From positions 186,001 through 250,000 of the forward strand of contig NZ_SBIV01000003.1 of the NCBI RefSeq assembly GCF_004765795.1: 64,000 nucleotides of DNA, given 5' to 3'. The notes beneath the pieces were generated by a model, which ran no database searches, was not told where the DNA came from, and worked only from the letters and a program-made list of their open reading frames with translations. Origin of the DNA: Halorussus marinus (GTDB lineage: Archaea > Halobacteriota > Halobacteria > Halobacteriales > Haladaptataceae). The translations under genes were made by a program, and so were the position numbers. Every line of letters starts with the position of its first letter. Positions within the stretch are counted from its first letter, which is position 1. Of the stretch, positions 1-64,000 are shown piece after piece.

Positions 1-130
1 CGACGGTGTACAAGCGGCCATGACAGCCCGTCCCGCCGCCGCGACCGCTCTCCGGCGGCCGTCCGTACGGTCTCGCGATCGCCCCTGCCGAGCGACCCCA
101 CCGGTCCGATCGGGGACGTACTGCTGACCG

Positions 131-1597
131 ATGGCGGACTCGAAACGCGGGGTTCGGATCGCCTTCCTCGCGCTCCTCGCGCTCTCGGTCGCGGCCGTCG
201 GGTACGGCGTGGCGACGTCGTGGACGGAGACGACCTTCGAGTCGCACCTCTCGGACGACAGCGAGGTGAACCGAACCGCCGCGGTCGCCCCCGAGGCCGA
301 CGCCATTACAGTCATCGCCACCGACTCGAACTCCTGGCGGGGGCAGGCCAGCGACGGCCCGCGAGCGCGGGCCGAACTCGTCGCCCTGAACCCCGACGGG
401 ACGGTTCGATACTACGACGACAGCCACACCCGCTACTGGGACGTCGATCCGGTCCGGGGGACCGAGACGACCGTCGAGTACTCGTACGCCGACCACCGCG
501 ACGCCGAGTCGTGTCCCGCGGCCGACGAGTGGACGCCGAGCGACTACGCCGTCGACGAGCAGACGTGGGACGACTTCTTCGAGGTCCACGGCGAGGTCGG
601 CGCCTGCACGTACAACGGCGTCGAACGCGTCAACCTCACGACCGGCGAGGTCGAGGACGTCTGGGGGCAACTCACCCCCGGCAAGGAGGCCTCGCGGTAC
701 CACGACGTCGACCGGCTCAACGACACCCACCTCGTGATCGCGGACATCTACCTCGACGGGGTGTTCGCCGTGAACGTCTCCTCGGGCGAGATCGCGTGGC
801 GCTGGAACGCCTCGGACGCGTTCGATCCCGAGACCACCGGCGGGCCGTTCCCCGACGACTGGTCGCACATCAACGACGTCGAGGTCCTCGACGACGGCCG
901 GATCATGGTAAGCGGTCGCAACTTCGACCGCGTGGTGTTTCTGACCGCCGACGACCACACTCTCGACGCCGACTGGACGCTCGGAAGCGAGGACGACTAC
1001 GAGGTCATCTACGAGCAACACAACCCCGACTTCATCAACGGCTCGAACGGCGGGCCCGCGATCGTCGTCGCCGACAGCGAGAACAACCGCGCGATCGAGT
1101 ACCGGCGGGCGGGAAATGACTGGACCCGATCGTGGGTGTGGCGCGACGCCCGGATGCAGTGGGTTCGGGACGCCGATCGCCTCCCGAACGGGCACACGCT
1201 CCTCTCGGACTCGAACGGCAACCGCGTGTTCGAGGTCGACGAGACCGGCGAGATCGTCTGGAGCCTCAACGTCGGATTCCCCTACGAGGCCGAGCGACTC
1301 GGCACCGGCGACGAGTCGACCGGCGGGCCGAGCGCTCGCTCGGCCGACGTCGACTCGCGGGCCGGGACGCTCGTCGATCGGTTCTGGATCGCCGCGAAAA
1401 GCGTGATCCCGGGCAAGTACCTGAACGGGCTGATGTACGTCACGCCGGTCTGGATGGGCGTCCCGGAGGTGTTCGCGACCGCGTTCGGCGTCGTCGTCGG
1501 CCTCGTCTGGCTCGGGGTCGAGGCGCGGTGGTTCGTCGGCCGGCGGCGGTCGGCGGCCGCCGGCGGCGCCGGCGACGGCGCGATCGACCACGAGTAG
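131..1597 (+). CDS. Arylsulfotransferase-like membrane-anchored beta-propeller protein
   Basis: 488 aa. A hydrophobic segment at about residues 8-29 and another near 443-463 bracket a roughly 400-residue domain that is probably outside the cell. That domain shows propeller-like blades, for example HINDVEVLDDGR (246-257) and RDADRLPNGHTLL (346-358) followed by VFEVDETGEIVW. This blade style is typical of the arylsulfotransferase (ASST) family, which moves sulfate between phenolic compounds. I cannot match the catalytic histidine with confidence, so the enzymatic activity is inference. At least six N-X-S/T sequons (N47, N168, N197, N215, N226, N304) fit a glycosylated surface protein. The ATG at 131 puts the first membrane segment directly at the N-terminus. 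It lies about 100 nt before an MFS gene on the same strand. Confidence 0.75.
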   Translation: MADSKRGVRIAFLALLALSVAAVGYGVATSWTETTFESHLSDDSEVNRTAAVAPEADAITVIATDSNSWRGQASDGPRARAELVALNPDGTVRYYDDSHTRYWDVDPVRGTETTVEYSYADHRDAESCPAADEWTPSDYAVDEQTWDDFFEVHGEVGACTYNGVERVNLTTGEVEDVWGQLTPGKEASRYHDVDRLNDTHLVIADIYLDGVFAVNVSSGEIAWRWNASDAFDPETTGGPFPDDWSHINDVEVLDDGRIMVSGRNFDRVVFLTADDHTLDADWTLGSEDDYEVIYEQHNPDFINGSNGGPAIVVADSENNRAIEYRRAGNDWTRSWVWRDARMQWVRDADRLPNGHTLLSDSNGNRVFEVDETGEIVWSLNVGFPYEAERLGTGDESTGGPSARSADVDSRAGTLVDRFWIAAKSVIPGKYLNGLMYVTPVWMGVPEVFATAFGVVVGLVWLGVEARWFVGRRRSAAAGGAGDGAIDHE

Positions 1598-1697
1598 TCC
1601 CCTCGGTCGGTCGACCGTCGTGTGAGGCCGACCCGATCGGCGAACGCCCGACCCGGGGCAAATCCTATCGGGCGGCCGTCCGAACGTCCGACCGACA

Positions 1698-3005
1698 ATG
1701 GCGACGGACGACGAGGCGATCGGCGTCGGCGACCAGTTCCGGCGGTTCCTCGCGCTCGAGTCCGACGTGTTGATCCTGTCGGTGGCGATGTTCGCGTTCA
1801 GCCTCGGCTTTCAGATGACCGGCCGCTACCTCCCCGAGTACATGGCGGTTCTCGGCGCGACGCCGTTCGTGATCGGGCTCTACGGGACGTTCGGCAACGT
1901 CATCAGCGCCGTCTACCCGTACCCGGGCGGCGCCTTCTCGGATCGGGTCGGCTCGCGGTACGCGCTGGCGCTGTTCGGCCTCCTCTCGACGCTCGGGTTC
2001 GCGGTCTGGCTCGCGGCCCCGCTGATCGGGACGGTCGAGGTCGCCGGGCTGGCGGTCGAGCCGTGGCTCTGGATCTTCGTCGGACTGGTGCTGGCACAGG
2101 CCTGGAAGTCGTTCGGGCTCGGCGCGACCTTCGCCATCGTCAAGCAGAGCGTGTCCGAGGACCGACTCGCGCGCGGGTTCGCCGGCACCGAGACGTTCCG
2201 CCGGACCGCGTTCCTGCTCGGCCCGCTTGTGGCGTCCGGGCTGGTGTTCGTCGGCGGCGGCGACCTCCTCCCGGGGTTCTACTACGTGCTCGGTATCGCG
2301 GTCGCGTTCGGCGCGGTCGCGACGACCGTCCAGCACGCCCGCTACGATGCCGGCGAGGACACGTTCGGCGCGGAGTTCGAGGGGCTCGCGCGGGTCGCCC
2401 GCGACCTCAGGGCGCTCCCTGACGAACTCCGCCCGCTGTTGGTCGGGGACACGCTGGTCCGGTTCGCAAACGGGATGGTGTACACGTTCTTCGTGATCGT
2501 CATCACGCGGTTTCTGGAGGTCGACGTCACCCTGTTGGGCTACTACCTGAGCCCCACGGTCTTTTTCGGCGTCCTGCTCGGGGTCGAGATGGTGGTCGCG
2601 CTACTGGTGATGGCGCCCGCGGCCCGGATCGCCGAGACGCTCGGGCTGAAGCCCGTGGTGGCGCTCGGGTTCGCCGTCTACGCGGTGTTCCCGGCGCTTT
2701 TGATCTTCGCGCCCGACAGTCCGCTCGCCGTGGCGCTGTTGTTCGCGTTCTCGGGCCTGCGGTTCGCGGGACTGCCCTCCCACAAGGCGCTCATCGTCGG
2801 CCCGGCCGAGCGCGACACCGGCGGCCGGGTCACCGGCGCGTACTACCTCGTTCGCAACACCCTCGTCGTCCCGAGCGCCGCGCTCGGCGGCGCGCTCTGG
2901 GACTTCGTGAGCCCCGAGGTCGCGTTCACCCTCGCGACCGTCGTCGGCCTCCTCGGGACCGGCTACTTCCTCGCGTACGGCCGGGAGTTCGACGCCTACG
3001 CCTGA
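1698..3005 (+). CDS. MFS transporter
   Basis: 435 aa with about 11-12 hydrophobic segments. The loop between helices 2 and 3 carries the major facilitator motif A (GAFSDRVGSR), which identifies the superfamily. A long central loop containing charged residues (around ARYDAGEDTFGAEFEG) separates two six-helix halves, as usual for MFS. The substrate cannot be read from sequence; drug or metabolite efflux is typical for single-gene haloarchaeal members. A TATA-like AATCCTATC lies about 30 nt before the ATG, so the gene probably has its own promoter rather than depending on the upstream gene. Confidence 0.85.
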   Translation: MATDDEAIGVGDQFRRFLALESDVLILSVAMFAFSLGFQMTGRYLPEYMAVLGATPFVIGLYGTFGNVISAVYPYPGGAFSDRVGSRYALALFGLLSTLGFAVWLAAPLIGTVEVAGLAVEPWLWIFVGLVLAQAWKSFGLGATFAIVKQSVSEDRLARGFAGTETFRRTAFLLGPLVASGLVFVGGGDLLPGFYYVLGIAVAFGAVATTVQHARYDAGEDTFGAEFEGLARVARDLRALPDELRPLLVGDTLVRFANGMVYTFFVIVITRFLEVDVTLLGYYLSPTVFFGVLLGVEMVVALLVMAPAARIAETLGLKPVVALGFAVYAVFPALLIFAPDSPLAVALLFAFSGLRFAGLPSHKALIVGPAERDTGGRVTGAYYLVRNTLVVPSAALGGALWDFVSPEVAFTLATVVGLLGTGYFLAYGREFDAYA

Positions 3006-3067
3006 GATGCGGTATCTCTCGTCGAGCGCCCCAAACGCATACGACGCCCGACATCCAACGCACGGCC

Positions 3068-4123
3068 ATGACCGATTTCGTCGTCCCGCCCGCGCTCGAC
3101 CGCGGCGACCGGGTCGCGATCGTCTCGCCCGGCTCGGGCGCGGCCGCCGAGTACCCCCACGTCTACGAGCTCGGCCTCGAACGGCTCCGGAACGTCTTCG
3201 ACCTCGCCCCCGTCGAGTACCCGACCGCGACCGCCGACGGCGAGTACCTCTACGACCACCCCGAAGCGCGCGCCCGGGACGTGATGGACGCGTTCGAGGA
3301 TCCCGAGATCGCCGGCGTCGTCACCACCATCGGCGGGTTCGACCAGATCCGGATCCTCGAGCACCTCGACCCCGAGGTGCTCCGGGCGAACCCCACGCGG
3401 TTCTACGGCATCAGCGACAACACCAACCTCGCGCTCTTCCTCTGGAACCTCGGGATCGTCTCGTTTTACGGCGGGACGGTGCTGACCGACCTCGCGATGC
3501 AGGGGTCGATGCACGACCACACCGTCGAGTACCTCGAACGCGCGTTCTTCGCCGACGAGATCGGCGAGCTCCGGCCCGCAGATCGGTTCACCGACGAGGA
3601 CCTCGACTGGGCCGACCCCGCGAATCTCGACGAGCGCCGGGAGATGGAGCCCGCGCCCGGCTGGCGGTTCCGCGGCCCCGAGCGGCCCGTCGCGGGCCGG
3701 ACGTGGGGCGGGTGTCTCTCGATCGTCGACCAGCAACTCCGGACCGACCGCTACCTCCCCGCGCCCGAGGACCTCGACGGGCGGATCCTACTGCTGGAGA
3801 CCTCCGAGGAGTTGCCGTCCGCGATGCGCGTCCGCCAAGTCCTGCTCGGGATGGGCGAGCGCGGCCTGCTCGACCGCTTCGACGGCGTCCTCGTCGGCCG
3901 GGCGAAGGCCCGCAACCCCTTCGAGGACCCCGGTCCCGAGGCCCGGACGGCGTACCGCGAGGACCAGCGCGATGCGATCGCGGACGTCCTCGCCGAGTAC
4001 AACCCCGAGGCGCCGGTCGTCTTCGACGTGGAGTTCGGCCACACCGCGCCCGCCGTGCCGGTGCCGGTCGGCGGCCGCGCCGAGATCGATCCGGCGGCCG
4101 GCCGCATCGCGTTCGAGCGATAG
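3068..4123 (+). CDS. S66-family serine peptidase (LD-carboxypeptidase/MccF-like)
   Basis: 351 aa. The S66 catalytic set is visible: nucleophile Ser116 in YGISDNTNL, Glu244 in LLLETSEE, and His325 in FGHTAP. The N-terminal half has the family's VAIVSPGSG strand and the GGFDQIRIL segment. Bacterial relatives trim murein tetrapeptides (LdcA) or cleave microcin C (MccF). Haloarchaea have no murein, so an MccF-like role on peptide or aminoacyl-nucleotide substrates is the more likely guess, but this is inference. No signal peptide is visible, so it is probably cytoplasmic. The ATG at 3068 lies about 30 nt after a weak TATA (GCATACGAC). Confidence 0.85.
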   Translation: MTDFVVPPALDRGDRVAIVSPGSGAAAEYPHVYELGLERLRNVFDLAPVEYPTATADGEYLYDHPEARARDVMDAFEDPEIAGVVTTIGGFDQIRILEHLDPEVLRANPTRFYGISDNTNLALFLWNLGIVSFYGGTVLTDLAMQGSMHDHTVEYLERAFFADEIGELRPADRFTDEDLDWADPANLDERREMEPAPGWRFRGPERPVAGRTWGGCLSIVDQQLRTDRYLPAPEDLDGRILLLETSEELPSAMRVRQVLLGMGERGLLDRFDGVLVGRAKARNPFEDPGPEARTAYREDQRDAIADVLAEYNPEAPVVFDVEFGHTAPAVPVPVGGRAEIDPAAGRIAFER

Positions 4124-4180
4124 CCCCGGCCGGGTCGATGGCGCGGCATTGAAACTCCCCGACCGTCTCGTGGCACACGC

Positions 4181-4738
4181 ATGCCCGACTCCACCTCCGA
4201 CGACGCGTTCTCGGCGCGCGAGGGCTTTCGGCCGTTCCGCGACCGCGGCCGGCGCTCGCAGGTCGCGGTCGTCGCCGGCGGGGTTCTGGTCTGGGCGGCG
4301 GCCTACGCGCTCGTCGTGACGGCGCTGGGCGACGGACTCGCGACCGCCGAGGCCACCGAGGCGGTCCGCGCGCGCCGGACCGCGGCCGCCGGGGCGGGCG
4401 CGGCGACCGGACTGTACTTCGGCGCCCTCTGGACGCGCGCCCACGGCGGGCCGTTGCTCACGCCGCTGTACCTCCTCGCGGTCCAGTTTCTCGTCCCGGC
4501 GCGGGCCTACTCGCTGGGGGCGGCGCCGCCCGAGAGTCTGGTCTCGACCGCCGACTCCGCGCTCGTGCTCGTGTTCGCCGACCCGCAGTGGATCCTCGAT
4601 CGGGCGGTCACGGTGGCGCCCGGGCCGGTCGTCTTCGCGGTGGTGCTCGCGGTCTGGGCCCAGTCGCTGGGTCCGGGCGAGGAGGCGTCGTTCGTCGAGC
4701 GCCGCTTCCCCGAGTCGTGGCGCCGGCTCCGGGAGTAG
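4181..4738 (+). CDS. Hypothetical membrane protein
   Basis: 185 aa, no family recognised. A charged N-terminal 25 residues (about 1-25, Arg/Asp rich) is followed by four hydrophobic stretches: about 28-49, 68-85, 90-110 and 145-160. The C-terminus is charged (EEASFVERRFPESWRRLRE) and probably cytoplasmic. A TATA-like ATTGAAAC lies about 30 nt before the ATG, suggesting a near-leaderless message. The next gene, an MFS transporter, starts 80 nt downstream on the same strand, but nothing else links them. Confidence 0.7.
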   Translation: MPDSTSDDAFSAREGFRPFRDRGRRSQVAVVAGGVLVWAAAYALVVTALGDGLATAEATEAVRARRTAAAGAGAATGLYFGALWTRAHGGPLLTPLYLLAVQFLVPARAYSLGAAPPESLVSTADSALVLVFADPQWILDRAVTVAPGPVVFAVVLAVWAQSLGPGEEASFVERRFPESWRRLRE

Positions 4739-4818
4739 CTGATCGGGGCGAGTCCCGGCGACCGTCCGACTCCGCCGAGACTAAGACTGCTCGGCCCCCA
4801 GTTTCGAACGTCTCTCCC

Positions 4819-6015
4819 GTGAGTGCTATCAGACGCGATCGGCGGACGCTCGCGGCGGTGGTGTTCGCCGTCCTGCTGGCGCAGGTGTTGCTGTACCCCG
4901 GCGTCCCCGACCTCGTGGCCGCGGTCGGCGCGACCACGACCCTCGACGCGAGCATGTGGTTTCTCGCGGCGGAGTTCGCGGCGTTCGTCGCGTTCGCGGG
5001 GGTCTGGGGCGCGGCCAGCGACGGCGTCGGCCGGCGAGCGCCGCTGGTGGTCGCGGGCGCGCTCGGGGGCGCGGTCGGGTACGTCGCGCTCGCGGCGCTC
5101 CCGAGCGCGCTCTCGCTGTCGTTTCCCGCGGTGCTCGGGCTCCGAGTCCTGCAGGGGGCGACCACCATCGGCGCGTTCTCGCTGGCGATGACGATGCTGA
5201 TGGACTTAGACGGCGGTCACGGCCGGAACATGGGCGCGGCGGGCATCGCCATCGGTCTCGGGACCGCGATCGGCGCGCCGCTCGGCGGCCAGCTCTACGG
5301 CCTCGGGCCGCTGGTCCCGCTGTACGTCGCCGCCGGCCTGCTCGTCTGTGCGGGGGCGCTCGCTCTCGGGCTCCCCGACCGCGCGCCCGGCGACGGCCGC
5401 GAGGGCCGCGTTCGGCGGGCGATCGCGACCCTCCGGGCGCGACCGGCCCTCGGGGTCCCGTACTGCTTCGGGTTCATCGACCGGTTCACCGCGGGCTTCT
5501 TCGCGCTCGTCGGCACGGTGTACTTCCGGGAGGCGTTCGGCCTCGACGCCGCCGCCACCGGCGTGATGCTCGGGCTGTTTTTCGCGCCGTTCGCGTTGCT
5601 TCAGTACCCGTTCGGCGTGCTCTCGGATCGGGTGGGCCGGACGGCGCCCATCGTCGCGGGGTCGGCGGTGTACGGGCTCGCGGTGGTCGGCGTCGGCCTC
5701 GCGCCGACCGTCCCGACCGCGGGCGCGGGCATGGTCGCGGTCGGCGTCATCGGCGCGCTGATGGCGCCCGCGACGATGGCGCTGGTCTCGGACCTCTCGC
5801 CGGCCGACGGCCGCGGGACCGCGATGGCGGGGTTCAACGTCTTCGGGAGTCTGGGCTTTCTGGCGGGCATCGTGGTCGGCGGGACGGTCGCCGACGAGTT
5901 CGGGTTCTTCGCGGCGTTCCTCGCGGCGGGGGCGCTCGAAACCGCCGTCGCGCTCGTGTCGATCCCGGCGTTCCTCCGGCTCGACGCCGACGGCGACCGG
6001 GCCGCGTTCGGGTAG
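4819..6015 (+). CDS. MFS transporter
   Basis: 398 aa from the GTG at 4819 (VSAIRRDRRTLAAV). An open frame continues upstream to 4588, but that extra stretch is Arg/Pro/Gly-rich shadow sequence overlapping the preceding gene, so I start at the GTG, right where the first transmembrane helix begins. About 12 hydrophobic segments are present. Motif A appears in both halves: GAASDGVGRRAPL after helix 2 and GVLSDRVGRTAPI after helix 8. This architecture is typical of drug:proton antiporter-like MFS members; the substrate is unknown. It is not obviously paired with the other MFS gene at 1698. Confidence 0.83.
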   Translation: MSAIRRDRRTLAAVVFAVLLAQVLLYPGVPDLVAAVGATTTLDASMWFLAAEFAAFVAFAGVWGAASDGVGRRAPLVVAGALGGAVGYVALAALPSALSLSFPAVLGLRVLQGATTIGAFSLAMTMLMDLDGGHGRNMGAAGIAIGLGTAIGAPLGGQLYGLGPLVPLYVAAGLLVCAGALALGLPDRAPGDGREGRVRRAIATLRARPALGVPYCFGFIDRFTAGFFALVGTVYFREAFGLDAAATGVMLGLFFAPFALLQYPFGVLSDRVGRTAPIVAGSAVYGLAVVGVGLAPTVPTAGAGMVAVGVIGALMAPATMALVSDLSPADGRGTAMAGFNVFGSLGFLAGIVVGGTVADEFGFFAAFLAAGALETAVALVSIPAFLRLDADGDRAAFG

Positions 6016-6029
6016 CCGGGCGTCGCCGG

Positions 6030-6902
6030 TCACCCGAGCGCGATGTCGAGATAGAGCATCACGATCGTGCCGAAGATCGTCCCGAGCGTCGCGACCCGCT
6101 CGTTGCCCCCCGCGTGGGTCTCGGGCACGATCTCGTCGCTGATGACAAACAGCATCGCGCCCGCCGCGAATCCCATCGCGTAGGGCAACAGCACCGAGAC
6201 GGTCCCGACGGCGTACGCGCCGAGCACGGCCAGCGGGACCTCGACGACCCCCGACCGGAGCCCGGTGAACGCGGCGTAGAACCGCCGGTTCAGCCCGGCG
6301 TTGACCGCGGCCACCGACACCGCGAACCCCTCGGGGATGTTCTGGATGCCGATCGCGAGCATCAGCGGGACGGCGGTGCCGAGGTCGCCGCTCCCGAACC
6401 CAACGCCGACCGCCAACCCCTCGGGCATGTTGTGGAGCGTGATCGCGAGTACGAACAGCACGACGCCCGCGACCCGCTCGTCGTCGACCGGGAGGTCCTC
6501 GCTCGGACTCGCGGCGTCGGTCCGGCGTCCCCCCGACAGCAGGTAGTGGGCGTGGGGGACGAGCGCGTCCGACCGGTCCAGAAACAGCGCCCCGAGCGCG
6601 ACGCCGGCGAGGACGGGGATCGGGTTCCCGTTCGAGTAGGTCTCGATGCCGGGGATGATGAGGCTCGTGAAGCTCGCGGCGAGCATTACGCCCGCCGCGA
6701 ACCCGAGCGCGCCGTCCATCGACCGTTGTGAGGGGTTCCGCCAGACGAAGATCAGCGACGCCCCCAAGAGGTTGAGTCCCGCGATGACGAGCCCGCCGAC
6801 GAGCCCGTTGAGTACCGGATCCGCGCCGAACAGCCGGCCGAGCTGTTCGACTACCACCCGTGCCACCCGCGTCGGTTCGATCTCATCGGTGTCCGACCGC
6901 AA
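6030..6902 (-). CDS. ZIP-family divalent metal transporter (GufA/ZIPB type)
   Basis: 290 aa, eight predicted helices. The metal-site motifs of ZIP helices 4 and 5 are present: HNMPEGLAVGVGFG and IQNIPEGFAV. A variable cytoplasmic loop (around GGRRTDAASPSEDLP) precedes helix 4. ZIP proteins move Zn2+, Fe2+ or Mn2+ into the cytosol. The reading frame has no ATG near its N-terminus: the first codon here is TTG (6902), which is placed about 24 nt after a TATA-like AACTTTCAAGG, fitting a leaderless TTG start. In-frame GTG codons near 6860 are the alternative. It lies just downstream of a Mn/Zn ABC uptake operon on the same strand, so the locus is a metal-transport cluster. Confidence 0.85.
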   Translation of the reverse strand: MRSDTDEIEPTRVARVVVEQLGRLFGADPVLNGLVGGLVIAGLNLLGASLIFVWRNPSQRSMDGALGFAAGVMLAASFTSLIIPGIETYSNGNPIPVLAGVALGALFLDRSDALVPHAHYLLSGGRRTDAASPSEDLPVDDERVAGVVLFVLAITLHNMPEGLAVGVGFGSGDLGTAVPLMLAIGIQNIPEGFAVSVAAVNAGLNRRFYAAFTGLRSGVVEVPLAVLGAYAVGTVSVLLPYAMGFAAGAMLFVISDEIVPETHAGGNERVATLGTIFGTIVMLYLDIALG

Positions 6903-6980
6903 CGATACGTCCCGGGGCCTTGAAAGTTCAGTCCGTCCGGCGTCGCCGACCCGCCTCGCGCCGGGGCGACCGCTCGGGGG

Positions 6981-7997
6981 TCAGTCCGAGGGTGCCTCTG
7001 CGCTCTCGCCGTCGATGGCGCCGAGTTCCGGGGTCGTCTCCTCGCCGAGCGCGGTCTGGAGCCTGCCGAGCGCGACGGCCACGACGTAGATCGCGACCGC
7101 CACCAGTACGATGACCGGGCCGCCGGTCGCCCCGCCGTAATAGGCGGCACCGATCCCGATCAGCACCGCCAGTTCGGCGAGCGCGACCGAGACGAAGATC
7201 GACTCGGTGAAGCTCCGCGAGAGCTGGGTCGCCCCCGCGACCGGGACGACAAGCATCGCGGCGACGAGGATCACGCCCATGATCTGCATCGCGCCGACCA
7301 CCACCAGCGCGGTCAGCATCACCATGACGCGGTTGTACCACTCGACCGAGATGCCAGAGACCGCCGCCGCCGTCTCGTCGAAGGTCACGTACAGCAGTTG
7401 GTTGCGCGTCACCGCGACCGTCGCGACGATGACGACGAACAGCGCGAGCAGGACCACGGCGTCCGACGGCGACACCGTCGAGAGGTTCCCGAACAGGTAC
7501 TGATTGACCCCGACCGCGAGCCCGCCGGCGTTGATGCTGATGAGCGTCGAGCCGAGCGCGAACCCCGTCGAGAGGACGATCGCCATCGAGACGTCGTTGT
7601 ACGCGTCGGTCGCTTCCGAGATGAGTTCGATGAGCAGCGCCGCGACCACCGCGACCACCACCGCGGTGAGGTACGGCGACACGCCGAAGTCGAACGCGGC
7701 GTTGAGAAAGAGCCCGATCGCGACCCCCGCGAACGCGGTGTGAGCGAGCGCGTCGCCGATCAGCGCCAGCTGGCGGTGGACCAGAAAAGTCCCGATCAGC
7801 GGGGCCATCACGCCGATGCACAGCCCCATCAGGATCGCCCGGTGCATGAACCGGTAGGTCGGGTCGAGCAGCTCCAGTCCGGTGAGGTAATACAGCTGGG
7901 TCAGGAGTCCGTACCAGAGTTCGAGGAGCCAGTAGGCCGGCGCGACCGCGGCGTCGACGAGTCCCGACTGGAGCGGGACCGCGAGCGTCTCGATCAT
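6981..7997 (-). CDS. Metal ABC transporter permease (ZnuB/MntB-like, ABC-3 family)
   Basis: 338 aa integral membrane protein of the Zn/Mn/Fe ABC-3 permease family, recognisable from VHRQLALIGDALAHTAFAGV after the first core helix and the Gly-rich helix around GVILVAAMLVVPVAGATQL. It carries an N-terminal extension of about 50 residues with a further hydrophobic stretch (WLLELWYGLL) compared with the usual 270-290 aa permease. The ATG at 7997 overlaps the ATPase stop codon (ATGA), so the two are translationally coupled. With the two upstream genes it forms a complete importer of A-1 type metal specificity. The acidic C-terminal tail (ELGAIDGESAEAPSD) is typical haloarchaeal. Confidence 0.9.
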   Translation of the reverse strand: MIETLAVPLQSGLVDAAVAPAYWLLELWYGLLTQLYYLTGLELLDPTYRFMHRAILMGLCIGVMAPLIGTFLVHRQLALIGDALAHTAFAGVAIGLFLNAAFDFGVSPYLTAVVVAVVAALLIELISEATDAYNDVSMAIVLSTGFALGSTLISINAGGLAVGVNQYLFGNLSTVSPSDAVVLLALFVVIVATVAVTRNQLLYVTFDETAAAVSGISVEWYNRVMVMLTALVVVGAMQIMGVILVAAMLVVPVAGATQLSRSFTESIFVSVALAELAVLIGIGAAYYGGATGGPVIVLVAVAIYVVAVALGRLQTALGEETTPELGAIDGESAEAPSD

Positions 7998-8776
7998 CGG
8001 CGCTCACCCACGAGCGCCGCCGCCGTGCCGAACGCCCGAGCGAGCGCGTCGCTCTCGACGAACGCCACGGTCGGCCCGTCGAAGTACACCTCGCGGTTGA
8101 GACAGACCACGCGCTCGGCGTGGTCGGTGACCGCGGTCAGGTCGTGTTCGATGAGCACCACCGTGATGCCGTCGTCGTTGAGCGCCGCGAGCAGGTCGTA
8201 GAACGCCTCGACGGACTCGGCGTCGACGCCGACGGTCGGCTCGTCGAGCACGAGGAGGTCGGCCTCGCCCGCCAGCGCCCGCGCGATGAACGCCCGCTGG
8301 CGCTGGCCCCCCGACAGCCGGGTCACCCGCCGGTCGGCGAACGCCGCCATGCCCACCGTCGCGAGCGCGTCGTCGACGATCTCCCAGTCGCGCTTCGAGA
8401 GCCGACCGAACCCGACGTGCGGGAATCGTCCCATCTTCACGACCTCCCGGACGGTGATCGGCATCTCGTCGGACGCGCCGGCTCGCTGGGCGACGTAGCC
8501 GACCCGCTCGCCCGCGTCGAACCGGTGGGCTGGCTCGCCGAACAGCCGAGCGTCGCCCTCGTCTGGCCGGACCAGCCCGAGCGCGAGCTTCAGGAGCGTC
8601 GACTTCCCCGAGCCGTTCGGTCCGACGACCGCGACGTACTCGCCGGGGTCGATCCGGATCGAGACGTCTTCGACGACCGGCGTCGCGGTGTAGCCGAACG
8701 CGACGTCGGCGAGCTCGACGATCGGCTCGGCGGCCTCGGTTTCGACGCCCGCCCCGGAATGGGTCGGAGCGCTCAT
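7994..8776 (-). CDS. Metal ABC transporter ATP-binding protein (ZnuC/MntA-like)
   Basis: 260 aa. It has Walker A GPNGSGKST, the ABC signature LSGGQRQRAFIARAL, Walker B LLVLDEPTVGVD and the switch histidine in VLIEHDL. This is the Zn/Mn class (YVAQRAGASDEMPITVREVV Q-loop region). I use the ATG at 8776 (MSAPTHSG), which overlaps the stop of the binding-protein gene by ATGA; a longer open frame exists upstream but is the shadow of that gene. It energises the permease encoded directly downstream, with which it also shares an ATGA overlap. In Halobacterium the equivalent set has been called zurA/zurM/ycdH and linked to the Mn-responsive regulator SirR. Confidence 0.92.
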   Translation of the reverse strand: MSAPTHSGAGVETEAAEPIVELADVAFGYTATPVVEDVSIRIDPGEYVAVVGPNGSGKSTLLKLALGLVRPDEGDARLFGEPAHRFDAGERVGYVAQRAGASDEMPITVREVVKMGRFPHVGFGRLSKRDWEIVDDALATVGMAAFADRRVTRLSGGQRQRAFIARALAGEADLLVLDEPTVGVDAESVEAFYDLLAALNDDGITVVLIEHDLTAVTDHAERVVCLNREVYFDGPTVAFVESDALARAFGTAAALVGERR

Positions 8777-9846
8777 TCGAAGTTCCTCCACTCCGCGGCC
8801 CACCCGTCCGGACCGGCCGTCTCGGGCGACTCGTTCCCGAGCGCGACCTCGAAGGTGGGCATGTTGACGTTGTCGGCGATCTCCTCGTAGCCCCACGCCT
8901 GTTCGACCCACTCCTCGCGGACGCCCGCGTACGGCGTGACCGGGAAGTACGCCTCGACGGCGGTCTCCCGGACGAGCTGTTTCGCCGGGCGCCGGGTCTC
9001 GAACACCGCGGCGCCGATGTACTCGATGTCGTTGTCGTCGATGACCGCCTTCGCCTCGGCGACGTCCGAGGGCTTGACGTCGCCGCTCGCCGCGAGGTTG
9101 ACCACCAGCGGTCGCATCCGGACGCCGTACCGGGCGCCGACGTACTGAAAGGCGTTGTGGGCGGCCAACTGGACAACGTCGCGGTCGGCGGCGTCGAAGA
9201 TCGCGCGGTAGTCCCGGTCGATCCGATCGAGGACGTCGGTCTTGTACGCCTCGGCGTTCCCGCGAAGCGTCGACTCGTGGCCGGGCGCGAGGTCGACGAA
9301 CCCCTCGGCGATGTTGTCGACCGACTGCTTCGCACGCCGGGGGTCGAGCCAGAAGTGGGGGTCCTTTCCGCGGTTCTCGCCGATCCCCTCTTCCTCGGGA
9401 TCGAGGCTGGCCGCGAGATCGACCAGTTCGACGCCTTCCCGGACGTTGATCAGCGTCGTGTCGACGCCGTCGCCTTCCAGCGTCTCGATCGCGCGGTCGG
9501 CCCACGGCTGGAAGTCGGGCCCGACGTGGACGAAGGCGTCTGCGTCGATGATGTCTTGGGTGATTCGGGCGTTTGGCTCCCAGCCGTGGCCGTGGAGCCC
9601 CTCCGGGACCAGGTTCCGGACGGCGATCGGGGTGTCGCGTGCGATCTTCCGGGCGAAGTCGTAGAAGCTGAAAAACGAGACGACCGCGACGGGACCGTCC
9701 GAACCGGCCGCGGTCGTCGTGGGTCGGTCGGCGCTCGCGCCGCTGAGACAGCCTGCGAGGCCGGCGCCGACGAGGCCGGCGCCCGCCGAAAGCGCTCGGC
9801 GGCGCGAGAGGTCGCGAGCCGTCTCCGGCCCGTCGATGTCGTTCAT
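8773..9846 (-). CDS. Metal ABC transporter substrate-binding lipoprotein (ZnuA/TroA-like)
   Basis: 357 aa. The N-terminus has a twin-arginine signal (SRRRALSAGAG) leading to the lipobox LAGC, so it should be exported by Tat and anchored by lipid outside the membrane. Cluster A-1 metal-binding residues are visible: HGHGWEP, FVHVGPDFQPW, HFWLDPRRAK and HNAFQYVGARYG. These are the usual His/His/Asp-type ligands for Zn2+ or Mn2+. There is no long His-rich loop of the kind seen in many ZnuA proteins, which slightly favours manganese. Start: ATG at 9846, because a TATA-like element at 9871-9881 sits about 27 nt upstream; a TTG eight codons earlier is less likely. It is the first gene of the operon and sits behind a DtxR-like palindrome. 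Confidence 0.9.
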   Translation of the reverse strand: MNDIDGPETARDLSRRRALSAGAGLVGAGLAGCLSGASADRPTTTAAGSDGPVAVVSFFSFYDFARKIARDTPIAVRNLVPEGLHGHGWEPNARITQDIIDADAFVHVGPDFQPWADRAIETLEGDGVDTTLINVREGVELVDLAASLDPEEEGIGENRGKDPHFWLDPRRAKQSVDNIAEGFVDLAPGHESTLRGNAEAYKTDVLDRIDRDYRAIFDAADRDVVQLAAHNAFQYVGARYGVRMRPLVVNLAASGDVKPSDVAEAKAVIDDNDIEYIGAAVFETRRPAKQLVRETAVEAYFPVTPYAGVREEWVEQAWGYEEIADNVNMPTFEVALGNESPETAGPDGWAAEWRNFE

Positions 9847-9870
9847 GGCTACCGAACCGGACCACGCCAA

Positions 9871-9881
9871 ACAAAATAATA
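9871..9881 (-). promoter_or_regulatory. TATA box of the metal ABC operon
   Basis: Read on the minus strand this is TATTATTTTGT, an AT-rich island in very G+C-rich DNA, centred about 28 nt before the ATG at 9846. The spacing predicts a leaderless or almost leaderless mRNA. Confidence 0.6.
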
Positions 9882-9886
9882 CCTTC

Positions 9887-9915
9887 GGTCTAATGTAGGA
9901 TTTAGACTAGTCTAA
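9887..9915 (-). promoter_or_regulatory. DtxR/MntR-like operator (palindrome plus half-site)
   Basis: Positions 9902-9915 form the perfect 14-bp palindrome TTAGACTAGTCTAA. A second partial copy of the half-site, ATTAGACC on the minus strand (9887-9894), lies directly next to the TATA element. The half-site TTAG..TA resembles the TTAGGTTAGCCTAA core bound by DtxR/IdeR/MntR family repressors. Its position upstream of a Mn/Zn importer suggests control by a haloarchaeal SirR/MntR-like protein, which itself is not in this window. The pattern is seen; the regulator is inferred. Confidence 0.6.
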
Positions 9916-9959
9916 TTTTTCGAAGCCGGGGCACCGGCGGCTGTCGGGCGTCGATCCGC

Positions 9960-9984
9960 GGCCGGCCTCGGGGCGGGGCCGGCC
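9960..9984. other. G+C-rich hairpin between divergent neighbours
   Basis: GGCCGGCC at 9960-9967 pairs with GGCCGGCC at 9977-9984 around a 9-nt loop. It lies in the roughly 200-bp space between the metal operon and the end of the aminotransferase gene, beyond the operator. There is no T-run after it, so I do not call it a terminator. Confidence 0.35.
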
Positions 9985-10046
9985 GGCGCGGCCGCGTCGC
10001 TACCGAGCGAGCGATCGGTCGAGAAACAGCGCCGATCCCGAGAACG

Positions 10047-11216
10047 CTACCGCAGGCGGTCGCGGGCCGCCGCGACGCCCGCCTCTTTGTCCACGTCCGC
10101 GCCGACGTCCTCGAACGCCTCGCCGATCGTCCGCACGCCGCGCAGAATCTGCTCGGCCGAGAGCCCGCCCATGTTGCTCACCCGGAAGATCTCGCCGCCG
10201 AGGTGGGCCTGTCCGCCCGAGATGGAGACGCCGCGAGCCTCGACCGCGTCGAAGAAGGCGTCGGGGTCCTCGCGGACGTCGGCGGGGAGCGACACGCCGG
10301 TGAGCGTGTTCGAGTACTCGGTCGCCGCGTTGCGCTCGGCGAACAGCTCCAGCCCCATCGCGGTGAACGCCTCGCGAAACGCCGCCGACTGACGACGGTG
10401 GCGCTCGATGCGCTCGGCCATCCCCTCCTCGACGATGTCCTCGGCGGCGACCGCGAGCCCGCGGAACAGCGGGACCGCGCTCGTGAACGGCGTCTGGTGG
10501 GATTCGGCCTTCCGGAGGTGCCAGTCGAGGTCCTCGTAGAACGGCGCGGCGTCGCCGTCGAACGCCTCTTGGGCGTCCGCGGTCGCGTACATCGCGGAGG
10601 TGCCCGGCGGGGCCGCCAGACACTTCTGGGCGTCGGTGACCGCCACGTCGACGTTCCAGTCGTCGATCCGGAACTCGTCGCCGCCGATCGAGGTCACGCC
10701 GTCGACCACGAAGCGGGCGTCGTGTTCGGCGGCGATCTCGCCGACGCGATCGACCGGGTTCAAAAGCCCCGTGGAGGTCTCGTTGTGGACCATCGTCACC
10801 ACGTCCGTGTCGTCGCCGACGGCGTCCTCGACCGCGTCGAGGTCGAGCGACTGGCCCCACGTCGCCTCCACCGCGTCGACGGCGGCGTAGCGGTCGGCGA
10901 TCCGCTTGAACCGCCGACCGAACTTCCCGTTGACGAGCGCGACCACGTCGCCGCCGTCGCCGACGAGGTTCGCGACCGCGGCCTCCATCGCCATCGTCGC
11001 GGTGCCGTTGAAGATGAGGCTGGTGCCGTCGGTCGCGGTGGTCGTTCCGTCGAGCGTCGACTCGGTGAACACGTAGTCGAGCGCGTCCTGGGCGCGCTCG
11101 TAGACGGCCTCGAACGCGGCCGAGCGGTGCGAGACCATCGGCTCGCTCATCGCCTGCCGTACCTCGCGGGTCACCGGAACCGGGCCGGGGTTCAACAGGA
11201 GAAAGTCCTCGCGCAT
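10047..11216 (-). CDS. Class V aminotransferase (alanine-glyoxylate / serine-pyruvate type)
   Basis: 389 aa, cytoplasmic, PLP-dependent fold type I. The N-terminal LLNPGPVPVTREV and the PLP lysine Lys198 in TDAQKCLAAPPG are the hallmarks of the serine-pyruvate/alanine-glyoxylate group. HNETSTG (144-150) and VDGVTSIGG (171-179, with the PLP-nitrogen Asp) are also in place. The likely reactions are transamination of serine, alanine or glyoxylate; some archaeal relatives feed glycine or serine metabolism. Start ATG at 11216: a longer open frame upstream is non-coding, and TCTTTAAGC lies about 29 nt before this ATG on the minus strand, a good leaderless promoter. serB is also in the window but 29 kb away. 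Confidence 0.88.
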   Translation of the reverse strand: MREDFLLLNPGPVPVTREVRQAMSEPMVSHRSAAFEAVYERAQDALDYVFTESTLDGTTTATDGTSLIFNGTATMAMEAAVANLVGDGGDVVALVNGKFGRRFKRIADRYAAVDAVEATWGQSLDLDAVEDAVGDDTDVVTMVHNETSTGLLNPVDRVGEIAAEHDARFVVDGVTSIGGDEFRIDDWNVDVAVTDAQKCLAAPPGTSAMYATADAQEAFDGDAAPFYEDLDWHLRKAESHQTPFTSAVPLFRGLAVAAEDIVEEGMAERIERHRRQSAAFREAFTAMGLELFAERNAATEYSNTLTGVSLPADVREDPDAFFDAVEARGVSISGGQAHLGGEIFRVSNMGGLSAEQILRGVRTIGEAFEDVGADVDKEAGVAAARDRLR

Positions 11217-11240
11217 AGTCTGACCGATGGCGCCCCCCGG

Positions 11241-11250
11241 CTTAAAGACG
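11241..11250 (-). promoter_or_regulatory. TATA box of the aminotransferase gene
   Basis: Minus-strand TCTTTAAGCC centred about 29 nt before the ATG at 11216, in an otherwise G+C-rich stretch. Confidence 0.55.
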
Positions 11251-11393
11251 GGGATGCTCGCAAATGCCGCCAGCGCGGTCCGGCCGCGTTCGACCCGTGA
11301 CCGGAAACCGGACAGGTGGTCCGAGCCGACAGGTCGGCGCGCTCGATAGGTGGCCCAAGCGGTCTTCAGTGACCGCGTCGTCGTTCGAGTGCG

Positions 11394-11630
11394 ATGGCAG
11401 ACTTCACAGAACACGACGAAGGCAAGCCGGTCGTAATGGGCGACGAGAAAGTCGGAATGATTTCGCGCGTCGAGCACGGCACCGCGCACGTGAACCCCGA
11501 CGCGGGCATCACCGACAAGATCAAAGCCTCGCTCGACTGGGGCGAGGACGACCAAGACACCTACCCGCTGAGCGAGGACCGGGTCGACACGATCACCGAC
11601 GACGAGGTCCGACTCCGACACGACGCGTAA
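11394..11630 (+). CDS. Small PRC-barrel-like protein
   Basis: 78 aa, acidic. The pattern KPVVMGDEKVGMISRVEHGTA followed by VNPDAG and DTYPLSEDRVDTI resembles short PRC-barrel-type proteins, small beta-barrels first known from photosynthetic reaction centres and RimM and widespread in haloarchaea. No catalytic residue is expected; a structural or adaptor role is likely but unknown. It is monocistronic: the neighbour downstream is convergent and ends 12 nt away. The stop codon is followed by a T-run (11647-11652) that may end transcription. Confidence 0.7.
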   Translation: MADFTEHDEGKPVVMGDEKVGMISRVEHGTAHVNPDAGITDKIKASLDWGEDDQDTYPLSEDRVDTITDDEVRLRHDA

Positions 11631-11642
11631 CCGCACTGCACG

Positions 11643-12494
11643 CTACTTTTTTGAAAGCGTCGCGAGCCCGTCGAGGTGATCGAGTCCGACGATCGCGACC
11701 GCGTCGCCGCGCTCGCGGAGCGAGTCGAGCCGGGCGGCCATCGACTCCTCGCGGGTCTCGTCGCGGAGCGCCACCGGTTCGGGCTGGTCGAACGTCCGCA
11801 ACAGCGATCGGGAGCGCTCGGCCTGTCTGCGTTCGTCGCGGGCCTGCTCGCGCGGCGGATCGGCGCGCGAGCAGTCGTGTGCGACCGGATCGTCGACCTC
11901 GACGCGGAGCCCGGTTCGGTCGGCGACCGCGGCCGCGACCCGACAGACCGCGGCGTGGCGCGAGACCGACGCGACGCCGCCGGCCACGCGCCGGAGCGTG
12001 TCGAGCGACGCCCCCTCGCGCCAGCAGTTGCGCGCGAGTCGCGCGAGGAAGTCGCGCGTCGGGGCGTCGACGCCGACCACGTCGGCGCCCGACTCGCGGG
12101 CCGCCCGGGCGGCGGTGCTCATCTCACCGCCGAACGACGGCGTCGGCCGGTCGCTCCGGGCGTACTCCCGGTAGAGGGGCACCGCCAGCGGCGGGAGTTC
12201 GAGCGCGACCGTCTCGGGGGCGCGCTCGCGGACGACCGCGCCGGCCCGGAAGACGCTCGCGGGATGGTCGTGGACGACCCCGACCAGCGTCAGGTCGCCG
12301 CGGTCGGGAGAGGCGAGCGTCCGGACGTACTCGGGGTCGAGCCGGGGGTCGTCGCCGGGCGACTCGTCGGTCGCGTCGTCGGCCGACCGCTCGGGCGCAC
12401 GATCGGCCGACGCCGTCGGCTCGGCGCGCTCGGTCGGTTCGGCGGGCGATTCGGACGAATCGGGGGACGGAGGGGAGTCTGCGGGGGCGGACAT
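11643..12494 (-). CDS. TraB/Tiki-like protein with acidic disordered N-terminus
   Basis: 283 aa. The first 50 residues are a low-complexity Pro/Ser/Asp/Glu segment. Then come three elements expected of the TraB/PrgY/GumN fold: GVVHDHP (72-78), a strand with Glu99 (VALELPP), and GLDH (270-273) near the C-terminus. Relatives are proposed metallopeptidases (Tiki) or pheromone shutdown proteins. There is no membrane segment, unlike larger TraB proteins, so this would be a soluble version. I start at ATG 12494 because CATATGAG lies about 30 nt upstream as a TATA-like box; a longer open frame exists but lacks support. It may also be a diverged relative with no enzymatic role. Confidence 0.6.
   Translation of the reverse strand: MSAPADSPPSPDSSESPAEPTERAEPTASADRAPERSADDATDESPGDDPRLDPEYVRTLASPDRGDLTLVGVVHDHPASVFRAGAVVRERAPETVALELPPLAVPLYREYARSDRPTPSFGGEMSTAARAARESGADVVGVDAPTRDFLARLARNCWREGASLDTLRRVAGGVASVSRHAAVCRVAAAVADRTGLRVEVDDPVAHDCSRADPPREQARDERRQAERSRSLLRTFDQPEPVALRDETREESMAARLDSLRERGDAVAIVGLDHLDGLATLSKK
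11647..11652 (+). terminator. Oligo-T terminator-like tract
   Basis: Six T residues 16 nt after the stop of the small PRC-barrel-like gene. Archaeal termination often uses such U-rich tracts without a strong hairpin. The tract lies inside the last codons of the convergent TraB-like gene (encoding its Lys-Lys end), so it could equally be only coding sequence. Confidence 0.35.
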
Positions 12495-12593
12495 CGGCGT
12501 GCCACCGGGTATCACGCACCCCTCATATGCTTTCGGGTTCGCCCCGAGACGCGCCTTCCCGATCGAGAAGGTCGCCGAGCCCTCGCGGAGTGA

Positions 12594-14741
<2,148 letters not shown>

Positions 14742-14747
14742 CCCGGC

Positions 14748-15632
14748 CTACAGGTCGGCCTGTTCGAACACCCAGTAGCCGACCGCGATCGGGACCGCGA
14801 GCCACAGCAGGAACTGGACCGCCACGAACGGGTCCGAGAGGTAGAACGGCACCTCGCCGATCTCCTCCTGAGCGAACCCGCGCTGGAGCCGCCCCGCCTG
14901 ATAGAGTCGGGCCTGCAACTGGGTGTCGGTGTAGAGGCTGGCCGCCAGCGTCTGGTAGGCCCGCACCGGGTTCAGGAACTTGATGAACAGCCCGTACTGC
15001 ATGAGGTCGACGCTCGCGAGTTCGAGCGACAGCTGATCGTTGACGAACAGCAAGACTCGCCGGACCTGTCCCCAGAACAGCGTGAAGACGAAATAGAGCC
15101 CGACGGTGCCAAGCATCGCCCGGCGGTTGGTCGAGGCCGCCGCCGACACGCCGACCGAGATGCTGACGAACACGACCCCGAGCAACATCGTCAGGGCGGT
15201 GAACGCGACGAAGTTGAGCACCTTCAGCCCGACGCCGTAGACCCCGAGCACCCCGAACGCGAGGACGAGTCCCAGCAGGATCGGGAGGGCAACGACCGCG
15301 CTCCGGCCGACCGCCTTGCCGAGGAGCGTGTCGCCCCGCGAGTGGGGCAACGAGAGCAGCAGCTTCAGCGACCCCGACTCGCGCTCGCCGACGATCGCGC
15401 TGTACGAGACCACGATGGCGACCAGCGGGATCAACAGCGTGATGACCAACTGGCCGAGCGTCTGGAGGAACGCGTCGGTGGTGATCGGCTGTTGGGGGTC
15501 GGCCGGGAGGTTCGAGCCGACGAAGTACGCCGCGCCCGCGAACAGCCCGACGAAGATGGCCGACAGCGCCCAGAGCCACCGCGACCGCACCGCGTCCCGG
15601 AAGTCCTTCCGGGCGATCGCCTGCCACGTCAT
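14748..15632 (-). CDS. ABC-2 type transporter permease
   Basis: 294 aa with six hydrophobic segments. The N-terminal ARKDFRDAVRSRWLWAL is the typical lead-in of NosY-like ABC-2 permeases, and the SYSAIVGERESGSLKLLLSLPHSR loop with the ExG motif is characteristic of the family. It pairs with the ATPase encoded just upstream, overlapping it by ATGA. Related pairs export drugs or lipids, or assist nitrous oxide reductase; no nos genes are nearby, so I do not use nosY. It ends 6 nt from the end of ligA. Confidence 0.87.
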   Translation of the reverse strand: MTWQAIARKDFRDAVRSRWLWALSAIFVGLFAGAAYFVGSNLPADPQQPITTDAFLQTLGQLVITLLIPLVAIVVSYSAIVGERESGSLKLLLSLPHSRGDTLLGKAVGRSAVVALPILLGLVLAFGVLGVYGVGLKVLNFVAFTALTMLLGVVFVSISVGVSAAASTNRRAMLGTVGLYFVFTLFWGQVRRVLLFVNDQLSLELASVDLMQYGLFIKFLNPVRAYQTLAASLYTDTQLQARLYQAGRLQRGFAQEEIGEVPFYLSDPFVAVQFLLWLAVPIAVGYWVFEQADL

Positions 15633-16549
15633 GCTTCGACCTCCCCGGGCTCGGCGGTGTACGCCATGAACAGGTCCTCCAGCGAGGTCTCCTCGGTCTC
15701 GAAGTCGCGGACCTCGGCGCCCGCGCTTTCGAGCTCCGAGAGGACGCTGGTCTTCACGCCGCTTTCACACGAGACCCGGAGCGTCTCCCCCTCGCGGGAC
15801 ACCTCCGAGACGCCCTCGATGCCGGCCACGCGGTCGAGCGCCTCGTCGGGCACGTCCTCGGCGGTGATCTGCAGGACGGTGTCGGCGCTTGTCGCCTCCC
15901 GGAGCCCCGCGATGGAGTCTTCGGCGACCAGTTCGCCGTCCCGCAGGATGCCGACGCGGTCACAGACCGACTCGACCTGCCCGAGGATGTGACTCGAGAA
16001 GAAGACCGTCGCGCCCCGGTCGGCCTCGGCCCGGACGATCTCGCGCATCTGCTTGGCGCCGTTGGGGTCGAGGCCGGTCGAGGGCTCGTCGAGGATCAGC
16101 AGGTCGGGGTCGCCGACCAGCGCCATCCCGAGCACGAGCCGCTGGGCCATTCCCTTCGAGTAGCCGCCGGCCTTCCGGTCGCCGTCGCCCGCGAGCCCGA
16201 CCCGATCGAGGATGGCGTCCGGGTCGGCGTCGGCGTCTTTCGATTCGATGGCGAACTCGATGTGCTGGCGGCCGGTCAGCCGGTCGTACACCGAGAACCC
16301 CTCCGGGAGCACGCCCAGCCGCTCGCGGATCGCGACGCTCTCCTCGGAGGCGTCGTAGCCGAGGAGACGGACTTCGCCCTCGGTCGGGCGGACGAAGTCC
16401 AACAGCATGTTGATCGTCGTCGACTTGCCCGCGCCGTTCGGCCCGAGGAAGCCGAACACCTCGCCCTCCGCTACGTCGAGCGAGAGGTCGCGGACGGCGA
16501 CCACGTCGCCGTACCGTTTCGTCACGCCGTCGAGTTCGATGGCGGCCAT
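15629..16549 (-). CDS. ABC transporter ATP-binding protein (ABC-2 exporter type)
   Basis: 306 aa. Walker A GPNGAGKST (near residue 36), signature YSKGMAQRLVLG, Walker B LLILDEPSTGLDP and switch histidine in FFSSHILG are all intact. The C-terminal 90 residues form the extra domain usual in this group (LQITAEDVPDEALDRV). It drives the permease encoded immediately downstream (ATGA overlap). Minus-strand GGCTTTACGTA about 28 nt before the ATG looks like the operon promoter. Substrate unknown. Confidence 0.9.
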   Translation of the reverse strand: MAAIELDGVTKRYGDVVAVRDLSLDVAEGEVFGFLGPNGAGKSTTINMLLDFVRPTEGEVRLLGYDASEESVAIRERLGVLPEGFSVYDRLTGRQHIEFAIESKDADADPDAILDRVGLAGDGDRKAGGYSKGMAQRLVLGMALVGDPDLLILDEPSTGLDPNGAKQMREIVRAEADRGATVFFSSHILGQVESVCDRVGILRDGELVAEDSIAGLREATSADTVLQITAEDVPDEALDRVAGIEGVSEVSREGETLRVSCESGVKTSVLSELESAGAEVRDFETEETSLEDLFMAYTAEPGEVEA

Positions 16550-16608
16550 GCTCGCGGCTTTCGCGTCACCCTACGTAAAGCCTTGTCTTATCCGGTCGCG
16601 GCGCGAAC

Positions 16609-16872
16609 TCAAACCGTCTCGTCGGGGTCGTGGTCCGCGGTCATCCGGGCGGCCTCGTCCGCGTACCGTTCGCGAGTCTCCGGATCCTCGACCGGGTGGA
16701 GGTCGTCGGGGTCGGCGGTGATCGCGGCGGTCACGCCGCCCGTTTGGCGGAGCGCGTTCGCCGACCGCTGGCGCCGGAACCGCCGCTCGCCGTCGGGGGT
16801 GGCGTACACCAGCGTCACGAGTCCCTTGTCGGTGTACGTGCGCTCGACCAGCCAGAGTTGTACGTCGTCCAT
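16609..16872 (-). CDS. Hypothetical small protein
   Basis: 87 aa, soluble, mixed charge, family not recognised. It opens with DDVQLWLVERTYTDKGLVTLVYATPDGER, a run of alternating hydrophobic residues that suggests a small beta-sheet, and ends in an acidic helix (DPETRERYADEAARM). I use the ATG at 16872; the frame stays open upstream but with atypical composition. It is divergent from the membrane protein at 17065 and separated from it by a short possible upstream ORF. Confidence 0.6.
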   Translation of the reverse strand: MDDVQLWLVERTYTDKGLVTLVYATPDGERRFRRQRSANALRQTGGVTAAITADPDDLHPVEDPETRERYADEAARMTADHDPDETV

Positions 16873-16940
16873 ACGTCGGGGGTCGCGGTGCTGTGGGTTG
16901 AATCCTGCGGGTCGTTTCCGCGCGTTGACACCGCCAGTAG

Positions 16941-16948
16941 CGTTAAGG
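16941..16948 (+). promoter_or_regulatory. TATA-like element before a possible upstream ORF
   Basis: CGTTAAGG, 28-35 nt before an ATG at 16976. The spacing places transcription start at or a few nt before that ATG rather than at the annotated gene at 17065. Confidence 0.45.
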
Positions 16949-16975
16949 TCCAAAGCGGCGTACCGAGTGACACTA

Positions 16976-17062
16976 ATGGACTACGGGTGGCAGACGTGCG
17001 TGCAGTCTCGCGGACGGGGTATCGGGCACAACCGGGGTTCGGTCCGAACGGCCCAGAGGTGA
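16976..17062 (+). CDS. Possible 28-aa leader peptide upstream of the membrane protein
   Basis: ATG to TGA, beginning MDYGWQTCVQSRG and ending VRTAQR. It follows a TATA-like element at leaderless spacing. Its stop codon overlaps the GAGGTGA Shine-Dalgarno sequence of the next gene (ATG at 17065). The peptide is basic, unlike haloarchaeal proteins but like random frames of G+C-rich DNA, so it may be chance or a translated leader without a stable product. Confidence 0.3.
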   Translation: MDYGWQTCVQSRGRGIGHNRGSVRTAQR

Positions 17063-17064
17063 CG

Positions 17065-17673
17065 ATGAGCCAGTCCCCGCTCTCGCAGGCGACCGACGAT
17101 CGGCTCTCCAACATGCTGTTTCAGGGCGAGGAGGTCGAGGAGGAACTGTCGGTCGAGGGGGCGCGCATCGCGGTCACGACCCACCGCGTGCTCGTGTTCA
17201 CCCCCGACGGCGAGGGCCGGCGGTTCGACCACGCCGACCGCCCGAACGTGGTCGACGCGACCGTCGAGACGACGGGCCACACCTCGTACGTCTCGTGGGG
17301 CGTCCGGAGCGGGGTCTACGGTGCGGTTCTGTTGGGCGGGGGCCTGCTGGTGCAGTTGAGCGGCATCCTCGATCGGCTGGGCGCGGCGACGCCGCCCGAG
17401 AACGCCCCGGACGCGGGGCTCGGAGATCTGGTGGCGATGCTCCCCGACGCGCTCGCCGCGCTGACTGACGCCTTCCTCGCGGGCGGGGTCGCGTTGCTGG
17501 TGGCGGCGGCCGCCCTGACCGGCCTCTACTATCAGTCGCGCTCTCGCGAACTCGTCATCGAGCGGGCCGGCCGCGATCCGATGCGGGTGCCTCTCGGCAC
17601 CGAGAACGGCGAGCAGATCGCCCGGCGGCTCCGGACGGCGGTAGGAACAGGTTCAAAACCGCAGAGCGACTAG
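17065..17673 (+). CDS. Hypothetical membrane protein with PH-like N-terminal domain
   Basis: 202 aa. Residues 1-75 read like a small PH-like fold (LFQGEEVEEELSVEG, IAVTTHRVLVFTP), as in archaeal membrane proteins with a bPH domain. Two hydrophobic stretches follow, about 85-105 and 135-160, and then a short cytoplasmic tail with another strand (SRSRELVIERAGRDPMRVPLG). Function unknown. The start has a good Shine-Dalgarno sequence (GAGGTGA at 17056-17062, 2 nt spacer), unusual here where most genes look leaderless, and follows the possible 28-aa ORF. uvrC begins 9 nt after its stop and may be cotranscribed. Confidence 0.72.
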   Translation: MSQSPLSQATDDRLSNMLFQGEEVEEELSVEGARIAVTTHRVLVFTPDGEGRRFDHADRPNVVDATVETTGHTSYVSWGVRSGVYGAVLLGGGLLVQLSGILDRLGAATPPENAPDAGLGDLVAMLPDALAALTDAFLAGGVALLVAAAALTGLYYQSRSRELVIERAGRDPMRVPLGTENGEQIARRLRTAVGTGSKPQSD

Positions 17674-17682
17674 CGCGGCTCG

Positions 17683-19527
17683 ATGGACGGGGACGCGGTT
17701 CGCGAGCGCGCGGCGAAACTGCCGCGCGAGCCGGGGGTGTATCAGTTCCAGACCGTCGAGTCGCCGCGCGACCACGGCGGGACGACCGGGGATCGAGCCG
17801 CCGAGACGGTCGTCTACGTCGGAAAGGCCGTCGACCTGCGCGACCGGGTGCGGTCCTACGCGGATCCGCGGGGCGAGCGCATCCGCCGGATGGTCGAGCG
17901 CGCCGACCGCATCGACTACTCGGTCACCGACACCGAGACGCAGGCGCTGTTGCTCGAGGCCAACCTGATCAAGCGGTTCCAGCCCCGGTACAACGTCCGG
18001 CTCAAGGACGACAAATCGTACCCGCTGGTCCAGCTCACCGACCACGAGTTCCCGCGGATCGAGATCACCCGCGACCCCGACCCGGAGGCGACCGCCCGGC
18101 GGCGGGCCGACGGCGGTGCGACCGCGGCCGACCCGGGCGTCGCCGGCCCCCGGGTGTTCGGGCCGTTCACGGAGAAGACGCGGGTCGAGACGGTCGTGAA
18201 GGCGCTCCGGGAGACCTACGGCGTCCGCGGGTGTTCGGACCACAAGTTCTCGAACCGCGACCGGCCCTGCCTCGATTACGACATCGGACTCTGCACCGCG
18301 CCGTGCACCGGCGAGATCGGTCGCGAGTCGTACCTCGCCGACGTCGAGTCGGTGGTCCGGTTCTTCGAGGGCGAGACCGGCGTGCTCGCCGACCCGCTCG
18401 GCCGCGAGATGGAGCGCGCCGCCGAGAACCGGGAGTTCGAGCGCGCCGCGAACCTCCGAGACCGGCTCGACGCGGTCGAGGGGTTCCACGGCGGCGCGGG
18501 CGAGGCGGTCGCGAGTCGGGGCGACGAGCGGTCGGTCGACGTGCTGGGGGTCGCCTTGGAGGGCGACTCGGCGACCGTCGCGCGCCTCCACAGCGAGTCG
18601 GGCCAGCTGGTCGAGCGCGACCGGTTCGAGGTGAGCGTCCCGGAGGGCGACGCCGACACCCGGGCCGGCGCGGTCCTCTCGGCGTTCGTCCCCCAGTACT
18701 ACGCCGAGCGCGAGCTCCCCGACGCCCTCCTGCTCTCGGAGCGGCCCGACGCCGAGGTGCTCGAGTGGCTCGACCGCGAGGGCGTGGCGGCCCGCGTCCC
18801 GGGCGCGGGACGGGAGGCGACCCTGCTGGATCTCGCGCTGAAGAACGCCCGGCGCGGGGCGAGCGAACCCGACGCGCTGGCGGCGCTCCGGGACGCGCTG
18901 GGCCTCGACGCCGTCCCCCGGCGCATCGAGGGGTTCGACGTGAGCCACGCGCAGGGGACCGCCGCGGTCGGTAGCGACGTCGCCTTCGAGAACGGGAGCG
19001 CCGACAAGTCGGGCTACCGGCGCAAGAAGCTCGACGACCGCAACGACGACTACGCCAACATGTACGATCTGGTGCGATGGCGCGCCGAGCGCGCGCTGGC
19101 GGGCCGCGACGACCGGTCGGACCCCGACCTCCTGCTGATCGACGGCGGGGCGGGCCAGCTCGGGGCGGCCCGCGACGCGCTCGCGGACGCCGGCTGGGAC
19201 GTGCCCGCCATCGCGCTCGCGAAGGACGAGGAGCTGGTCGTGACCCCCGACGCCACGTACGACTGGCCGAGCGACGCGGCCCACCTCCACGTCCTCCAGC
19301 GGGTCCGCGACGAGGCCCACCGGTTCGCGGTCCAGTACCACCAGAGCCTGCGCGACGACATCTCGACCGAACTCGACAACGTGCCGGGCGTCGGTCCCGC
19401 CACCCGCCGCAAGCTCCTCCGGCGGTTCGGGAGCGTCGAGGGGCTCCGGGCGGCCTCGGCGGCCGAGCTCCGGGAGGTCGACGGCGTCGGCGAGAAGACG
19501 GCCGAGACGCTGTTGACGCGGCTGTGA
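17683..19527 (+). CDS. uvrC: UvrABC system protein C (excinuclease)
   Basis: 614 aa. The N-terminal GIY-YIG nuclease domain (GVYQFQ and [17 protein letters not shown], about 19-60) makes the 3' incision. A central UVR segment ([25 protein letters not shown]) contacts UvrB. The RNase H-like domain for the 5' incision includes [10 protein letters not shown] and [12 protein letters not shown]-terminal helix-hairpin-helix pair ([13 protein letters not shown] and [13 protein letters not shown]) binds DNA. This is nucleotide excision repair of bacterial type, a known haloarchaeal acquisition. uvrB lies 1.3 kb downstream on the other strand; uvrA is not in the window. The ATG at 17683 is 9 nt after the preceding stop. 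Confidence 0.97.
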
Positions 19528-19644
19528 CTCCGTCGGTCCGGTGGATTCTGCCGGCGTGCGACCGGCGCGTTCCCGATCCGTTCGCGTGTCCGGCCACCGA
19601 CAAGAACGTCAAGCGTTAAGCCGTCGGAGCCTCGAAATGGTGAC

Positions 19645-20829
19645 ATGAACAACCCCTTCTACGAGCTCGGACGACTCTCCGGGCGCGTGGATCTCTCGAC
19701 GGTCGCGGCCGCGGTGATCCTCGTCGTCGGCCTCATCGCCGCGCTCCCCGCGCTCGATCCGATCGCCGTCGCGGGGGTGCTCGCGCTGGCGCTCGCCGCG
19801 GTCGTGGTCGCCAGCGCGGTCGAGATCGTCGGTCCCTACGAGAAGCGCGCGCTGACCGTGTTCGGCGAGTACCGGAAACTGCTGGGGCCGGGGATCAACG
19901 TCGTGCCGCCGTTCGTGAGCGAGACCCACACCTTCGACATGCGGACCCAGATGCTCGACGTCCCCGAACAGGAGGCCATCACGGAGGACAACTCCCCCGT
20001 CACGGCCGACGCGGTCGTCTACATCCGAGTGATGGACGCCGAGCGGGCGTATCTGCAGGTCGAGGACTACCGCGACGCGGTGGCGAACCTCGCCCAGACC
20101 ACCCTCCGGGCGGTGGTCGGCGACATGGAACTCGACGATACGCTCCGCGAGCGCGCCGAGATCAACGCCCGCATCCACGAGGGGCTGGACAAGCCCACCG
20201 ACGAGTGGGGCGTCCGGGTCGAGGCGGTCGAGGTCCAGAAGGTGATGCCGACCCCGACCGTCGTCGACGCGATGGAGCAACAGACCGCCGCCGAGCGCCG
20301 CCGGCGCGCGATGATTCTGGAGGCCCAGGGCGAGCGCCGGAGCGCCATCGAGCGCGCGGAGGGCGAGAAGGCCGCGAACGTCGTCCGGGCGCAGGGCGAA
20401 AAGCAGAGCCGGATCCTCGAAGCCCAGGGCGACGCCGTCTCGACGGTCCTGCGCGCGAAGTCCGCCGAGTCGATGGGCGAGCGCGCGATCATCGACAAGG
20501 GGATGGAGACCCTCGACGCCATCGGACAGGGCGAGTCGACCACGTTCGTGCTCCCGCAGGAACTCTCGTCGCTCGTCGGTCGCTACGGCAAGCACCTCAC
20601 CGGTAGCGACGTGAGCGCGGGCGGGTCGTCGCTCGACAGCCTCGACTTCGACGCCGAGACCGAGGAACTGCTCGGGCTCGACGACGTCGAGGCGATGGCG
20701 GCCGCGGACTTCGAGAACCTCGACGATATCGAGGTCGAGGAGATGGAGACCGAAGCGATGGAGACCGAGGAGATGGAGACCGAAGCGATGGAGTCCGAGG
20801 ACCTCGAAGCCACCGAGTCGAACGACTGA
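19645..20829 (+). CDS. SPFH/band 7 (stomatin-like) membrane protein
   Basis: 394 aa. Two N-terminal hydrophobic stretches (about 20-36 and 42-60) anchor it, followed by the band 7 domain from VEIVGPYEKRALTVFGEYRKLLGPG to about 230, then a long charged coiled coil (MEQQTAAERRRRAMILEAQGERRSAIERAEGEK) typical of stomatins and HflK-like proteins. Such proteins oligomerise into membrane microdomains and often associate with NfeD or FtsH-type proteases; neither is next to it here. The C-terminal tail is an acidic pentapeptide repeat (positions 20743-20802). CGTTAAGCC about 28 nt before the ATG is a likely TATA box. Its stop is separated by one base from the uvrB stop. Confidence 0.9.
   Translation: MNNPFYELGRLSGRVDLSTVAAAVILVVGLIAALPALDPIAVAGVLALALAAVVVASAVEIVGPYEKRALTVFGEYRKLLGPGINVVPPFVSETHTFDMRTQMLDVPEQEAITEDNSPVTADAVVYIRVMDAERAYLQVEDYRDAVANLAQTTLRAVVGDMELDDTLRERAEINARIHEGLDKPTDEWGVRVEAVEVQKVMPTPTVVDAMEQQTAAERRRRAMILEAQGERRSAIERAEGEKAANVVRAQGEKQSRILEAQGDAVSTVLRAKSAESMGERAIIDKGMETLDAIGQGESTTFVLPQELSSLVGRYGKHLTGSDVSAGGSSLDSLDFDAETEELLGLDDVEAMAAADFENLDDIEVEEMETEAMETEEMETEAMESEDLEATESND
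20743..20802 (+). repeat. Four-copy 15-bp tandem repeat in the stomatin-like gene tail
   Basis: Four units encode METEA, METEE, METEA and MESED. The DNA copies differ at only a few positions. It gives the protein a flexible, acidic C-terminus and is a place where copy number could vary by slippage. Confidence 0.8.
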
Positions 20830-20830
20830 C

Positions 20831-22897
20831 TCAGAACTCGGCGTCGGGTTCGGGCACGCCGCCCTCGCCGTCGACCTCCACGTCCACGTCGAACTCCTCG
20901 CGGAGCTCGCGGATCTTGTCCCGGATGTCGGCCGCGAGTTCGAACTCAAGGTTGTTGGCGGCCTCGTTCATGCGGTCTTCGAGCTCCTCGATCCGGCGGG
21001 CGGCCTCGTCGTCGGTCTCGGGGTCGCCCGAGGCGACGCCGCCGGTGTCGGTCTTGCTCCCCGGGAGGTTCGCCTCCGAGACCGCCTTGTCGATGGTCGT
21101 CGCCTCGTAGCCGTGTTCCTCGTTGTACTCGCGTTGGATCTGGCGGCGGCGCTGGGTCTCCTCGATGGCCGCGGCCATCGCGTCGGTCGTCTCGTCGGCG
21201 TACAGCACCACCTCGCCGTTGACGTTCCGGGCGGCCCGCCCCATCGTCTGGACGAGCGAGGTCTCCGAGCGCAAAAAGCCCTGCTGGTCGGCGTCGAGGA
21301 TCGCGACCAGACTCACCTCGGGGATGTCGAGCCCCTCCCGGAGGAGGTTGATGCCCACGAGCACGTCGAACTCTCCGAGCCGTAGCCCCCGGACCAGCTC
21401 GTGGCGTTCGAGGGTGTCGGTCTCGTCGTGCATGTACTCGACCGCGACGCCGGCCTCTTCGAGGTACTCGGTGAGGTCCTCGGCCATTCGCTTGGTGAGC
21501 GTGGTCACGAGCACGCGCTCGTCGCGCTCGACCCGGGCGTCGATCCGGTCCATCAGGTCGTCGATCTGGCCGGTCGCGTCGGCGACCTCGACCTTCGGGT
21601 CGACGAGGTGGGTCGGTCGGACGATCTGCTCGACGATCCGGTCGCTCTGCTCGCGCTCGTAGTCGGCGGGGGTCGCCGAGACGTAGAGGGTCTTGTCGGT
21701 CTTCGCCTCGAACTCCTCGAACGACAGCGGGCGGTTGTCGTAGGCGGTCGGGAGTCGGAAGCCGTTGCCGACCAGCGACTCCTTCCGGGACTTGTCGCCC
21801 GCGAGCTGGCCCTTGATCTGGGGGACCGTCTGGTGGGATTCGTCGATGACGGTGAGAAAGTCGTCGGGGAAGTAATCGAGGAGCGTGAACGGCGCGTCGC
21901 CGGGCTCGCGGTCCGAGAGGTACACCGAGTAGTTCTCGATGCCCGAGCAGTAGCCGGCCTCCCGCATCATCTCAAGATCGAACGTGGTCCGTTCCTCGAT
22001 CCGCTGGGCGGCCACGAGGTCGTCGTTGCGCTCGAAGTACCGAACGCGGTCGTCGAGGTCGGCCTCGATCTCGGCGATGGCCTCCTCCATCGTCTGTTCG
22101 GGGATCGAGTAGTGCTCGCCGGGGTGGACCAGCACGGCCGACTCCCGGGAGACCACCTCGCCTTCGAGGGGGTCGACTTTCAGCATGCGGTCGATCTCGT
22201 CGCCCCACAGTTCGACGCGCACCGCGTACCGGCCGTACATCGGGAAGATTTCGACGGTGTCGCCCCGGACCCGGAACGTCCCCTGCGTGAAGTCGACGTC
22301 GTTGCGCTCGTAGTTGAGGTCGACCAGCTTCGCGAGCAGTTCGTCGCGGCCGATCTCGTCGCCGACTTCGAGCCGGAGGCTCATCTCCTCGTAGTTTCCC
22401 GGGTCGCCGAGCCCGTAGATCGCCGAGACCGACGCCACGACGATCACGTCGTCGCGGGTCAAAAGCGACCGGGTCGCCGAGTGGCGCAGGCGGTCGATCT
22501 CCTCGTTGATCGAGGCGTCTTTCTCGATGTACTTGTCGGTCTGCTCGACATAGGCCTCAGGCTGGTAGTAGTCGTAGTAGGAGACGAAGTACTCGACGGC
22601 GTTGTCCGGAAAGAGATTCCGGAACTCCTCGTAGAGCTGGGCGGCGAGCGTCTTGTTGTGGGCGATCACGAGGGTGGGCGTCTGGATCTCCTCGACCACC
22701 CACGAGACGGTGTTGGTCTTGCCCGACCCCGTCACCCCGAGCAGGGTCTGTTTGTCCATTCCCGCCTCGAACCCCGCCGCCAACTGCTGGATGGCGTCGG
22801 GCTGGTCGCCCGCGGGGTCGAAGGGAGCGTCGACCCGGAACTCGGTTTCGGCCTCGGGTCTGTCGGGCGAAAGCGGCCCGGAGTCGGCGTCGCTCAT
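20831..22897 (-). CDS. uvrB: UvrABC system protein B (excinuclease)
   Basis: 688 aa, full length. Walker [11 protein letters not shown] (about 55-64), the beta-hairpin region [16 protein letters not shown] that pries open damaged [19 protein letters not shown], the helicase motif [11 protein letters not shown], the [13 protein letters not shown] motif V region and a C-terminal UVR domain ([28 protein letters not shown]) that binds UvrC are all present. It loads at lesions with UvrA and positions UvrC. On the minus strand GGGTAAAGTAGC lies about 30-40 nt before the ATG as a candidate promoter. It is convergent with the stomatin-like gene with one base between the stops. Confidence 0.97.
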
Positions 22898-23398
22898 TGT
22901 GTCCCGTGGTAGGGGTCGAAGCTACTTTACCCCCTCGTCGCGAGCTTCGATCGCCGATTCCGACCGGCCCGAGCGGCCGAACGGACCTGTCGGCGAGCCC
23001 GCAAAATGCGGTGTGTTCACAGTAAGCGTCCGTCGGTCGCCCGGACCTATCAACGCGCCGACCCACGAACGCGCCGACGCTGGCGCCGAGCGAAATCGGG
23101 AACTCCCCGTTACTCGGCCGATCCGAGGCGCGCCCGAATCTCGGACCGCTGGGACGTCTCGCGACCGGTGGCGCCGTCGCTCGCTCGCCCCCGAGACCGA
23201 CCGGTGTTTTGGCCGTCGTCGTGTGCGGATAAGCCGACCCAAACGCCCGAAAACGAGGCGTTGTGATCGCTATCGTCTGTGCGGATTTCGGAAACGTCAG
23301 CTTCCGTTCGTGAAGCTCGGTTAATCCGGTTGAATCGGCGGATAGCGACGCTCGGGTTCAAATGGAACCGGGTATTCAAAATGTCGTGGAGAGAAGAG
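22898..23398. other. Intergenic region between uvrB and the modular Tat protein
   Basis: About 500 bp between divergent genes. At the uvrB side there is a TATA-like GTAAAGTAGC (minus strand, near 22930). At the other end GGTATTCAAAA (23371-23381) sits about 24 nt before the ATG at 23399. Between them I see two copies of TGTGCGGAT (near 23222 and 23278) and open frames that are Arg/Pro/Ser rich without haloarchaeal acidic bias, so I call no gene. No tRNA-like cloverleaf was found on reading. Confidence 0.5.
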
Positions 23399-24325
23399 AT
23401 GACTGACCCAGACGGAGAGAACGGGCGGATGTATCGACGCACTGTACTGAAAGGCACGGCGGCCGCCGGACTGTTCGGCCTGACCGGCGTCGCGAGCGCG
23501 AGCGACTACCGGGAGGTCACGTTCACGTCGGCCGACGACGACCTGTTCGAGTACAAGGTGAAAGTGAGCGGCAAGATGAAACGCGGCGGCACCTACGAGA
23601 GCGACCCCGGCGACGAGGTCGGCCACGACTACGCGCACGGCCGGTGTGCCGAGGGCCGAAGCGACAGCTTCCTCTGGACCGGCGAGATCGTCGACCTCCA
23701 GCTGAGCGGTCGCGGCAAGGTGTACGTCGACGGCGAGCTGGTCGAAGACACGACCGGCGAGAAAGACCACGACGGCGGCGACGACAAAGACGACCACGAC
23801 GGGAAGACCCGCGAGGTCACCTTCACCTCGGTCAGCGACGAGATATTCCGGTACCGCGTCGAGGTGTCGGGCAAGATGATGCGCGGCGGCACCTACGAGA
23901 GCGACCCCGGCGACGAGGTCGGCGACAACTACGCGAACGGACGCGCCGCCGACGGCCGGAGCGACAGCTTCCTCTGGACCGGCGAAGTCGTCGAGCTCAA
24001 GGTCGGCGGTCCCGGGAAGGTGTACGTCGACGGCGAACTGGTCGAGGACACGACGACCGACGGCGACCTCTCGAAGGAGGTCATCGTCTCGAACCCCGGC
24101 TCCGACGAGCTCAGAGAGTACACGCTCCGCGTGACCGGCGACGCTCGGATGCTCGAGCCCGACGAGGACTTCCCGCCCGCCGACGACGAGATCGTCGATC
24201 TCGACGGCGGCGGCGCTCGGATCGAGGGCGCGGTCAGCACGGGCGACGACCGGTTCGCCTTCTCGGGTGATCTCATCCGGGAGAACGTCCCCGACGGCGT
24301 CCAGATAGACGTCAGAAACCGGTAA
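23399..24325 (+). CDS. Tat-exported protein of three tandem modules, function unknown
   Basis: 308 aa. The signal YRRTVLKGTAAAGLFGLTGVASA is of Tat type without a lipobox cysteine, so the mature protein is probably released. Two modules of about 80-100 residues follow, each starting REVTFTS, containing the shared core RGGTYESDPGDEVG, then SDSFLWTGE and ending GKVYVDGELVEDTT. A third, shorter module (KEVIVSNPGSDELREYTLRVTG to the end) is diverged. The first two are linked by a His/Asp/Lys-rich spacer (DHDGGDDKDDHDG). Start: ATG 23399, preceded by GGAG at 23388-23391 and a TATA-like element about 24 nt upstream; ATG 23381 and 23429 are alternatives. No family recognised; a surface or adhesive role is a guess. 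Confidence 0.75.
   Translation: MTDPDGENGRMYRRTVLKGTAAAGLFGLTGVASASDYREVTFTSADDDLFEYKVKVSGKMKRGGTYESDPGDEVGHDYAHGRCAEGRSDSFLWTGEIVDLQLSGRGKVYVDGELVEDTTGEKDHDGGDDKDDHDGKTREVTFTSVSDEIFRYRVEVSGKMMRGGTYESDPGDEVGDNYANGRAADGRSDSFLWTGEVVELKVGGPGKVYVDGELVEDTTTDGDLSKEVIVSNPGSDELREYTLRVTGDARMLEPDEDFPPADDEIVDLDGGGARIEGAVSTGDDRFAFSGDLIRENVPDGVQIDVRNR
23500..24060 (+). repeat. 300-bp direct duplication inside the Tat-exported protein gene
   Basis: The two modules repeat with a period of 300 bp (100 codons). The stretch beginning near 23582 and its copy near 23882 are identical over roughly 40 bases that encode RGGTYESDPGDEVG. Flanking parts differ more, including at amino acid level. Confidence 0.75.
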
Positions 24326-24373
24326 TCAGACCGGAGTCGATCGACCGTACCGGGCGGTGACGACCGCCGGCGT

Positions 24374-25003
24374 TCAACAGACCGGTTTCGGGTTCACGCC
24401 CATTCCTTCTAGGGTGTCGGTGTACTCCTCGTAGGCCGCCTGTATCGCACCGGTCGCGGCGTCCAGCGCGCGGTCGTACTCCGCGTCGGACTCACAGACA
24501 GCCGCGAGGAGCTCGCGACCCCGCGCCAACTGCTCGTCGAGGTCCTCGCCCAGCTCTCGGAACAGCCCCGCGGTCTGGGGGTCGGCCTGCCCGACGAAGA
24601 AGCCGACCATCTGCTCTTTGGACTTCTCGCTGGCGAGCGTCCGGCCGAGAAAGCCGCCGACGCGGGCCGGATCGGCGTCGAGGCTCCGGAGGTACTCGTG
24701 GATCGCGGGCGTCTCGTCGGGGTGGTGGTCGGCGTCGAGCTCGCCGGCGACCCGGTCGTAGTGGGCCCGCTCCTGCTCGGCGAACGCCTCGAAGGCCTCC
24801 CGGACCCGCTCGCCGTCGGCGTCGTCGGCCCACCCTCCGAACGTCTCGGCGGCGGCGTGCTCGGCGTCGGCGGCGGCTCCGAACACCTCCTCGGCGTCCA
24901 TCTCGCCCGCGGTCTCGGCGTACAGCGCTTTCGAGGAGCCGAGCCGGGAGAGAGCGGTCTCGTTGTCGTCGCGCACGGCGTCGAGGAACTCGTCGGGATT
25001 CAT
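24374..25003 (-). CDS. Ferritin-like/rubrerythrin-type helical protein
   Basis: 209 aa, almost wholly helical and very acidic. It looks like a four-helix bundle of rubrerythrin type: DAEHAAAETF (47-56), EQERAHYDRV with an ExxH pair (Glu78, His81), and later acidic helices (FRELGEDLDEQLARGRELL). The set of di-iron ligands is not complete by eye, so it may be a structural relative without iron chemistry. The last residues are KPVC. Start ATG at 25003 (MNPDEFLDAV); the frame extends upstream without support. It ends about 50 nt from the end of the convergent modular protein gene. Confidence 0.65.
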   Translation of the reverse strand: MNPDEFLDAVRDDNETALSRLGSSKALYAETAGEMDAEEVFGAAADAEHAAAETFGGWADDADGERVREAFEAFAEQERAHYDRVAGELDADHHPDETPAIHEYLRSLDADPARVGGFLGRTLASEKSKEQMVGFFVGQADPQTAGLFRELGEDLDEQLARGRELLAAVCESDAEYDRALDAATGAIQAAYEEYTDTLEGMGVNPKPVC

Positions 25004-25053
25004 GGCCGGGAGTACGGAAGCCGGCCGCTTGTAAGTAGCGACGCCGGCGAGGG

Positions 25054-26163
25054 TCACATCGCGGCGTCGAGCCGGAGCGCGACCACGCCGCCGTCGGCGT
25101 CGTCGGGGAACGACAGCGTCCCGCCGAGAGACTCAACCACCCACTTGGCCTGCCAGAGACCGAAGCCGCTGCCGTGTTCGAGCTGAGTCAGCGCCCGGTC
25201 GCCGGCGACCACCGCGGCCTCGTCGTCGGGGATGCCCGGGCCGTTGTCCTCGATCCGGACCGTCACGCGGTCGTGGGTCTGTCGGGCGGAGATCGCGACC
25301 CGCGGCGTCTCGGCGTCGGTGTGCTGGACGGCGTTCTCGACGACGCTTCCGAGCGCCCGCCGGAACTGGTCGTTGGCCGCCGCCGCGAGCCCGGTCGGGA
25401 CGTCGACGTCGATCTCGGCGTCCGGGTGGGCCTCGCGGAACTCGGCCGCGATCTCCTCGGCGAGCGGCGCGAGCGCGACCGGCCGGGTCTCGGGGCTGTC
25501 GGCCTCGATGGTCTCCTGAATCCGGGCGACCTTGTCGTACATCGACCCGAGCGAGTCGGCCTTCCCGTGGACTCTGTGGGCGGCCTCGGCGAGCTGGGGG
25601 TCCTCGACGTCGGTCGCGAGCTTCTCGGCGTACCCCGTGAGCACCTGCGCGTCGTTCCGGAGGTTGTGGCGGATGAGCCTGTTGAGCACCGCGGTCTTCT
25701 CGCGTTCGGTGGCGAGGTCCTCGGCCCGGATCCGGCGCACGTCGTTGACGCCGATGATGACGTGGGCGGCCGTGCTCACGCCTAACACCGTCGCGATCAC
25801 GAACGGCGGGACCGTCACGGACCGGTAGAGAGAGACTAACCCGAGCACGGAGCCGAGGACGAGCACGCCGAGGGTGTTCCACGCCGCGATGCGGAGCGTG
25901 TTCTTGGTCGTGAAGTCGGCCCGATAGATCAGATAGCTCGCGGCCACGAGCACGATCGAGACCACCGACCCGACCCCCGCGAGCACGAGTTCGATCGTCG
26001 AGGTCGGCGAGGCGATAAGCCGGCTCACGTTCGGGATGAGGAGGACGAACCCCGTGAGTCCGATGACGGCGCTGGCGACCGCACGGCGGAGATCGCGTCG
26101 CAGTCCGCCCGCTCGGGGGTCGGTCACCAGCGGCCCGCCGACGAGTTCACCGGGAGATACCAT
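25054..26163 (-). CDS. Membrane histidine kinase
   Basis: 369 aa. Four hydrophobic segments (about 30-47, 57-80, 95-113, 118-138) form a membrane sensor with short loops. A haloarchaeal-style H-box follows: LNRLIRHNLRNDAQV with phosphoacceptor His166. The ATPase domain has the N-box VENAVQHTD, G1 IEDNGPGIPDDE and the G2-like region GSGFGLWQAKWVVESLGG. No response regulator is adjacent, which is usual for haloarchaeal kinases. The ligand or signal is unknown; with so little outside the membrane, it may sense a membrane or intramembrane cue. The ATG is preceded by minus-strand GGCTTTAGTTAG as a candidate TATA box. Confidence 0.88.
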   Translation of the reverse strand: MVSPGELVGGPLVTDPRAGGLRRDLRRAVASAVIGLTGFVLLIPNVSRLIASPTSTIELVLAGVGSVVSIVLVAASYLIYRADFTTKNTLRIAAWNTLGVLVLGSVLGLVSLYRSVTVPPFVIATVLGVSTAAHVIIGVNDVRRIRAEDLATEREKTAVLNRLIRHNLRNDAQVLTGYAEKLATDVEDPQLAEAAHRVHGKADSLGSMYDKVARIQETIEADSPETRPVALAPLAEEIAAEFREAHPDAEIDVDVPTGLAAAANDQFRRALGSVVENAVQHTDAETPRVAISARQTHDRVTVRIEDNGPGIPDDEAAVVAGDRALTQLEHGSGFGLWQAKWVVESLGGTLSFPDDADGGVVALRLDAAM

Positions 26164-26279
26164 TCACCGGCTTGATTCGTCTAACTAAAGCCACATAACT
26201 CCGTCGTTACCTCTCCTCTCTGTGTCACGTAGGCGAACGTCAAAACGGGGCGGTCGTGGCTACGGCGCGAGGCGAGCGC

Positions 26280-27140
26280 CTACTCGCCGGTCTCGATCGG
26301 CGCGTCCACGAGGTTGCCCCACTCGGTCCAGGACCCGTCGTAGTTGACGGTGTCCTCGTAGCCGAGCAGTTCGTGGAGCGCGAACCACGCGACCGACGAC
26401 CGCTCGCCGATCCGGCAGTACGCGACGGTGGTGCCCTCGCCGTCGATGCCCTCGTCGGCGTAGAGATCTTCGAGTTCCTCGCGGGTCTTGAACGTGCCGT
26501 CGTCGTTGGTCACCGCGGCCCACGAGATGTTTTTCGCGCCGGGGATGTGGCCGCCGCGCTGGGCGGTCTCCTGGAGTCCCGGCGGCGCGAGCACCTCGCC
26601 GCTGTACTCCTCGGGCGACCGGACGTCGACGAGCGGGACGCCCCGGTCGATCGCCTTCTCGACGTCGTCGCGGTAGGCCCGGATCGACTCGCGCGGCCCC
26701 GCGGCGTCGTAGGACTGCTCGGAGAACGACGGCACCTCGTCGGTGGTCGGGTAGTCGTTCTCGACCCAGTACTCGCGGCCGCCGTCGAGCAGTCGCACGT
26801 CGTCGTGGCCGTAGTACTTGAACTGCCAGTAGGCGTAGGCCGCGAACCAGTTCGAGTTGTCGCCGTAGAGGACCACCGTCGAGTCCTCGGTGATGCCGTG
26901 GCTCCCGAGCAGGTCCTCGAAGTCGCCCTTCTCGAGGATGTCGCGCTGGGTCTGGTCCTGGAGCTGGGTCTCCCAGTTGAACCCGATCGCGCCGGGCGCG
27001 TGGGCCTCCTCGTAGGCCTCGGTGTCCACGTCGACCTCGACGAGTCGGTACTCGGGGTCGTCGCTCTGGAACTCCTCCAGTCGGTCTTCGGCCCAGTCGG
27101 CCGAGACCAGCACGTCGTTCGCGTACGCTGTCTCGCTCAT
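26280..27140 (-). CDS. tssA: Thiosulfate sulfurtransferase (tandem rhodanese)
   Basis: 286 aa with two rhodanese domains. The N-terminal domain (about 1-130) is inactive, with Asp94-Asn95 (LYGDNSNW) where the cysteine loop would be. The C-terminal domain has Cys242 in AYCRIGERSS, the active-site loop that carries the persulfide. The CH2-type strands LVEVDVDTEAYEEAHAPGA and LVDVRSPEEYSG mark each domain. It transfers sulfane sulfur from thiosulfate or similar donors to thiophilic acceptors. It is divergently arranged with a second tandem rhodanese 230 nt away. A minus-strand AACTAAACG about 30 nt before the ATG is a likely TATA box. Confidence 0.9.
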   Translation of the reverse strand: MSETAYANDVLVSADWAEDRLEEFQSDDPEYRLVEVDVDTEAYEEAHAPGAIGFNWETQLQDQTQRDILEKGDFEDLLGSHGITEDSTVVLYGDNSNWFAAYAYWQFKYYGHDDVRLLDGGREYWVENDYPTTDEVPSFSEQSYDAAGPRESIRAYRDDVEKAIDRGVPLVDVRSPEEYSGEVLAPPGLQETAQRGGHIPGAKNISWAAVTNDDGTFKTREELEDLYADEGIDGEGTTVAYCRIGERSSVAWFALHELLGYEDTVNYDGSWTEWGNLVDAPIETGE

Positions 27141-27340
27141 ACAGTATCGTGTAGGAGCGCCTCACGTTTAGTTCTGGTAGCTACGGTAGGTACCGCCAAC
27201 TGTCGTCTCTCCCGGAACTTCTTGCCGGTTGTCGCGGGAACGGCCGTTCGTTTTCTACACCCGATACGTTCGGCGGCCCCGGAGTCGGCAATTACTGCCG
27301 GCGTCTACGACCCCTCGCGAGTCTGCCCGGAACCGGACGC

Positions 27341-27348
27341 CTATACTC
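27341..27348 (+). promoter_or_regulatory. TATA box of the second rhodanese gene
   Basis: CTATACTC, 23-30 nt before the ATG at 27371; predicts a leaderless transcript. Confidence 0.6.
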
Positions 27349-27370
27349 GCGGAGTCCCAACTCGGAGCCG

Positions 27371-28153
27371 ATGAACGAGAACGTCGTGGCGAGCGCCGAC
27401 TGGCTCGCCGACAACCTAGACGACGTGCGGATCGTCGACGTGCGAGACGCCTGGGAGTACGACGGCATCGGCCACGTCCCCGGCGCGGTCAACGTCCCGT
27501 TCGATGCGTTCCGGAGCGACGACGACGCCGACGCGGGGATGCTCCCCGGCGCCGACCGGTGGGCCGACCTCGTGGGCGGGGCCGGGATCACCGCCGACGA
27601 CACCGTCGTGGCCTACGACGACACCCACGGGGTGTTCGCCGCCCGCTTTCTGGTCACCGCCGAGTGCTACGGTCACGAGGATCTGCGCCTGCTCGACGGC
27701 GACTTCAGTTCGTGGATGCGCGACCACGAGACGTCGAGCGAGACCCCCGAAGTGACCCCCGCGTCCTACGAGGTGCGAGCGCCCGCCGACTCCCCGCTGG
27801 TCGACCGCGAGGCGGTCGAACGCGCCGTCGAGGACCCGAACGCCGTCCTCGTCGACACTCGCGACGACTGGGAGTTCGCCGAGGGCCACATCCCCGGCGC
27901 GGTCAACCTCGACTGGAAGGCGCTGGTCGACGAGGCGACCCGCGGGCTGAAGCCCCGCGAGGAGCTCCGGACCGTCCTCGAATCCCACGGTATCACCCCC
28001 GACAAGCGCGTCGTGCTGTACTGCAACACCGCCAGACGAATCAGCCACACCTACGTCGTGCTCTCCTCGCTTGGCTACCCCGAACTGGATTTCTACGAGG
28101 GGAGCCTCACCGAGTGGGAGGCGGCCGGCGGCCCGCTCGAAACCGACGAGTGA
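27371..28153 (+). CDS. tssB: Thiosulfate sulfurtransferase (tandem rhodanese)
   Basis: 260 aa, two rhodanese domains. The N-terminal domain has VDVRDAWEYDGIGHVPGAVN but an aspartate-rich loop (AYDDTHGVF) in place of the catalytic cysteine. The C-terminal domain carries Cys218 in LYCNTARRIS. The active-site loop differs from its neighbour (CNTARRIS versus CRIGERSS), so the two paralogues may prefer different sulfur acceptors. Cytoplasmic. It ends about 55 nt before prs, which appears to have its own TATA box. Confidence 0.9.
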   Translation: MNENVVASADWLADNLDDVRIVDVRDAWEYDGIGHVPGAVNVPFDAFRSDDDADAGMLPGADRWADLVGGAGITADDTVVAYDDTHGVFAARFLVTAECYGHEDLRLLDGDFSSWMRDHETSSETPEVTPASYEVRAPADSPLVDREAVERAVEDPNAVLVDTRDDWEFAEGHIPGAVNLDWKALVDEATRGLKPREELRTVLESHGITPDKRVVLYCNTARRISHTYVVLSSLGYPELDFYEGSLTEWEAAGGPLETDE

Positions 28154-28178
28154 CCGGTCGCCGGGCCGAGTGAAAACC

Positions 28179-28186
28179 GATTTACC
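28179..28186 (+). promoter_or_regulatory. TATA box of prs
   Basis: GATTTACC, 23-30 nt before the ATG at 28209. Confidence 0.6.
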
Positions 28187-28208
28187 CTCCGGCGTTCACC
28201 CCTCGCGT

Positions 28209-29069
28209 ATGATTATCAGCGGGTCCGCATCCCAGGTGCTCGCGGCCGAGCTCGCGGCCGAGCTCGACGAACCGCTCGCGAGCGTCGAGTACGACAGGTT
28301 CCCCGACGGCGAACTGCTGGCGAGCGCCCCCGGCGTCGCCGAGGCCGAGACCGACCGCGCGATCGTGGTCGCCTCGACGGTCTCCTCGGACGCCCACCTC
28401 GAACTCCTCCAGTTGCAGGACGCCGCCCGCGAGTGGGGCGCCGCGGAGGTCGTGACCGTCCTGCCGTACATGGGCTATGCGCGCCAGGACGACGCGTTCG
28501 AGTCGGGCCACCCCGTCTCGGCCCGTGCGGTCGCCCGCGCGATCTCCCCGGGCGCCGACCGCGTGCTGACGGTCAACCCCCACGAGGAGAGCGTCTGTGG
28601 GTTCTTCGAGGTGCCGGCCGAACCGCTCGACGCCGCCGGCCGACTCGCCGACCCGCTCCCGGCGGACCTCGACGATCCGGTCTTCCTCTCGCCCGACGAG
28701 GGGGCGCTCGACATCGCGACTGCGGCCCGCGACGCCTACGGTCGGGGAGCCGTCGACTACTTCGAGAAGACCCGGCTGTCGGGCACCGAGGTCGAGATGA
28801 CCCCGAGCGACGCCGCCGTCTCGGGCCGAGACGTGGTCGTCACCGACGACATCATCGCGACCGGCTCGACCATGAGCGAGGCGGTCGCGCTTCTCCGGGA
28901 GCGTGCGGCCGCTCGAGTGTTCGTGACCTGCGTCCACCCGATGCTGGCGGCCGACGCCTACGCGAAGCTCTCGCGGGCGGGCGTCGAGGCCATCTACGGG
29001 ACCGACACGATCGAACGGCCCGCCAGCGAGGTGTCGGTCGCGCCGGTGGTCGCCGACGCGCTCCGGTGA
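28209..29069 (+). CDS. prs: Ribose-phosphate pyrophosphokinase
   Basis: 286 aa, the usual length for archaeal PRPP synthetase. It makes PRPP from ribose 5-phosphate and ATP for nucleotide, histidine and tryptophan synthesis. Visible motifs: RFPDGELLAS (30-39), the ATP-site PYMGYARQD (86-94), the Mg-binding VNPHEES (122-128) and the PRPP loop TDDIIATGST (212-221). The flexible catalytic loop region includes Lys187-Arg189 (FEKTRLSG). I use ATG 28209; an upstream open frame overlaps the rhodanese gene and is not coding. Single gene with its own promoter. Confidence 0.95.
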   Translation: MIISGSASQVLAAELAAELDEPLASVEYDRFPDGELLASAPGVAEAETDRAIVVASTVSSDAHLELLQLQDAAREWGAAEVVTVLPYMGYARQDDAFESGHPVSARAVARAISPGADRVLTVNPHEESVCGFFEVPAEPLDAAGRLADPLPADLDDPVFLSPDEGALDIATAARDAYGRGAVDYFEKTRLSGTEVEMTPSDAAVSGRDVVVTDDIIATGSTMSEAVALLRERAAARVFVTCVHPMLAADAYAKLSRAGVEAIYGTDTIERPASEVSVAPVVADALR

Positions 29070-29165
29070 CGCCGGCCGCACGGACACCCCGGGTCGAGTC
29101 GAACGCGATGCCGTCCGTCCCCGTCACCGGCTTTCGAGTAGATGCTCAACGGTAATCGCAAAACC

Positions 29166-29173
29166 TTCTTTAG
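29166..29173 (+). promoter_or_regulatory. TATA box before the HalOD1 gene and its possible upstream ORF
   Basis: TTCTTTAG, 24-31 nt before a GTG at 29197 and about 100 nt before the HalOD1 ATG at 29271. The expected start of transcription is therefore at the GTG rather than at the HalOD1 start. Confidence 0.5.
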
Positions 29174-29196
29174 CGTCGACTGCGACGCTCGACGCA

Positions 29197-29274
29197 GTGA
29201 AGCGCCGCGACGTCCCGTCGACGATCCGACGCGTCCGTCCGTCGGCGAGCGCGACTCGCGGCTTCGACCCATGA
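29197..29274 (+). CDS. Possible 25-aa leaderless upstream ORF coupled to the HalOD1 gene
   Basis: GTG to TGA, starting VKRRDVPST and ending TRGFDP. The stop overlaps the HalOD1 start (ATGA). The peptide is strongly basic (six Arg, one Lys), which is also how non-coding frames of this DNA look, so a chance ORF is possible. Confidence 0.3.
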   Translation: MKRRDVPSTIRRVRPSASATRGFDP

Positions 29275-29558
29275 CGAACGACTCAGAGGAAACAGACGAC
29301 GAAGCGATCCACGTCGGTCGCTACGACGCCGACGAGCGCATCAGCGTCCGCGTCGCGAGCGATCTCGCGGACGTGCTCGATGTCGACCCCACGGACGTCG
29401 ACCTCTACGAAAACGTCGACACGGAGGCGCTCGACCGGCTGTTCGACTCGACCCGGGACGGCGTCTCCCGGACGGGTCGGGTGGTCTTCGAGGCCGAGGG
29501 ACACCGCATCACGGTTCGGAGCGACGGGACGTTCACCATCGCTCGGGCCGACGGGTAA
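29271..29558 (+). CDS. HalOD1 output-domain protein
   Basis: 95 aa. Nearly the whole protein is one HalOD1 domain: ISVRVASDLADVLDVDPTDVDLYENVDTEALDRLF region (about 25-60) followed by the strand pair GRVVFEAEGHRITVRSDGTF. HalOD1 is a haloarchaeal output domain usually found at the end of two-component or receptor proteins and also as stand-alone small proteins; its partner is unknown. The ATG at 29271 is about 100 nt from the only good TATA box; a longer in-frame start at 29142 lies before that box and is unlikely. It ends 15 nt from the convergent ileS gene. Confidence 0.82.
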   Translation: MTNDSEETDDEAIHVGRYDADERISVRVASDLADVLDVDPTDVDLYENVDTEALDRLFDSTRDGVSRTGRVVFEAEGHRITVRSDGTFTIARADG

Positions 29559-29573
29559 GCCGGCCGACCGCGC

Positions 29574-32500
29574 TCAGGCCTTGGCCTCGGCGACCGGCAC
29601 CACCGCGATCTCCATCTCGACGCCCTCGACGTCCCACTCCTTGCGGTGGCCGTCCTCGACGTCGCCGACCGCGTCTGCGCGGACCTCGTCTTTCACGAGG
29701 TCGAGTCGCTCCTCGACCAGTTCGGCGACGCGGTCGTCGGCCACGTTCAGTTCGAGCCGGACGCGCTGTTCGATGTCGAGGTCCATCTCCTTGCGCATCT
29801 CCTGGACCCGGCGGATGACCTCGCGGGCGTACCCCTCGCTCTCGATGTCCTCGGTGAGCTCGGTGTCGACGTAGACGACCCCGCGGCGGTCGCCGTCGGT
29901 GTCGAACCCGACGCCGGTGACCCCCTCGGGAGTCTGGGTGACGAACTCGACCATCTCGTCGGTGAGGTCGACGTCCATCCCGGTTTCTGCCTCGACCGCG
30001 TCTTTGAGCCCACCGAGGTCGGGCTCGTCGACGCGCGCGGCGTTGAGCGCACCCATCACGCGGCCGGCGTCGTCGCCGAACGCGGGCCCGAGGACGCTCA
30101 TGTCGGCCTCGGCGCTGTACCGGAGTTCGCCCCACTCCTCGCCGGGCGCGACCAGCTGGACTTCGCGGGCGTTCAGCCGGTCGGCCAGCAGGTCGGCGTG
30201 GCGCTCGACGGCCTCGACCGTCCGGTCGTCGTCGGCGTTGACCACGACGCGCGCGACCGGCCACCGGAGCTTGCGCTCGGCCTGCTGGCGGGCGTTCGAC
30301 CCCGCCTCCTCGACCGCGCGCAGGAGCGCCACGTCGGTCTCTAACTGCTCGTCGGCCCAGTACTCGTCGGGGTCGGGCCAGTCGCACATGTGAACGGTGT
30401 CGTGGCCCTCGTCGCCGGTGAGCGCGCCGTAGATCTCCTCGGCGACGAACGGCGCGTAGGGCGCGATCAGCGCGACCACCGTCGTCAGCACCTCGTAGAA
30501 CGTGGCGTACGCCGCCAGCTTCGAGTCGCTGTCGTCTTCCTCCCACATGCGCTCGCGGACCACCTGAATGTAGAACCGCGAGACGTCCTCGACGACGAAC
30601 TCGAGCAGGGCGTGGAGCGCCTTGTCCTGCCGGTAGGCCTCCCAGTGGTCGGTCATCTCGGCGACGACCGACTGGAGGCGCGCGAGCACCCACTCGTCGA
30701 CGAGTTCGAGGTGCTCGTCGACCGCCTCCAGCGTCGTCTCCGCCGGATCGAAACCGTCGAGGCGCATGTACGGCAGGGGGAACCGGAACACGTTCCAGAG
30801 GATGTTGAGATCCCGCTGCATCTCCTCGGTCTCGTCGTACGAGAAGCGCATGTCCTCGCCCTGCGGGTTCGACGAGAGCAGGAACATCCGCATCGGGTCG
30901 GTGCCGTACTCGTCGATGACCTCGTTGGGGTCGACGAGGATGCCCTTGGACTTCGACATGCCGCGGCCGTCGGGCATGTTGGCGTAACCGTGCATCAACA
31001 CCTCGTCGTAGGGGATCTCGCCGGTCGCGGCGGTCGACATCCCGAGCTGGGACCAGAACCACCCGCGGGTCTGATCGTGGGCCTCCATGATGAGGTCGGC
31101 GGGCCACAGCTCCTCGAAGGCGCCTTCGCGCTCGGGGTAATCGAGGGTGCCCCACGAGGCGACCGACGAGTCGAGCCAGACGTCGAACACGTCGGCGACC
31201 CGGGTGTAGGTCGTCCCGTCCTCGGTGATGGTGAGGTCGTCGACGGTCGGCTTGTGGAGGTCGACCTCGTCGGGGTCGACGTCCTGATCGACTCGCTCGG
31301 CGAGCGCCTCGCGGGTGCCGACGACGATCACGTCGTCCATGCTTCCGTCCCAGTTCTCGGGCGTCCAGATCGGGATGGGGATACCCCAGTAGCGCTGGCG
31401 CGAGACGTTCCAGTCGGGCGCCTCCTCGACGAAGTCCCGGAACCGGTTGTCCCGGGCCCACGAGGGGTGCCACTCGCTGTCCTCGATGTTGTCGAGCAGT
31501 TCGTCTTTGATGTCGGTGACGGTGATGAACCACTGGTCGGTGACGATCTGGAGGATGCCGGTGTCACACCGCCAGCAGTGGCCGTAGCTGTGCTCGACCG
31601 TGTCCGACCGGAGCATCAGTCCCTTGTCTTCGAGGTCCGCGATGATGTCGTCGTCGGCGTCCTTCACGAACTGGCCGGCGTACTCCCCGGCCGCGTCGGT
31701 GTAGACGCCGTCGCCGGCCACCGGACAGAACACGTCGAGGCCGAGTTCGGTCCCGCGCTCGAAGTCCTCCTCGCCGTGGCCGGGCGCCGAGTGGACCAGC
31801 CCGGTCCGGTCGGCCTCGACGTAGTCGGCGCCGTACACCTGTAGGGCGTCCTCGCCGTCGGCGTGGTCGGGCACCTCCGCCTCGAGCGGGTGGTCGTACT
31901 CCCAGCCGATCATCTCCTCGCCGGCGAACTCGGCCTCGACCTCGTAGTCGTCGTACCGACCGGCCTTCAGGACGCCCTCGACGCACTCCTCGGCGACGTA
32001 GAGTACGTCCTCGCCGCCGTCTTTTTGCGCCCGCACCTGCTGGTAGGTGAGGTCCTCGTCGACCGCGACGAAGGTGTTGGCGGGGATGGTCCACGGGGTC
32101 GTGGTCCAGATCACGAGGTGGCCCTCCCGGTCGGCGAGCGGGAACTTCACGTAGATCGAGGGGTCCTCGACGTCGTCGTACTCGACCTCGTTGTTGGCGA
32201 TGGCGGTCTCACACCGCGGACACTGGGAGATAGAGCGCTTGCCTCGCTCGACGAGCCCCTCCTCGTGGGCCTGCCGGAACCCCCACCACGCCGCCTCCAT
32301 GTACTCGGGATTGACGGTCTTGTAGGGGTCGTCCCAGTCCATCCAGACGCCGAACGACTTGAAGTCCTCCTGAAGCCCGACGAGCTGGTCCTCGGCGAAC
32401 TCCTTGCACGCCTCGATGAAGTTCTCCTCGCCGAACTCCTCGATGTCTTTCTTGTTCTCGAAGCCCAACTGCTCCTCGACTTTCGTCTCGATCGGCAGAC

Positions 32501-32771
32501 CGTGCATGTCGTAGCCCGGCCGATCGGTCACGTCGTACCCCTGCATCCGGAGGTAGCGGATGTAGGCGTCTTTCAGCGTCTTGTTCCACGTCGTGCCCAT
32601 GTGGGCCGCCCCGGAGGTGTACGGCGGCCCGTCCACGAAGAAGAAGTCCTCGCCGTCCGCGCGGTGGCGCTTGGTCTTCTCGTAGGCGTCGACCTCGTCC
32701 CAGTAGGCGAACACGCGGTCTTCGACCGCGTCGGGGTCGTACTGGTCGTCTACCTCGTCGAACCTGCTCAT
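29574..32771 (-). CDS. ileS: Isoleucyl-tRNA synthetase
   Basis: 1065 aa, typical of archaeal IleRS. The class I signature HIGH appears as HMGT (57-60) in PPYTSGAAHMGT, and KMSKS as GMSKSKG near residue 605. The CP1 editing domain (from about 190) includes VIWTTTPWTIPANTFVAVDE. CWRCDTGI and CPRCETAI are Cys pairs for zinc. The C-terminal part has the anticodon-binding helices and an extra archaeal/eukaryotic-type domain. It charges tRNA-Ile and edits valine. Minus-strand GATTTAACTC (32792-32801) lies 21-30 nt before the ATG, so the mRNA is probably leaderless. Confidence 0.97.
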   Translation of the reverse strand: MSRFDEVDDQYDPDAVEDRVFAYWDEVDAYEKTKRHRADGEDFFFVDGPPYTSGAAHMGTTWNKTLKDAYIRYLRMQGYDVTDRPGYDMHGLPIETKVEEQLGFENKKDIEEFGEENFIEACKEFAEDQLVGLQEDFKSFGVWMDWDDPYKTVNPEYMEAAWWGFRQAHEEGLVERGKRSISQCPRCETAIANNEVEYDDVEDPSIYVKFPLADREGHLVIWTTTPWTIPANTFVAVDEDLTYQQVRAQKDGGEDVLYVAEECVEGVLKAGRYDDYEVEAEFAGEEMIGWEYDHPLEAEVPDHADGEDALQVYGADYVEADRTGLVHSAPGHGEEDFERGTELGLDVFCPVAGDGVYTDAAGEYAGQFVKDADDDIIADLEDKGLMLRSDTVEHSYGHCWRCDTGILQIVTDQWFITVTDIKDELLDNIEDSEWHPSWARDNRFRDFVEEAPDWNVSRQRYWGIPIPIWTPENWDGSMDDVIVVGTREALAERVDQDVDPDEVDLHKPTVDDLTITEDGTTYTRVADVFDVWLDSSVASWGTLDYPEREGAFEELWPADLIMEAHDQTRGWFWSQLGMSTAATGEIPYDEVLMHGYANMPDGRGMSKSKGILVDPNEVIDEYGTDPMRMFLLSSNPQGEDMRFSYDETEEMQRDLNILWNVFRFPLPYMRLDGFDPAETTLEAVDEHLELVDEWVLARLQSVVAEMTDHWEAYRQDKALHALLEFVVEDVSRFYIQVVRERMWEEDDSDSKLAAYATFYEVLTTVVALIAPYAPFVAEEIYGALTGDEGHDTVHMCDWPDPDEYWADEQLETDVALLRAVEEAGSNARQQAERKLRWPVARVVVNADDDRTVEAVERHADLLADRLNAREVQLVAPGEEWGELRYSAEADMSVLGPAFGDDAGRVMGALNAARVDEPDLGGLKDAVEAETGMDVDLTDEMVEFVTQTPEGVTGVGFDTDGDRRGVVYVDTELTEDIESEGYAREVIRRVQEMRKEMDLDIEQRVRLELNVADDRVAELVEERLDLVKDEVRADAVGDVEDGHRKEWDVEGVEMEIAVVPVAEAKA

Positions 32772-32791
32772 ATGGGTCCTGTTTGCCTACG

Positions 32792-32801
32792 GAGTTAAAT
32801 C
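32792..32801 (-). promoter_or_regulatory. TATA box of ileS
   Basis: GATTTAACTC on the minus strand, 21-30 nt before the ATG at 32771. Confidence 0.6.
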
Positions 32802-32894
32802 GGGTTCGGTTGTGCAGACGCGGCTGTAATCGAGGCCGAGCGGTCGGGACCGGACGGCGGTGCGGTCGGGGCGACCCCGAAATAGGCGTCCCCC

Positions 32895-32905
32895 GATTTT
32901 TTATC
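32895..32905 (+). promoter_or_regulatory. TATA box of the SHOCT-protein gene
   Basis: GATTTTTTATC, 25-35 nt before the ATG at 32930; divergent partner of the ileS promoter. Confidence 0.6.
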
Positions 32906-32929
32906 GTCAGCGAGTCTCGGTACGCTCGT

Positions 32930-33373
32930 ATGACTGCTTCGACCGCCGAGCGCTTCCGGGAGAACGCGACCGAGATCGTGAGCACGGTGGTCACCGGAAT
33001 CTGGATGGCGGCGCTTTTCACCGGTCAGGACTGGTGGCTGGCGGCGCTGTTGTTCGGGTACATCGTCGTGGTCCCGGTGGTCGAACTCCTGTACGGCGAC
33101 GACGGGGACGGCGAGCTCGAAGACCTCTCGGACGGCGAGGCCGACAGCGAGTGGTGGACGGACCTGTACGGCGACGGGCGGACCGCAGACGAATCCGACC
33201 GCGACGAGACAGCCGAGACCAACAACCGCGAGGCGCTCGAAACGTTGCGCGAGCGGTACGCGCGCGGCGAACTCACCGACGAGCAGTTCGAGCGAAAACT
33301 GGAGCGATTGCTCGACACCGAGACGCTGGAGAACGTCGAGGACCGCGCCGACCGCGACCGACTCCGGGAGTGA
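32930..33373 (+). CDS. Membrane protein with C-terminal SHOCT domain
   Basis: 147 aa. Two hydrophobic segments (about 15-30 and 34-53, VTGIWMAALF and WWLAALLFGYIVVVPVVELL) are followed by a very acidic linker (GDDGDGELEDLSDGEADSE). The C-terminus is a SHOCT module: ALETLRERYARGELTDEQFERKLERLL (about 104-130). SHOCT is a short oligomerisation or interaction helix pair common in haloarchaeal membrane proteins. Function unknown. Confidence 0.82.
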   Translation: MTASTAERFRENATEIVSTVVTGIWMAALFTGQDWWLAALLFGYIVVVPVVELLYGDDGDGELEDLSDGEADSEWWTDLYGDGRTADESDRDETAETNNREALETLRERYARGELTDEQFERKLERLLDTETLENVEDRADRDRLRE

Positions 33374-33499
33374 GCGATCGAGCGTCGTAACCGACGGGAC
33401 CGCCGTCGGGCCGCGACGGGACGCCGAACGCAGAGCCCGTCAACCCCGCGGAGCCTCAACTTTGATACGGCGTCCGATCGAACCACACCGAACACAGCC

Positions 33500-33928
33500 A
33501 TGAGCAACGACGACTGCATCTTCTGTCAGATAGTCGACGGCGACATCCCGAGCCACACCGTCTTCGAGGACGACACCGCGATGGCCTTCCTCGACGCCAA
33601 CCCGCTCGCGCCCGGCCACACGCTCGTCATCCCGAAGGCCCACCACGAGACTCTCGAAGACGTGCCCGAGGAGACCGCGGCCCACGTCTTCGGCGTGCTC
33701 CACCGACTCAACACGTCGGTCCAGCACGCGGTCGACGCCGATGCCGCCAACGTCGCGTTCAACGACGGCGAGGCCGCCGGCCAGGAAGTCCCGCACGTCC
33801 ACGGACACATCATCCCGCGGTTCGACGCCGACGGCGGCAGTCCGATCCACGCGGTCGCGGGCCAGCGCCCCGACCTCACCGACGCCGAACTCGACGAGAT
33901 CGCCGAGGAGATCCACACCACGCGGTAG
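33500..33928 (+). CDS. HIT-family nucleotide hydrolase/transferase
   Basis: 142 aa, the usual HIT (Hint-like) length. The histidine triad HVHGHII has His99, His101 and His103, with the active-site His101 as nucleophile. An N-terminal Cys6-X2-Cys9 pair together with the AHHE histidines (48-49) forms the zinc site of this subgroup. DGDIPSHTVFEDD and LDANPLAPGHTLVIPKAH are the canonical strands. These enzymes hydrolyse adenosine phosphoramidates or dinucleotide polyphosphates. A TATA-like AACTTTGATAC lies about 35-40 nt before the ATG, so a short leader is expected. Confidence 0.92.
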   Translation: MSNDDCIFCQIVDGDIPSHTVFEDDTAMAFLDANPLAPGHTLVIPKAHHETLEDVPEETAAHVFGVLHRLNTSVQHAVDADAANVAFNDGEAAGQEVPHVHGHIIPRFDADGGSPIHAVAGQRPDLTDAELDEIAEEIHTTR

Positions 33929-33990
33929 GCTCGCCGACCGCCGGCGGGCGGAGAGCCGGCTCCGCCAGCAAGCCTTACCGTAACTGCTGG

Positions 33991-33998
33991 TTATAACT
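33991..33998 (+). promoter_or_regulatory. TATA box of metY-metX
   Basis: TTATAACT, 26-33 nt before the ATG at 34024, the clearest promoter in the window. It sits in an AT-rich stretch running to the start codon and predicts a leader of only a few bases. Confidence 0.7.
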
Positions 33999-34023
33999 TA
34001 CTCGAAGAATATTCCTGTAGTAC

Positions 34024-35361
34024 ATGACAACCGAGGACGAGCCGCGCTTCGACACCCGGAGCCTCCACGCCGGACAGGAGGCCGACCCCGCCACGGGGGC
34101 GCGCGCGCCGCCCATCTATCAGACGACCTCCTTCGAGTTCGCGGACGCGGACCGCGCCGCCGACCTCTACGCGCTCGACGCGGAGGGCGACATCTACTCG
34201 CGCATCTCGAACCCCACGACCCGCGCGCTCGAAGAACGGCTCGCCTCCCTCGAAGGCGGCGCCGGTGCGATCGCCACCGCCTCGGGGATGGCGGCCTTCG
34301 ACGCGCTCACGCTCGTCCTCGCCGAGCGCGGGGACAACGTCGTCTGCTCGACCGACACCTACGGCGGGACGACCGCCCACCTCCGTCACACCGCGAGCAA
34401 GCGCGGGATCGAGCCCCGGTTCGTCGACACGCTCGACTACGACGCGTACGCCGAGGCGGTCGACGACGACACCGCCTACGTCCACGTCGAGACGGTGGGC
34501 AACCCCTCGCTCGTCACCCCCGACTTCGAGCGCGTCGCCGCGATCGCCCACGACGCGGGCGCGCCTCTCGTGGTCGACAACACGTTCGCGACGCCGTACC
34601 TCTGTACGCCCCTCGACCACGGCGCGGACGTCGTCTGGAACTCCACCACCAAGTGGCTCCACGGGAGCGGCACCACGGTCGGTGGCGCGCTGGTCGACGG
34701 CGGGAGCTTCGACTGGCGGGCCCACGCCGACGACTACCCCGAACTCGCTGGCGAGAATCCCGCGTATCACGCCACGGACTTCTCGCGTGACTTCGCCGAC
34801 GCGCCGCTGGCGGCGGCCGCGCGATACCGGGCGCTCCGGAGTCTCGGGAATCAGCAGTCGCCGTTCGACGCGTGGCAGACCCTCCAGGGGCTCGAAACCT
34901 TACCGCTCCGGATGGAGCGTCACTGCGAGAACGCCGCGATCGTCGCCGAGTACCTCGCGGACCACGAGGACGTGGCGTGGGTCGACTACCCCGGACTGGC
35001 GAGCCACGAGACCCACGACAACGCCTCTCAGTATCTGGCGGGCGGCTACGGCGGGATGATCGCGTTCGGGCTCGACGGCGCCGACGGCCCCGGCTCGCCC
35101 GCTCGCGACACCGAGTCTCGCGGCGGGTTCGAGGCGGGCAAGTCGTTCTGCGAGACCGTCGACCTCGCGAGCTTCCTCGCCAATATCGGCGACGCCAAGA
35201 CCCTCGTGATCCACCCCGCGAGCACCACCCACGCACAGCTCTCGGCCGACGAACAGCGCGCGGCGGGCGTCTCGCCCGACCTCGTGCGACTGTCGGTCGG
35301 CATCGAAGATCCGGCGGACCTGCTCGCCGACATCGAGCGGGCGATCGACGCGAGCACATGA
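34024..35361 (+). CDS. metY: O-acetylhomoserine sulfhydrylase
   Basis: 445 aa, PLP-dependent Cys/Met-metabolism family. The PLP lysine is Lys210 in [13 protein letters not shown], and PLP-phosphate contacts are in [17 protein letters not shown] and ATASGMAAF. Length (over 420 aa, with the insert after residue 230) and the partner metX favour O-acetylhomoserine (thiol)-lyase over cystathionine synthase: it forms homocysteine from O-acetylhomoserine and sulfide. The stop overlaps the metX start by ATGA, so the two are cotranslated. Alternative acceptors such as methanethiol are possible. Confidence 0.92.
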
Positions 35362-36548
35362 GTCGGACGCGCGCGACCGCCGACCTCGGCGAGTTCGAGT
35401 TCGAGTGCGGCCGGACGATCCCGATCGAGGTCGCCTACGAGACCTACGGCGAGTACGACGGCGACAACGCGGTCCTGATCTGTCACGCGCTCACCGGGAG
35501 CGCCCACGTCACCGGCTCGACCCGAGACAATACGGACGGGCAGGCCGCGGCGTGGTGGAGCGATGTCGTCGGCCCCGGGAAGGCGGTCGACACCCGCGAG
35601 TACTTCGTGGTGTGTGCGAACGTCCCCGGGTCGTGTTACGGCACGACCGGGCCGGCCAGCGTCGACCCCGAGACCGGCGAGCCGTACGGCACCGACTTCC
35701 CGGCGGTGACCGTGACCGACTGGACGCGGGCACAAGCCCGACTCCTCGACCACCTCGGGGTCGGGCCGCTCCGGGCGGTCATCGGCGGTAGCGTCGGCGG
35801 GATGAACGTCCTCGAATGGGCAAAGCGGTATCCAGAGCGAGTCGACCGGGTGGTCCCGGTCGCGACCGCGGCCCGGCTCGACCCCCAGATCCTCGGTATC
35901 AACGCGGTCGCGCGCCGGGCCATCACCGGCGACGACGCGTGGAACGGCGGCCGGTACTACGGCGAGGGCCCCGACCCCGACGAGGGGCTGGCGGTCGCGC
36001 GCCAGCTCGGCCACGTCACCTACCTCTCGAAGGAGTCGATGGACCGGAAGTTCGGCCGCCGATCGGCGGGGATGCTCGTCCCCGACGGGTTCGCGCCCGA
36101 CGACCCCGCGGGGGAGTTTTTCCCCTACCGGGAGGTCGAGTCGTACCTCGACTATCAGGCCGGGAAGTTCGTCGACCGGTTCGACGCCAACAGCTACCTC
36201 TACCTGAGCCGGGCGATGGACGACTACGACCTCGCGTCGGGCTACGACTCGGACGCCGACGCGCTCGCGGGCTTCTCGGGGGAGGCGATGATCCTGAGCT
36301 TCACCGGCGACTGGCACTTCACGGTCGAGCAGGCCGAGCGCCTCGCCGCCGCGTTCGAGACCGCGGGCGTCGACGTCGCCCACCACGTCGTCGAGAGCGA
36401 CCACGGCCACGACGCCTTCCTCGTCGAACCCGAGGAGGTCGGGCCGCCGATCCGGGACTTCCTCGCGGCCGGCGTCGAGGGCCGGGCGGTCAGCGACGCC
36501 GACCAGGAGTCGTTCGCGCCGGTCCACACCAGCCTGTTCGGAAACTGA
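35358..36548 (+). CDS. metX: Homoserine O-acetyltransferase
   Basis: 396 aa, alpha/beta-hydrolase fold. The catalytic triad is readable: Ser145 in GGSVGGMN, Asp318 in SFTGDWHF and His351 in SDHGHDAFL. It acetylates (or in some relatives succinylates) homoserine, making the substrate for MetY encoded just upstream. HALTGSAHV (43-51) is the oxyanion loop. The ATG at 35358 overlaps the metY stop; a longer upstream frame inside metY is not coding. Together the two genes give methionine synthesis by direct sulfhydrylation. Confidence 0.94.
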
Positions 36549-36605
36549 GCGCCGTCGGTCCGTCCGGGCCGGCCGATTCGTCCGCCGGCGGCGCTCGGCC
36601 ACGAC

Positions 36606-36613
36606 TTTCTTAC
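36606..36613 (+). promoter_or_regulatory. TATA box of the HtrA-like protease gene
   Basis: TTTCTTAC, 25-32 nt before the ATG at 36638. Confidence 0.45.
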
Positions 36614-36637
36614 TCGTCGCTGTCGTCCGGGTTGTCC

Positions 36638-37681
36638 ATGCGAATACCAGCGGTACTACTGACAGTCGCGCTCGTCGGTGTCACACCGGCCACCGCAGTC
36701 GCGGCGGGCAGTCCGTCCGCGATCGGGGTCGCCGCCGACACGGGGACACAGCAGACCTGTGACTTCGAATCGCTGTACGACGAGACGATCCGGTCGGTCG
36801 TCACCATTCAGGTCCGGACCGACGGCGGCGGCGGACTCGGATCGGGCTTCGTCTACGACCAGTCGGGGCGAATCGTCACGAACCAACACGTCGTCGCCGA
36901 CGCCGAGACGGTCGAGGTCCAGTTCGACCGCGGCCAGTGGCGGACCGCCGAGGTCGTCGGCACCGACGCGTACAGCGACCTCGCGGTGCTGGAGGTCGAC
37001 GACGTGCCCGACTACGCCGACCCGCTCGCCGTCGAGTCGGGCCACCCCGAGACCGGCCGGCGGGTCGCCGCGCTGGGGAGCCCGCTCGGGCTTCAGGGCA
37101 CCATCACCGACGGCATCGTGAGCGGGACCAACCGCTCGCTCCCGTCGGGCCAGGAGGGCGGCCCGCAGTTCACGATTCCCAACACCCTGCAGACGACCGC
37201 GGCGATCAGCCCGGGTAACAGCGGCGGGCCGCTGGTCGACTGCACCGGGACGGTCGTCGGGGTCAACACCGCGGGCGCCCAGGGCGGGGAGAACATCGGC
37301 TTCGCGGTGCCGTCGACTCGCGTCGAGCGCGTCGTCCCGGCGTTGATCCAGAACGGCTCGTACACCCACTCGTTCCTCGGCATCTCGTCGAGAGACGTGT
37401 CGCCGGCGGTCGCCGAGCAGGCCGGACTCAACGTCACGTCCGGCGTGTTGGTCCAGCAAGTCATCTCCGGGTCGCCCGCCGACGGCGCGATCCAGAGCGG
37501 CGACGTGGTACTGCAGGTCGCGGGCCAGTCGGTCGCCTCGCAGGAGGATCTCGCGAGCGCCCTCGTGCGGTATCGGCCCGGCGACACCGTCTCGATGCAG
37601 ATCCTTCGCGACGGCGAGCGCCGGACCGTCGAGGTGACGCTCGGCGAGCGCCCCGCACCGGGCGAGACGCTGGGCGACTGA
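36638..37681 (+). CDS. HtrA/DegP-like exported serine protease with one PDZ domain
   Basis: 347 aa. A Sec-type signal peptide (about 1-23, PAVLLTVALVGVTPATAVAAG) leads into a trypsin-like domain with His84 (TNQHVVAD), Asp114 (YSDLAVL) and Ser195 (SPGNSGGPL). A single C-terminal PDZ domain follows (about 248-335, VLVQQVISGSPADGAIQSGD). It should act outside the membrane on damaged or misfolded proteins. There is no Tat motif and no lipobox, so it may remain loosely attached or soluble. Cys41 and Cys202 could form a disulfide. Single gene with its own promoter. Confidence 0.92.
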   Translation: MRIPAVLLTVALVGVTPATAVAAGSPSAIGVAADTGTQQTCDFESLYDETIRSVVTIQVRTDGGGGLGSGFVYDQSGRIVTNQHVVADAETVEVQFDRGQWRTAEVVGTDAYSDLAVLEVDDVPDYADPLAVESGHPETGRRVAALGSPLGLQGTITDGIVSGTNRSLPSGQEGGPQFTIPNTLQTTAAISPGNSGGPLVDCTGTVVGVNTAGAQGGENIGFAVPSTRVERVVPALIQNGSYTHSFLGISSRDVSPAVAEQAGLNVTSGVLVQQVISGSPADGAIQSGDVVLQVAGQSVASQEDLASALVRYRPGDTVSMQILRDGERRTVEVTLGERPAPGETLGD

Positions 37682-37764
37682 GCGGGCAGACCTGACGACT
37701 CTTTTCGGGCCGCGGACCGCTCTTGCACCGACAGTTATGACCCCTCGGTCCGAACCCGCCGCCA

Positions 37765-38652
37765 ATGCGCGTGCTGGTGACCGGAGCGACGGGATTCGTC
37801 GGCGGCCGGCTGGTGCCGGCCCTGATCGATGCGGGCCACGAGGTGGTCGCGCTCGTCAGGGACGCCGAGCGCTACGACCCGCCCGACGGGGTCGCGGTCG
37901 TCGAAGCCGACCTGCTCGACCCACAGAGCCTCGAGGGCTGTTTCGCGGACGTCGACGCCGCCTACTATCTCGTCCACTCGATGCAGACCGGCGGTGACTT
38001 CGCGGCCCGCGACCGCGCGGCGGCCCGGAACTTCGCCGACGCCGCCCGCGAGTCGCCGCTCGAGCGGGTCGTCTATCTCGCCGGACTGGGCGAGACCGGC
38101 GACGACCTCTCGGCCCACCTCAAATCCCGCCGGGAGGTCGAGTCGATCCTCGCGGGCGGCGAGTTTGACCTGACGGTGCTCCGGGCCGCGGTGATCGTCG
38201 GCGACGGGAGCGCGAGCTTCCGACTGATGCGCGAACTGGTCTCGAAGCTCCCGGTGATGATCACCCCGCGGTGGGTCCGCAACGACTGCCAGCCGATCGC
38301 GGTCGCCGACGTGGTGGCGTACCTCGTCGGGGTCCTCGACGCCCCCGAGACCGCGGGCGGGACCTACGAGATCGGCGGCCCGGAGGTGTTGAGCTACGCC
38401 GAGATGCTCCGCCGAACCGCCCGGACCGCCGGCCGACCGCTCGTGCTCGTTCCGGTGCCGGTCCTGACGCCGACACTGTCTGCCCACTGGCTCCGGCTGG
38501 TGACCGACGTGCCCGCGAGCGTCGCCCGGCCGCTCGTCGAGGGACTGAAAAACCCCGTCGTCGCCGACGACGAACGGATTCGCGAACTCGTTCCCGTCGA
38601 ACTGACGCCGTTCGACGCGGCGGTCGAGCGCGCACTGGCGGGCGGGGACTGA
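37765..38652 (+). CDS. NAD(P)-binding epimerase-like protein (atypical SDR, NmrA-like)
   Basis: 295 aa. The Rossmann signature VTGATGFVGGRLVPAL (4-19) is at the N-terminus and VVEADLLDPQSLEGCF (about 47-62) marks the next strand. YYLVHSM (residues 69-75) is typical of atypical SDRs related to complex I assembly factors and NmrA-like proteins; the classic YxxxK pair is not evident. Substrate unknown, likely a redox sensor or sugar/quinone-related enzyme. A TATA-like AGTTATGA lies about 27-30 nt before the ATG. The stop overlaps the next gene by TGATG. Confidence 0.83.
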   Translation: MRVLVTGATGFVGGRLVPALIDAGHEVVALVRDAERYDPPDGVAVVEADLLDPQSLEGCFADVDAAYYLVHSMQTGGDFAARDRAAARNFADAARESPLERVVYLAGLGETGDDLSAHLKSRREVESILAGGEFDLTVLRAAVIVGDGSASFRLMRELVSKLPVMITPRWVRNDCQPIAVADVVAYLVGVLDAPETAGGTYEIGGPEVLSYAEMLRRTARTAGRPLVLVPVPVLTPTLSAHWLRLVTDVPASVARPLVEGLKNPVVADDERIRELVPVELTPFDAAVERALAGGD

Positions 38653-39386
38653 TGGCGGGAGACGCCGGTGGCGACTCCGACTCCCCGACCCCCGAGTACG
38701 GCGAGACGTGGGTGTACGAGAGCATCGTCGGCGCGATCCCCGGGGTCGACCTCTCGCCGACCGCCGCGGTGACCGTCCAGTTCCTGCTGTTCGAGGGCGC
38801 GATGCTCGCGCTCGCGGCGGGCTACGACCTCTGGTCGGCCGTGCCCGCGGGCACCGCCGCGGTGGGGGTCGCGGCCGCCGGGAGCTATCTCATGCTCGCG
38901 CTCAGCCGCGAGATCCGGGCGTCGTCGGCACCGCCGGCCTACCCCCGGCTCCTGTTCGGGACGAGCATCGAGGTGGTGCTTGGCGTACTGGCGTTCGTCG
39001 CGCTGGTGACCGCCCTGCTCACCGGCGGCGCGGGCGTCGGCCGGCGCCCGCTTTTGACCGCCCTCCTCGGGCCGGCGCTCCCGGTGCCGGCGGTGTACCT
39101 CGCGCTGTTGGTGCTCTGGGACCTCTGTTACCGGATCGGCACCGGCTGGTGGGCCAGCGTCGTCGGGCTCTCCCGGTCGGTCCGGTACCGGCGGACGCTC
39201 GACGCCCCGACCCGGGCGCGACTCCGCCGGGCCGACCTGCTGACGATCGGGTTCGCCCTCGTCCAGTTGGCGCTGGTCCCGTTCGTCGGCGACCGGCCGG
39301 TGTTGCTCGTCGCCATCGTCGGCCACGTCCTCGCGGTGACGGTCGTCTCGGGGGCGTCGGTGGTGTTGCTCTCCCGGTCGGCCTGA
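38652..39386 (+). CDS. Hypothetical membrane protein
   Basis: 244 aa, family not recognised. Six hydrophobic segments are seen: about 40-58, 62-82, 98-120, 130-155, 192-210 and 217-240. The first 25 residues are acidic and soluble. The start codon overlaps the stop of the epimerase-like gene (TGATG), so the two are translationally coupled and likely act in the same process. No motif points to a substrate. Confidence 0.75.
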   Translation: MAGDAGGDSDSPTPEYGETWVYESIVGAIPGVDLSPTAAVTVQFLLFEGAMLALAAGYDLWSAVPAGTAAVGVAAAGSYLMLALSREIRASSAPPAYPRLLFGTSIEVVLGVLAFVALVTALLTGGAGVGRRPLLTALLGPALPVPAVYLALLVLWDLCYRIGTGWWASVVGLSRSVRYRRTLDAPTRARLRRADLLTIGFALVQLALVPFVGDRPVLLVAIVGHVLAVTVVSGASVVLLSRSA

Positions 39387-39401
39387 CCTCGGCGGGACCG
39401 A

Positions 39402-40460
39402 TCAGCGGTCCGCGTCGACCCGGTCGCCGGCGTCCAGTCCGCTCGCGAGCGCGGCGTGGAGTCGCCCCTCGCCGACCACCCAGTCGCCCGCGAAAAAGAG
39501 GCCGGCGTCGGCGCCCCGGTCGAGCGCCTCGCGGTCGGCGCCCGCGTCGGGCAGGGCCTCGCGCCACCGCACCACCTCCGCCCAGTCGAACCGCTCGCGG
39601 GCGGTATCGTCGAGCAGGTCGGCTGCCCGTTCGGCGGCCGCCGCCGCGAGCTCGTCGTCGGTGTCGTCGTAGCGCCGCCGGGACCACTCGGGCGCGGGCT
39701 GGACGACCAGCACGCTCTCGCCGTCGGGAACGTGGCCGGGCTTGCACTCCTCGCGGGCGACCCATCCGAGGTCGTGGCCCTTGTCGGCGTTCACCAGCGC
39801 GTAGTAGGGCGCCTCGATGCGGTCGCCGTAGCCGAGCGCGACCGACAGAATCGTCCGGTAGGGGACCGCCGACGCGGCCTCGACCAGCGTCGACCGAAGC
39901 CCGTCGTCGCCCAACTCGCTGTCGGCGAGCAGGTCGGCGGTCGTCGGCCCGGGCGGCGTGAGCACGACGGCGTCGGCTCGGACGGTCGCGCCGTCGCCGT
40001 CACCGTCGACCGACCCGCCGACGTCGCGGGTCTCGACCCGCCACCGATCGCCGTCGCGTGCGAGTCCCGTGACTTCGGTTCCGGTCCGCACGGCGGCGTC
40101 GCTCGCCGCCCGGAGTCGGTCGCCGAGCGCGGCCAGCCCCTCGCGGTAGGTCCACTTCGAGCCGTCGTCGCCCCGACCCTCCGAGATTTCGCCGTCGGCG
40201 TCGAACGTCCAGACCGGGCCGTCGGCCTCGACCAGCCCGTCCGAGAGCTCCTCGCGCAGGAGGCGGGCGACCCGGTCGTCGCCGTCCTTGCAGTAGTTCG
40301 CGCCCACGTCGACGGTACAGCCGTTCCGCCGCCGGGTCGCGGCCCGGCCGCCGACCGACTCGCGGCGCTCGAAGACGATCACCTCGGCGTCGGTTTCTCG
40401 AAGGCGGTAGGCGGCTCCGAGCCCGGCGACGCCCGCACCGACGATCGCGACTGTTGGCAT
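39402..40460 (-). CDS. FAD-dependent amine oxidase-like protein (renalase type)
   Basis: 352 aa. The dinucleotide-binding motif VAIVGAGVAGLGAAYRL (4-20) is followed by VIVFERRESVGGRAATRR (34-51), the FAD pattern of flavin amine oxidases and renalase-like NAD(P)/FAD proteins. The C-terminal FFAGDWVVGEGRLHAALASG closes the FAD site. It is smaller than typical phytoene desaturase or monoamine oxidase members, matching the renalase/YbjT-like group. Substrate unknown. ATG at 40460 starts exactly at the Rossmann strand, so I prefer it to the longer frame at 40487. Confidence 0.85.
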   Translation of the reverse strand: MPTVAIVGAGVAGLGAAYRLRETDAEVIVFERRESVGGRAATRRRNGCTVDVGANYCKDGDDRVARLLREELSDGLVEADGPVWTFDADGEISEGRGDDGSKWTYREGLAALGDRLRAASDAAVRTGTEVTGLARDGDRWRVETRDVGGSVDGDGDGATVRADAVVLTPPGPTTADLLADSELGDDGLRSTLVEAASAVPYRTILSVALGYGDRIEAPYYALVNADKGHDLGWVAREECKPGHVPDGESVLVVQPAPEWSRRRYDDTDDELAAAAAERAADLLDDTARERFDWAEVVRWREALPDAGADREALDRGADAGLFFAGDWVVGEGRLHAALASGLDAGDRVDADR

Positions 40461-40623
40461 GCCTGATCCGTGGGACCGCGTCGGCAAAAGGCTGGCCGCG
40501 GTCCGGGTCGTCTCGGTTCGCTCGCGTCGGCCGAACAGGTAGTTCGTGCTGTCGATCGCTCGCTCGTCGCGACCGGGCGAGCGCGCCGCGGATCACTCGA
40601 ACCCTGAGGCGGCCGGTATCAGC

Positions 40624-41262
40624 TCATCCGAACAGCTCCTCCTCGTCGAGCACGTCCCGCAGTTCCTCCATCGAGCCGACCACCGCGTCGCAGGCCGGCC
40701 GGACGGCGGGCTTTGGCGCGAACCCGACCGCGAGCCCCGCGACCTCCAGCATCGGGAGGTCGTTAGCGCCGTCGCCGACCGCGATCGTCCGGCTGATGGG
40801 GATCTCGCGCTCGCCCGCGAGCCGTTCGAGCGCGTCGTCTTTGGTCCCCTCGATGAGCGGCCCCTCGACCGCGCCGGTGAGCCGGCCGTCTTCGACGGGC
40901 AGGCGGTTCGCGACCACGACGTCGACCGAGACGCCCGCCTTCGCCAGCGCGGCCTCGACGCCGCGCTCGAACCCGCCGGTCAGGATCGCGGTCGTCACGC
41001 CCGCCTCGTCGAGCTCGCGGATCACCGTGGCGGCGTCGGGCCGGAGCGCGACCTCGTCGAAGGCCGCTTTGGCCCCGTCGGTCGAGAGCCCCTCCAGCAG
41101 GGCCGCCCTGTCTCTGAGGCTCTCGGCGTAGCTGAGTTCGTCGTTCATCGCCCGCTCGGTGATGTCGGCCATCTCGTCGGCGACTCCCATCCGCTCGCCG
41201 AGCAACACCGTCATCTCCGAGTCCGAGAGCGTCCCGTCGAAGTCGAACGCGACCAGCGTCAT
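40624..41262 (-). CDS. serB: Phosphoserine phosphatase
   Basis: 212 aa, HAD superfamily. Motif I is FDFDGTLSDSE (nucleophile Asp6, acid Asp8), motif II ILTGGFERGV, and motif IV GDGANDLPML. The cap region between motifs I and II is helical, as in SerB. It removes phosphate from phosphoserine, the last step of serine synthesis. It carries no ACT domain, unlike some bacterial forms. The ATG at 41262 has TTTCAAGC about 28 nt upstream on the minus strand. No other serine-synthesis gene is adjacent. Confidence 0.88.
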   Translation of the reverse strand: MTLVAFDFDGTLSDSEMTVLLGERMGVADEMADITERAMNDELSYAESLRDRAALLEGLSTDGAKAAFDEVALRPDAATVIRELDEAGVTTAILTGGFERGVEAALAKAGVSVDVVVANRLPVEDGRLTGAVEGPLIEGTKDDALERLAGEREIPISRTIAVGDGANDLPMLEVAGLAVGFAPKPAVRPACDAVVGSMEELRDVLDEEELFG

Positions 41263-41342
41263 GGCGTCGGCTTGGTCGGGCGGGTGCTTGAAACGCCCGG
41301 AAGGTGCGCGTGTTGCGAGCGTCGCGGGCGCCCGACCGCGAC

Positions 41343-42071
41343 TCACTCGTAGCTGTCGAGGGTGGCGTTGACCCGCACGTCGGTTCCGTCGCCCTCCTCG
41401 GGGTCGACCTTCCGGACCCACGCGGTGTAGCTGTCGGGGAGTTCGGTCACGTCCACCCGGATCTTGAGGACGGTCGCCTCGCCGGCCTTGGCGGTCATCG
41501 CCTCGCGCTGGCTCCGCTCGAACGAGCCGTCGCCGGTCTTGACCTCACACCAGTACTCGGTCAGGACCGGCCGGTCGGGGCCGAGCCGGACCGTCGCCCG
41601 GCAGTCGGGCACCCACCGACGCGACGCCCCGACGACGACGGGCTCGGGGTCGGCGTCGAGTTCGACCCGGAGGTCCTCGTCGGGGAGCGCCGGATCGACC
41701 CGGGCGAAGTGAGCCAGCACCGGCGGGTTCACCGCCGGCGAGCAGACGACCGCCTCGCCGAGCGCGCCGTACTGGTTCGCCGCGGTGTCGAAGGTCAGCC
41801 CCCGGGCGGGCGTGCCGTCGGGGTCCCGGCGGCGGCGCTCGGGCCACGCGACGAGGTAGGCGTCGGCGTCCGAGGGGTCCTGCGGGGCCGCCCGCTGGAT
41901 CTTGAGCGGCGTCTCGCCCGCCGCCGAGAGCTCGCGGGCGCGGCGCCGAGCGTCGGCCTCGGAGTCGAACTTGGCGGTCTCGCCCTCCGCCCGCCCGAAC
42001 TGCCACGCCGCCTCGTTCGCGTCGGTCGCGCTGTCCTTGATCGCGACCCGGAACGGCTCGTCGTCTGTCAT
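41343..42071 (-). CDS. Unknown protein with PD-(D/E)XK nuclease-like residues
   Basis: 242 aa, family not recognised. The N-terminal 60 residues (FRVAIKDSATDANEAAWQFGRAEGETAKF) look like a small domain with alternating strands and helices. Residues 150-190 show the layout of a PD-(D/E)XK core: WVPDCRATV (Asp156), a strand with EYWCEVKTG (Glu176, Lys178), then SFERSQREAM with Gln188, as in restriction-like nucleases. The following strand is ATVLKIRVDV. Nuclease activity is an inference from this pattern only. No restriction or toxin-antitoxin partner is adjacent. The ATG at 42071 has CATTCAAATGG about 27 nt upstream. Confidence 0.65.
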   Translation of the reverse strand: MTDDEPFRVAIKDSATDANEAAWQFGRAEGETAKFDSEADARRRARELSAAGETPLKIQRAAPQDPSDADAYLVAWPERRRRDPDGTPARGLTFDTAANQYGALGEAVVCSPAVNPPVLAHFARVDPALPDEDLRVELDADPEPVVVGASRRWVPDCRATVRLGPDRPVLTEYWCEVKTGDGSFERSQREAMTAKAGEATVLKIRVDVTELPDSYTAWVRKVDPEEGDGTDVRVNATLDSYE

Positions 42072-42180
42072 CGCTCGGGTGTGGACGCGCCGGCCATTTG
42101 AATGGCGACGAAACGACGTCGCCGGACCGGATCGCGGTGGCGTCGTCCTCGCGGTCGGCGACGACCGGCCGACGGTGGGT

Positions 42181-42558
42181 TCAGAGCCCGAGCGCCCGCC
42201 GGAGTCGACCGACCAGTCCGCCGTCCCGGACCGAGTCGCCGCCCGAGACCGGAAGCTCGCGGGCGAGCGCGTCGACCTCGCCGTCGCCGATCCGATCGTT
42301 GTGGCGGGCCTCCCCCAGCCACTGCTCCCACTCGTCGGGAGACAGCGTGCCGCGGGAGTCGGGTCCCCACTGCTCGACGAGCGCCGTCCGGTCGCGGAAC
42401 GGCACGTCCATCTCGCCGCCGCCCCAGTGGAGCGGCGAGAGCGCGAACTCGTAGTCGGCCTCGTCCGGGAACGCGACGCGGTAGGGGTAGTTGTTGTAGA
42501 GGAACACGTCGTCGGGCGCGACCGTCTCGCCGTTCGGGAGTTCGAGCGTCCGATCCAT
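42181..42558 (-). CDS. Hypothetical protein
   Basis: 125 aa, soluble, acidic, no family recognised. The N-terminal half looks like a small beta-sheet (TLELPNGETVAPDDVFLYNNYPYRVAF), the C-terminal half like two helices with WEQWLGEARHNDRIGDGEV. YNNYPYRV and FALSPLHWGGGEMDVPF are the most distinctive parts. It precedes the nuclease-like gene on the same strand by about 110 nt, so they may be cotranscribed. Confidence 0.6.
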   Translation of the reverse strand: MDRTLELPNGETVAPDDVFLYNNYPYRVAFPDEADYEFALSPLHWGGGEMDVPFRDRTALVEQWGPDSRGTLSPDEWEQWLGEARHNDRIGDGEVDALARELPVSGGDSVRDGGLVGRLRRALGL

Positions 42559-42692
42559 TCGGTCGACCTACGGTCCGGGCGCCTTTGAGCGTTCTGTCGG
42601 CGGGCGTCCGGCGAGTTCGGTCGCGAGCGCCGGGTCGCGCCGCGATCGGAGAACCGACGAACGAAAAGGCCTCGACCGACTATCGACGACCG

Positions 42693-43925
42693 ATGGACAT
42701 CGAGTTTCTCGGCGGGGCCCGCGAGATCGGCCGGAGCGCCGTTCTCGTCGACGACTCTCTTCTCCTCGATTTCGGGATGCTGACCGACAACCCCCCGCAG
42801 TTTCCGGTCGAGACGCCGACTCCCGACGCGGTCGTGGTGTCCCACGGCCACCTCGACCACGTCGGCACGGTACCGGCCCTGCTTTCGGGCGAGGCGCGGC
42901 CGCCGATTCACTGGACGCCGCCGACGTACGAACTCACGCTGACGCTCGCGCGAGACACGCTCAAACTGCACGGGGGGTCGTACCACTGCCCGTTCACCGA
43001 GACCGACCGCAAGCGCGTCACGCAGGTGTCGAACACCCACGGGTACCGCGAGCCCTTCGACGCCGCGGGCTACGAGGTGACCTTCTACAACGCGGGCCAC
43101 ATCCCGGGGAGCGCGCACGTCCTCGTCGACGACGGGGAGACGCGACTCCTCTACACCGGCGACTTCCACACCGACGACCAGCGTCTGGTCTCGGGGACGA
43201 CTGGGCGACCCGACGCCGACGCCGTCATCTGCGAGAGCACCTACGCCGACGTCGACCACGAGGACCGCTCCGTGGTGGAGAAACGGTTCGCAGAGAGCGT
43301 GAAGACGACGCTGTGGGAAGGCGGGACGGTCGTCGTTCCCGCGTTCGCGATCGGTCGGACGCAGGAGATGATGCTCATCTGCGAGGAGTACGACATCCCC
43401 TGTTACGTCGACGGGATGGGCAAGCAAGTCACCGAGATGCTTCGGCAGTATCCCGAGTTCGTTCGCGACGCAGACGCGTTTCGACGAGCGAAATCCCACG
43501 CGCGGTTCGTCACCGGACGAAACGGTCAGCGAAAGCGGATTACTGAACAGAAGGCCGCGATCATCACCACGAGCGGGATGCTCTCGGGCGGCCCCGCAAT
43601 GACCTACATCCCCGAGATCCGATCGAATCCGATGAACAAGATCACCATGACCGGCTATCAGGTCGACGGGACGCCCGGGCGCGATCTACTCGAAACCGGG
43701 AGCGCCGAGATCGACGGGCGCGTGATGCCCGTGAGCGCCCGAGTCGAACAGTACGACTTCTCGGCTCACGCCGACCGCGACGGGCTCGTGGAGCTTCTCT
43801 CGTCGTACGAGGACGCCGCCGTGCTCGTGAACCACGGCGACCGGTGCGAGCAGTTCGCGTCCGAGCTCCGGGCGGACGGCTTCGACGCGACGGCCCCGCA
43901 GGTCGGGTCGGTGCATCGCGTCTGA
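42693..43925 (+). CDS. Beta-CASP metallo-beta-lactamase ribonuclease (archaeal CPSF-like, no KH domain)
   Basis: 410 aa. The zinc-binding motif HGHLDH has His51, His53, Asp55 and His56; further ligands are in NAGHIPGSAH and YTGDFHTDD. The beta-CASP insertion (about 190-330) includes VVPAFAIGRTQE, and the C-terminal SAHADRDGL and VNHGD complete the site. This is the CPSF73/RNase J-like fold. It lacks the N-terminal KH domains of the larger archaeal enzyme (aCPSF1), so it matches the shorter aCPSF2 type, with endo- or exo-ribonuclease activity in RNA processing or decay. ATG at 42693 begins directly with the first strand MDIEFLGGAREIG. Confidence 0.9.
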   Translation: MDIEFLGGAREIGRSAVLVDDSLLLDFGMLTDNPPQFPVETPTPDAVVVSHGHLDHVGTVPALLSGEARPPIHWTPPTYELTLTLARDTLKLHGGSYHCPFTETDRKRVTQVSNTHGYREPFDAAGYEVTFYNAGHIPGSAHVLVDDGETRLLYTGDFHTDDQRLVSGTTGRPDADAVICESTYADVDHEDRSVVEKRFAESVKTTLWEGGTVVVPAFAIGRTQEMMLICEEYDIPCYVDGMGKQVTEMLRQYPEFVRDADAFRRAKSHARFVTGRNGQRKRITEQKAAIITTSGMLSGGPAMTYIPEIRSNPMNKITMTGYQVDGTPGRDLLETGSAEIDGRVMPVSARVEQYDFSAHADRDGLVELLSSYEDAAVLVNHGDRCEQFASELRADGFDATAPQVGSVHRV

Positions 43926-44080
43926 GCGATCGCAGTCGAGAACGCCGGGGTCGGCTCGGAACGCGCTGACCGATTCTCATCCGACACCGGGTGTGTGGCG
44001 GCTCGTGCGGTCGTTCGTCTCGCGTCCGCACGGACCGCGACGCGAAAGCACCGCGAACGGCTCGTCGCGACGATCGGCGA

Positions 44081-44839
44081 TCAGACCGAACGGCGCTCGG
44101 TTTCGATGTGGTCGACGTACGCGTCGACCACGTTCCGGATGATCGTCTCACCGGCCTCGGGAGTCGCTTCGTTCGGATCGCCGAGCACGCCGTTGTCGGT
44201 GATCGATTTGAACCCCTCGCTCAGCAGACGGGCGGTCGTGATCTCCCCTTCCGGGCCGGACTCTATGTCCTCGACCCTGACGAGGTCCTCGTCGATCGCC
44301 AACACGACTGCCGTCTCCGCCGCGCCCGCGTGGATCACGTCCTGCTCGTACTCGACGCCCGCCTCGGTGAGGCCCTCGTTCAGCAACCGCATGTGCTCGT
44401 CGAGGTCCGCGAGCGGGATGACCGCGGCGTCGATCTCCCGAGCGATCTGCGGCGCGACGGTCTCGACCGGGCCGAAGTTCCCGCCGTGGGTCGGCACGAG
44501 GACGATATGTTCGAAGCCGTGTTCGTCCAGCGAGCGACAGTACGACCGGATCACGTCCATCAGCGTCTCGGGCGCCACCGTGATGGTCCCGGGAAACTCG
44601 ATGTGGTGGCCCGAACAGCCGGGCCGAATCGTGGGGGCCGCGAGGGCGTCTCCGAGCGTCGTTGCGATCCGTCGAGCGAGCTCGTCGCCGTCCAGCGTGT
44701 CCATGTTCAACGGCAGATGGGGTCCGTGCTGTTCGATCGACCCGACGGCAACGATCGCCGTTCGCGTCCCGCGTTCGAGGGCTGACTCGACTTCCGGCCA
44801 CGTCATCTCTTCGAGGCACACTGATCTGCGAGAAGCCAT
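44081..44839 (-). CDS. Creatininase-family amidohydrolase
   Basis: 252 aa. GSIEQHGPHLPLNMDTLDGD (33-52) is the signature of the family, with His39 and Asp48 (in NMDTLD) as metal ligands; HHIEFPGTITV and PTHGGNFG supply the rest. Family members include creatinine amidohydrolase and the archaeal ArfB hydrolase, which deformylates an early intermediate in F420 and riboflavin synthesis. Haloarchaea make F420, so an ArfB-like role is plausible, but sequence alone does not decide. Minus-strand AAGACTTTCAC about 29 nt before the ATG is a probable TATA box. Confidence 0.85.
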   Translation of the reverse strand: MASRRSVCLEEMTWPEVESALERGTRTAIVAVGSIEQHGPHLPLNMDTLDGDELARRIATTLGDALAAPTIRPGCSGHHIEFPGTITVAPETLMDVIRSYCRSLDEHGFEHIVLVPTHGGNFGPVETVAPQIAREIDAAVIPLADLDEHMRLLNEGLTEAGVEYEQDVIHAGAAETAVVLAIDEDLVRVEDIESGPEGEITTARLLSEGFKSITDNGVLGDPNEATPEAGETIIRNVVDAYVDHIETERRSV

Positions 44840-44931
44840 CAGCCGACAGTTCTATCAACCGTCGTGAAAGTCTTGTGGTGGAACGAATACGACGGTCGGC
44901 CGACCGCCGATCGCTCGTCTTCGCCGGGGCG

Positions 44932-45219
44932 CTACTCGATCTCTAACTGGCCGCTCTCGGCGCGCCCCGAATCGCCGTCCTCGTCCCATTCGAGTTCGAA
45001 CTCGACGCTCAGTTCCCCGGCGCCGCCCGCCGGCCCCTCTCGCTCGGCTTTGACCTCGAACGTCGGTCGGGCCGGCGGGTCCATCGTCACCGAGTCCGAG
45101 CCGGATTTGAGCGTGATCGCGTCCCCGCTTTCGAGCTTCTCGGCGACGCTGTGAAGGTACGACGCGATCTCGTCTCGGGTCCGGTCGCTCTCTGACTCGA
45201 ACAGGACTTCTTCTGGCAT
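44932..45219 (-). CDS. Amphi-Trp domain protein
   Basis: 95 aa, very acidic. EEVLFESESDRTRDEIASYLHSVAEKLESGDAITL is the helix and strand lead of the amphi-Trp domain, followed by FEVKAEREG and LSVEFELEWDED, where the terminal Trp of the amphipathic strand is conserved. These small proteins are common in haloarchaea and their function is unknown. Minus-strand CACTTATCGG about 30 nt before the ATG is a likely TATA box. Confidence 0.82.
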   Translation of the reverse strand: MPEEVLFESESDRTRDEIASYLHSVAEKLESGDAITLKSGSDSVTMDPPARPTFEVKAEREGPAGGAGELSVEFELEWDEDGDSGRAESGQLEIE

Positions 45220-45394
45220 ACGGGTACATACGGTCGCCAGCCCCGATAAGTGTATCCGCTACGTACCGTTCGGCTGACGAATCAGGCGGCGTCGCCCCGT
45301 CGATCCCGCCGCGGCGACGGGGGCGAGGAGATCGAGGGCGACGCGGTAGCCCCGAAGGTCGGCGCGAGCCCGCCCGTTCGGGATCGGCTCCGGA

Positions 45395-46543
45395 TCACGC
45401 GACGTTCCGCTCGACGAGCGCCTCGCCGTCCTCGAAGCGACGGCTCGACAGCGGGTCGACGTCCACCAGCGACGCCGCACCGTCGACGCAGAGTTCGGCG
45501 ACGATCTGTCCGGTCGCCGGCGCGTGCTGGAAGCCGTGACCGGAGAACCCCGCCGCGGTGACGAGGCCGGGGCGGGTCTCCTCGACGATCGGGTGGTGGT
45601 CGGGCGTGACCGCGTACAGCCCGGCCCACCCGCGCCGGATGCGCGAGTCGCCGTCGAAGTACGTCGTCCAGTCGGCGGCGCGCTCGACAGCGGTCGCCGC
45701 CCAGTCGATGTCCAACGACTCCGAGTAGGCGTCCGGGTCCACGTCGGGGTCGGCCTCGTCGAACTGGCCGCCGACGAGCGCGGCGCCGTCGCGCTCGGGG
45801 CGGAAGTACGATCCCGTCTGGAGGTCGATGGTCAGCGGGACGTCCTCGGGAACCGATCGGGTGGGCTCGACCACCGCGATCTGGCGCCGGCGCGGGGCGA
45901 TCGGGAGGTCGACGCCGGCCAGTTCGGCGACCTCGCCCGCCCACGCGCCGGCCGCGTTGACGACGAACGTCCCGTCGATCCGCCCGTCGTCGGTGTCGAC
46001 GCCCGTCACCGCGTCGCCGTCGGTGCGGACGTCGGTGACCGCGGTCCCGGTCCGCACGTCGACGCCGGCCTCGCGGGCGGCCTCGGCGTACCCCTGGACC
46101 GCGAGGTTCGGGTCCGCGAACCCGTCGGCGCCGTTGTACGTCGCGGCGACGAACCGGTCGTCGATCAGTCCGGGACAGCGCTCGCGGGCCGTCGCCGGAT
46201 CGAGATACTCGGTGTCGACCCCGAGGTCGTTTTGCATCGCGACGTCCTCGCGGAACCGCTCTGCGGTCGCCTCCGTCCGGGCCACGAAGAGGTACCCCGA
46301 CTTCCGGTAGGCGATGTCGACGCCGAACCGCTCGGCGAAGTCGTCCCACACCGCCCGGCTCGCGACCGAGAGTTCGACGTTGACCCGGGTCGAGAACTGG
46401 CTCCTGATGCCGCCCGCCGATCGGGCTGTCGATCCCATCCCGAGCGACCCCTTCTCGAGGAGCGTCACGTCCGCGCCCGCCTGAGCGAGCGAGTACGCCG
46501 ACGACAGGCCGACGATCCCGCCTCCGACGACGACGGCGTCCAT
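45395..46543 (-). CDS. FAD-dependent oxidoreductase (DAO family, sarcosine/D-amino acid oxidase type)
   Basis: 382 aa. It opens with the FAD-binding VVVGGGIVGLSSAYSLAQAG (4-23), then VTLLEKGSLGMGSTARSAGGI (26-46), typical of DAO-family oxidases. The C-terminal ITAAGFSGHGFQHAPATG-like segment (LVTAAGFSGHGFQHAP) closes the flavin site. Likely substrates are small amines or N-methyl amino acids such as sarcosine or dimethylglycine; not resolvable here. ATG at 46543 with TATA-like AGACTTATTTCG about 30 nt upstream on the minus strand; a longer frame upstream overlaps the divergent gene and is rejected. Divergent to a methyltransferase 100 nt away. Confidence 0.87.
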   Translation of the reverse strand: MDAVVVGGGIVGLSSAYSLAQAGADVTLLEKGSLGMGSTARSAGGIRSQFSTRVNVELSVASRAVWDDFAERFGVDIAYRKSGYLFVARTEATAERFREDVAMQNDLGVDTEYLDPATARERCPGLIDDRFVAATYNGADGFADPNLAVQGYAEAAREAGVDVRTGTAVTDVRTDGDAVTGVDTDDGRIDGTFVVNAAGAWAGEVAELAGVDLPIAPRRRQIAVVEPTRSVPEDVPLTIDLQTGSYFRPERDGAALVGGQFDEADPDVDPDAYSESLDIDWAATAVERAADWTTYFDGDSRIRRGWAGLYAVTPDHHPIVEETRPGLVTAAGFSGHGFQHAPATGQIVAELCVDGAASLVDVDPLSSRRFEDGEALVERNVA

Positions 46544-46643
46544 GTCGGCTACAACTGCCCGGCGGAGCGAAATAAGTCTACCGTCGCCGGGGTCGACGCG
46601 GCGTTTCGAACCCGTTTTGTCCGTGGCGCGTCTCGCGGCGAGT

Positions 46644-47324
46644 ATGAGCGTCCGCGAGGAGTTCGACGACTGGGCGGCCGAGGGCCGCGACAAGGGGATG
46701 GAAGACCGCCACTGGCACACCGCCAAGTACGCGCTGGCCCGGATGCCGGTCGAGGCCGGCGACGTCGTCCTCGATCTGGGCACGGGGAGCGGGTACGCCG
46801 CCCGCGCGCTCCGGGACACCAAAGGGGCGGGTCGGGCCTACGGGCTCGACGGCTCCCCGGAGATGGCGCACAACGCCGACGGGTACACCGACGACCGGCG
46901 GGTCGGGTTTCTGGTGGGGGACTTCGACCACTTGCCGTTCGCCGACGACAGCGTCGACCACGTCTTCTCGATGGAGGCGTTCTACTACGCCAACGACCCC
47001 CGCGAGACCCTCGCGGAGATACGGCGCGTGCTCGCCCCCGGTGGCACCTTCTTCTGTGCGGTGAACTACTACGAGGAGAACGTCCACTCTCACGGCTGGC
47101 AGGACAACATCGACGTCGAGATGACCCGCTGGAGCGCCCGGGAGTACCGCGAGGCGTTCCGCGACGCCGGTCTGCACGTCGCCGAGCAGGACAACGTCCC
47201 GGACCGCGAGATCGAGATCCCCGACGCGAGCGCGTTCCCGACCGACGACTGGGACAGCCGAGCCGCGATGGTCGAGCGCTACCGGGAGCTGGGCACGCTA
47301 CTCACTGTCGGCGTCGCGCCCTGA
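46644..47324 (+). CDS. Class I SAM-dependent methyltransferase
   Basis: 226 aa. Motif I VVLDLGTGSGYAARAL (41-56) binds SAM; VGFLVGDFDHLPFADDSVDHVFSMEAFYY carries motifs II-III; LAPGGTFFCAVNYY is post-III. This is the Methyltransf_11 type seen in ubiquinone/menaquinone and small-molecule methylation. The substrate is unknown. It opens with the helix VREEFDDWAAEGRDKGMEDRHWHTAKY, a cap likely covering the substrate. Promoter candidate CCGTTTTGTCC about 30 nt before the ATG. Its end is convergent with the DUF1684 gene, 49 nt away. Confidence 0.88.
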   Translation: MSVREEFDDWAAEGRDKGMEDRHWHTAKYALARMPVEAGDVVLDLGTGSGYAARALRDTKGAGRAYGLDGSPEMAHNADGYTDDRRVGFLVGDFDHLPFADDSVDHVFSMEAFYYANDPRETLAEIRRVLAPGGTFFCAVNYYEENVHSHGWQDNIDVEMTRWSAREYREAFRDAGLHVAEQDNVPDREIEIPDASAFPTDDWDSRAAMVERYRELGTLLTVGVAP

Positions 47325-47373
47325 CCGCCGGTCGGTCCGGTTCCCGCGTCAGTCGCCGGGCCCCGACGCCCGA

Positions 47374-47928
47374 TCAGTCGTCGCGCTCGCCCGCCCGGAC
47401 CTCGGTTTCGAGCCAGTTCTCCTCGGGCGCGAGCGGGCAGGCGAACGTCTCGCTGTAGGCGCAAAACGGCGAGTACGCGAGGTTGAAATCGACCGTGATC
47501 TCCGAGCCGTCCTGCAAGTCGCCTTCGGTCTCGAACTCCATGTACCGGCCGCCCTGGTAGGTCTGTTGGCCCGTGGTCTTGTCCCGAAACGGGACGAAAA
47601 GCCCCTCCTGCTGGTCGCGGGTGTACGCCGCGAGCTCGTGGTCCTCGCCGCCCAACTCGAACCGGAGGGTCGCCACCCGGAGATACCGCTGGGGCGCGCC
47701 CGCGCTCACGTCCATCTCGACCGGGTCGGGCTCGTCGTGGGTCTCGACGGTCGCGGTCACCCGGTAGTCGGGGTCGGGCGCGAAGTACTCGAGGCCCTCG
47801 AAGCCCTCGCGCTCCTCGGGCGGGATCGGCGACTGGGGGTGGTCGCCGAAGAAGTCGTCTTTCTCCGCGCGGTGGGACTCCAGTTCCTCGCGCCACTGGT
47901 CGGCGTCGAAGTTCGGGGCGTCGCTCAT
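47374..47928 (-). CDS. DUF1684 family protein
   Basis: 184 aa. The C-terminal YSPFCAYSETFACPLAPEENWL is the family's signature, with two cysteines and an ExNWL end. The N-terminal WREELESHRAEKDDFF and SPIPPEEREGFEGLEYF are also typical. The middle folds as a beta-sheet (YRVTATVETHDE, RYLRVATLRFEL). No activity is established for the family. The ATG at 47928 is supported by a TATA-like CGTTACCC about 30 nt upstream on the minus strand. Confidence 0.85.
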   Translation of the reverse strand: MSDAPNFDADQWREELESHRAEKDDFFGDHPQSPIPPEEREGFEGLEYFAPDPDYRVTATVETHDEPDPVEMDVSAGAPQRYLRVATLRFELGGEDHELAAYTRDQQEGLFVPFRDKTTGQQTYQGGRYMEFETEGDLQDGSEITVDFNLAYSPFCAYSETFACPLAPEENWLETEVRAGERDD

Positions 47929-48006
47929 GGACGACGGTAGTCGGTCGCGCCGGGTAACGGTTTGCATCGGCGCGTCGGGTCGGCCCCGATCGGACCGCGA
48001 GCCCGG

Positions 48007-48456
48007 CTACTCGTCGGCGTCGGTCTTCACGACGATCGCGGGCCGGGTCGTCAGCCTGAGCACGCGGTCGGTGATGCTCCCGAGGAGCGCCCGGTACTCG
48101 GCGGGCCGGCGCTTCGTCCCGAGCACGACGGCGTCCGCGTCGTTGGCGTCGCCGTACTCGATGATGGTCTCGACCGGGTCCCCGTGTTCGAGCGCGTCGA
48201 CGACCTCGACGTCCGCGCGGTCGGCCTCGGCCCGGATTCGGTCGAGGGTCTCGCGCCCGCGCTCTTCGAGGCCGTGCTCCGGGCCCTCGGAGCCGTCGAC
48301 GTACTCGTCGCCGCTGTACGCCGTGTACACGCTGTCGTCGACGACGTAGAGCGCGTGGAGGACGGCGTCGTGGGCGGCCGCGAGGTCGATCGCGTGGGAC
48401 TCGGCGTTCTCGGACGCGACGGTGCCGTCGGTCGCGAGCAGGATCGTCTCGTACAT
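48007..48456 (-). CDS. Universal stress protein
   Basis: 149 aa. ETILLATDGTVASENAESHAIDLA and AVVLGTKRRPAEYRALLGSITDRVLRLTTRPAIVVK give a UspA fold with a partial ATP loop: the canonical G-x2-G-x9-G(S/T) is present only as G...GSIT, so nucleotide binding is uncertain. UspA proteins dimerise and are involved in stress response or regulation. Minus-strand CCTTATCTG (48481-48489) lies 25-33 nt before the ATG. It is divergent from the helicase gene. Confidence 0.9.
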   Translation of the reverse strand: MYETILLATDGTVASENAESHAIDLAAAHDAVLHALYVVDDSVYTAYSGDEYVDGSEGPEHGLEERGRETLDRIRAEADRADVEVVDALEHGDPVETIIEYGDANDADAVVLGTKRRPAEYRALLGSITDRVLRLTTRPAIVVKTDADE

Positions 48457-48480
48457 ACGAGCGATAGTTCGTCCGACCGC

Positions 48481-48489
48481 CAGATAAGG
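48481..48489 (-). promoter_or_regulatory. TATA box of the universal stress protein gene
   Basis: CCTTATCTG on the minus strand, 25-33 nt before the ATG at 48456. Confidence 0.5.
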
Positions 48490-48597
48490 GCTGTCCGCGA
48501 TTCTCACCTTCTGGGACGGCCCGCCGGCCGCCCCGCCGAGGGGCCCGTCGGGGTGCCATCCAAACGTTCAAACCCGACGCCGACCAACCCCGGTCCA

Positions 48598-50949
48598 GTG
48601 ACCGCCTCCGATTCGTGGCGCGACGTCTTCGGCCACGACGAGCCGTACGACGAGCAAGTCGACGGTATCGAGACCGCCATCGAGACCGGCCGGGACGGCG
48701 GGTTCGCCGTCGTCGAGGGCGCCTGTGGCACCGGCAAGACGATGCTGGCGCTGACCGCCGGGATCGAGCTGGTCCGGGACCCCGACAGCGACTACGACCG
48801 GGTGCTCGTGTTGACCAGCGTCAAGCAACAGCTCCGGCAGTTCGAGGACGACCTCCGGACGATCAACGCGAACCTCCCCGACGGCTACGATCCCGTGACG
48901 GCGCTCACGCTCGTCGGGAAGGCCGACGTCTGCCCGTACAACCGCGAGAACGCGGGCGGGATCGACGACACAAACGTCTACGAGCGCTGTGAGTCTCTCC
49001 GGGAGGACACCCGCGCGATCACCGGCGAGGCCGGCTCGACGACCGCCCGGAACCTCGTCTCGCGCGCCCGAAGCCAGCAGACCGGGCTGGCTGACTCGGG
49101 GGTCTCGGGCGGGGGCGCGACGTACCTCGAAACCGGCGGCGAACCGACGCCGTACCCCCCGGAGATGCCCGAGTACGACGACGTGGAGTACTGTCCGTTC
49201 TACGCCCAGTTCCTCGACGATCTGCCCGACGACGGCGAGCCGGTCGAGGCCGTCCCGTTCGACTTCGACGCGATGGGGCTGATCGACCCCGAGGAGCTGG
49301 TCTCGCTGTCGGTCCAGCACGGCACCTGCCCTCACTCGATGATGGGCGCGGTGCTGGGCCACGCCGAAGTGGTCGTCGGTAACTACTACCACGCGTTCGA
49401 TCCCGTCACCACTGGGGGGTTCACGGGCGCGTTACTCGACGACGCCACGTTCGTGGTCTGCGACGAGGCCCACATGCTCGAACCCCGGGTCCGGGACCTC
49501 GTGAGCGACGCGGTCGGCGACGCGACCCTGCGGGACGCCGAGTCGGAGCTCGGCCGCGTGATCCAGCCCGTACAGTTCGAGGGTCGAGAGAGCCACACCA
49601 CCGCCGACGCAGACCTCGTCCGGGCCGAACTCGAGGACGCCGACGTCTCGCTCTCCGAACTGGAGCGGACCCGAGAGTTCCTCCGGGACCTCCGGGAGGA
49701 ACTGGACCGGCGGGTCACCGCCCACCTCGAACGCGAGCACCGCGGCTGGAAGTCGCGGCTCGCCGACCTCCCCGACGACGAGATCCCGCTCCGGGATCCG
49801 ACCGAGCCGAGCCCCGACGAGATCACCGAGTGGGCCGAGAAAGCGGGGTACCACGACGGCGTCTGGGCGCGCGCCGAGGCCGTCGGGGGCGTCGCCGCCC
49901 GCATCCTGAACGAGGCAGAAGACGACGAGAAAGAGCGCGCCGCCCCGGCCGCCGGGCGCGTGCTCGGCGAGTGGTACCGCAACGACCACGAGCGGTACTT
50001 CCGGGAGATCGAGCTCGAACGGACGTGGAACGACACCGAGCCCGAGTCGTCGTGGCGCCGGGCGTACAACGCCCGGCTCGCGATGCAAAACTGCGTGCCA
50101 AGCGACGCCATCGGCGAGCGCCTCGCGGAGTTCGGCGGCGGCGTGCTGATGAGCGCGACCCTCGAACCCCTCGACGTGTTCGAGGAAGTGACCGGGCTGA
50201 ACCACCTCGAACGCGAGGACGATCGCCCGATCGTCGAGCGAACCTACGGCCTGAACTTCCCGCCGGAGAACCGCGAGAGCTTCGCGGTCGACGCCCCGAA
50301 GTTCACCTACGACAACCGCGGGGCGCCCGGCGAGGAGACCACCGCAAGACGGGCGTACGCCGACGCGCTCCGGGACGTGGCGGCCGGGACCGCGGGCAAC
50401 GTCCTCGTGGGCATGCCCAACTACGCCGAGGCCGAGTGGGCCGCCGACGCGCTCCGGGCGAACCCCCGCGTCGAGAAGGCGGTCCTGCTCGACGAGAGTA
50501 GCGACGACGACACGACCGAGGACCTCAAGGCCGAGTTCTTCGGCGGCGAGCCGAAGGTGCTGGTGACGAGCCTCCGGGGGACCCTCACCGAGGGCGTCGA
50601 CTACCAGGGCGATCGGCTCCGGGCCGCGGTGGTGTGTGGCGTCCCGATCATCAACACCGCGAGCCCCCGGACGAAGGCGGTCCGGACCGCGTACAACCGG
50701 GCGTTCGGCGACGGCTTCGAGTACGCGCTCACCGTCCCCGCCGCCCGGAAGGCCCGGCAGGCGCTCGGGCGGGTGATCCGCGGCCCGGAGGAGGTCGGCG
50801 TCCGCGTGCTCGTCGACTCGCGGTACGCCCGCGACTCGTGGGACAGCGTCCGCAAGTACCTCCCCGAGACCGAGCGCGAGGAGTTCCAGCCGGTGAGTCC
50901 CGACATGCTGTCGCTCGGGATCGAGCGGTTCTGGGACGGGCGGGCCTGA
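48598..50949 (+). CDS. XPD/Rad3-like ATP-dependent DNA helicase with Fe-S domain
   Basis: 783 aa from the GTG at 48598. Walker A GACGTGKTM (41-49) and DEAH box CDEAHML (288-294) define an SF2 helicase. Four cysteines between them, Cys112, Cys131, Cys199 and Cys244, are placed like the Fe-S ligands of XPD/DinG/FancJ helicases. Motif IV-VI parts include GVLMSATLEPLDVF, RGTLTEGVDYQGDRL and ARQALGRVIRG. It unwinds DNA 5' to 3' in repair or replication restart. The Cys-Cys spacings are wider than in XPD, with a long Gly/Ser-rich insert (SDSGVSGGGATYLETGG), so the cluster domain is unusual. A TATA-like GTTCAAACC is about 28 nt before the GTG. Confidence 0.88.
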   Translation: MTASDSWRDVFGHDEPYDEQVDGIETAIETGRDGGFAVVEGACGTGKTMLALTAGIELVRDPDSDYDRVLVLTSVKQQLRQFEDDLRTINANLPDGYDPVTALTLVGKADVCPYNRENAGGIDDTNVYERCESLREDTRAITGEAGSTTARNLVSRARSQQTGLADSGVSGGGATYLETGGEPTPYPPEMPEYDDVEYCPFYAQFLDDLPDDGEPVEAVPFDFDAMGLIDPEELVSLSVQHGTCPHSMMGAVLGHAEVVVGNYYHAFDPVTTGGFTGALLDDATFVVCDEAHMLEPRVRDLVSDAVGDATLRDAESELGRVIQPVQFEGRESHTTADADLVRAELEDADVSLSELERTREFLRDLREELDRRVTAHLEREHRGWKSRLADLPDDEIPLRDPTEPSPDEITEWAEKAGYHDGVWARAEAVGGVAARILNEAEDDEKERAAPAAGRVLGEWYRNDHERYFREIELERTWNDTEPESSWRRAYNARLAMQNCVPSDAIGERLAEFGGGVLMSATLEPLDVFEEVTGLNHLEREDDRPIVERTYGLNFPPENRESFAVDAPKFTYDNRGAPGEETTARRAYADALRDVAAGTAGNVLVGMPNYAEAEWAADALRANPRVEKAVLLDESSDDDTTEDLKAEFFGGEPKVLVTSLRGTLTEGVDYQGDRLRAAVVCGVPIINTASPRTKAVRTAYNRAFGDGFEYALTVPAARKARQALGRVIRGPEEVGVRVLVDSRYARDSWDSVRKYLPETEREEFQPVSPDMLSLGIERFWDGRA

Positions 50950-50967
50950 CCGACCGCCCGGCGACCG

Positions 50968-52022
<1,055 letters not shown>

Positions 52023-52026
<4 letters not shown>

Positions 52027-52143
52027 GCCTCCCACCTCCGGCGTCTGTCGGCGGTCGAACCCGCGTTCGACCGCCGACGAACGCCTCCCACGTCCGGAGG
52101 CCTTCGGACCTCGCGTCGCGAGCCCCTCACGCCTCCCACCTCC
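52023..52143. repeat. Palindrome-rich insertion between thiP and thiQ with repeated junctions
   Basis: The 17-mer TCACGCCTCCCACCTCC occurs at 52023-52039 and again at 52127-52143; a partial third copy, ACGCCTCCCACGTCC, lies at 52081-52095. Between the copies are a perfect 14-bp stem with CCGC loop (52047-52078), a 9-bp-arm palindrome with one G-T pair (52092-52109) and the 13-nt palindrome CTCGCGTCGCGAG (52110-52122). On the minus strand each outer copy contains Shine-Dalgarno, GTG and TGA, so the thiP end and thiQ start both stay intact. Confidence 0.8.
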
Positions 52144-53920
52144 CGCCGAGTCGGTCGATGACCACGAAGCTCAGGCTGGTCACCGCAAGCAACACCGTCC
52201 CCATCGCGGTGGCGGGCCCGAGCGTCCGGTTGCCGATGTAGCGCTCGACGGCGACTGGCATCGTGTAGCTGGAGCTTCCGGTGGCCAAAATCACCGTCGA
52301 ATCGAACTCGCCGATGGAGATGGCGAACGCGAACGCCGCGCCCGCCGCGACGCCCGAGGCCACCAGCGGCAGTTCGACGTCGATCAGCGCCCGGACTCGG
52401 CTGGCGCCGAGCGCGCGCGCCGACTCGACCATAGAGCGGTCGAGGCCGCCGAGAAGCGGCGAGACGTTCCGGACCACGAACGGGTAGGCCGCGACCGCGT
52501 GGGCCGCGACGATGGCGGTCGGGCCGGCGATCTGGAGCCGGTGGCCCCACACCTCGACGCCGAACACCAGCCCGCGGAGCATCCCGAGCCCGACGACCAC
52601 GCCGCTGACCGCGAGCGGCGCCATCGCGGCGGCGTCGGCGAGCCGTTCGGCCCGGCCGCTCCGGGTCGTCAGCACCGAGACGGTCACGCCCATCGGGAGC
52701 GCGACCGCGAGCGCGGCCGCCCCGAACAGCAGGGAGTTGCGCACCGCGACCCCGGGTTTCGTCTGGAACGACGCGCCGGTGGCCTGCCGTTCGAGCAGGA
52801 ACTGGTAGTACTGGAGGGTGAACCCCTGGGGCCCGGTGAGGCTCTCGGCGACCATGCTGGCGAGCGGGCCGAGGAACACGACCGCGACGACGCCCGCGTA
52901 GGCGGCTACGCCGACGCGCTCGGCGAGCGCTCCCGCCGAGGGGGTTTCGGGAACGAGTCGCTTTCGGGCCGGCGGGTTCGCGGCCCGGCTCCCGCCCGAC
53001 TGGCTCGACTCGTACCGGAGGTAGGCGTAGGTCAGCGCGAGCGAGAGGACGGTCTCGACGACCGCGAGCGTCGCGGCCTCGGCGTAGTCGAGTTGCTGGA
53101 CCAGCGAGTACACCCACACCTCCACCGTCGCGAGCTGGAACCCACCGAGCGCGAGCACGATGGGAAACGACATGAACGTGAAGACGAACGTGAGTAAGGC
53201 GCCGGTCAGCACCGCGGGCAACAACTGCGGGACGAGCACGTCGAGGAACGCCCGGCGCGGACTCGCCCCGAGCGACCGGGCGGTCTCGACGGTCCGGGCG
53301 TCGACGCTCTCCCACGCGGCGGTCGTCACGCGGGCCACGAGCGGCGCGTTGTAGAAGGCGTGGGCGACCACGATGGCTTCGAGGGTAAAGAGGAGGTTCA
53401 CCCGCCCCAGTCCGAACCGGGCGAGCAGGTCGTTGAGCGGCCCCGCCGACCCGAAGAAGGCGACGAAGCCGATGGCGACCATGATCGAGGGCAGGACGAA
53501 CGGGAGGATGGTGAGCGACCGCACCGTCCGGCGACCCGGGAACTCGTAGCGGGCGAGGACGTACGCGCCGGGGAGCCCGAGCGCGACGCTGGCGAGCGTC
53601 GAGAGGGCGGCCTGGTACGCGGTGAACCCGAACCGCCCGAGGGGCGTGTCGGCCGCGACCGCCCCGACCGAACCGAAGTCGCCGGCGAACACCGCCGCGA
53701 GCGGGCCGAAGTAGAAGGGGTCTTCGAGCACCTCACGGACGACGTCGAGGCTCCAGGCGTCGCCGATCCGGACGGCGTCGGCGAACACGGTCAGGACCGG
53801 GTAGTAAAACACCACGAGCAGGACCGCCGCAGTCGCGACGCCGAGCGCCCCCAGCGCGTGGCGCTCGGCCGTCGACGCGCGGCGTCCGAGCCAGCCCCCG
53901 ACCCCGTCGCGTCGGCTCAC
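52127..53920 (-). CDS. thiP: ABC transporter permease, fused double-domain (thiamine type)
   Basis: 597 aa, two six-helix permease halves in one chain. Each half has the EAA loop that docks with the ATPase: SLGASPRRAFLDVLVPQLLPA in the first, ALGASRVRALIDVELPLVASG in the second. This double arrangement is typical of FbpB/ThiP-type importers. The gene starts with GTG at 53920, 6 nt after the binding-protein gene, and ends at the edge of the palindromic insertion that separates it from thiQ. Iron or sulfate transport is the main alternative to thiamine. Confidence 0.9.
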   Translation of the reverse strand: MSRRDGVGGWLGRRASTAERHALGALGVATAAVLLVVFYYPVLTVFADAVRIGDAWSLDVVREVLEDPFYFGPLAAVFAGDFGSVGAVAADTPLGRFGFTAYQAALSTLASVALGLPGAYVLARYEFPGRRTVRSLTILPFVLPSIMVAIGFVAFFGSAGPLNDLLARFGLGRVNLLFTLEAIVVAHAFYNAPLVARVTTAAWESVDARTVETARSLGASPRRAFLDVLVPQLLPAVLTGALLTFVFTFMSFPIVLALGGFQLATVEVWVYSLVQQLDYAEAATLAVVETVLSLALTYAYLRYESSQSGGSRAANPPARKRLVPETPSAGALAERVGVAAYAGVVAVVFLGPLASMVAESLTGPQGFTLQYYQFLLERQATGASFQTKPGVAVRNSLLFGAAALAVALPMGVTVSVLTTRSGRAERLADAAAMAPLAVSGVVVGLGMLRGLVFGVEVWGHRLQIAGPTAIVAAHAVAAYPFVVRNVSPLLGGLDRSMVESARALGASRVRALIDVELPLVASGVAAGAAFAFAISIGEFDSTVILATGSSSYTMPVAVERYIGNRTLGPATAMGTVLLAVTSLSFVVIDRLGGRWEA

Positions 53921-53926
53921 GTCGGG

Positions 53927-55093
53927 TCAGTTGCTCGCGATCTGGCGCGCCCAGTCGTCGACCCACTCGTCGAGGTTGCCCGCCAGCTCCTCGTAGGTGA
54001 ACGTGACCGGCTCGTCGGGGATCTTGGCGTACTCGGCGAACTCCTCGGGGAGTTCGGCCCAGTCGGTCGCGGGGAACTGGACGTTCCGGACCGCGATCTC
54101 GCCCTGTGCCTCCGCCGACAGCACGAAGTCCATGAACGCGTCGGCGAGCTCGGGCACGTCGGTGTCGGCGAACTTCGCCATCCCCTCGGGGTTGGCGTAC
54201 CCCTGGTCGTCGAGGAACGAGACCTGGTGTTTCTCCAGATCCTGATCGTAGCGGTTGGCGTACACCTGATCGGTCGAGTACGAGACCACCATCGGCGCCT
54301 CGCCCTCCTCCCACGCGGTGTAGGCGTCGTCCCACGACCCGAGGATCGTGACGTCGTTGTCCACCAGCTGTTTCCAGTAGTCGAGATACTCGTCCTCGCC
54401 GCGGTTGTGGACCGTCCACAGCAAGAACGCCCGACCGGTCGCGGCCGACTGGGCGTTCTGGACGATGAGATCGCCCGCGTACTCGTCGGTCGTGAGCGCG
54501 TCGAACGTCTCGGGGTCGTCGGTCTCGGTGCCGTCGTAGACGAGGCTGATGTAGCCGGTGTCGTAGGGGATCGCGCGCTGTTGGGGGTCGAACTTCAGAT
54601 CGTCGTCGACGTGGCCGTAGTTGTCGAGGGCGTCGGCGCTCGACGCGAACAGCGATCGGTCGCCGAGCTTCTCGTCGATCCGGATGAGATGGTCGACGTT
54701 CGCCCCCACGTACACGTCGGCGTCGATGTCGACGCCCTGTGTCCGACGCTGGATGTAGTAGTTCATCTCGTTGTCGGGGGTCGCCCACTCGATCGTCACG
54801 TCGGGGTGGCGCTCCTCGAACGTCTCCTTGAGCCACGGCCCGGGCGAGGAGCTGGGGGCATCGACGAACGAGCTGTAGGTCGCGACCGTCAGCGTTCCGC
54901 TCAGCCCGTCGTCGCTCTCGGTGGTGGTCTCCTCGGTCGTCTCGGTCGTCTCGGTCGTCTCCGTGGCCTCGGTCGTCGTCTCGGTGGTGGTCTCTTCGGT
55001 CGTGGTCGTCGCCTGCTCGCCGGTTCCGGTACAGCCCGCGAGGCCGATCAGCGACCCCGCCGCGCCGCTTTTGAGGAACGTGCGTCGTTTCAT
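53927..55093 (-). CDS. thiB: ABC transporter substrate-binding lipoprotein (thiamine type)
   Basis: 388 aa. A Tat signal (MKRRTFLKSG) is followed by the lipobox LAGC with Cys21. Residues 29-60 are a Thr/Glu-rich stalk. The binding domain then reads LTVATYSSFVDAPSS and SPGPWLKETFEERHPDV, close to the thiamine-binding protein TbpA; later YVGANVDHLIRIDEKLGDRSLF and WARQIASN. It captures substrate outside the cell for ThiP-ThiQ. Thiamine is inferred from family resemblance. ATG at 55093; a GTG at 55111 is less likely because CCTAAGTATC on the minus strand sits about 28 nt before the ATG. It is divergent from a membrane protein gene. Confidence 0.87.
   Translation of the reverse strand: MKRRTFLKSGAAGSLIGLAGCTGTGEQATTTTEETTTETTTEATETTETTETTEETTTESDDGLSGTLTVATYSSFVDAPSSSPGPWLKETFEERHPDVTIEWATPDNEMNYYIQRRTQGVDIDADVYVGANVDHLIRIDEKLGDRSLFASSADALDNYGHVDDDLKFDPQQRAIPYDTGYISLVYDGTETDDPETFDALTTDEYAGDLIVQNAQSAATGRAFLLWTVHNRGEDEYLDYWKQLVDNDVTILGSWDDAYTAWEEGEAPMVVSYSTDQVYANRYDQDLEKHQVSFLDDQGYANPEGMAKFADTDVPELADAFMDFVLSAEAQGEIAVRNVQFPATDWAELPEEFAEYAKIPDEPVTFTYEELAGNLDEWVDDWARQIASN
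54914..55009 (-). repeat. Low-complexity Thr/Glu stalk coding region in thiB
   Basis: Encodes about 32 residues made almost only of Thr and Glu (TTTTEETTTETTTEATE). Short ACC/GAG repeats on the coding strand could slip. A likely O-glycosylated spacer between the lipid anchor and the binding domain. Confidence 0.75.
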
Positions 55094-55191
55094 TACCCGG
55101 TGATTGCACACAGTGATACTTAGGTGGCGCGGTCCTCGGCTCTCGCGTCCCCCGCCGAACGTATTTGTCCCCGCGCCGTCACGTATCGGGT

Positions 55192-56076
55192 ATGAGCGAC
55201 CCCGCCGGCGTCGAGTGGCGTTACGACGCGACCCGATCGAGGCTCCTCCGGGTGCTCGCCCACGGGTTCGTGGCCGGACTCGGCGGCGCGCTGTTGCTCG
55301 CGGCGGGCACGCTCCTCTTCGCGCTCCCCGCCCTCGTCACCGCGATTTCCCTCGGCGCGTTGCTGTTCGTCGCTCTCCTCGTCCTCGTGGGCGGGCCGGT
55401 CTCGCTGGTCTACCTCTGGCCGATGCTCGCGGACCCCGACCAGCGACCGAGTCCGGGCGCGTTCGCCGGCGACGCGACCCCGTGGACGCCCCGAAGCGTG
55501 GCCGTCGCCGCCGTCGCGGGCGCGGTCGGCCTCTGGGGGCTGGCGGCCGCCGGCGTCGGCTTCGACGCGCTGTTCGCGGTCGTGGTCGCGCTCGTGTTCT
55601 CGCCGGTCGCGGTCGCGCTGTTCTCGACGGCCGGGACGGTCGACCTCGACGGCGGCCCCGCCGGCGCGGCCGACCCGCCGGACGCGACCGGCGAGGTCGA
55701 CCTCGTCTGCAACGGCCGGCGGGTCCCGCTGGCGCAGGTGACCCGCGTCCGATCGGTCCGGGTCGCCGGCCCGACGATCTACTGGGCGTCGTACGCCCGC
55801 GGGACCGGCGCGTTCGTCCCGCGACTCCTGACGGTGCCCCCGGAAGCGGCCGACGCCGTCGGCGCCGCGCTCGATGCGGGCGTCGAGACGCCGGCCGAGT
55901 CGCCGACGACCGATCCCGCGGTCCGGGCGGTCGTCTCGGGCGCCGGCCTCCTGTTCGTCGGGGTCGCGGTCCTCGGGTGGCGCGCGGTCGACGACCCGGT
56001 CGTCGGCGCGTACCTCGCCGGCGTGCTCGGCCTCGTCGGCGCGCTCCTCTGTCTCGCCGGGTGGCGGGGCGTGTAG
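55192..56076 (+). CDS. Hypothetical membrane protein
   Basis: 294 aa, family not recognised. Hydrophobic segments at about 24-45, 48-72, 105-122, 125-145, 240-260 and 268-290. The soluble middle part (about 150-235) holds VDLVCNGRRVPLAQVTRVRSVRVAG, which looks like a small beta domain of PH or membrane-associated type. A TATA-like GTATTTGTC lies about 28 nt before the ATG. Function unknown. It is divergent from thiB. Confidence 0.7.
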   Translation: MSDPAGVEWRYDATRSRLLRVLAHGFVAGLGGALLLAAGTLLFALPALVTAISLGALLFVALLVLVGGPVSLVYLWPMLADPDQRPSPGAFAGDATPWTPRSVAVAAVAGAVGLWGLAAAGVGFDALFAVVVALVFSPVAVALFSTAGTVDLDGGPAGAADPPDATGEVDLVCNGRRVPLAQVTRVRSVRVAGPTIYWASYARGTGAFVPRLLTVPPEAADAVGAALDAGVETPAESPTTDPAVRAVVSGAGLLFVGVAVLGWRAVDDPVVGAYLAGVLGLVGALLCLAGWRGV

Positions 56077-56126
56077 CGCCGGCGCGGGACCCAAAGGTTT
56101 TCGTGTCCGCTTTCGATGCGGCGAGT

Positions 56127-57125
56127 ATGTCCGGGACGCGACAACGGGTACTCGGCGTGGTGCTCGTGCTGGTCGGACTCCTCGCCGCGGTGGTGCTGTT
56201 CGACGTGCTCGGGACCGTCTTCTTCGCGATCACGGTGGCGTCGGTCCTCACCCCGCTCCACCGACGGCTGGTCGAGCGCGGCGCCCACCCGTGGTGGGCG
56301 AGCGTCGCCGCGACCGCCGTGGGCTTTCTCAGCGTCCTCGCGCTGTTCGGCTCCTTTGCCTTCCTCGTCTACCGGCGCCAGGCCGACATGCTGGCGGTGC
56401 TCAGAGCGCTCCCCCGGAGCCTCACCGTCGAACTGCTCGGCGTCGCCTACACCGCCGACGCGAGCGTCGCCATCGCGTTCGTCCGGGAGAACCTCACCGG
56501 GGTCGCGCTCACCGTCGCACGGATCGCGCCGGTGCTCGCGCTCAAGGCGACGCTGTTCGCACTATTGGTGTTCGCGTTGCTCATCCACCGCGAGCGCGCC
56601 CGAAAGGCGTTGCTCGCACCGATCCCGCCGAGCTACCGCGACGTGGCCGAGGCGTTTCGCGAGCGCGCTCGCGAGACGCTGTTCGCCATCTACGTCTTAC
56701 AGGCCGCGACCGCCGCCGCGACCTTCCTCGTCGCGCTCCCCGTCTTCTACCTGCTCGACTACCGGCTGTTCGTCACGCTCGCGCTCGTCTCGGGGTTCCT
56801 CCAGTTTCTCCCTATCGTCGGCCCGACCGTGCTGGTGGGACTGCTCGGACTCTACCAGTTCGGCGTCGGCGACGTGACCGCGGCGGTCTCGGTCGGCGTG
56901 CTGGGCGCGGTCCTGATCGGGTGGCTCCCCGACGCGGTCGTCCGGCCGCGACTCGCGCGCCACACCGCCGACATCCCCGGGAGCCTCTACTTCATCGGGT
57001 TCACCGGCGGGCTCCTCAGCGTCGGCCCGATCGGGTTCATCGCGGGGCCGCTGGTGGTGGCGCTCCTCGCGGAGGCGACCGACCTCCTCGCCGCCGAAGT
57101 CAACGGCGCCACCGCGACCGACTGA
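56127..57125 (+). CDS. AI-2E family transporter
   Basis: 332 aa, about eight hydrophobic segments. The family pattern is visible in LLDYRLFVTLALVSGFLQFLPIVGPTVL and LPDAVVRPRLARHTADIPGSLYFIGFTGGLLSVGPIGFIAGPLVV. Bacterial relatives export the signal AI-2 or move Na+/H+ or other solutes; the archaeal substrate is unknown. It starts 50 nt after the previous gene, so cotranscription is possible. Its TGA is immediately followed by the stop of the convergent beta-propeller gene. Confidence 0.87.
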   Translation: MSGTRQRVLGVVLVLVGLLAAVVLFDVLGTVFFAITVASVLTPLHRRLVERGAHPWWASVAATAVGFLSVLALFGSFAFLVYRRQADMLAVLRALPRSLTVELLGVAYTADASVAIAFVRENLTGVALTVARIAPVLALKATLFALLVFALLIHRERARKALLAPIPPSYRDVAEAFRERARETLFAIYVLQAATAAATFLVALPVFYLLDYRLFVTLALVSGFLQFLPIVGPTVLVGLLGLYQFGVGDVTAAVSVGVLGAVLIGWLPDAVVRPRLARHTADIPGSLYFIGFTGGLLSVGPIGFIAGPLVVALLAEATDLLAAEVNGATATD

Positions 57126-57950
57126 TCACGGGACGGCGAGCGCCGCCGACTCGCGCAGGCCGACCGGCTGGGAGCGCCAGCCGTCCCCGACCGACAGCAG
57201 AAACGTCCCCTCGGCCGTCATCGCGTAGGCGCCGTCGGAACCGCGATCGAGCGCGACGATCGCCTCCTCGACCGGTAGCGACACCGTCCGCCACGCCCCC
57301 TCGGCGAACTCGAAGAGCGCCGCGTCGGTCGCGGCGTGAGCCTCGCCGAGGTCGCCGGCGCTCGCCGTCTGGTCGGCGCCGGCCGGCGAGGCGCTGACCG
57401 CGCGGAAGGCGCCCTCCAGTTCGGCCAGCCACCCGTTCCCGAGCCGGTAGAGGCCGTCGTCGGTGGCGGCCAGCGGCGTCTCGGCCGCCGACACGTCCCG
57501 GGCCTCGTTCAGTCCGACCTGCCGGAGGCCGCCGCTCGTCGCCCGGTAGACGCCGGAGGCCCCCGCGAGGAAATCGCCGTCGACGGCCCGGGCGTCGGCG
57601 ACCTCGCCGAGTTCGGTCCACGAGTCGCCGCGCTCGCGGATCACCCGGCCGTCGCCGAGCGCCGCCACGAGGTCGCCGTCGGTCCCGAACCCGACCGCGA
57701 CCGCCGGGCCGACGCCGAGCGCCCCGAAGCCGTCGCCTGTCGCGACCAGCACGTCCTCGTCGGTGGCGACCGCGAGTCGGCCGTCCCGCCCGGCGGCGTC
57801 CCGGGCGGTACACTGGTGTTTTAGCCCGAACTCCCCGACCAGATCGTCGGAGGTCTCGATCGCGGCCACGCCGAACTCACCGACGACGTACACCGGGACG
57901 CTCTCGTCGCTCCCGTCGTACACCCGCTTCTCGTCGATGCTGATGTCCAT
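57126..57950 (-). CDS. Haloarchaeal beta-propeller protein
   Basis: 274 aa, no signal peptide, so cytoplasmic. The repeated pattern LAVATDEDVLVATGDGF, LVAALGDGRVIRERGDSW, TPLAATDDGLYRLGNGW and AYAMTAEGTFLLSVGDGW gives about five or six short blades, each ending with a conserved GDxW or GNxW. It resembles a haloarchaeal family of small beta-propellers with no known role. Start ATG at 57950 (MDISIDEKRV). It ends exactly where the AI-2E transporter gene ends. Confidence 0.72.
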   Translation of the reverse strand: MDISIDEKRVYDGSDESVPVYVVGEFGVAAIETSDDLVGEFGLKHQCTARDAAGRDGRLAVATDEDVLVATGDGFGALGVGPAVAVGFGTDGDLVAALGDGRVIRERGDSWTELGEVADARAVDGDFLAGASGVYRATSGGLRQVGLNEARDVSAAETPLAATDDGLYRLGNGWLAELEGAFRAVSASPAGADQTASAGDLGEAHAATDAALFEFAEGAWRTVSLPVEEAIVALDRGSDGAYAMTAEGTFLLSVGDGWRSQPVGLRESAALAVP

Positions 57951-57989
57951 GTCCGATCGTGGGGCACCCGGCGGGTTAGTGGTTCGGGT

Positions 57990-58391
57990 TCACGGGCCGT
58001 CGAGGAACGCGGCCCCGGTCGCGATGAGCGTCCGGAGAGAACACCCGACGTCGTGGTCGAACGTGACCGCGACGCCGCTCGCGTCGCTGTAGGGGTAGTG
58101 GACGAGGACGCCGTCCTCGAACCACCGGGCGGTGGCCTCCAGATCGCCGAGTCGGTAGAGGTCGGTCAGCCGGGTGGGGTCGCCGAACGCTTCGAGCGCG
58201 AGGTCGTCGATCAGGCAGGCGATCTCGTCGTCGTCGTACGACTCGGCGACGTCGTCGCGGACGTCCAACACCGCCTGGTGGCGACCGTGGTAGTGGACGC
58301 CACATCGGAGGCTATCGCCGGCGAGCGGTCGCAGCGTCTCGAGCAGTTCGCGCGCCCGCGACGCGCAGAGGTGGGCCGCCGAATCGCTCAC
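57990..58391 (-). CDS. Conserved-looking hypothetical protein
   Basis: 133 aa from GTG at 58391, soluble and acidic; family not recognised. It begins with a helix (AHLCASRARELLETL), then VHYHGRHQAVLDVRDDV, and ends with AVTFDHDVGCSLRTLIATGAAFLDGP. The reading frame allows a start at GTG 58403, but GTTATATAC at 58414-58422 lies about 27 nt before 58391, so a leaderless start at 58391 fits better. It is divergent from the phosphohexomutase gene. Confidence 0.65.
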   Translation of the reverse strand: MSDSAAHLCASRARELLETLRPLAGDSLRCGVHYHGRHQAVLDVRDDVAESYDDDEIACLIDDLALEAFGDPTRLTDLYRLGDLEATARWFEDGVLVHYPYSDASGVAVTFDHDVGCSLRTLIATGAAFLDGP

Positions 58392-58413
58392 TGTTGGACT
58401 CACTTTGCCTCTC

Positions 58414-58422
58414 GTATATAAC
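58414..58422 (-). promoter_or_regulatory. TATA box deciding the start at 58391
   Basis: GTTATATAC on the minus strand, 23-31 nt before the GTG at 58391 and only 11-19 nt before the GTG at 58403, which therefore would lie upstream of transcription start. Confidence 0.65.
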
Positions 58423-58523
58423 GTCGTCTACTCGGCACTCCCCGACCGGCGGGGCTGACGGCCGGCTAACACGTCCCGAGCGTCTCCGGAATGCCTTTTG
58501 CGTCCCGGTCCGCACCCACGGGC

Positions 58524-59888
58524 ATGAAGGTATTCGGGTCCAGCGGAACTCGCGGGGTCGCCAACGAGGCGCTGACCCCGGAGTTCGTGCTGAAGGTCGC
58601 CAAGGCCGCGGGGACGGTGTGGCGGGCCGATCGCGTGGCGGTCGCTCGCGACACCCGCGCGACGGGACGGATGCTCGCCGACGCCGCCGCCAGCGGGCTC
58701 GCCAGCGTCGGCGCGGACGTCGACCGGCTCGGCGTGGTTCCGACGCCGGGCGCCCAGTCGTACGCCGGCCGCGAGTCGGTGCCGGTCGTGATGATAACCG
58801 CCTCCCACAACCCGCCCCAGTACAACGGCGTGAAGCTCGTCGGCGCGGACGGCGTCGAGCTCGCGGTCGAGGACCTAGAGCGCATCGAACAGAAGTTCCT
58901 CGCCGAGCAGTTCGACGGGGCACCGTGGAGCGAGACCGGAACGAGCCGCGAGGTCGAGGGCGTCCGGCGGGCGTACGTCGACCGGCTTCTGGCGTCGGTC
59001 GACCGCGAGACCGTCGCCGACGCCGACCTCACGGTCGCGCTCGACCCCGGCCACGGCGCGGGGTCGCTCACCAGCCCGGAGTTCTTCCGGAAGCTGGGCT
59101 GTCGGGTCGTCACCGCCAACAGCCAGCCCGACGGCCACTTCCCCGGCCGGGACCCCGAACCGGTCCCGGAGAACCTCGGCGATCTCGCCCGGCTCGTCGA
59201 GGCGACCGACGCCGACGTGGGGATCGCCCACGACGGCGACGCCGACCGCGCCATCTTCTACGACGAGACCGGCGAGTACGTCGAGGGCGACGCGACGCTG
59301 GCGGCGCTCGCGGCCGCCGAACTCGACCCCGGCGACTCGGTGGTCTCGGCGGTCAACGTCTCCCAGCGCCTCGTCGACGTGGCCGACGACTGCGAGGCGT
59401 ACCTCGAACTCACCCCGATCGGCTCGACCAACCTCATCACCCGGATCGAGGAGCTCCAACAGCAGGGCAAGCCGGTCCCGGTCGCCGGCGAGGGCAACGG
59501 CGGGATCTTCTTCCCGGAGTACCTGCTGGCCCGCGACGGCGCGTACACCGCCGCGCGATTCCTCGAACTGCTCGCCGACCGCCCCGCGAGCGAGGTCGTC
59601 GCGCCCTACGACGGCTATCACAACGTCCGCATCAACATCGGCCACGACACCGACGCCGAGCGTGACGCGCTTCTCGAGGCCGCCGAGCGCGAGGCCGAGG
59701 CCGCCGACGCCGAGGTCACGACCCTCGACGGCTACCGGCTCGACTACGGCGACGCGTGGGTGCTGGCCCGCCCCAGCGGCACCGAGCCGATGGTCCGGAT
59801 CTACGCCGAGGCCCGCGAGGAGTCCAGAGCACGCGACTTGGCCGAGGAGATGGCGGCGGCGTTACGCGACGCGAAGGCCGCGGCGTAG
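58524..59888 (+). CDS. glmM: Phosphohexomutase (phosphoglucosamine/phosphomannomutase)
   Basis: 454 aa. The phosphoserine is Ser94 in TASHNPPQYNG, the metal loop is DGDADRA (near 237), the sugar-binding loop GEGNGGIF and the phosphate loop RPSGTEPMVRIY. The N-terminal FGSSGTRG is characteristic of the GlmM/ManB group. It interconverts 1- and 6-phosphates of glucosamine, mannose or glucose for surface glycan and UDP-GlcNAc synthesis; which sugar is not decidable here. The start is ATG 58524, not the earlier in-frame codon at 58491, because the family begins at MKVFGSSGTRG and CTTTTGCG lies about 28 nt upstream. Confidence 0.88.
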   Translation: MKVFGSSGTRGVANEALTPEFVLKVAKAAGTVWRADRVAVARDTRATGRMLADAAASGLASVGADVDRLGVVPTPGAQSYAGRESVPVVMITASHNPPQYNGVKLVGADGVELAVEDLERIEQKFLAEQFDGAPWSETGTSREVEGVRRAYVDRLLASVDRETVADADLTVALDPGHGAGSLTSPEFFRKLGCRVVTANSQPDGHFPGRDPEPVPENLGDLARLVEATDADVGIAHDGDADRAIFYDETGEYVEGDATLAALAAAELDPGDSVVSAVNVSQRLVDVADDCEAYLELTPIGSTNLITRIEELQQQGKPVPVAGEGNGGIFFPEYLLARDGAYTAARFLELLADRPASEVVAPYDGYHNVRINIGHDTDAERDALLEAAEREAEAADAEVTTLDGYRLDYGDAWVLARPSGTEPMVRIYAEAREESRARDLAEEMAAALRDAKAAA

Positions 59889-59952
59889 CGATCGCTCGGC
59901 GAGCGGTCGGCGGTGGCGGCTCGAAGCCCTCCCACACCGACGAGAGAGAAGA

Positions 59953-59959
59953 CTTATTC
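59953..59959 (+). promoter_or_regulatory. TATA box of the small Tat lipoprotein gene
   Basis: CTTATTC, 24-30 nt before the ATG at 59983; predicts a leaderless transcript. Confidence 0.55.
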
Positions 59960-59982
59960 GGACCCGCCGGCGTCTCGGAGAC

Positions 59983-60405
59983 ATGCCAGCCTCTCGGCGT
60001 ACGTTCCTCGGCGCGGTCGGGACCGCCCTCGCGACCGGGGCCAGCGGCTGTACCGGCTCGGACCCTCGCCCGGTGTCGCTCTCGGTGTCGAATCTGACGG
60101 CCGAAGACCGCTCGGTGTTCGTCGAGATCCTGCCGGTCGATATCGAAGCGGACCTCTCGGAGAAGCAGTTGTTCGGTGAGTGGATCGATCTGGCCTCGAA
60201 CGCGTCGGACGGGACCTCGTACGTCGACCGTCAGGACGTCTCCGACGCCCAGAAAGCGCTCGTCCGGGTCAAGCAAAGTCAGGGCTACATCAACGAGTAC
60301 ACCTTCGTCCCCGACTGCCCCGATTCGGACGCGGGCGAACACGTCGAAGTCTCGATCCTGTCGGCTACCGTGGCGTCGGTCTCCCAGAACTGGTGTCGGA
60401 CGTAA
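59983..60405 (+). CDS. Small Tat-exported lipoprotein, function unknown
   Basis: 140 aa. The signal SRRTFLGAVGTALATGASGC is a Tat signal ending with a lipobox-like SGC (Cys23). The mature part has VSLSVSNLTAEDRSVFVEILP, an immunoglobulin-like strand pattern, and ends with SVSQNWCRT. Two cysteines (CPDSDAG and NWCRT) could form a disulfide. No family recognised. It is the only gene between the mutase and the KaiC cluster and has its own promoter. Confidence 0.7.
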   Translation: MPASRRTFLGAVGTALATGASGCTGSDPRPVSLSVSNLTAEDRSVFVEILPVDIEADLSEKQLFGEWIDLASNASDGTSYVDRQDVSDAQKALVRVKQSQGYINEYTFVPDCPDSDAGEHVEVSILSATVASVSQNWCRT

Positions 60406-60548
60406 CGGCGTCGCGGCTCTCTCGTCTCCCGACGCGAACGACCTCGTCGTCGGCCCGCCGCGATCGACCGCTCGCCAATACGTTCGTCTCTTTTCATCTG
60501 ACCTCAGTTTTCGTGGCTTTTATGCTTGCTAGCCGGTGATTCTGCAAT
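60406..60548. other. Promoter region of the KaiC-like cluster
   Basis: 143 bp without a gene. The last 60 bases turn AT-rich and hold the TATA element at 60517-60524 upstream of the ATG at 60549. I see no clear operator repeat. Confidence 0.5.
60517..60524 (+). promoter_or_regulatory. TATA box of the KaiC-like gene
   Basis: CTTTTATG, 25-32 nt before the ATG at 60549. Confidence 0.6.
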
Positions 60549-62033
60549 ATGACCTCCTCAGACCGTCAGTTCACGCGGATCTCGAGCGGGATCTCCGGGC
60601 TCGATACGCTCCTCCGCGGCGGGTTCGTCAACGGTCGGTTGTACCTCGTCATCGGGCCGCCCGGGGCCGGCAAGACCCTCCTCGGGACCCAGTTTCTCGA
60701 AGCGGGCCTCGACGCGGGCGAGACGGTCCTGTTCATCCACGGCGAGGAGTCGGCCGACGACCTCCGGGCCAACACCGCCGAACTCGGCATCGACCTCGAC
60801 GACGCCGCGTTCCTCGACGTCGGGCCCGAGTCGGACTTTTTCACTCGGGCCCAGTCGTACGACGTGGTCAAGCCCCGCGACGTCGAGGACGGCCATCTGA
60901 TCGCCGACATCAGAGACTCGATCGAAGCGGTCGACCCCGACCGCGTTCTGATCGACCCGATAACCCACTTCCAGTACCTCGAACCGACCGAGTACCAGTT
61001 CCGAAAGCGCATCATCTCGTTCGCGCGCTTCCTCAAAAACCGGGGGACGACCGTGCTGGCGACCAAGACGCCGACCGAGCAGATGGACACCCAGCTCAAG
61101 TCGCTCAGCGACGGCGTCATCACCCTCAACCACGGCGACGAGAAGGCCGGCCGACGGATCCGCGTGCCGAAACACCGCGGGGTCGGCCAGCGCGATGGGT
61201 CCCACGGGATGGAGATCCGCGAGGGCGGGGTCGAGGTCTTCCCCGCGCTCGTGCCCGAAACGCACAGTCGGCGGTTCGAACCGACCAAGTTTTCCTCGGG
61301 CATCGACGGGCTCGACGCCCTCCTCGACGGCGGGCTCGAACGCGGCACGGTCACGATCCTCAGCGGTCCCTCGGGGGTCGGCAAGTCGACGACGGCCGCG
61401 GAGTTCCTGTCGACGGCCGCCCAGCACGGGGACCCGGCGCTCGCGTACCTGTTCGGGGAGTCGATCGAGACGTTCACTCACCGGGCCGAGCACTTTGGCA
61501 ACCCGGTCTCGGACCTCCACGAGGAGGGGTCGCTTTTGATCGAGGAGATCGACTCGCTCGCGATGTCGCCCGAGGAGTTCGCCAATCAGGTCCGCACGCA
61601 GGTCGAACGCCACGCGGCCGAACTCGTCGTCATCGACGGCATCGCCGGCTACAAGAACGCGATCAAGGGCGGGGAAGACGGCGTGGAACTGCGCCGCCGG
61701 CTCCGGGCGCTCACAAAGTACCTGATCCAGATGAACGCGTCGGTGATTCTGATCGACCAGCGCAGGGAGGTGACGGGGTTCCCCGAACCGACCAGCGAGA
61801 GCGTCAGCTATCTCGCCGACAACATCGTCTTCGAGAACTACATCGAGGTCGGCGGCGAGCTCCAGCGGATCGTCGGGGTGCTGAAAAAGCGCATCGGGGG
61901 CTTCGAGACGGTCCCGCGCCGGTTCAGGATCACCGACGACGGGCTCCAGATCGGCGAGTCGGTCTCGGGGATGCACGGGGTCGTCGAAGGCGTGCCCAAA
62001 CGCGTCGGTGGTGATCCCGATCAGTCGCTCTGA
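60549..62033 (+). CDS. Double-domain KaiC-like RecA ATPase
   Basis: 494 aa with two RecA/KaiC domains. Walker A of CI is GPPGAGKT (Lys42), with catalytic Glu pair in HGEESAD (67-68). Walker A of CII is GPSGVGKST (Lys279), but the catalytic position there has only one Glu (FGESIETF). The C-terminal RIVGVLKKRIGGFETVPRRF and GLQIGES match the KaiC C-terminal region. It lacks clear Ser-Thr phosphorylation sites like those of cyanobacterial KaiC. Such haloarchaeal proteins (including CirA-D and GvpD relatives) are regulatory ATPases. It opens an apparent operon with two histidine kinases (15 nt then an 8-nt overlap). Confidence 0.9.
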   Translation: MTSSDRQFTRISSGISGLDTLLRGGFVNGRLYLVIGPPGAGKTLLGTQFLEAGLDAGETVLFIHGEESADDLRANTAELGIDLDDAAFLDVGPESDFFTRAQSYDVVKPRDVEDGHLIADIRDSIEAVDPDRVLIDPITHFQYLEPTEYQFRKRIISFARFLKNRGTTVLATKTPTEQMDTQLKSLSDGVITLNHGDEKAGRRIRVPKHRGVGQRDGSHGMEIREGGVEVFPALVPETHSRRFEPTKFSSGIDGLDALLDGGLERGTVTILSGPSGVGKSTTAAEFLSTAAQHGDPALAYLFGESIETFTHRAEHFGNPVSDLHEEGSLLIEEIDSLAMSPEEFANQVRTQVERHAAELVVIDGIAGYKNAIKGGEDGVELRRRLRALTKYLIQMNASVILIDQRREVTGFPEPTSESVSYLADNIVFENYIEVGGELQRIVGVLKKRIGGFETVPRRFRITDDGLQIGESVSGMHGVVEGVPKRVGGDPDQSL

Positions 62034-62047
62034 GACATCCGATAGCA

Positions 62048-63154
62048 ATGACCGAGATCCAACTGCTGTTGTCCGCCGACGGCAACCGCCGGGCGCTGGC
62101 GTCGGTCGTGGACGAACACTACGATCCGATCGTCGACGAGGAGCTCCGGGACGCGGATCTGTATCTCGTCGACGAGCCGTCGTTTCACCGCTACCGCGAC
62201 GCGCTGGATCGACGCAGACGCGAGACCAGAACGGTGTTCTGTCCGGTGGTGTTGCTCCGTCGCGACCGGACGCCGGTGACCGTCGACCTCCCCGACCCGG
62301 TCGAGTCCGAGTCGCCGCTCCTCGTCAACGAGGTGCTGGACGCGCCGGTCGGGAAACAGACGCTCTTTCGAACGGTCGAGAACCTCCTCGCGAGGCAGGC
62401 CCGGAGCGAGCACATCGCGGCGGAACTCGACGCCGCGACCGCCAAACTCCGCGAGCGAAACGACCAGCTCGAAGCCCAGCGCGACGACCTCGGGCTGTTG
62501 AACCAGATGTTGCGCCACGACATCCGCAACGACCTACAGCTCGTCACCGCCTACGGCGACCTGCTCGAAGCCCACGTCGACGAGGCGGGGCGCGAACACC
62601 TCCGAACGGTCCTCGACAGCGCCGACCACGCGGTCGAGCTCACCGAGACGGCGCGGGAGATGGCCGACGTGATGCTCTCGACCGAGGAGGCCGAACCGGA
62701 GCGAATCGCGCTTCGCGGGACGCTCGACCTCGAACTCGAACGAGTCCGCTCGGAGTACCCGGACGCGACCGTCGCCGTCGAGGGGACCGTCCCGGGGGTC
62801 ACCGTCGTCGCCGACGACATGCTCGACTCGGTGTTTCGAAACCTGCTCAAAAACGCCATCCAACACAACGACGGGCCGGCCCCGAACGTGACCGTCTCGG
62901 TCCGCGAGCGTGCGGGCGAGGTCGCGGTCCGAATCGCGGACGACGGCCCCGGCGTCCCCGACGAGCAGAAAGACGAGATCTTCGGGAGACGGGCGACCGG
63001 TCTGGAGAGCGACGGGACGGGCATCGGGCTCTATCTGGTCCGGACGCTGGTCGAATCGTACGGCGGCGACGTGTGGGTCGAGGACAACGACCCCGAAGGC
63101 GCGGTGTTCGTCGTGACGCTCCCGACGGTCGAGGAGGCTCGGTCTGATGGCTGA
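62048..63154 (+). CDS. Histidine kinase with receiver-like N-terminal domain
   Basis: 368 aa, no membrane segment. Residues 1-118 look like a degenerate receiver: Asp42 sits in LYLVDEPSF at the phosphoacceptor place, but the acidic pair near residue 8-10 is LSAD rather than DD and the conserved Lys after PV is absent (APVGKQTLF). A short coiled coil (ERNDQLEAQRDDL) leads to the H-box LNQMLRHDIRNDLQ with His157. N-box RNLLKNAIQHND, G1 ADDGPGVPDEQ and G2 GTGIGLYLVRTL complete the ATPase. The gene starts 14 nt after the KaiC-like gene and overlaps the next kinase by 8 nt. Target unknown. Confidence 0.9.
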   Translation: MTEIQLLLSADGNRRALASVVDEHYDPIVDEELRDADLYLVDEPSFHRYRDALDRRRRETRTVFCPVVLLRRDRTPVTVDLPDPVESESPLLVNEVLDAPVGKQTLFRTVENLLARQARSEHIAAELDAATAKLRERNDQLEAQRDDLGLLNQMLRHDIRNDLQLVTAYGDLLEAHVDEAGREHLRTVLDSADHAVELTETAREMADVMLSTEEAEPERIALRGTLDLELERVRSEYPDATVAVEGTVPGVTVVADDMLDSVFRNLLKNAIQHNDGPAPNVTVSVRERAGEVAVRIADDGPGVPDEQKDEIFGRRATGLESDGTGIGLYLVRTLVESYGGDVWVEDNDPEGAVFVVTLPTVEEARSDG

Positions 63155-64000
63155 GATCCAACTGCTGGTCGACGGCTCGGGCAACCGCCGCGCCCTTACC
63201 TCGATTCTGGACGACAACCACACTCCGGTCGTCGACGAGGAGTTGCGCGAGGTCGATCTGTATCTCGTCGACGAGCCGTCGTTTCACCGATACAGCGACG
63301 CGCTAGAGCGCCGCAAAAGAGAGCTCGATCCGGTGTTCTGTCCGGTCGTCCTCGTGCGCCGGGACCAGACGCCGGTCACGGTCGACCTCCCGGACGTCGA
63401 GACCGCCGAGCGCCCGCTGGTCGTCGACGACGTCGTGACCGCCCCCGTCGAACCGGCGTCGCTGTTCCGGACCATCTCGAACCTCCTCGCGCGTCGCAAC
63501 CAGACCGCCGAACTCCACGCCGACCTCCGGGCGCAAAACGACGAGCTCCGGCAGTTCAAGAACGCGGTCGAGCACGCCGGTCACGCGATCCTCATCACCG
63601 ATCCCGACGGGGTCATCGAGTACGTCAACCCGGCCTTCGAGCGGATGACCGGCTACGCCGCCGCCGAGGTCATCGGCGAAAACCCCCGGATCCTCAAATC
63701 CGGCGAGCAGGACGAGTCGCTGTACCGGGAGCTGTGGCACACCATCCGGGACGGCGACATCTGGACCGGCGAACTGGTCAACGAGCGCAAATCCGGCGAG
63801 CGGTTCGTGATCAATCAGACGATCGCGCCGATCGCGGACGCCGACGGGGAGATTCAGGCGTTCGTCGGGATTCAAGACGACATCACCGCGCACAAACTGC
63901 GCGAGCAACAGCTCACGGTGTTCCACCGCATACTCAGACACAACCTCCGGAACAAAGGGACGGTCATCAACGGGTACGCCGCCGAACTCGAGGCGTCTCT
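63147..64000 (+). CDS. Histidine kinase with receiver-like and PAS domains (cut by window end)
   Basis: At least 284 aa; the 3' end is outside the window. Residues 1-118 are strongly similar to the first 118 of the preceding kinase (IQLL..GNRRAL, VDEEL, DLYLVDEPSFHRY, VFCPVVL, TPVTVDLP), again with Asp42 but no acidic pair or conserved Lys. Residues about 135-250 form a PAS domain (VEHAGHAILITDPDGVIEYVNPAFERMTGY, then ERKSGERFVINQTIAPI and GIQDDITAHK). The H-box FHRILRHNLRNKGTVI has His265. A full ATPase domain is expected beyond 64000. ATG at 63147 overlaps the preceding stop by 8 nt, so it is cotranslated with the KaiC-kinase operon. Confidence 0.88.
   Translation, partial: MAEIQLLVDGSGNRRALTSILDDNHTPVVDEELREVDLYLVDEPSFHRYSDALERRKRELDPVFCPVVLVRRDQTPVTVDLPDVETAERPLVVDDVVTAPVEPASLFRTISNLLARRNQTAELHADLRAQNDELRQFKNAVEHAGHAILITDPDGVIEYVNPAFERMTGYAAAEVIGENPRILKSGEQDESLYRELWHTIRDGDIWTGELVNERKSGERFVINQTIAPIADADGEIQAFVGIQDDITAHKLREQQLTVFHRILRHNLRNKGTVINGYAAELEAS

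Follow-up and report, generated by a model that had tools for sequence, protein, structure and literature searches.

A candidate PD-(D/E)XK nuclease of haloarchaea with an unfamiliar N-terminal domain and a possible clamp-binding tail

The PD-(D/E)XK superfamily includes Hjc, and its enzymes bear an acidic residue on their first helix. The annotated family PF10107 (Endonuc_Holl) comprises endonucleases related to the archaeal Holliday junction resolvase. Several archaeal nucleases bind the clamp PCNA, Fen1, RNase H2 and NucS being among those named in the review PMC4929162. The same review defines the PCNA-binding PIP box and describes Pyrococcus NucS as an N-terminal DNA-binding domain and a nuclease with a C-terminal PIP motif.

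Here we describe gene P0002, which lies in a 64,000-nucleotide stretch of Halorussus marinus DNA (hereafter ‘the window’). The source genome comprises 3.76 Mb in 37 contigs. The closest named relatives of the P0002 protein belong to four Halorussus species, with identities of 65-71%. The protein is organized into an N-terminal domain of ~80 residues, a putative nuclease domain, a variable linker and a short tail. Its features are as follows, in window coordinates.

41343..42071, minus strand: gene P0002, coding for a 242-residue protein, plus the stop codon; ATG at 42071
41826..42071, minus strand: N-terminal domain, residues 1-82 (approximate boundary), delineated from AlphaFold and the stand-alone proteins
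41394..41804, minus strand: predicted nuclease domain, residues 90-226 (approximate boundaries), delineated from alignments A1 and A3 and the PF10107 profile match
41754..41756, minus strand: Glu106 (YGALGEA), proposed first-helix active-site residue, kept in 28/29 nuclease domains
41604..41606, minus strand: Asp156 (W-x-P-D), kept in 29/29
41544..41546, minus strand: Glu176 of ExK, kept in 28/29; Gly in L113 (same gene as L023)
41538..41540, minus strand: Lys178 of ExK, kept in 29/29
41508..41510, minus strand: Gln188, kept in 29/29
41346..41369, minus strand: PIP-like C-terminal tail (NATLDSYE, residues 235-242), in which Asn replaces the canonical Gln

The original prediction had singled out Asp156, Glu176, Lys178 and Gln188 as a PD-(D/E)XK-like arrangement, and a script located all four residues where it had placed them, in WVPD (Asp156), CEVKT (Glu176 and Lys178) and ERSQ (Gln188). 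As judged from the comparisons below, P0002 is very probably a DNA-cutting enzyme of the PD-(D/E)XK superfamily that belongs to an unnamed family.

The C-terminal tail and the replication clamp

The linker between the nuclease domain and the tail varies in length and sequence, and the tails themselves are diverse. P0002 ends with NATLDSYE and several of its Halorussus relatives with NASLDSF, while GTLDEFT, ATLDEFG, LTLGEFQ, QTDLSDFY, QRSLEDW and QRTVDDW are found elsewhere in the family, and L064 ends with TRLDEF. Some relatives thus have a canonical QxxLxxF/W tail, whereas the Halorussus tails have no Q. P0002 itself departs from the PIP-box pattern, a terminal Q-x-x-h-x-x-a(a), by having N in place of Q.

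We compared the tails with a background set of 375 proteins from the window and the flanking loci, obtained with a crude gene caller rather than from annotation and with family members removed. For the family, 67 sequences were reduced to 48 and grouped into 21 clusters at 60% identity, each classified according to its majority; L062-L073 were mostly among the rows dropped before the counts. A terminal hydrophobic-x-x-aromatic motif was found in 8/21 clusters versus 21/375 background proteins (Fisher p 3e-5), and a strict Q-form tail in 3/21 versus 1/375 (p 5e-4), both p values being optimistic because the clusters are related. In the background set, the strict PIP-like end is borne by a single protein, encoded at 12237-12707 of L093 (minus strand) and ending with QTQQTGIDDY. 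FEN1 proteins from this genus served as a positive control: 16 of the 17 ORFs picked end with QTGLxxW, and the 17th is a wrong ORF.

These sequences make PCNA binding by the tail of the P0002 family plausible, and they suggest that the replication clamp may keep P0002 on DNA. By analogy with the layout of Pyrococcus NucS, the tail would dock the enzyme on PCNA and thereby direct cutting to sites of replication or repair. Three observations were counted against this reading. Firstly, such a tail is present in only 1 of the 20 haloarchaeal NucS ORFs picked (L168, ETTLDEF), which weakens the NucS analogy. Secondly, the tail has no Gln in Halorussus. Thirdly, 13 of the 21 family clusters have no tail by the test used; sequences that fail it include those of Halorussus L011 (DATLDEFHTGR) and of L103/L104 (RSLSSF in the end region). 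Among the sequences seen, members that end directly after the nuclease domain have no tail, and L086 (L065/L086) harbours QTNLTQF close to its N-terminus instead of a tail.

The tail-less clusters are what would be expected if P0002 were a PD-(D/E)XK nuclease acting on plasmid or invading DNA with no clamp tethering, its tail binding something else or being a mere hydrophobic end. We regard this alternative as possible but rather doubtful. The enrichment of the terminal motif and the canonical Q forms in several clusters argue against it, and the distribution of the family bears on it in both directions.

The N-terminal domain and the distribution of the family

P0002 homologues are present in 15 of the 18 Halorussus genomes searched, its own included. 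Their copies are scattered among genomes, some of them on plasmids, and relatives were found in 13 plasmid records, in 10 of which they are annotated as ‘hypothetical protein’ and in 3 of which there is no feature or annotation at that place. Copies L037, L092 and L123 are interrupted, pointing to decay in some genomes. The plasmid records, the scattering of the copies and the interruptions in L037 and L092 are all consistent with an untethered nuclease directed at foreign DNA. Other results argue against it. The six annotated plasmid neighbourhoods harbour metabolic, regulatory and transposase genes, with a SprT-like gene in one and a helicase-related gene together with MCM and orc1/cdc6 in one, and no named defence gene was found in any of the six. 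None of 24 members gave a PADLOC match, even with E values up to 1 admitted; the original prediction had placed the gene away from any known restriction or defence system. Five viral-contig scans with five queries yielded no relative, nor did 50,697 phage records.

In the loci examined we found neither a partner gene that is conserved nor any defence gene. The original prediction had described P0002 as sitting with another unknown gene. That gene, P0003, is indeed in the window, but it is not a conserved partner, being adjacent in 0/5 other Halorussus loci. Neighbour clustering led us to reject it as an operon partner, as P0003 is within the flank in L111 only and adjacent in none. It codes for a 125-residue protein (window 42181-42558, minus strand) with one homologue, in Halorussus L111, and no family above cut-off. 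In the five other Halorussus loci where the gene caller found the P0002 homologue (L106, L107, L109, L110 and L111), it adjoins an aldehyde dehydrogenase-like gene in every case (neighbour cluster c1, which we take to be aldehyde dehydrogenase). The window also encodes, at 42690-43922 on the plus strand, a beta-CASP metallo-beta-lactamase of the RNase J/CPSF kind, with the Pfam families Beta-Casp and RMMBL over cut-off. Because the spread of the family is patchy and partly plasmid-borne, it suggests an accessory, non-essential role for P0002.

The N-terminal domain has a wider distribution than the complete protein. The full-length profile has matches in 185/391 genomes of the class, and among the matches listed most cover the N-terminal part alone, with near-complete proteins in at least 38/391 genomes (39 rows, at least 200 of 249 positions) from six families. 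The domain also occurs alone, as small proteins, in many haloarchaea (loci L095, L098, L114-L122 and L124-L133). In the 28 stand-alone proteins examined, a DKRRRRL basic stretch is present in 14, a strict Q-x-x-h-x-x-aromatic end in 3 (L095, L125 and L133) and the looser pattern applied above to the family in 5. No family model matched stand-alone L098, and the neighbours at nine of these loci showed no shared theme.

An AlphaFold model of the whole protein, built with six sequences, gave pLDDT values of 70-93 for residues 1-80 (in blocks of ten), with a predicted strand-helix-helix-strand-helix-strand-strand arrangement. This domain had been called unfamiliar from the sequence of P0002, and it has remained so: its sole match was to DUF2188 (PF09954), at E 0.11 in 1/24 members, which we rejected at 13.1 bits versus a cut-off of 22 bits. 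It would recognize a DNA structure or a lesion.

Conservation of the putative active site

We determined how frequently the active-site motif occurs by chance in the background set. ‘PD-x(10,30)-ExK’ was found in 17/375 proteins, ‘D-x(10,30)-ExK-x9-Q’ in 2/375 and ‘PD-x(10,30)-ExK-x9-Q’ in 0/375. The looser form ‘D-x(10,30)-[DE]xK-x(6,14)-Q’ is present in 47/375, and the loose motif alone is therefore weak evidence. The case for a nuclease rests on conservation across homologues.

Alignment A1 contains 24 full-length rows with 37-74% identity to P0002, fragments L020, L032, L033, L037 and L038 and duplicate loci being excluded. Its invariant columns include E106, W153, P155, D156, C175, K178, G180, S183, R186 and Q188, while E176 is kept in 23/24 rows. 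Alignment A3 covers 29 nuclease-domain rows, of which 3 are from proteins with no N-terminal domain, and its most distant row is 26% identical to P0002; it excludes L082 (near L083), the stop-interrupted L092, most Halorussus copies and fragments. Conservation across homologues had been proposed from the outset as a check, and it came out in favour of the nuclease: Asp156 and Lys178, like Gln188, are present in 29/29 rows and Glu176 is absent from only one.

Further conserved residues had not been part of the first set, namely E106 in GALGEA (28/29, with Gln in one row) and W153, P155, G180 and R205 (each 29/29). Ahead of the PD motif, E106 is proposed to sit where the first-helix acidic residue of the superfamily is expected. 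The family thus combines a conserved D and (D/E)xK in order with an earlier acidic residue, as befits a PD-(D/E)XK enzyme, with the position of E106 on a helix unconfirmed by the models. In line with the roles of active-site residues in the superfamily, the binding of Mg2+ and the activation of water would fall to Glu106, Asp156, Glu176 and Lys178, and Gln188 would lie beside the site.

Glu106 is replaced by Gln (GAIGQA) in three related loci, L065, L067 and L068, and a single protein (L023 = L113) has Gly at position 176. We counted these few-copy replacements against the reading of P0002 as an active, clamp-bound nuclease. They would fit a PD-(D/E)XK-like fold whose catalysis has been lost, leaving a DNA-binding or structural protein, but P0002 has the full residue set and D156, K178 and Q188 are kept throughout A3, which makes this alternative improbable. 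On the strength of its sequence, P0002 is most likely an active nuclease.

Relationship to described nucleases

No described family claims P0002. It falls below every curated cut-off in the Pfam and NCBIfam searches, a PDB sequence search returned nothing usable, the PHROGs search gave matches at E 0.03 or weaker only, and both matches of a profile search against PDB sequences were at chance level. In the collection of papers searched, we recognized none that deals with this family.

PF10107 proved to be the best profile-profile match of the families compared. P0002 itself does not match its model (cut-off 23.8 bits), and its nuclease-only relatives L103 and L104 score 19.4 and 18.8 bits (E 0.001), below that cut-off; 3 of the 29 nuclease domains match the model when every hit with E up to 1 is admitted, whatever its score. 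The profile-profile comparison of A3 with 15 PF10107 members gave 42% (E 2.6e-4), and 58.8% was obtained with four intermediates added. With the G437 gene also in the target the value was 84.9% (E 6.5e-6), a figure that favours the match because this gene was found with the same nuclease profile. All three set-ups point to distant homology at the profile level. Controls with Hjc, NucS and FEN1 gave 0.1-0.3%, as did reversed controls, and a reversed-versus-reversed control gave 19.9%, mirroring the real PF10107 match. Membership in NucS, Hjc or FEN1 was not supported by these values.

The nuclease profile has matches in 12/392 genomes of the phylum. In G437, which is outside the order, the match (E 0.0037) is a PF10107 member in its own right (E 7.7e-38). 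L220, L221, L222 and L226 are short haloarchaeal ORFs (~176-188 residues) with the nuclease motifs in the same order and no N-terminal domain.

Structure prediction was less favourable. Residues 84-242 of the whole-protein model are almost wholly at pLDDT <50, and the nuclease domain alone gave a mean pLDDT of 34.9. Both low-confidence models have a strand with D156, a strand with E176/K178 and a helix with Q188, an order like that of the superfamily that is too uncertain to count. PDB comparisons of the first model gave a best Z of 3.2 and a best E of 0.23, which are meaningless at pLDDT <50, and the absence of a restriction-nuclease fold among the rows shown is uninformative at that confidence. 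The PD-(D/E)XK reading of the original prediction is partly supported, by motif conservation and by the profile alignment with PF10107; the repair or RNA/DNA processing role that it envisaged is conjectural. We counted the lack of a confident predicted fold against our preferred explanation, along with P0002 scores below every curated cut-off and the presence of the G437 gene in the target set behind the highest PF10107 value. A chance occurrence of the motif in some other fold would agree with the failure of both models and with the loose motif forms of the background set, but is very improbable given its conservation across 29 domains and a PF10107 profile match with flat controls.

The P0002 family shares with PF10107 the order G-x3-E, D, ExK-x-G, and in the PF10107 member L225 a Q likewise follows ExK at an equal distance. 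Nevertheless, 15 of the 16 aligned members have no Q at that spacing, and the PF10107 model has neither the N-terminal domain nor the tail. VRR-NUC enzymes (PF08774) have a similar ExK-to-Q spacing, and two nuclease-only relatives match this family weakly in the ExK region (E 0.04, below cut-off); with members in 2/148 genomes, it was too small for profile comparison. Hjc (PF01870) gave 0.2-0.3% in the profile comparison, yet some haloarchaeal Hjc tails resemble those of the P0002 family. The Hjc ends TTFGDY, KTLYDY, TGLDDY and TTIGDY (L172, L173, L179 and L180) are PIP-like with no Gln. NucS/EndoMS (PF01939, NucS_C) has no Pfam match to P0002 and gave 0.3%. As the P0002 genome encodes its own Hjc and has two separate NucS_C matches, P0002 is not a stand-in for either enzyme.

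On balance, we favour P0002 being an undescribed accessory PD-(D/E)XK nuclease that is nearest to PF10107 among the families compared and that is, somewhat more probably than not, also tethered to the clamp. A broader proposal is tentative and, as a whole, unlikely to hold in every part: in a mobile haloarchaeal family, a new DNA-recognition domain, a nuclease of the Endonuc_Holl type and a tail that binds PCNA would be joined into a clamp-guided, structure-specific enzyme working beside FEN1 and NucS. The same domain circulates in many haloarchaeal genomes as a small stand-alone protein, some copies of which have PIP-like ends, and in this form it may serve to mark or guard DNA targets shared with the nuclease. 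Haloarchaeal genetics can probe the family, and such work would name a family whose plasmid copies are labelled ‘hypothetical protein’ in 10 of 13 records. P0002 is not NucS, but its overall layout parallels that of the Pyrococcus enzyme as described in PMC4929162. If our reading is true, the NucS layout would have a counterpart in another nuclease family, a convergent solution.

What the first reader, a model, noticed from the sequence alone, without database searches (positions are those of the whole stretch)
60549..64000. KaiC-like ATPase in one transcription unit with two histidine kinases
The KaiC homologue is followed by two kinases at +14 nt and -8 nt spacing. In cyanobacteria KaiC signals through a separate kinase (SasA); here the partners appear encoded together. 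The CII domain lacks one of the catalytic Glu residues and cyanobacterial phosphosites, while the CI domain looks intact, so the ATPase may act as a switch rather than a phosphorylating clock. No KaiA or KaiB is present.
Basis: partly seen in the sequence, partly recalled or inferred. Interest (0 to 1): 0.6.

Follow-up and report, generated by a model that had tools for sequence, protein, structure and literature searches.

The report
Haloarchaeal KaiC with dedicated pseudo-receiver kinases
A relative of the cyanobacterial clock protein KaiC sits, in salt-loving archaea, beside sensor kinases that carry their own degenerate "receiver" domain, and that domain has evolved in step with KaiC while the rest of the kinase was swapped, which points to the long-missing signalling partner of archaeal KaiC.

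Summary
Confirmed: a two-domain KaiC (60549-62033), a histidine kinase 14 nt later (62048-63154) and a second kinase overlapping it by 8 nt (63147 to 64550, ending outside the window). KaiA and KaiB are absent from the whole genome. The motif reading is half right: the CII glutamate is lost (G303), but only here. A Ser and a Thr sit at the S431 and T426 positions; only T432 is replaced, by Tyr.

The gene order is conserved. Of 76 haloarchaeal KaiC loci chosen by KaiC similarity alone, 69 have a kinase carrying the same ~120-residue N-terminal domain directly downstream on the same strand. Three have it divergently, and three have a stand-alone receiver-like gene instead. Triples recur in at least eight genomes.

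That N-terminal domain is a degenerate receiver (pseudo-receiver), not the KaiB-like domain of SasA, and is nearly confined to KaiC neighbours. Its divergence tracks KaiC (r = 0.75) while the kinase core on the same polypeptide does not (r = 0.30). In the window the two kinases share the pseudo-receiver (62%) but not the core (29%).

Best reading: KaiC docks dedicated kinases through the pseudo-receiver, and signals out through response regulators (REC-HalX at several loci). New variant of a known kind; no evidence for a clock.

The parts
60518..60523 (+). TATA-like element TTTTAT about 28 nt upstream of the kaiC ATG, as expected of a leaderless haloarchaeal transcript
   Evidence: read from sequence; a consensus match only, not a mapped promoter
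60549..62033 (+). two-domain KaiC-family ATPase, 494 aa
60582..61247 (+). CI RecA-like domain (aa 12-233); catalytic pair E66-E67 intact
61287..61952 (+). CII RecA-like domain (about aa 247-468); E318 equivalent is G303, E319 is E304; T415, S420, Y421 at the T426, S431, T432 positions
62048..63154 (+). histidine kinase 1 (368 aa): pseudo-receiver, DHp with His157, HATPase_c; no PAS
62048..62407 (+). pseudo-receiver domain of kinase 1 (aa 1-120)
63147..64000 (+). histidine kinase 2 (467 aa; runs on to window coordinate 64550 outside the window): pseudo-receiver, PAS, DHp with His265, HATPase_c
63147..63506 (+). pseudo-receiver domain of kinase 2 (aa 1-120), 62% identical to that of kinase 1
63543..63914 (+). 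PAS domain of kinase 2 (about aa 133-256); no LOV cysteine motif

Best explanation
The unit is a KaiC signalling module: a two-ring KaiC-type ATPase plus two histidine kinases that each carry an N-terminal pseudo-receiver. The pseudo-receiver is proposed to be the docking module that ties the kinase to its own KaiC. The nucleotide and/or phosphorylation state of KaiC would set the activity of the docked kinase, and the PAS domain of kinase 2 would add a second input. The kinases would then pass phosphate to a response regulator encoded elsewhere (REC-HalX is the likely type, because it sits next to KaiC in several relatives). Shown here: the genes, their order, its conservation, the receiver ancestry of the domain, and its co-divergence with KaiC. 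Inferred: physical docking, direction of signalling, identity of the response regulator. Kinase 1 looks like a mosaic: the local KaiC-matched pseudo-receiver on a kinase core of another lineage, so one KaiC may serve two outputs.
For: Gene order: 69 of 76 KaiC-selected loci have a pseudo-receiver kinase directly downstream on the same strand, 3 divergently, 3 a stand-alone receiver-like ORF, 1 nothing. Specificity: in 30 genomes 23 of 28 hits of the domain lie directly downstream of KaiC and 1 divergently beside it; all 18 genomes with two-domain KaiC have the domain, only 2 of 12 without do. Receiver ancestry: PDB profile hits are receivers (best E 1.7e-5); hhalign to receivers of this genome probability 92%, E 5.5e-7. 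Co-divergence: KaiC vs pseudo-receiver r = 0.75, KaiC vs kinase core r = 0.30, 30 dereplicated loci, bootstrap difference 0.29-0.59 (0.75 vs 0.30 with HMM-cut cores). Window mosaic: pseudo-receivers 62% identical, cores 29%; both pseudo-receivers fall in the clade that matches the window's KaiC, the kinase 1 core falls elsewhere. REC-HalX type regulators directly upstream of KaiC.
Against: No structure or binding data: the AlphaFold model of the domain was poor (pLDDT 46), so the fold rests on profile similarity. No response regulator is adjacent in the window. Four of 28 domain copies in 30 genomes are not beside KaiC. Co-divergence shows linkage, not contact. Most loci were chosen as best matches to the window's KaiC, so the survey leans towards close relatives.
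Confidence: 0.6

Rival explanations
1. Signal runs the other way: the kinases (or their pseudo-receivers) are inputs that regulate KaiC ATPase activity, much as the KaiA and CikA pseudo-receivers act on the Kai oscillator, and KaiC itself is the effector acting on other targets.
For: Some KaiC loci have a stand-alone receiver-like ORF and no kinase directly downstream (L076 twice, L121), so the receiver-like part can be enough. PAS domains, including LOV-motif ones, are sensory. CikA PsR binds KaiB and quinone binding to the KaiA PsR affects KaiC stimulation (PMC12632262).
Against: Nearly all partners keep full kinase cores, and those cores are swapped, which suits variable outputs. REC-HalX type regulators beside KaiC in several loci suggest output through phosphotransfer.
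Confidence: 0.25
2. The genes are co-transcribed for convenience (one regulon) without physical interaction; the shared N-terminal domain senses something else.
For: No direct interaction evidence; overlapping genes alone suggest only co-transcription.
Against: The domain is nearly restricted to KaiC neighbours and co-diverges with KaiC far better than the kinase core on the same polypeptide does; a kinase core was replaced while the KaiC-matched domain was kept.
Confidence: 0.1
3. It is a cyanobacterial-type circadian oscillator.
For: Two-domain KaiC with intact CI pair; Ser and Thr kept at the S431 and T426 positions; cir genes of Haloferax respond to light-dark cycles (PMC3941300).
Against: No KaiA or KaiB in the genome; no KaiA-binding C-terminal tail; T432 replaced by Tyr; CII E318 lost in this genome.
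Confidence: 0.03

Closest known systems
Haloferax volcanii CirC (two-domain KaiC homologue) next to a FixL-type kinase
   Same: Two-domain haloarchaeal KaiC with an adjacent sensor kinase (PMC3941300)
   Different: Described there only as a neighbour; no pseudo-receiver, conservation or co-evolution noted in the passages read. Orthology to the window's KaiC was not tested here.
Rhodopseudomonas/Rhodobacter kaiC-kaiB-PAS/histidine kinase operon
   Same: KaiC encoded with a PAS histidine kinase in a probable single transcription unit (PMC4794148)
   Different: Has KaiB; bacterial. The domain make-up of that kinase beyond PAS was not examined here.
Cyanobacterial SasA (KaiC output kinase)
   Same: Histidine kinase with an N-terminal domain proposed to read KaiC; the best NCBIfam hit of the kinase 1 core is PRK09303, which I recall as the SasA family, far below its cut-off
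   Different: SasA binds through a KaiB-like thioredoxin fold; here the N-domain is receiver-like (hhalign to KaiB probability 0.2%, to receivers 92%)
Pseudo-receivers of CikA and KaiA
   Same: Degenerate receiver domains acting in a Kai system (PMC12632262)
   Different: In CikA the domain binds KaiB, absent here; recalled as C-terminal in CikA and N-terminal in KaiA, which is not a kinase. Here it is at the N-terminus of a kinase encoded beside KaiC
KaiC-like ATPases as archaeal signalling hubs (Makarova, Galperin, Koonin 2017)
   Same: General proposal that archaeal KaiC-family proteins are hubs linked to signalling domains (cited in PMC5847659)
   Different: The paper itself was not held, so whether it already lists this gene pair or domain could not be checked

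Membership tests
KaiC family, two-domain (double RecA-like) ATPase | two tandem RecA-like domains aligned over the full length of cyanobacterial KaiC | tested here: met
   PF06745 twice; alignment over residues 5-490 to KaiC structures
KaiC family, two-domain (double RecA-like) ATPase | Walker A and B and catalytic Glu pair in CI | tested here: met
   K42, E66-E67, D136 present
KaiC clock autokinase (cyanobacterial type) | catalytic Glu pair E318/E319 in CII | tested here: not met
   G303-E304; private to this genome, relatives have E or D
KaiC clock autokinase (cyanobacterial type) | dual phosphosites S431 and T432 | tested here: not met
   S420 present, T432 replaced by Y421
KaiABC circadian clock | KaiA and KaiB present | tested here: not met
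   no PF07688 or PF07689 match at E <= 1 in the whole genome
KaiABC circadian clock | self-sustained rhythm | not testable with these tools
   needs experiment
SasA-type KaiC output kinase | N-terminal KaiB-like (thioredoxin-fold) domain | tested here: not met
   hhalign to KaiB: probability 0.2%, E 0.3
SasA-type KaiC output kinase | direct binding to KaiC | not testable with these tools
   indirect support only: co-divergence and synteny
Pseudo-receiver (PsR) domain | sequence relation to receiver domains | tested here: met
   PDB receivers, best E 1.7e-5; hhalign probability 92%, E 5.5e-7; no Pfam receiver hit for single sequences
Pseudo-receiver (PsR) domain | loss of residues needed for phosphotransfer | tested here: met
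   the Lys position is Ala in 62 of 88 and not Lys in the counts shown; the Thr/Ser position is mostly Arg or Gln; the Asp position is kept in 77 of 88
Pseudo-receiver (PsR) domain | receiver fold in three dimensions | tested here: inconclusive
   AlphaFold model with 8 sequences, mean pLDDT 46

The most novel reading that the evidence does not exclude
Haloarchaea run a KaiB-free, KaiA-free KaiC timer or energy-state switch whose read-out is a family of pseudo-receiver histidine kinases, some of them with blue-light (LOV) domains, each matched to its own KaiC through the pseudo-receiver: a separate evolutionary solution to the KaiC output problem solved by SasA in cyanobacteria.
Probability: 0.15. 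Interest if true: 0.85.

Novelty: new variant of a known kind. Interest (0 to 1): 0.55.

Why it matters
KaiC homologues are widespread in archaea, but how they signal is unknown: a survey concluded that the cyanobacterial output route (SasA, RpaA) is missing in archaea and that outputs must differ (PMC5520375). A review of pseudo-receivers knows of no published functional study of an archaeal one (PMC12632262). This module joins both gaps and names the partner, the candidate docking domain and a candidate response regulator class, all testable in genetically tractable haloarchaea.

Tried and rejected
Structure prediction of the N-domain from the eight sequences allowed: pLDDT 46, so no fold search was run on it. 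KaiB/SasA-like fold for the N-domain: rejected. Lost CII glutamate as a family trait: rejected. 'Triple is unique to this genome': rejected. Simple tandem duplication of a whole kinase to make the triple: rejected, cores only 29% identical against 62% for the pseudo-receivers. Single ancestral triple: not supported, since N-domains of the window's pair are only 15-31% identical to those of the other triples while the first-kinase cores of five of them group with kinase 1. Makarova et al. 2017 could not be read. An early extraction of N-domains picked wrong domain hits in some proteins and was redone. One Pfam call failed on wrong coordinates and was redone with letters.

Full report
What is there. 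The three genes are as described: a 494-aa two-domain KaiC homologue (60549-62033), a 368-aa histidine kinase starting 14 nt after its stop (62048-63154), and a second kinase starting 8 nt before the end of the first (63147). The window cuts the second kinase; in the genome it is 467 aa long and ends at C3:250550, followed by a convergent gene, so the unit has three genes. Upstream lie a phosphomannomutase and a small protein that by its N-terminus I read as a Tat-exported lipoprotein. A TATA-like TTTTAT about 28 nt before the kaiC ATG fits a leaderless start, but is only a consensus match. The genome probably belongs to Halorussus: another genome of the same genus (G273) matches Halorussus halophilus records in contig lengths and coordinates (inference).

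Residues. Against Thermosynechococcus KaiC the CI catalytic pair is intact (E66-E67). In CII, E318 is Gly303 and E319 is Glu304. T426 and S431 correspond to Thr415 and Ser420; T432 is Tyr421. The protein ends where the KaiA-binding tail of KaiC would begin. In 87 relatives the CII E318 position is Glu (73) or Asp (13) and Gly only in the window; Ser at the S431 position is kept in 84, Thr at the T426 position in 82, and Tyr at the T432 position in 80. The lost glutamate is therefore private, and the family is not devoid of phosphorylatable residues. No KaiA or KaiB is found in the genome at E <= 1.

Conservation of gene order. Two-domain KaiC matches below E 1e-30 occur in 187 of 292 Halobacteria genomes searched. 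I took 76 KaiC genes from loci chosen by KaiC similarity alone (L012, L049-L121). In 69 a kinase with the same N-terminal domain follows directly on the same strand; in 3 it is divergent and adjacent; of the other 4, three have a stand-alone receiver-like ORF directly downstream (L121 with PF00072 at 4e-11, the first of L076 at 2e-4, the second of L076 with only a weak profile score) and one has nothing (three duplicate loci were counted through their refetched copies). With about 30 kinases in the genome, chance would give about 1%. Two such kinases in a row occur in the window and in seven further loci (L123, L124, L131-L135). An annotated example of KaiC followed by two sensor kinases is on a Haloferax larsenii plasmid.

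The shared N-terminal domain. About 120 residues, no Pfam receiver hit for single members. A profile finds receiver domains in the PDB (best E 1.7e-5; PleD about 2e-4), and hhalign against true receivers of this genome gives 92% probability, E 5.5e-7, against 0.2% for KaiB. The Asp position is mostly kept (77 of 88), but the Lys and Thr/Ser positions are replaced: a pseudo-receiver. An AlphaFold attempt with the few sequences allowed failed (pLDDT 46), so the fold is inferred.

Specificity and co-divergence. In 30 genomes the domain profile gave 28 hits: 23 directly downstream of KaiC, 1 divergent beside it, 4 elsewhere. All 18 genomes with two-domain KaiC have the domain; 2 of 12 without do (hypergeometric about 2e-6 by my arithmetic, not corrected for relatedness). 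Outside Halobacteria, in the same phylum, four further copies also lie beside KaiC-family genes (L142-L145). Across 30 dereplicated one-to-one pairs, KaiC distance correlates with pseudo-receiver distance at r = 0.75 and with kinase-core distance at 0.30; the difference is 0.29-0.59 by bootstrap, and the pseudo-receiver correlates with its own core only at 0.31. Cutting cores by HMM gives the same (0.75, 0.30, 0.27). Shared descent alone would raise both values; the contrast indicates that the pseudo-receiver is matched to KaiC while cores are exchanged.

The two kinases of the window. Their pseudo-receivers are 62% identical, their cores 29%. Both pseudo-receivers fall in the clade whose KaiC proteins are nearest the window's (support 0.95), and the kinase 2 core groups with the single kinases of the Haloarcula-type loci (support 0.98), while the kinase 1 core groups with the first kinases of five other triples and with two single kinases (L085, L060) (0.87). 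Kinase 1 is thus a mosaic: a KaiC-matched pseudo-receiver on a foreign core. The pseudo-receivers of other triples are 15-31% identical to the window's, so triples probably arose more than once.

How it may work. Shown: the linkage, the domain and its matched evolution. Inferred: the pseudo-receiver docks the kinase on KaiC; KaiC state sets kinase activity; phosphate goes to a response regulator. Receiver proteins lie directly upstream of KaiC on the same strand in several loci (L062, L119, L130, L135, L140 and larger ones); the one tested is REC-HalX, the other four look alike by eye, and the window genome has a similar receiver at C5:184540. The opposite direction (kinase or pseudo-receiver acting on KaiC) remains a serious rival, as with the KaiA and CikA pseudo-receivers.

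Compared with what is known. Kinases encoded with KaiC are not new (PMC4794148; H. volcanii cirC beside fixL, PMC3941300), and archaeal KaiC proteins have been proposed as signalling hubs (Makarova 2017, not readable here). I found no description of the pseudo-receiver, its near-restriction to KaiC partners, or its matched evolution in the papers searched. It is not a SasA (wrong N-domain) and not a KaiABC clock (no KaiA or KaiB, altered CII). Verdict: a real, conserved module; new variant of a known kind.

Noticed in passing
L059, L061, L062, L066, L070, L071, L077, L078, L079, L082, L131 (partner kinases): Eleven of 88 KaiC-partner kinases carry the LOV photocysteine motif (G-x-NCRFLQ type), a blue-light sensor signature, directly linking a light-sensing domain with a KaiC partner; the window's own kinase 2 PAS lacks it.
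   Followed up: partly
L062, L119, L130, L135, L140: Response regulators lie directly upstream of KaiC on the same strand (one confirmed as REC-HalX, the rest alike by eye), giving RR-KaiC-kinase cassettes; the window genome has a similar receiver elsewhere (C5:184540).
   Followed up: partly
L076:6088-6597, L076:12361-12801, L121:6034-6498: KaiC genes without a pseudo-receiver kinase are followed by stand-alone receiver-like ORFs.
   Followed up: partly
L142, L143: In genomes of the same phylum outside Halobacteria, a single-domain KaiC-like ORF is directly followed by an ORF carrying the same pseudo-receiver.
   Followed up: no
L108 (G273:C2:189623-191044), L159: The closest same-genus KaiC (61% identical, on a Halorussus halophilus plasmid) is interrupted by an in-frame stop and not annotated as a gene, while its partner kinase is intact.
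   Followed up: no
L157 (Haloarcula pelagica plasmid): A KaiC and PAS-protein cluster lies directly beside a methyl-accepting chemotaxis protein and CheW.
   Followed up: no
window 60549-62033: Patchy presence: three of five other same-genus genomes lack a close two-domain KaiC, while the nearest relatives (75-78%) are in Haloarcula, suggesting horizontal transfer of the module.
   Followed up: no
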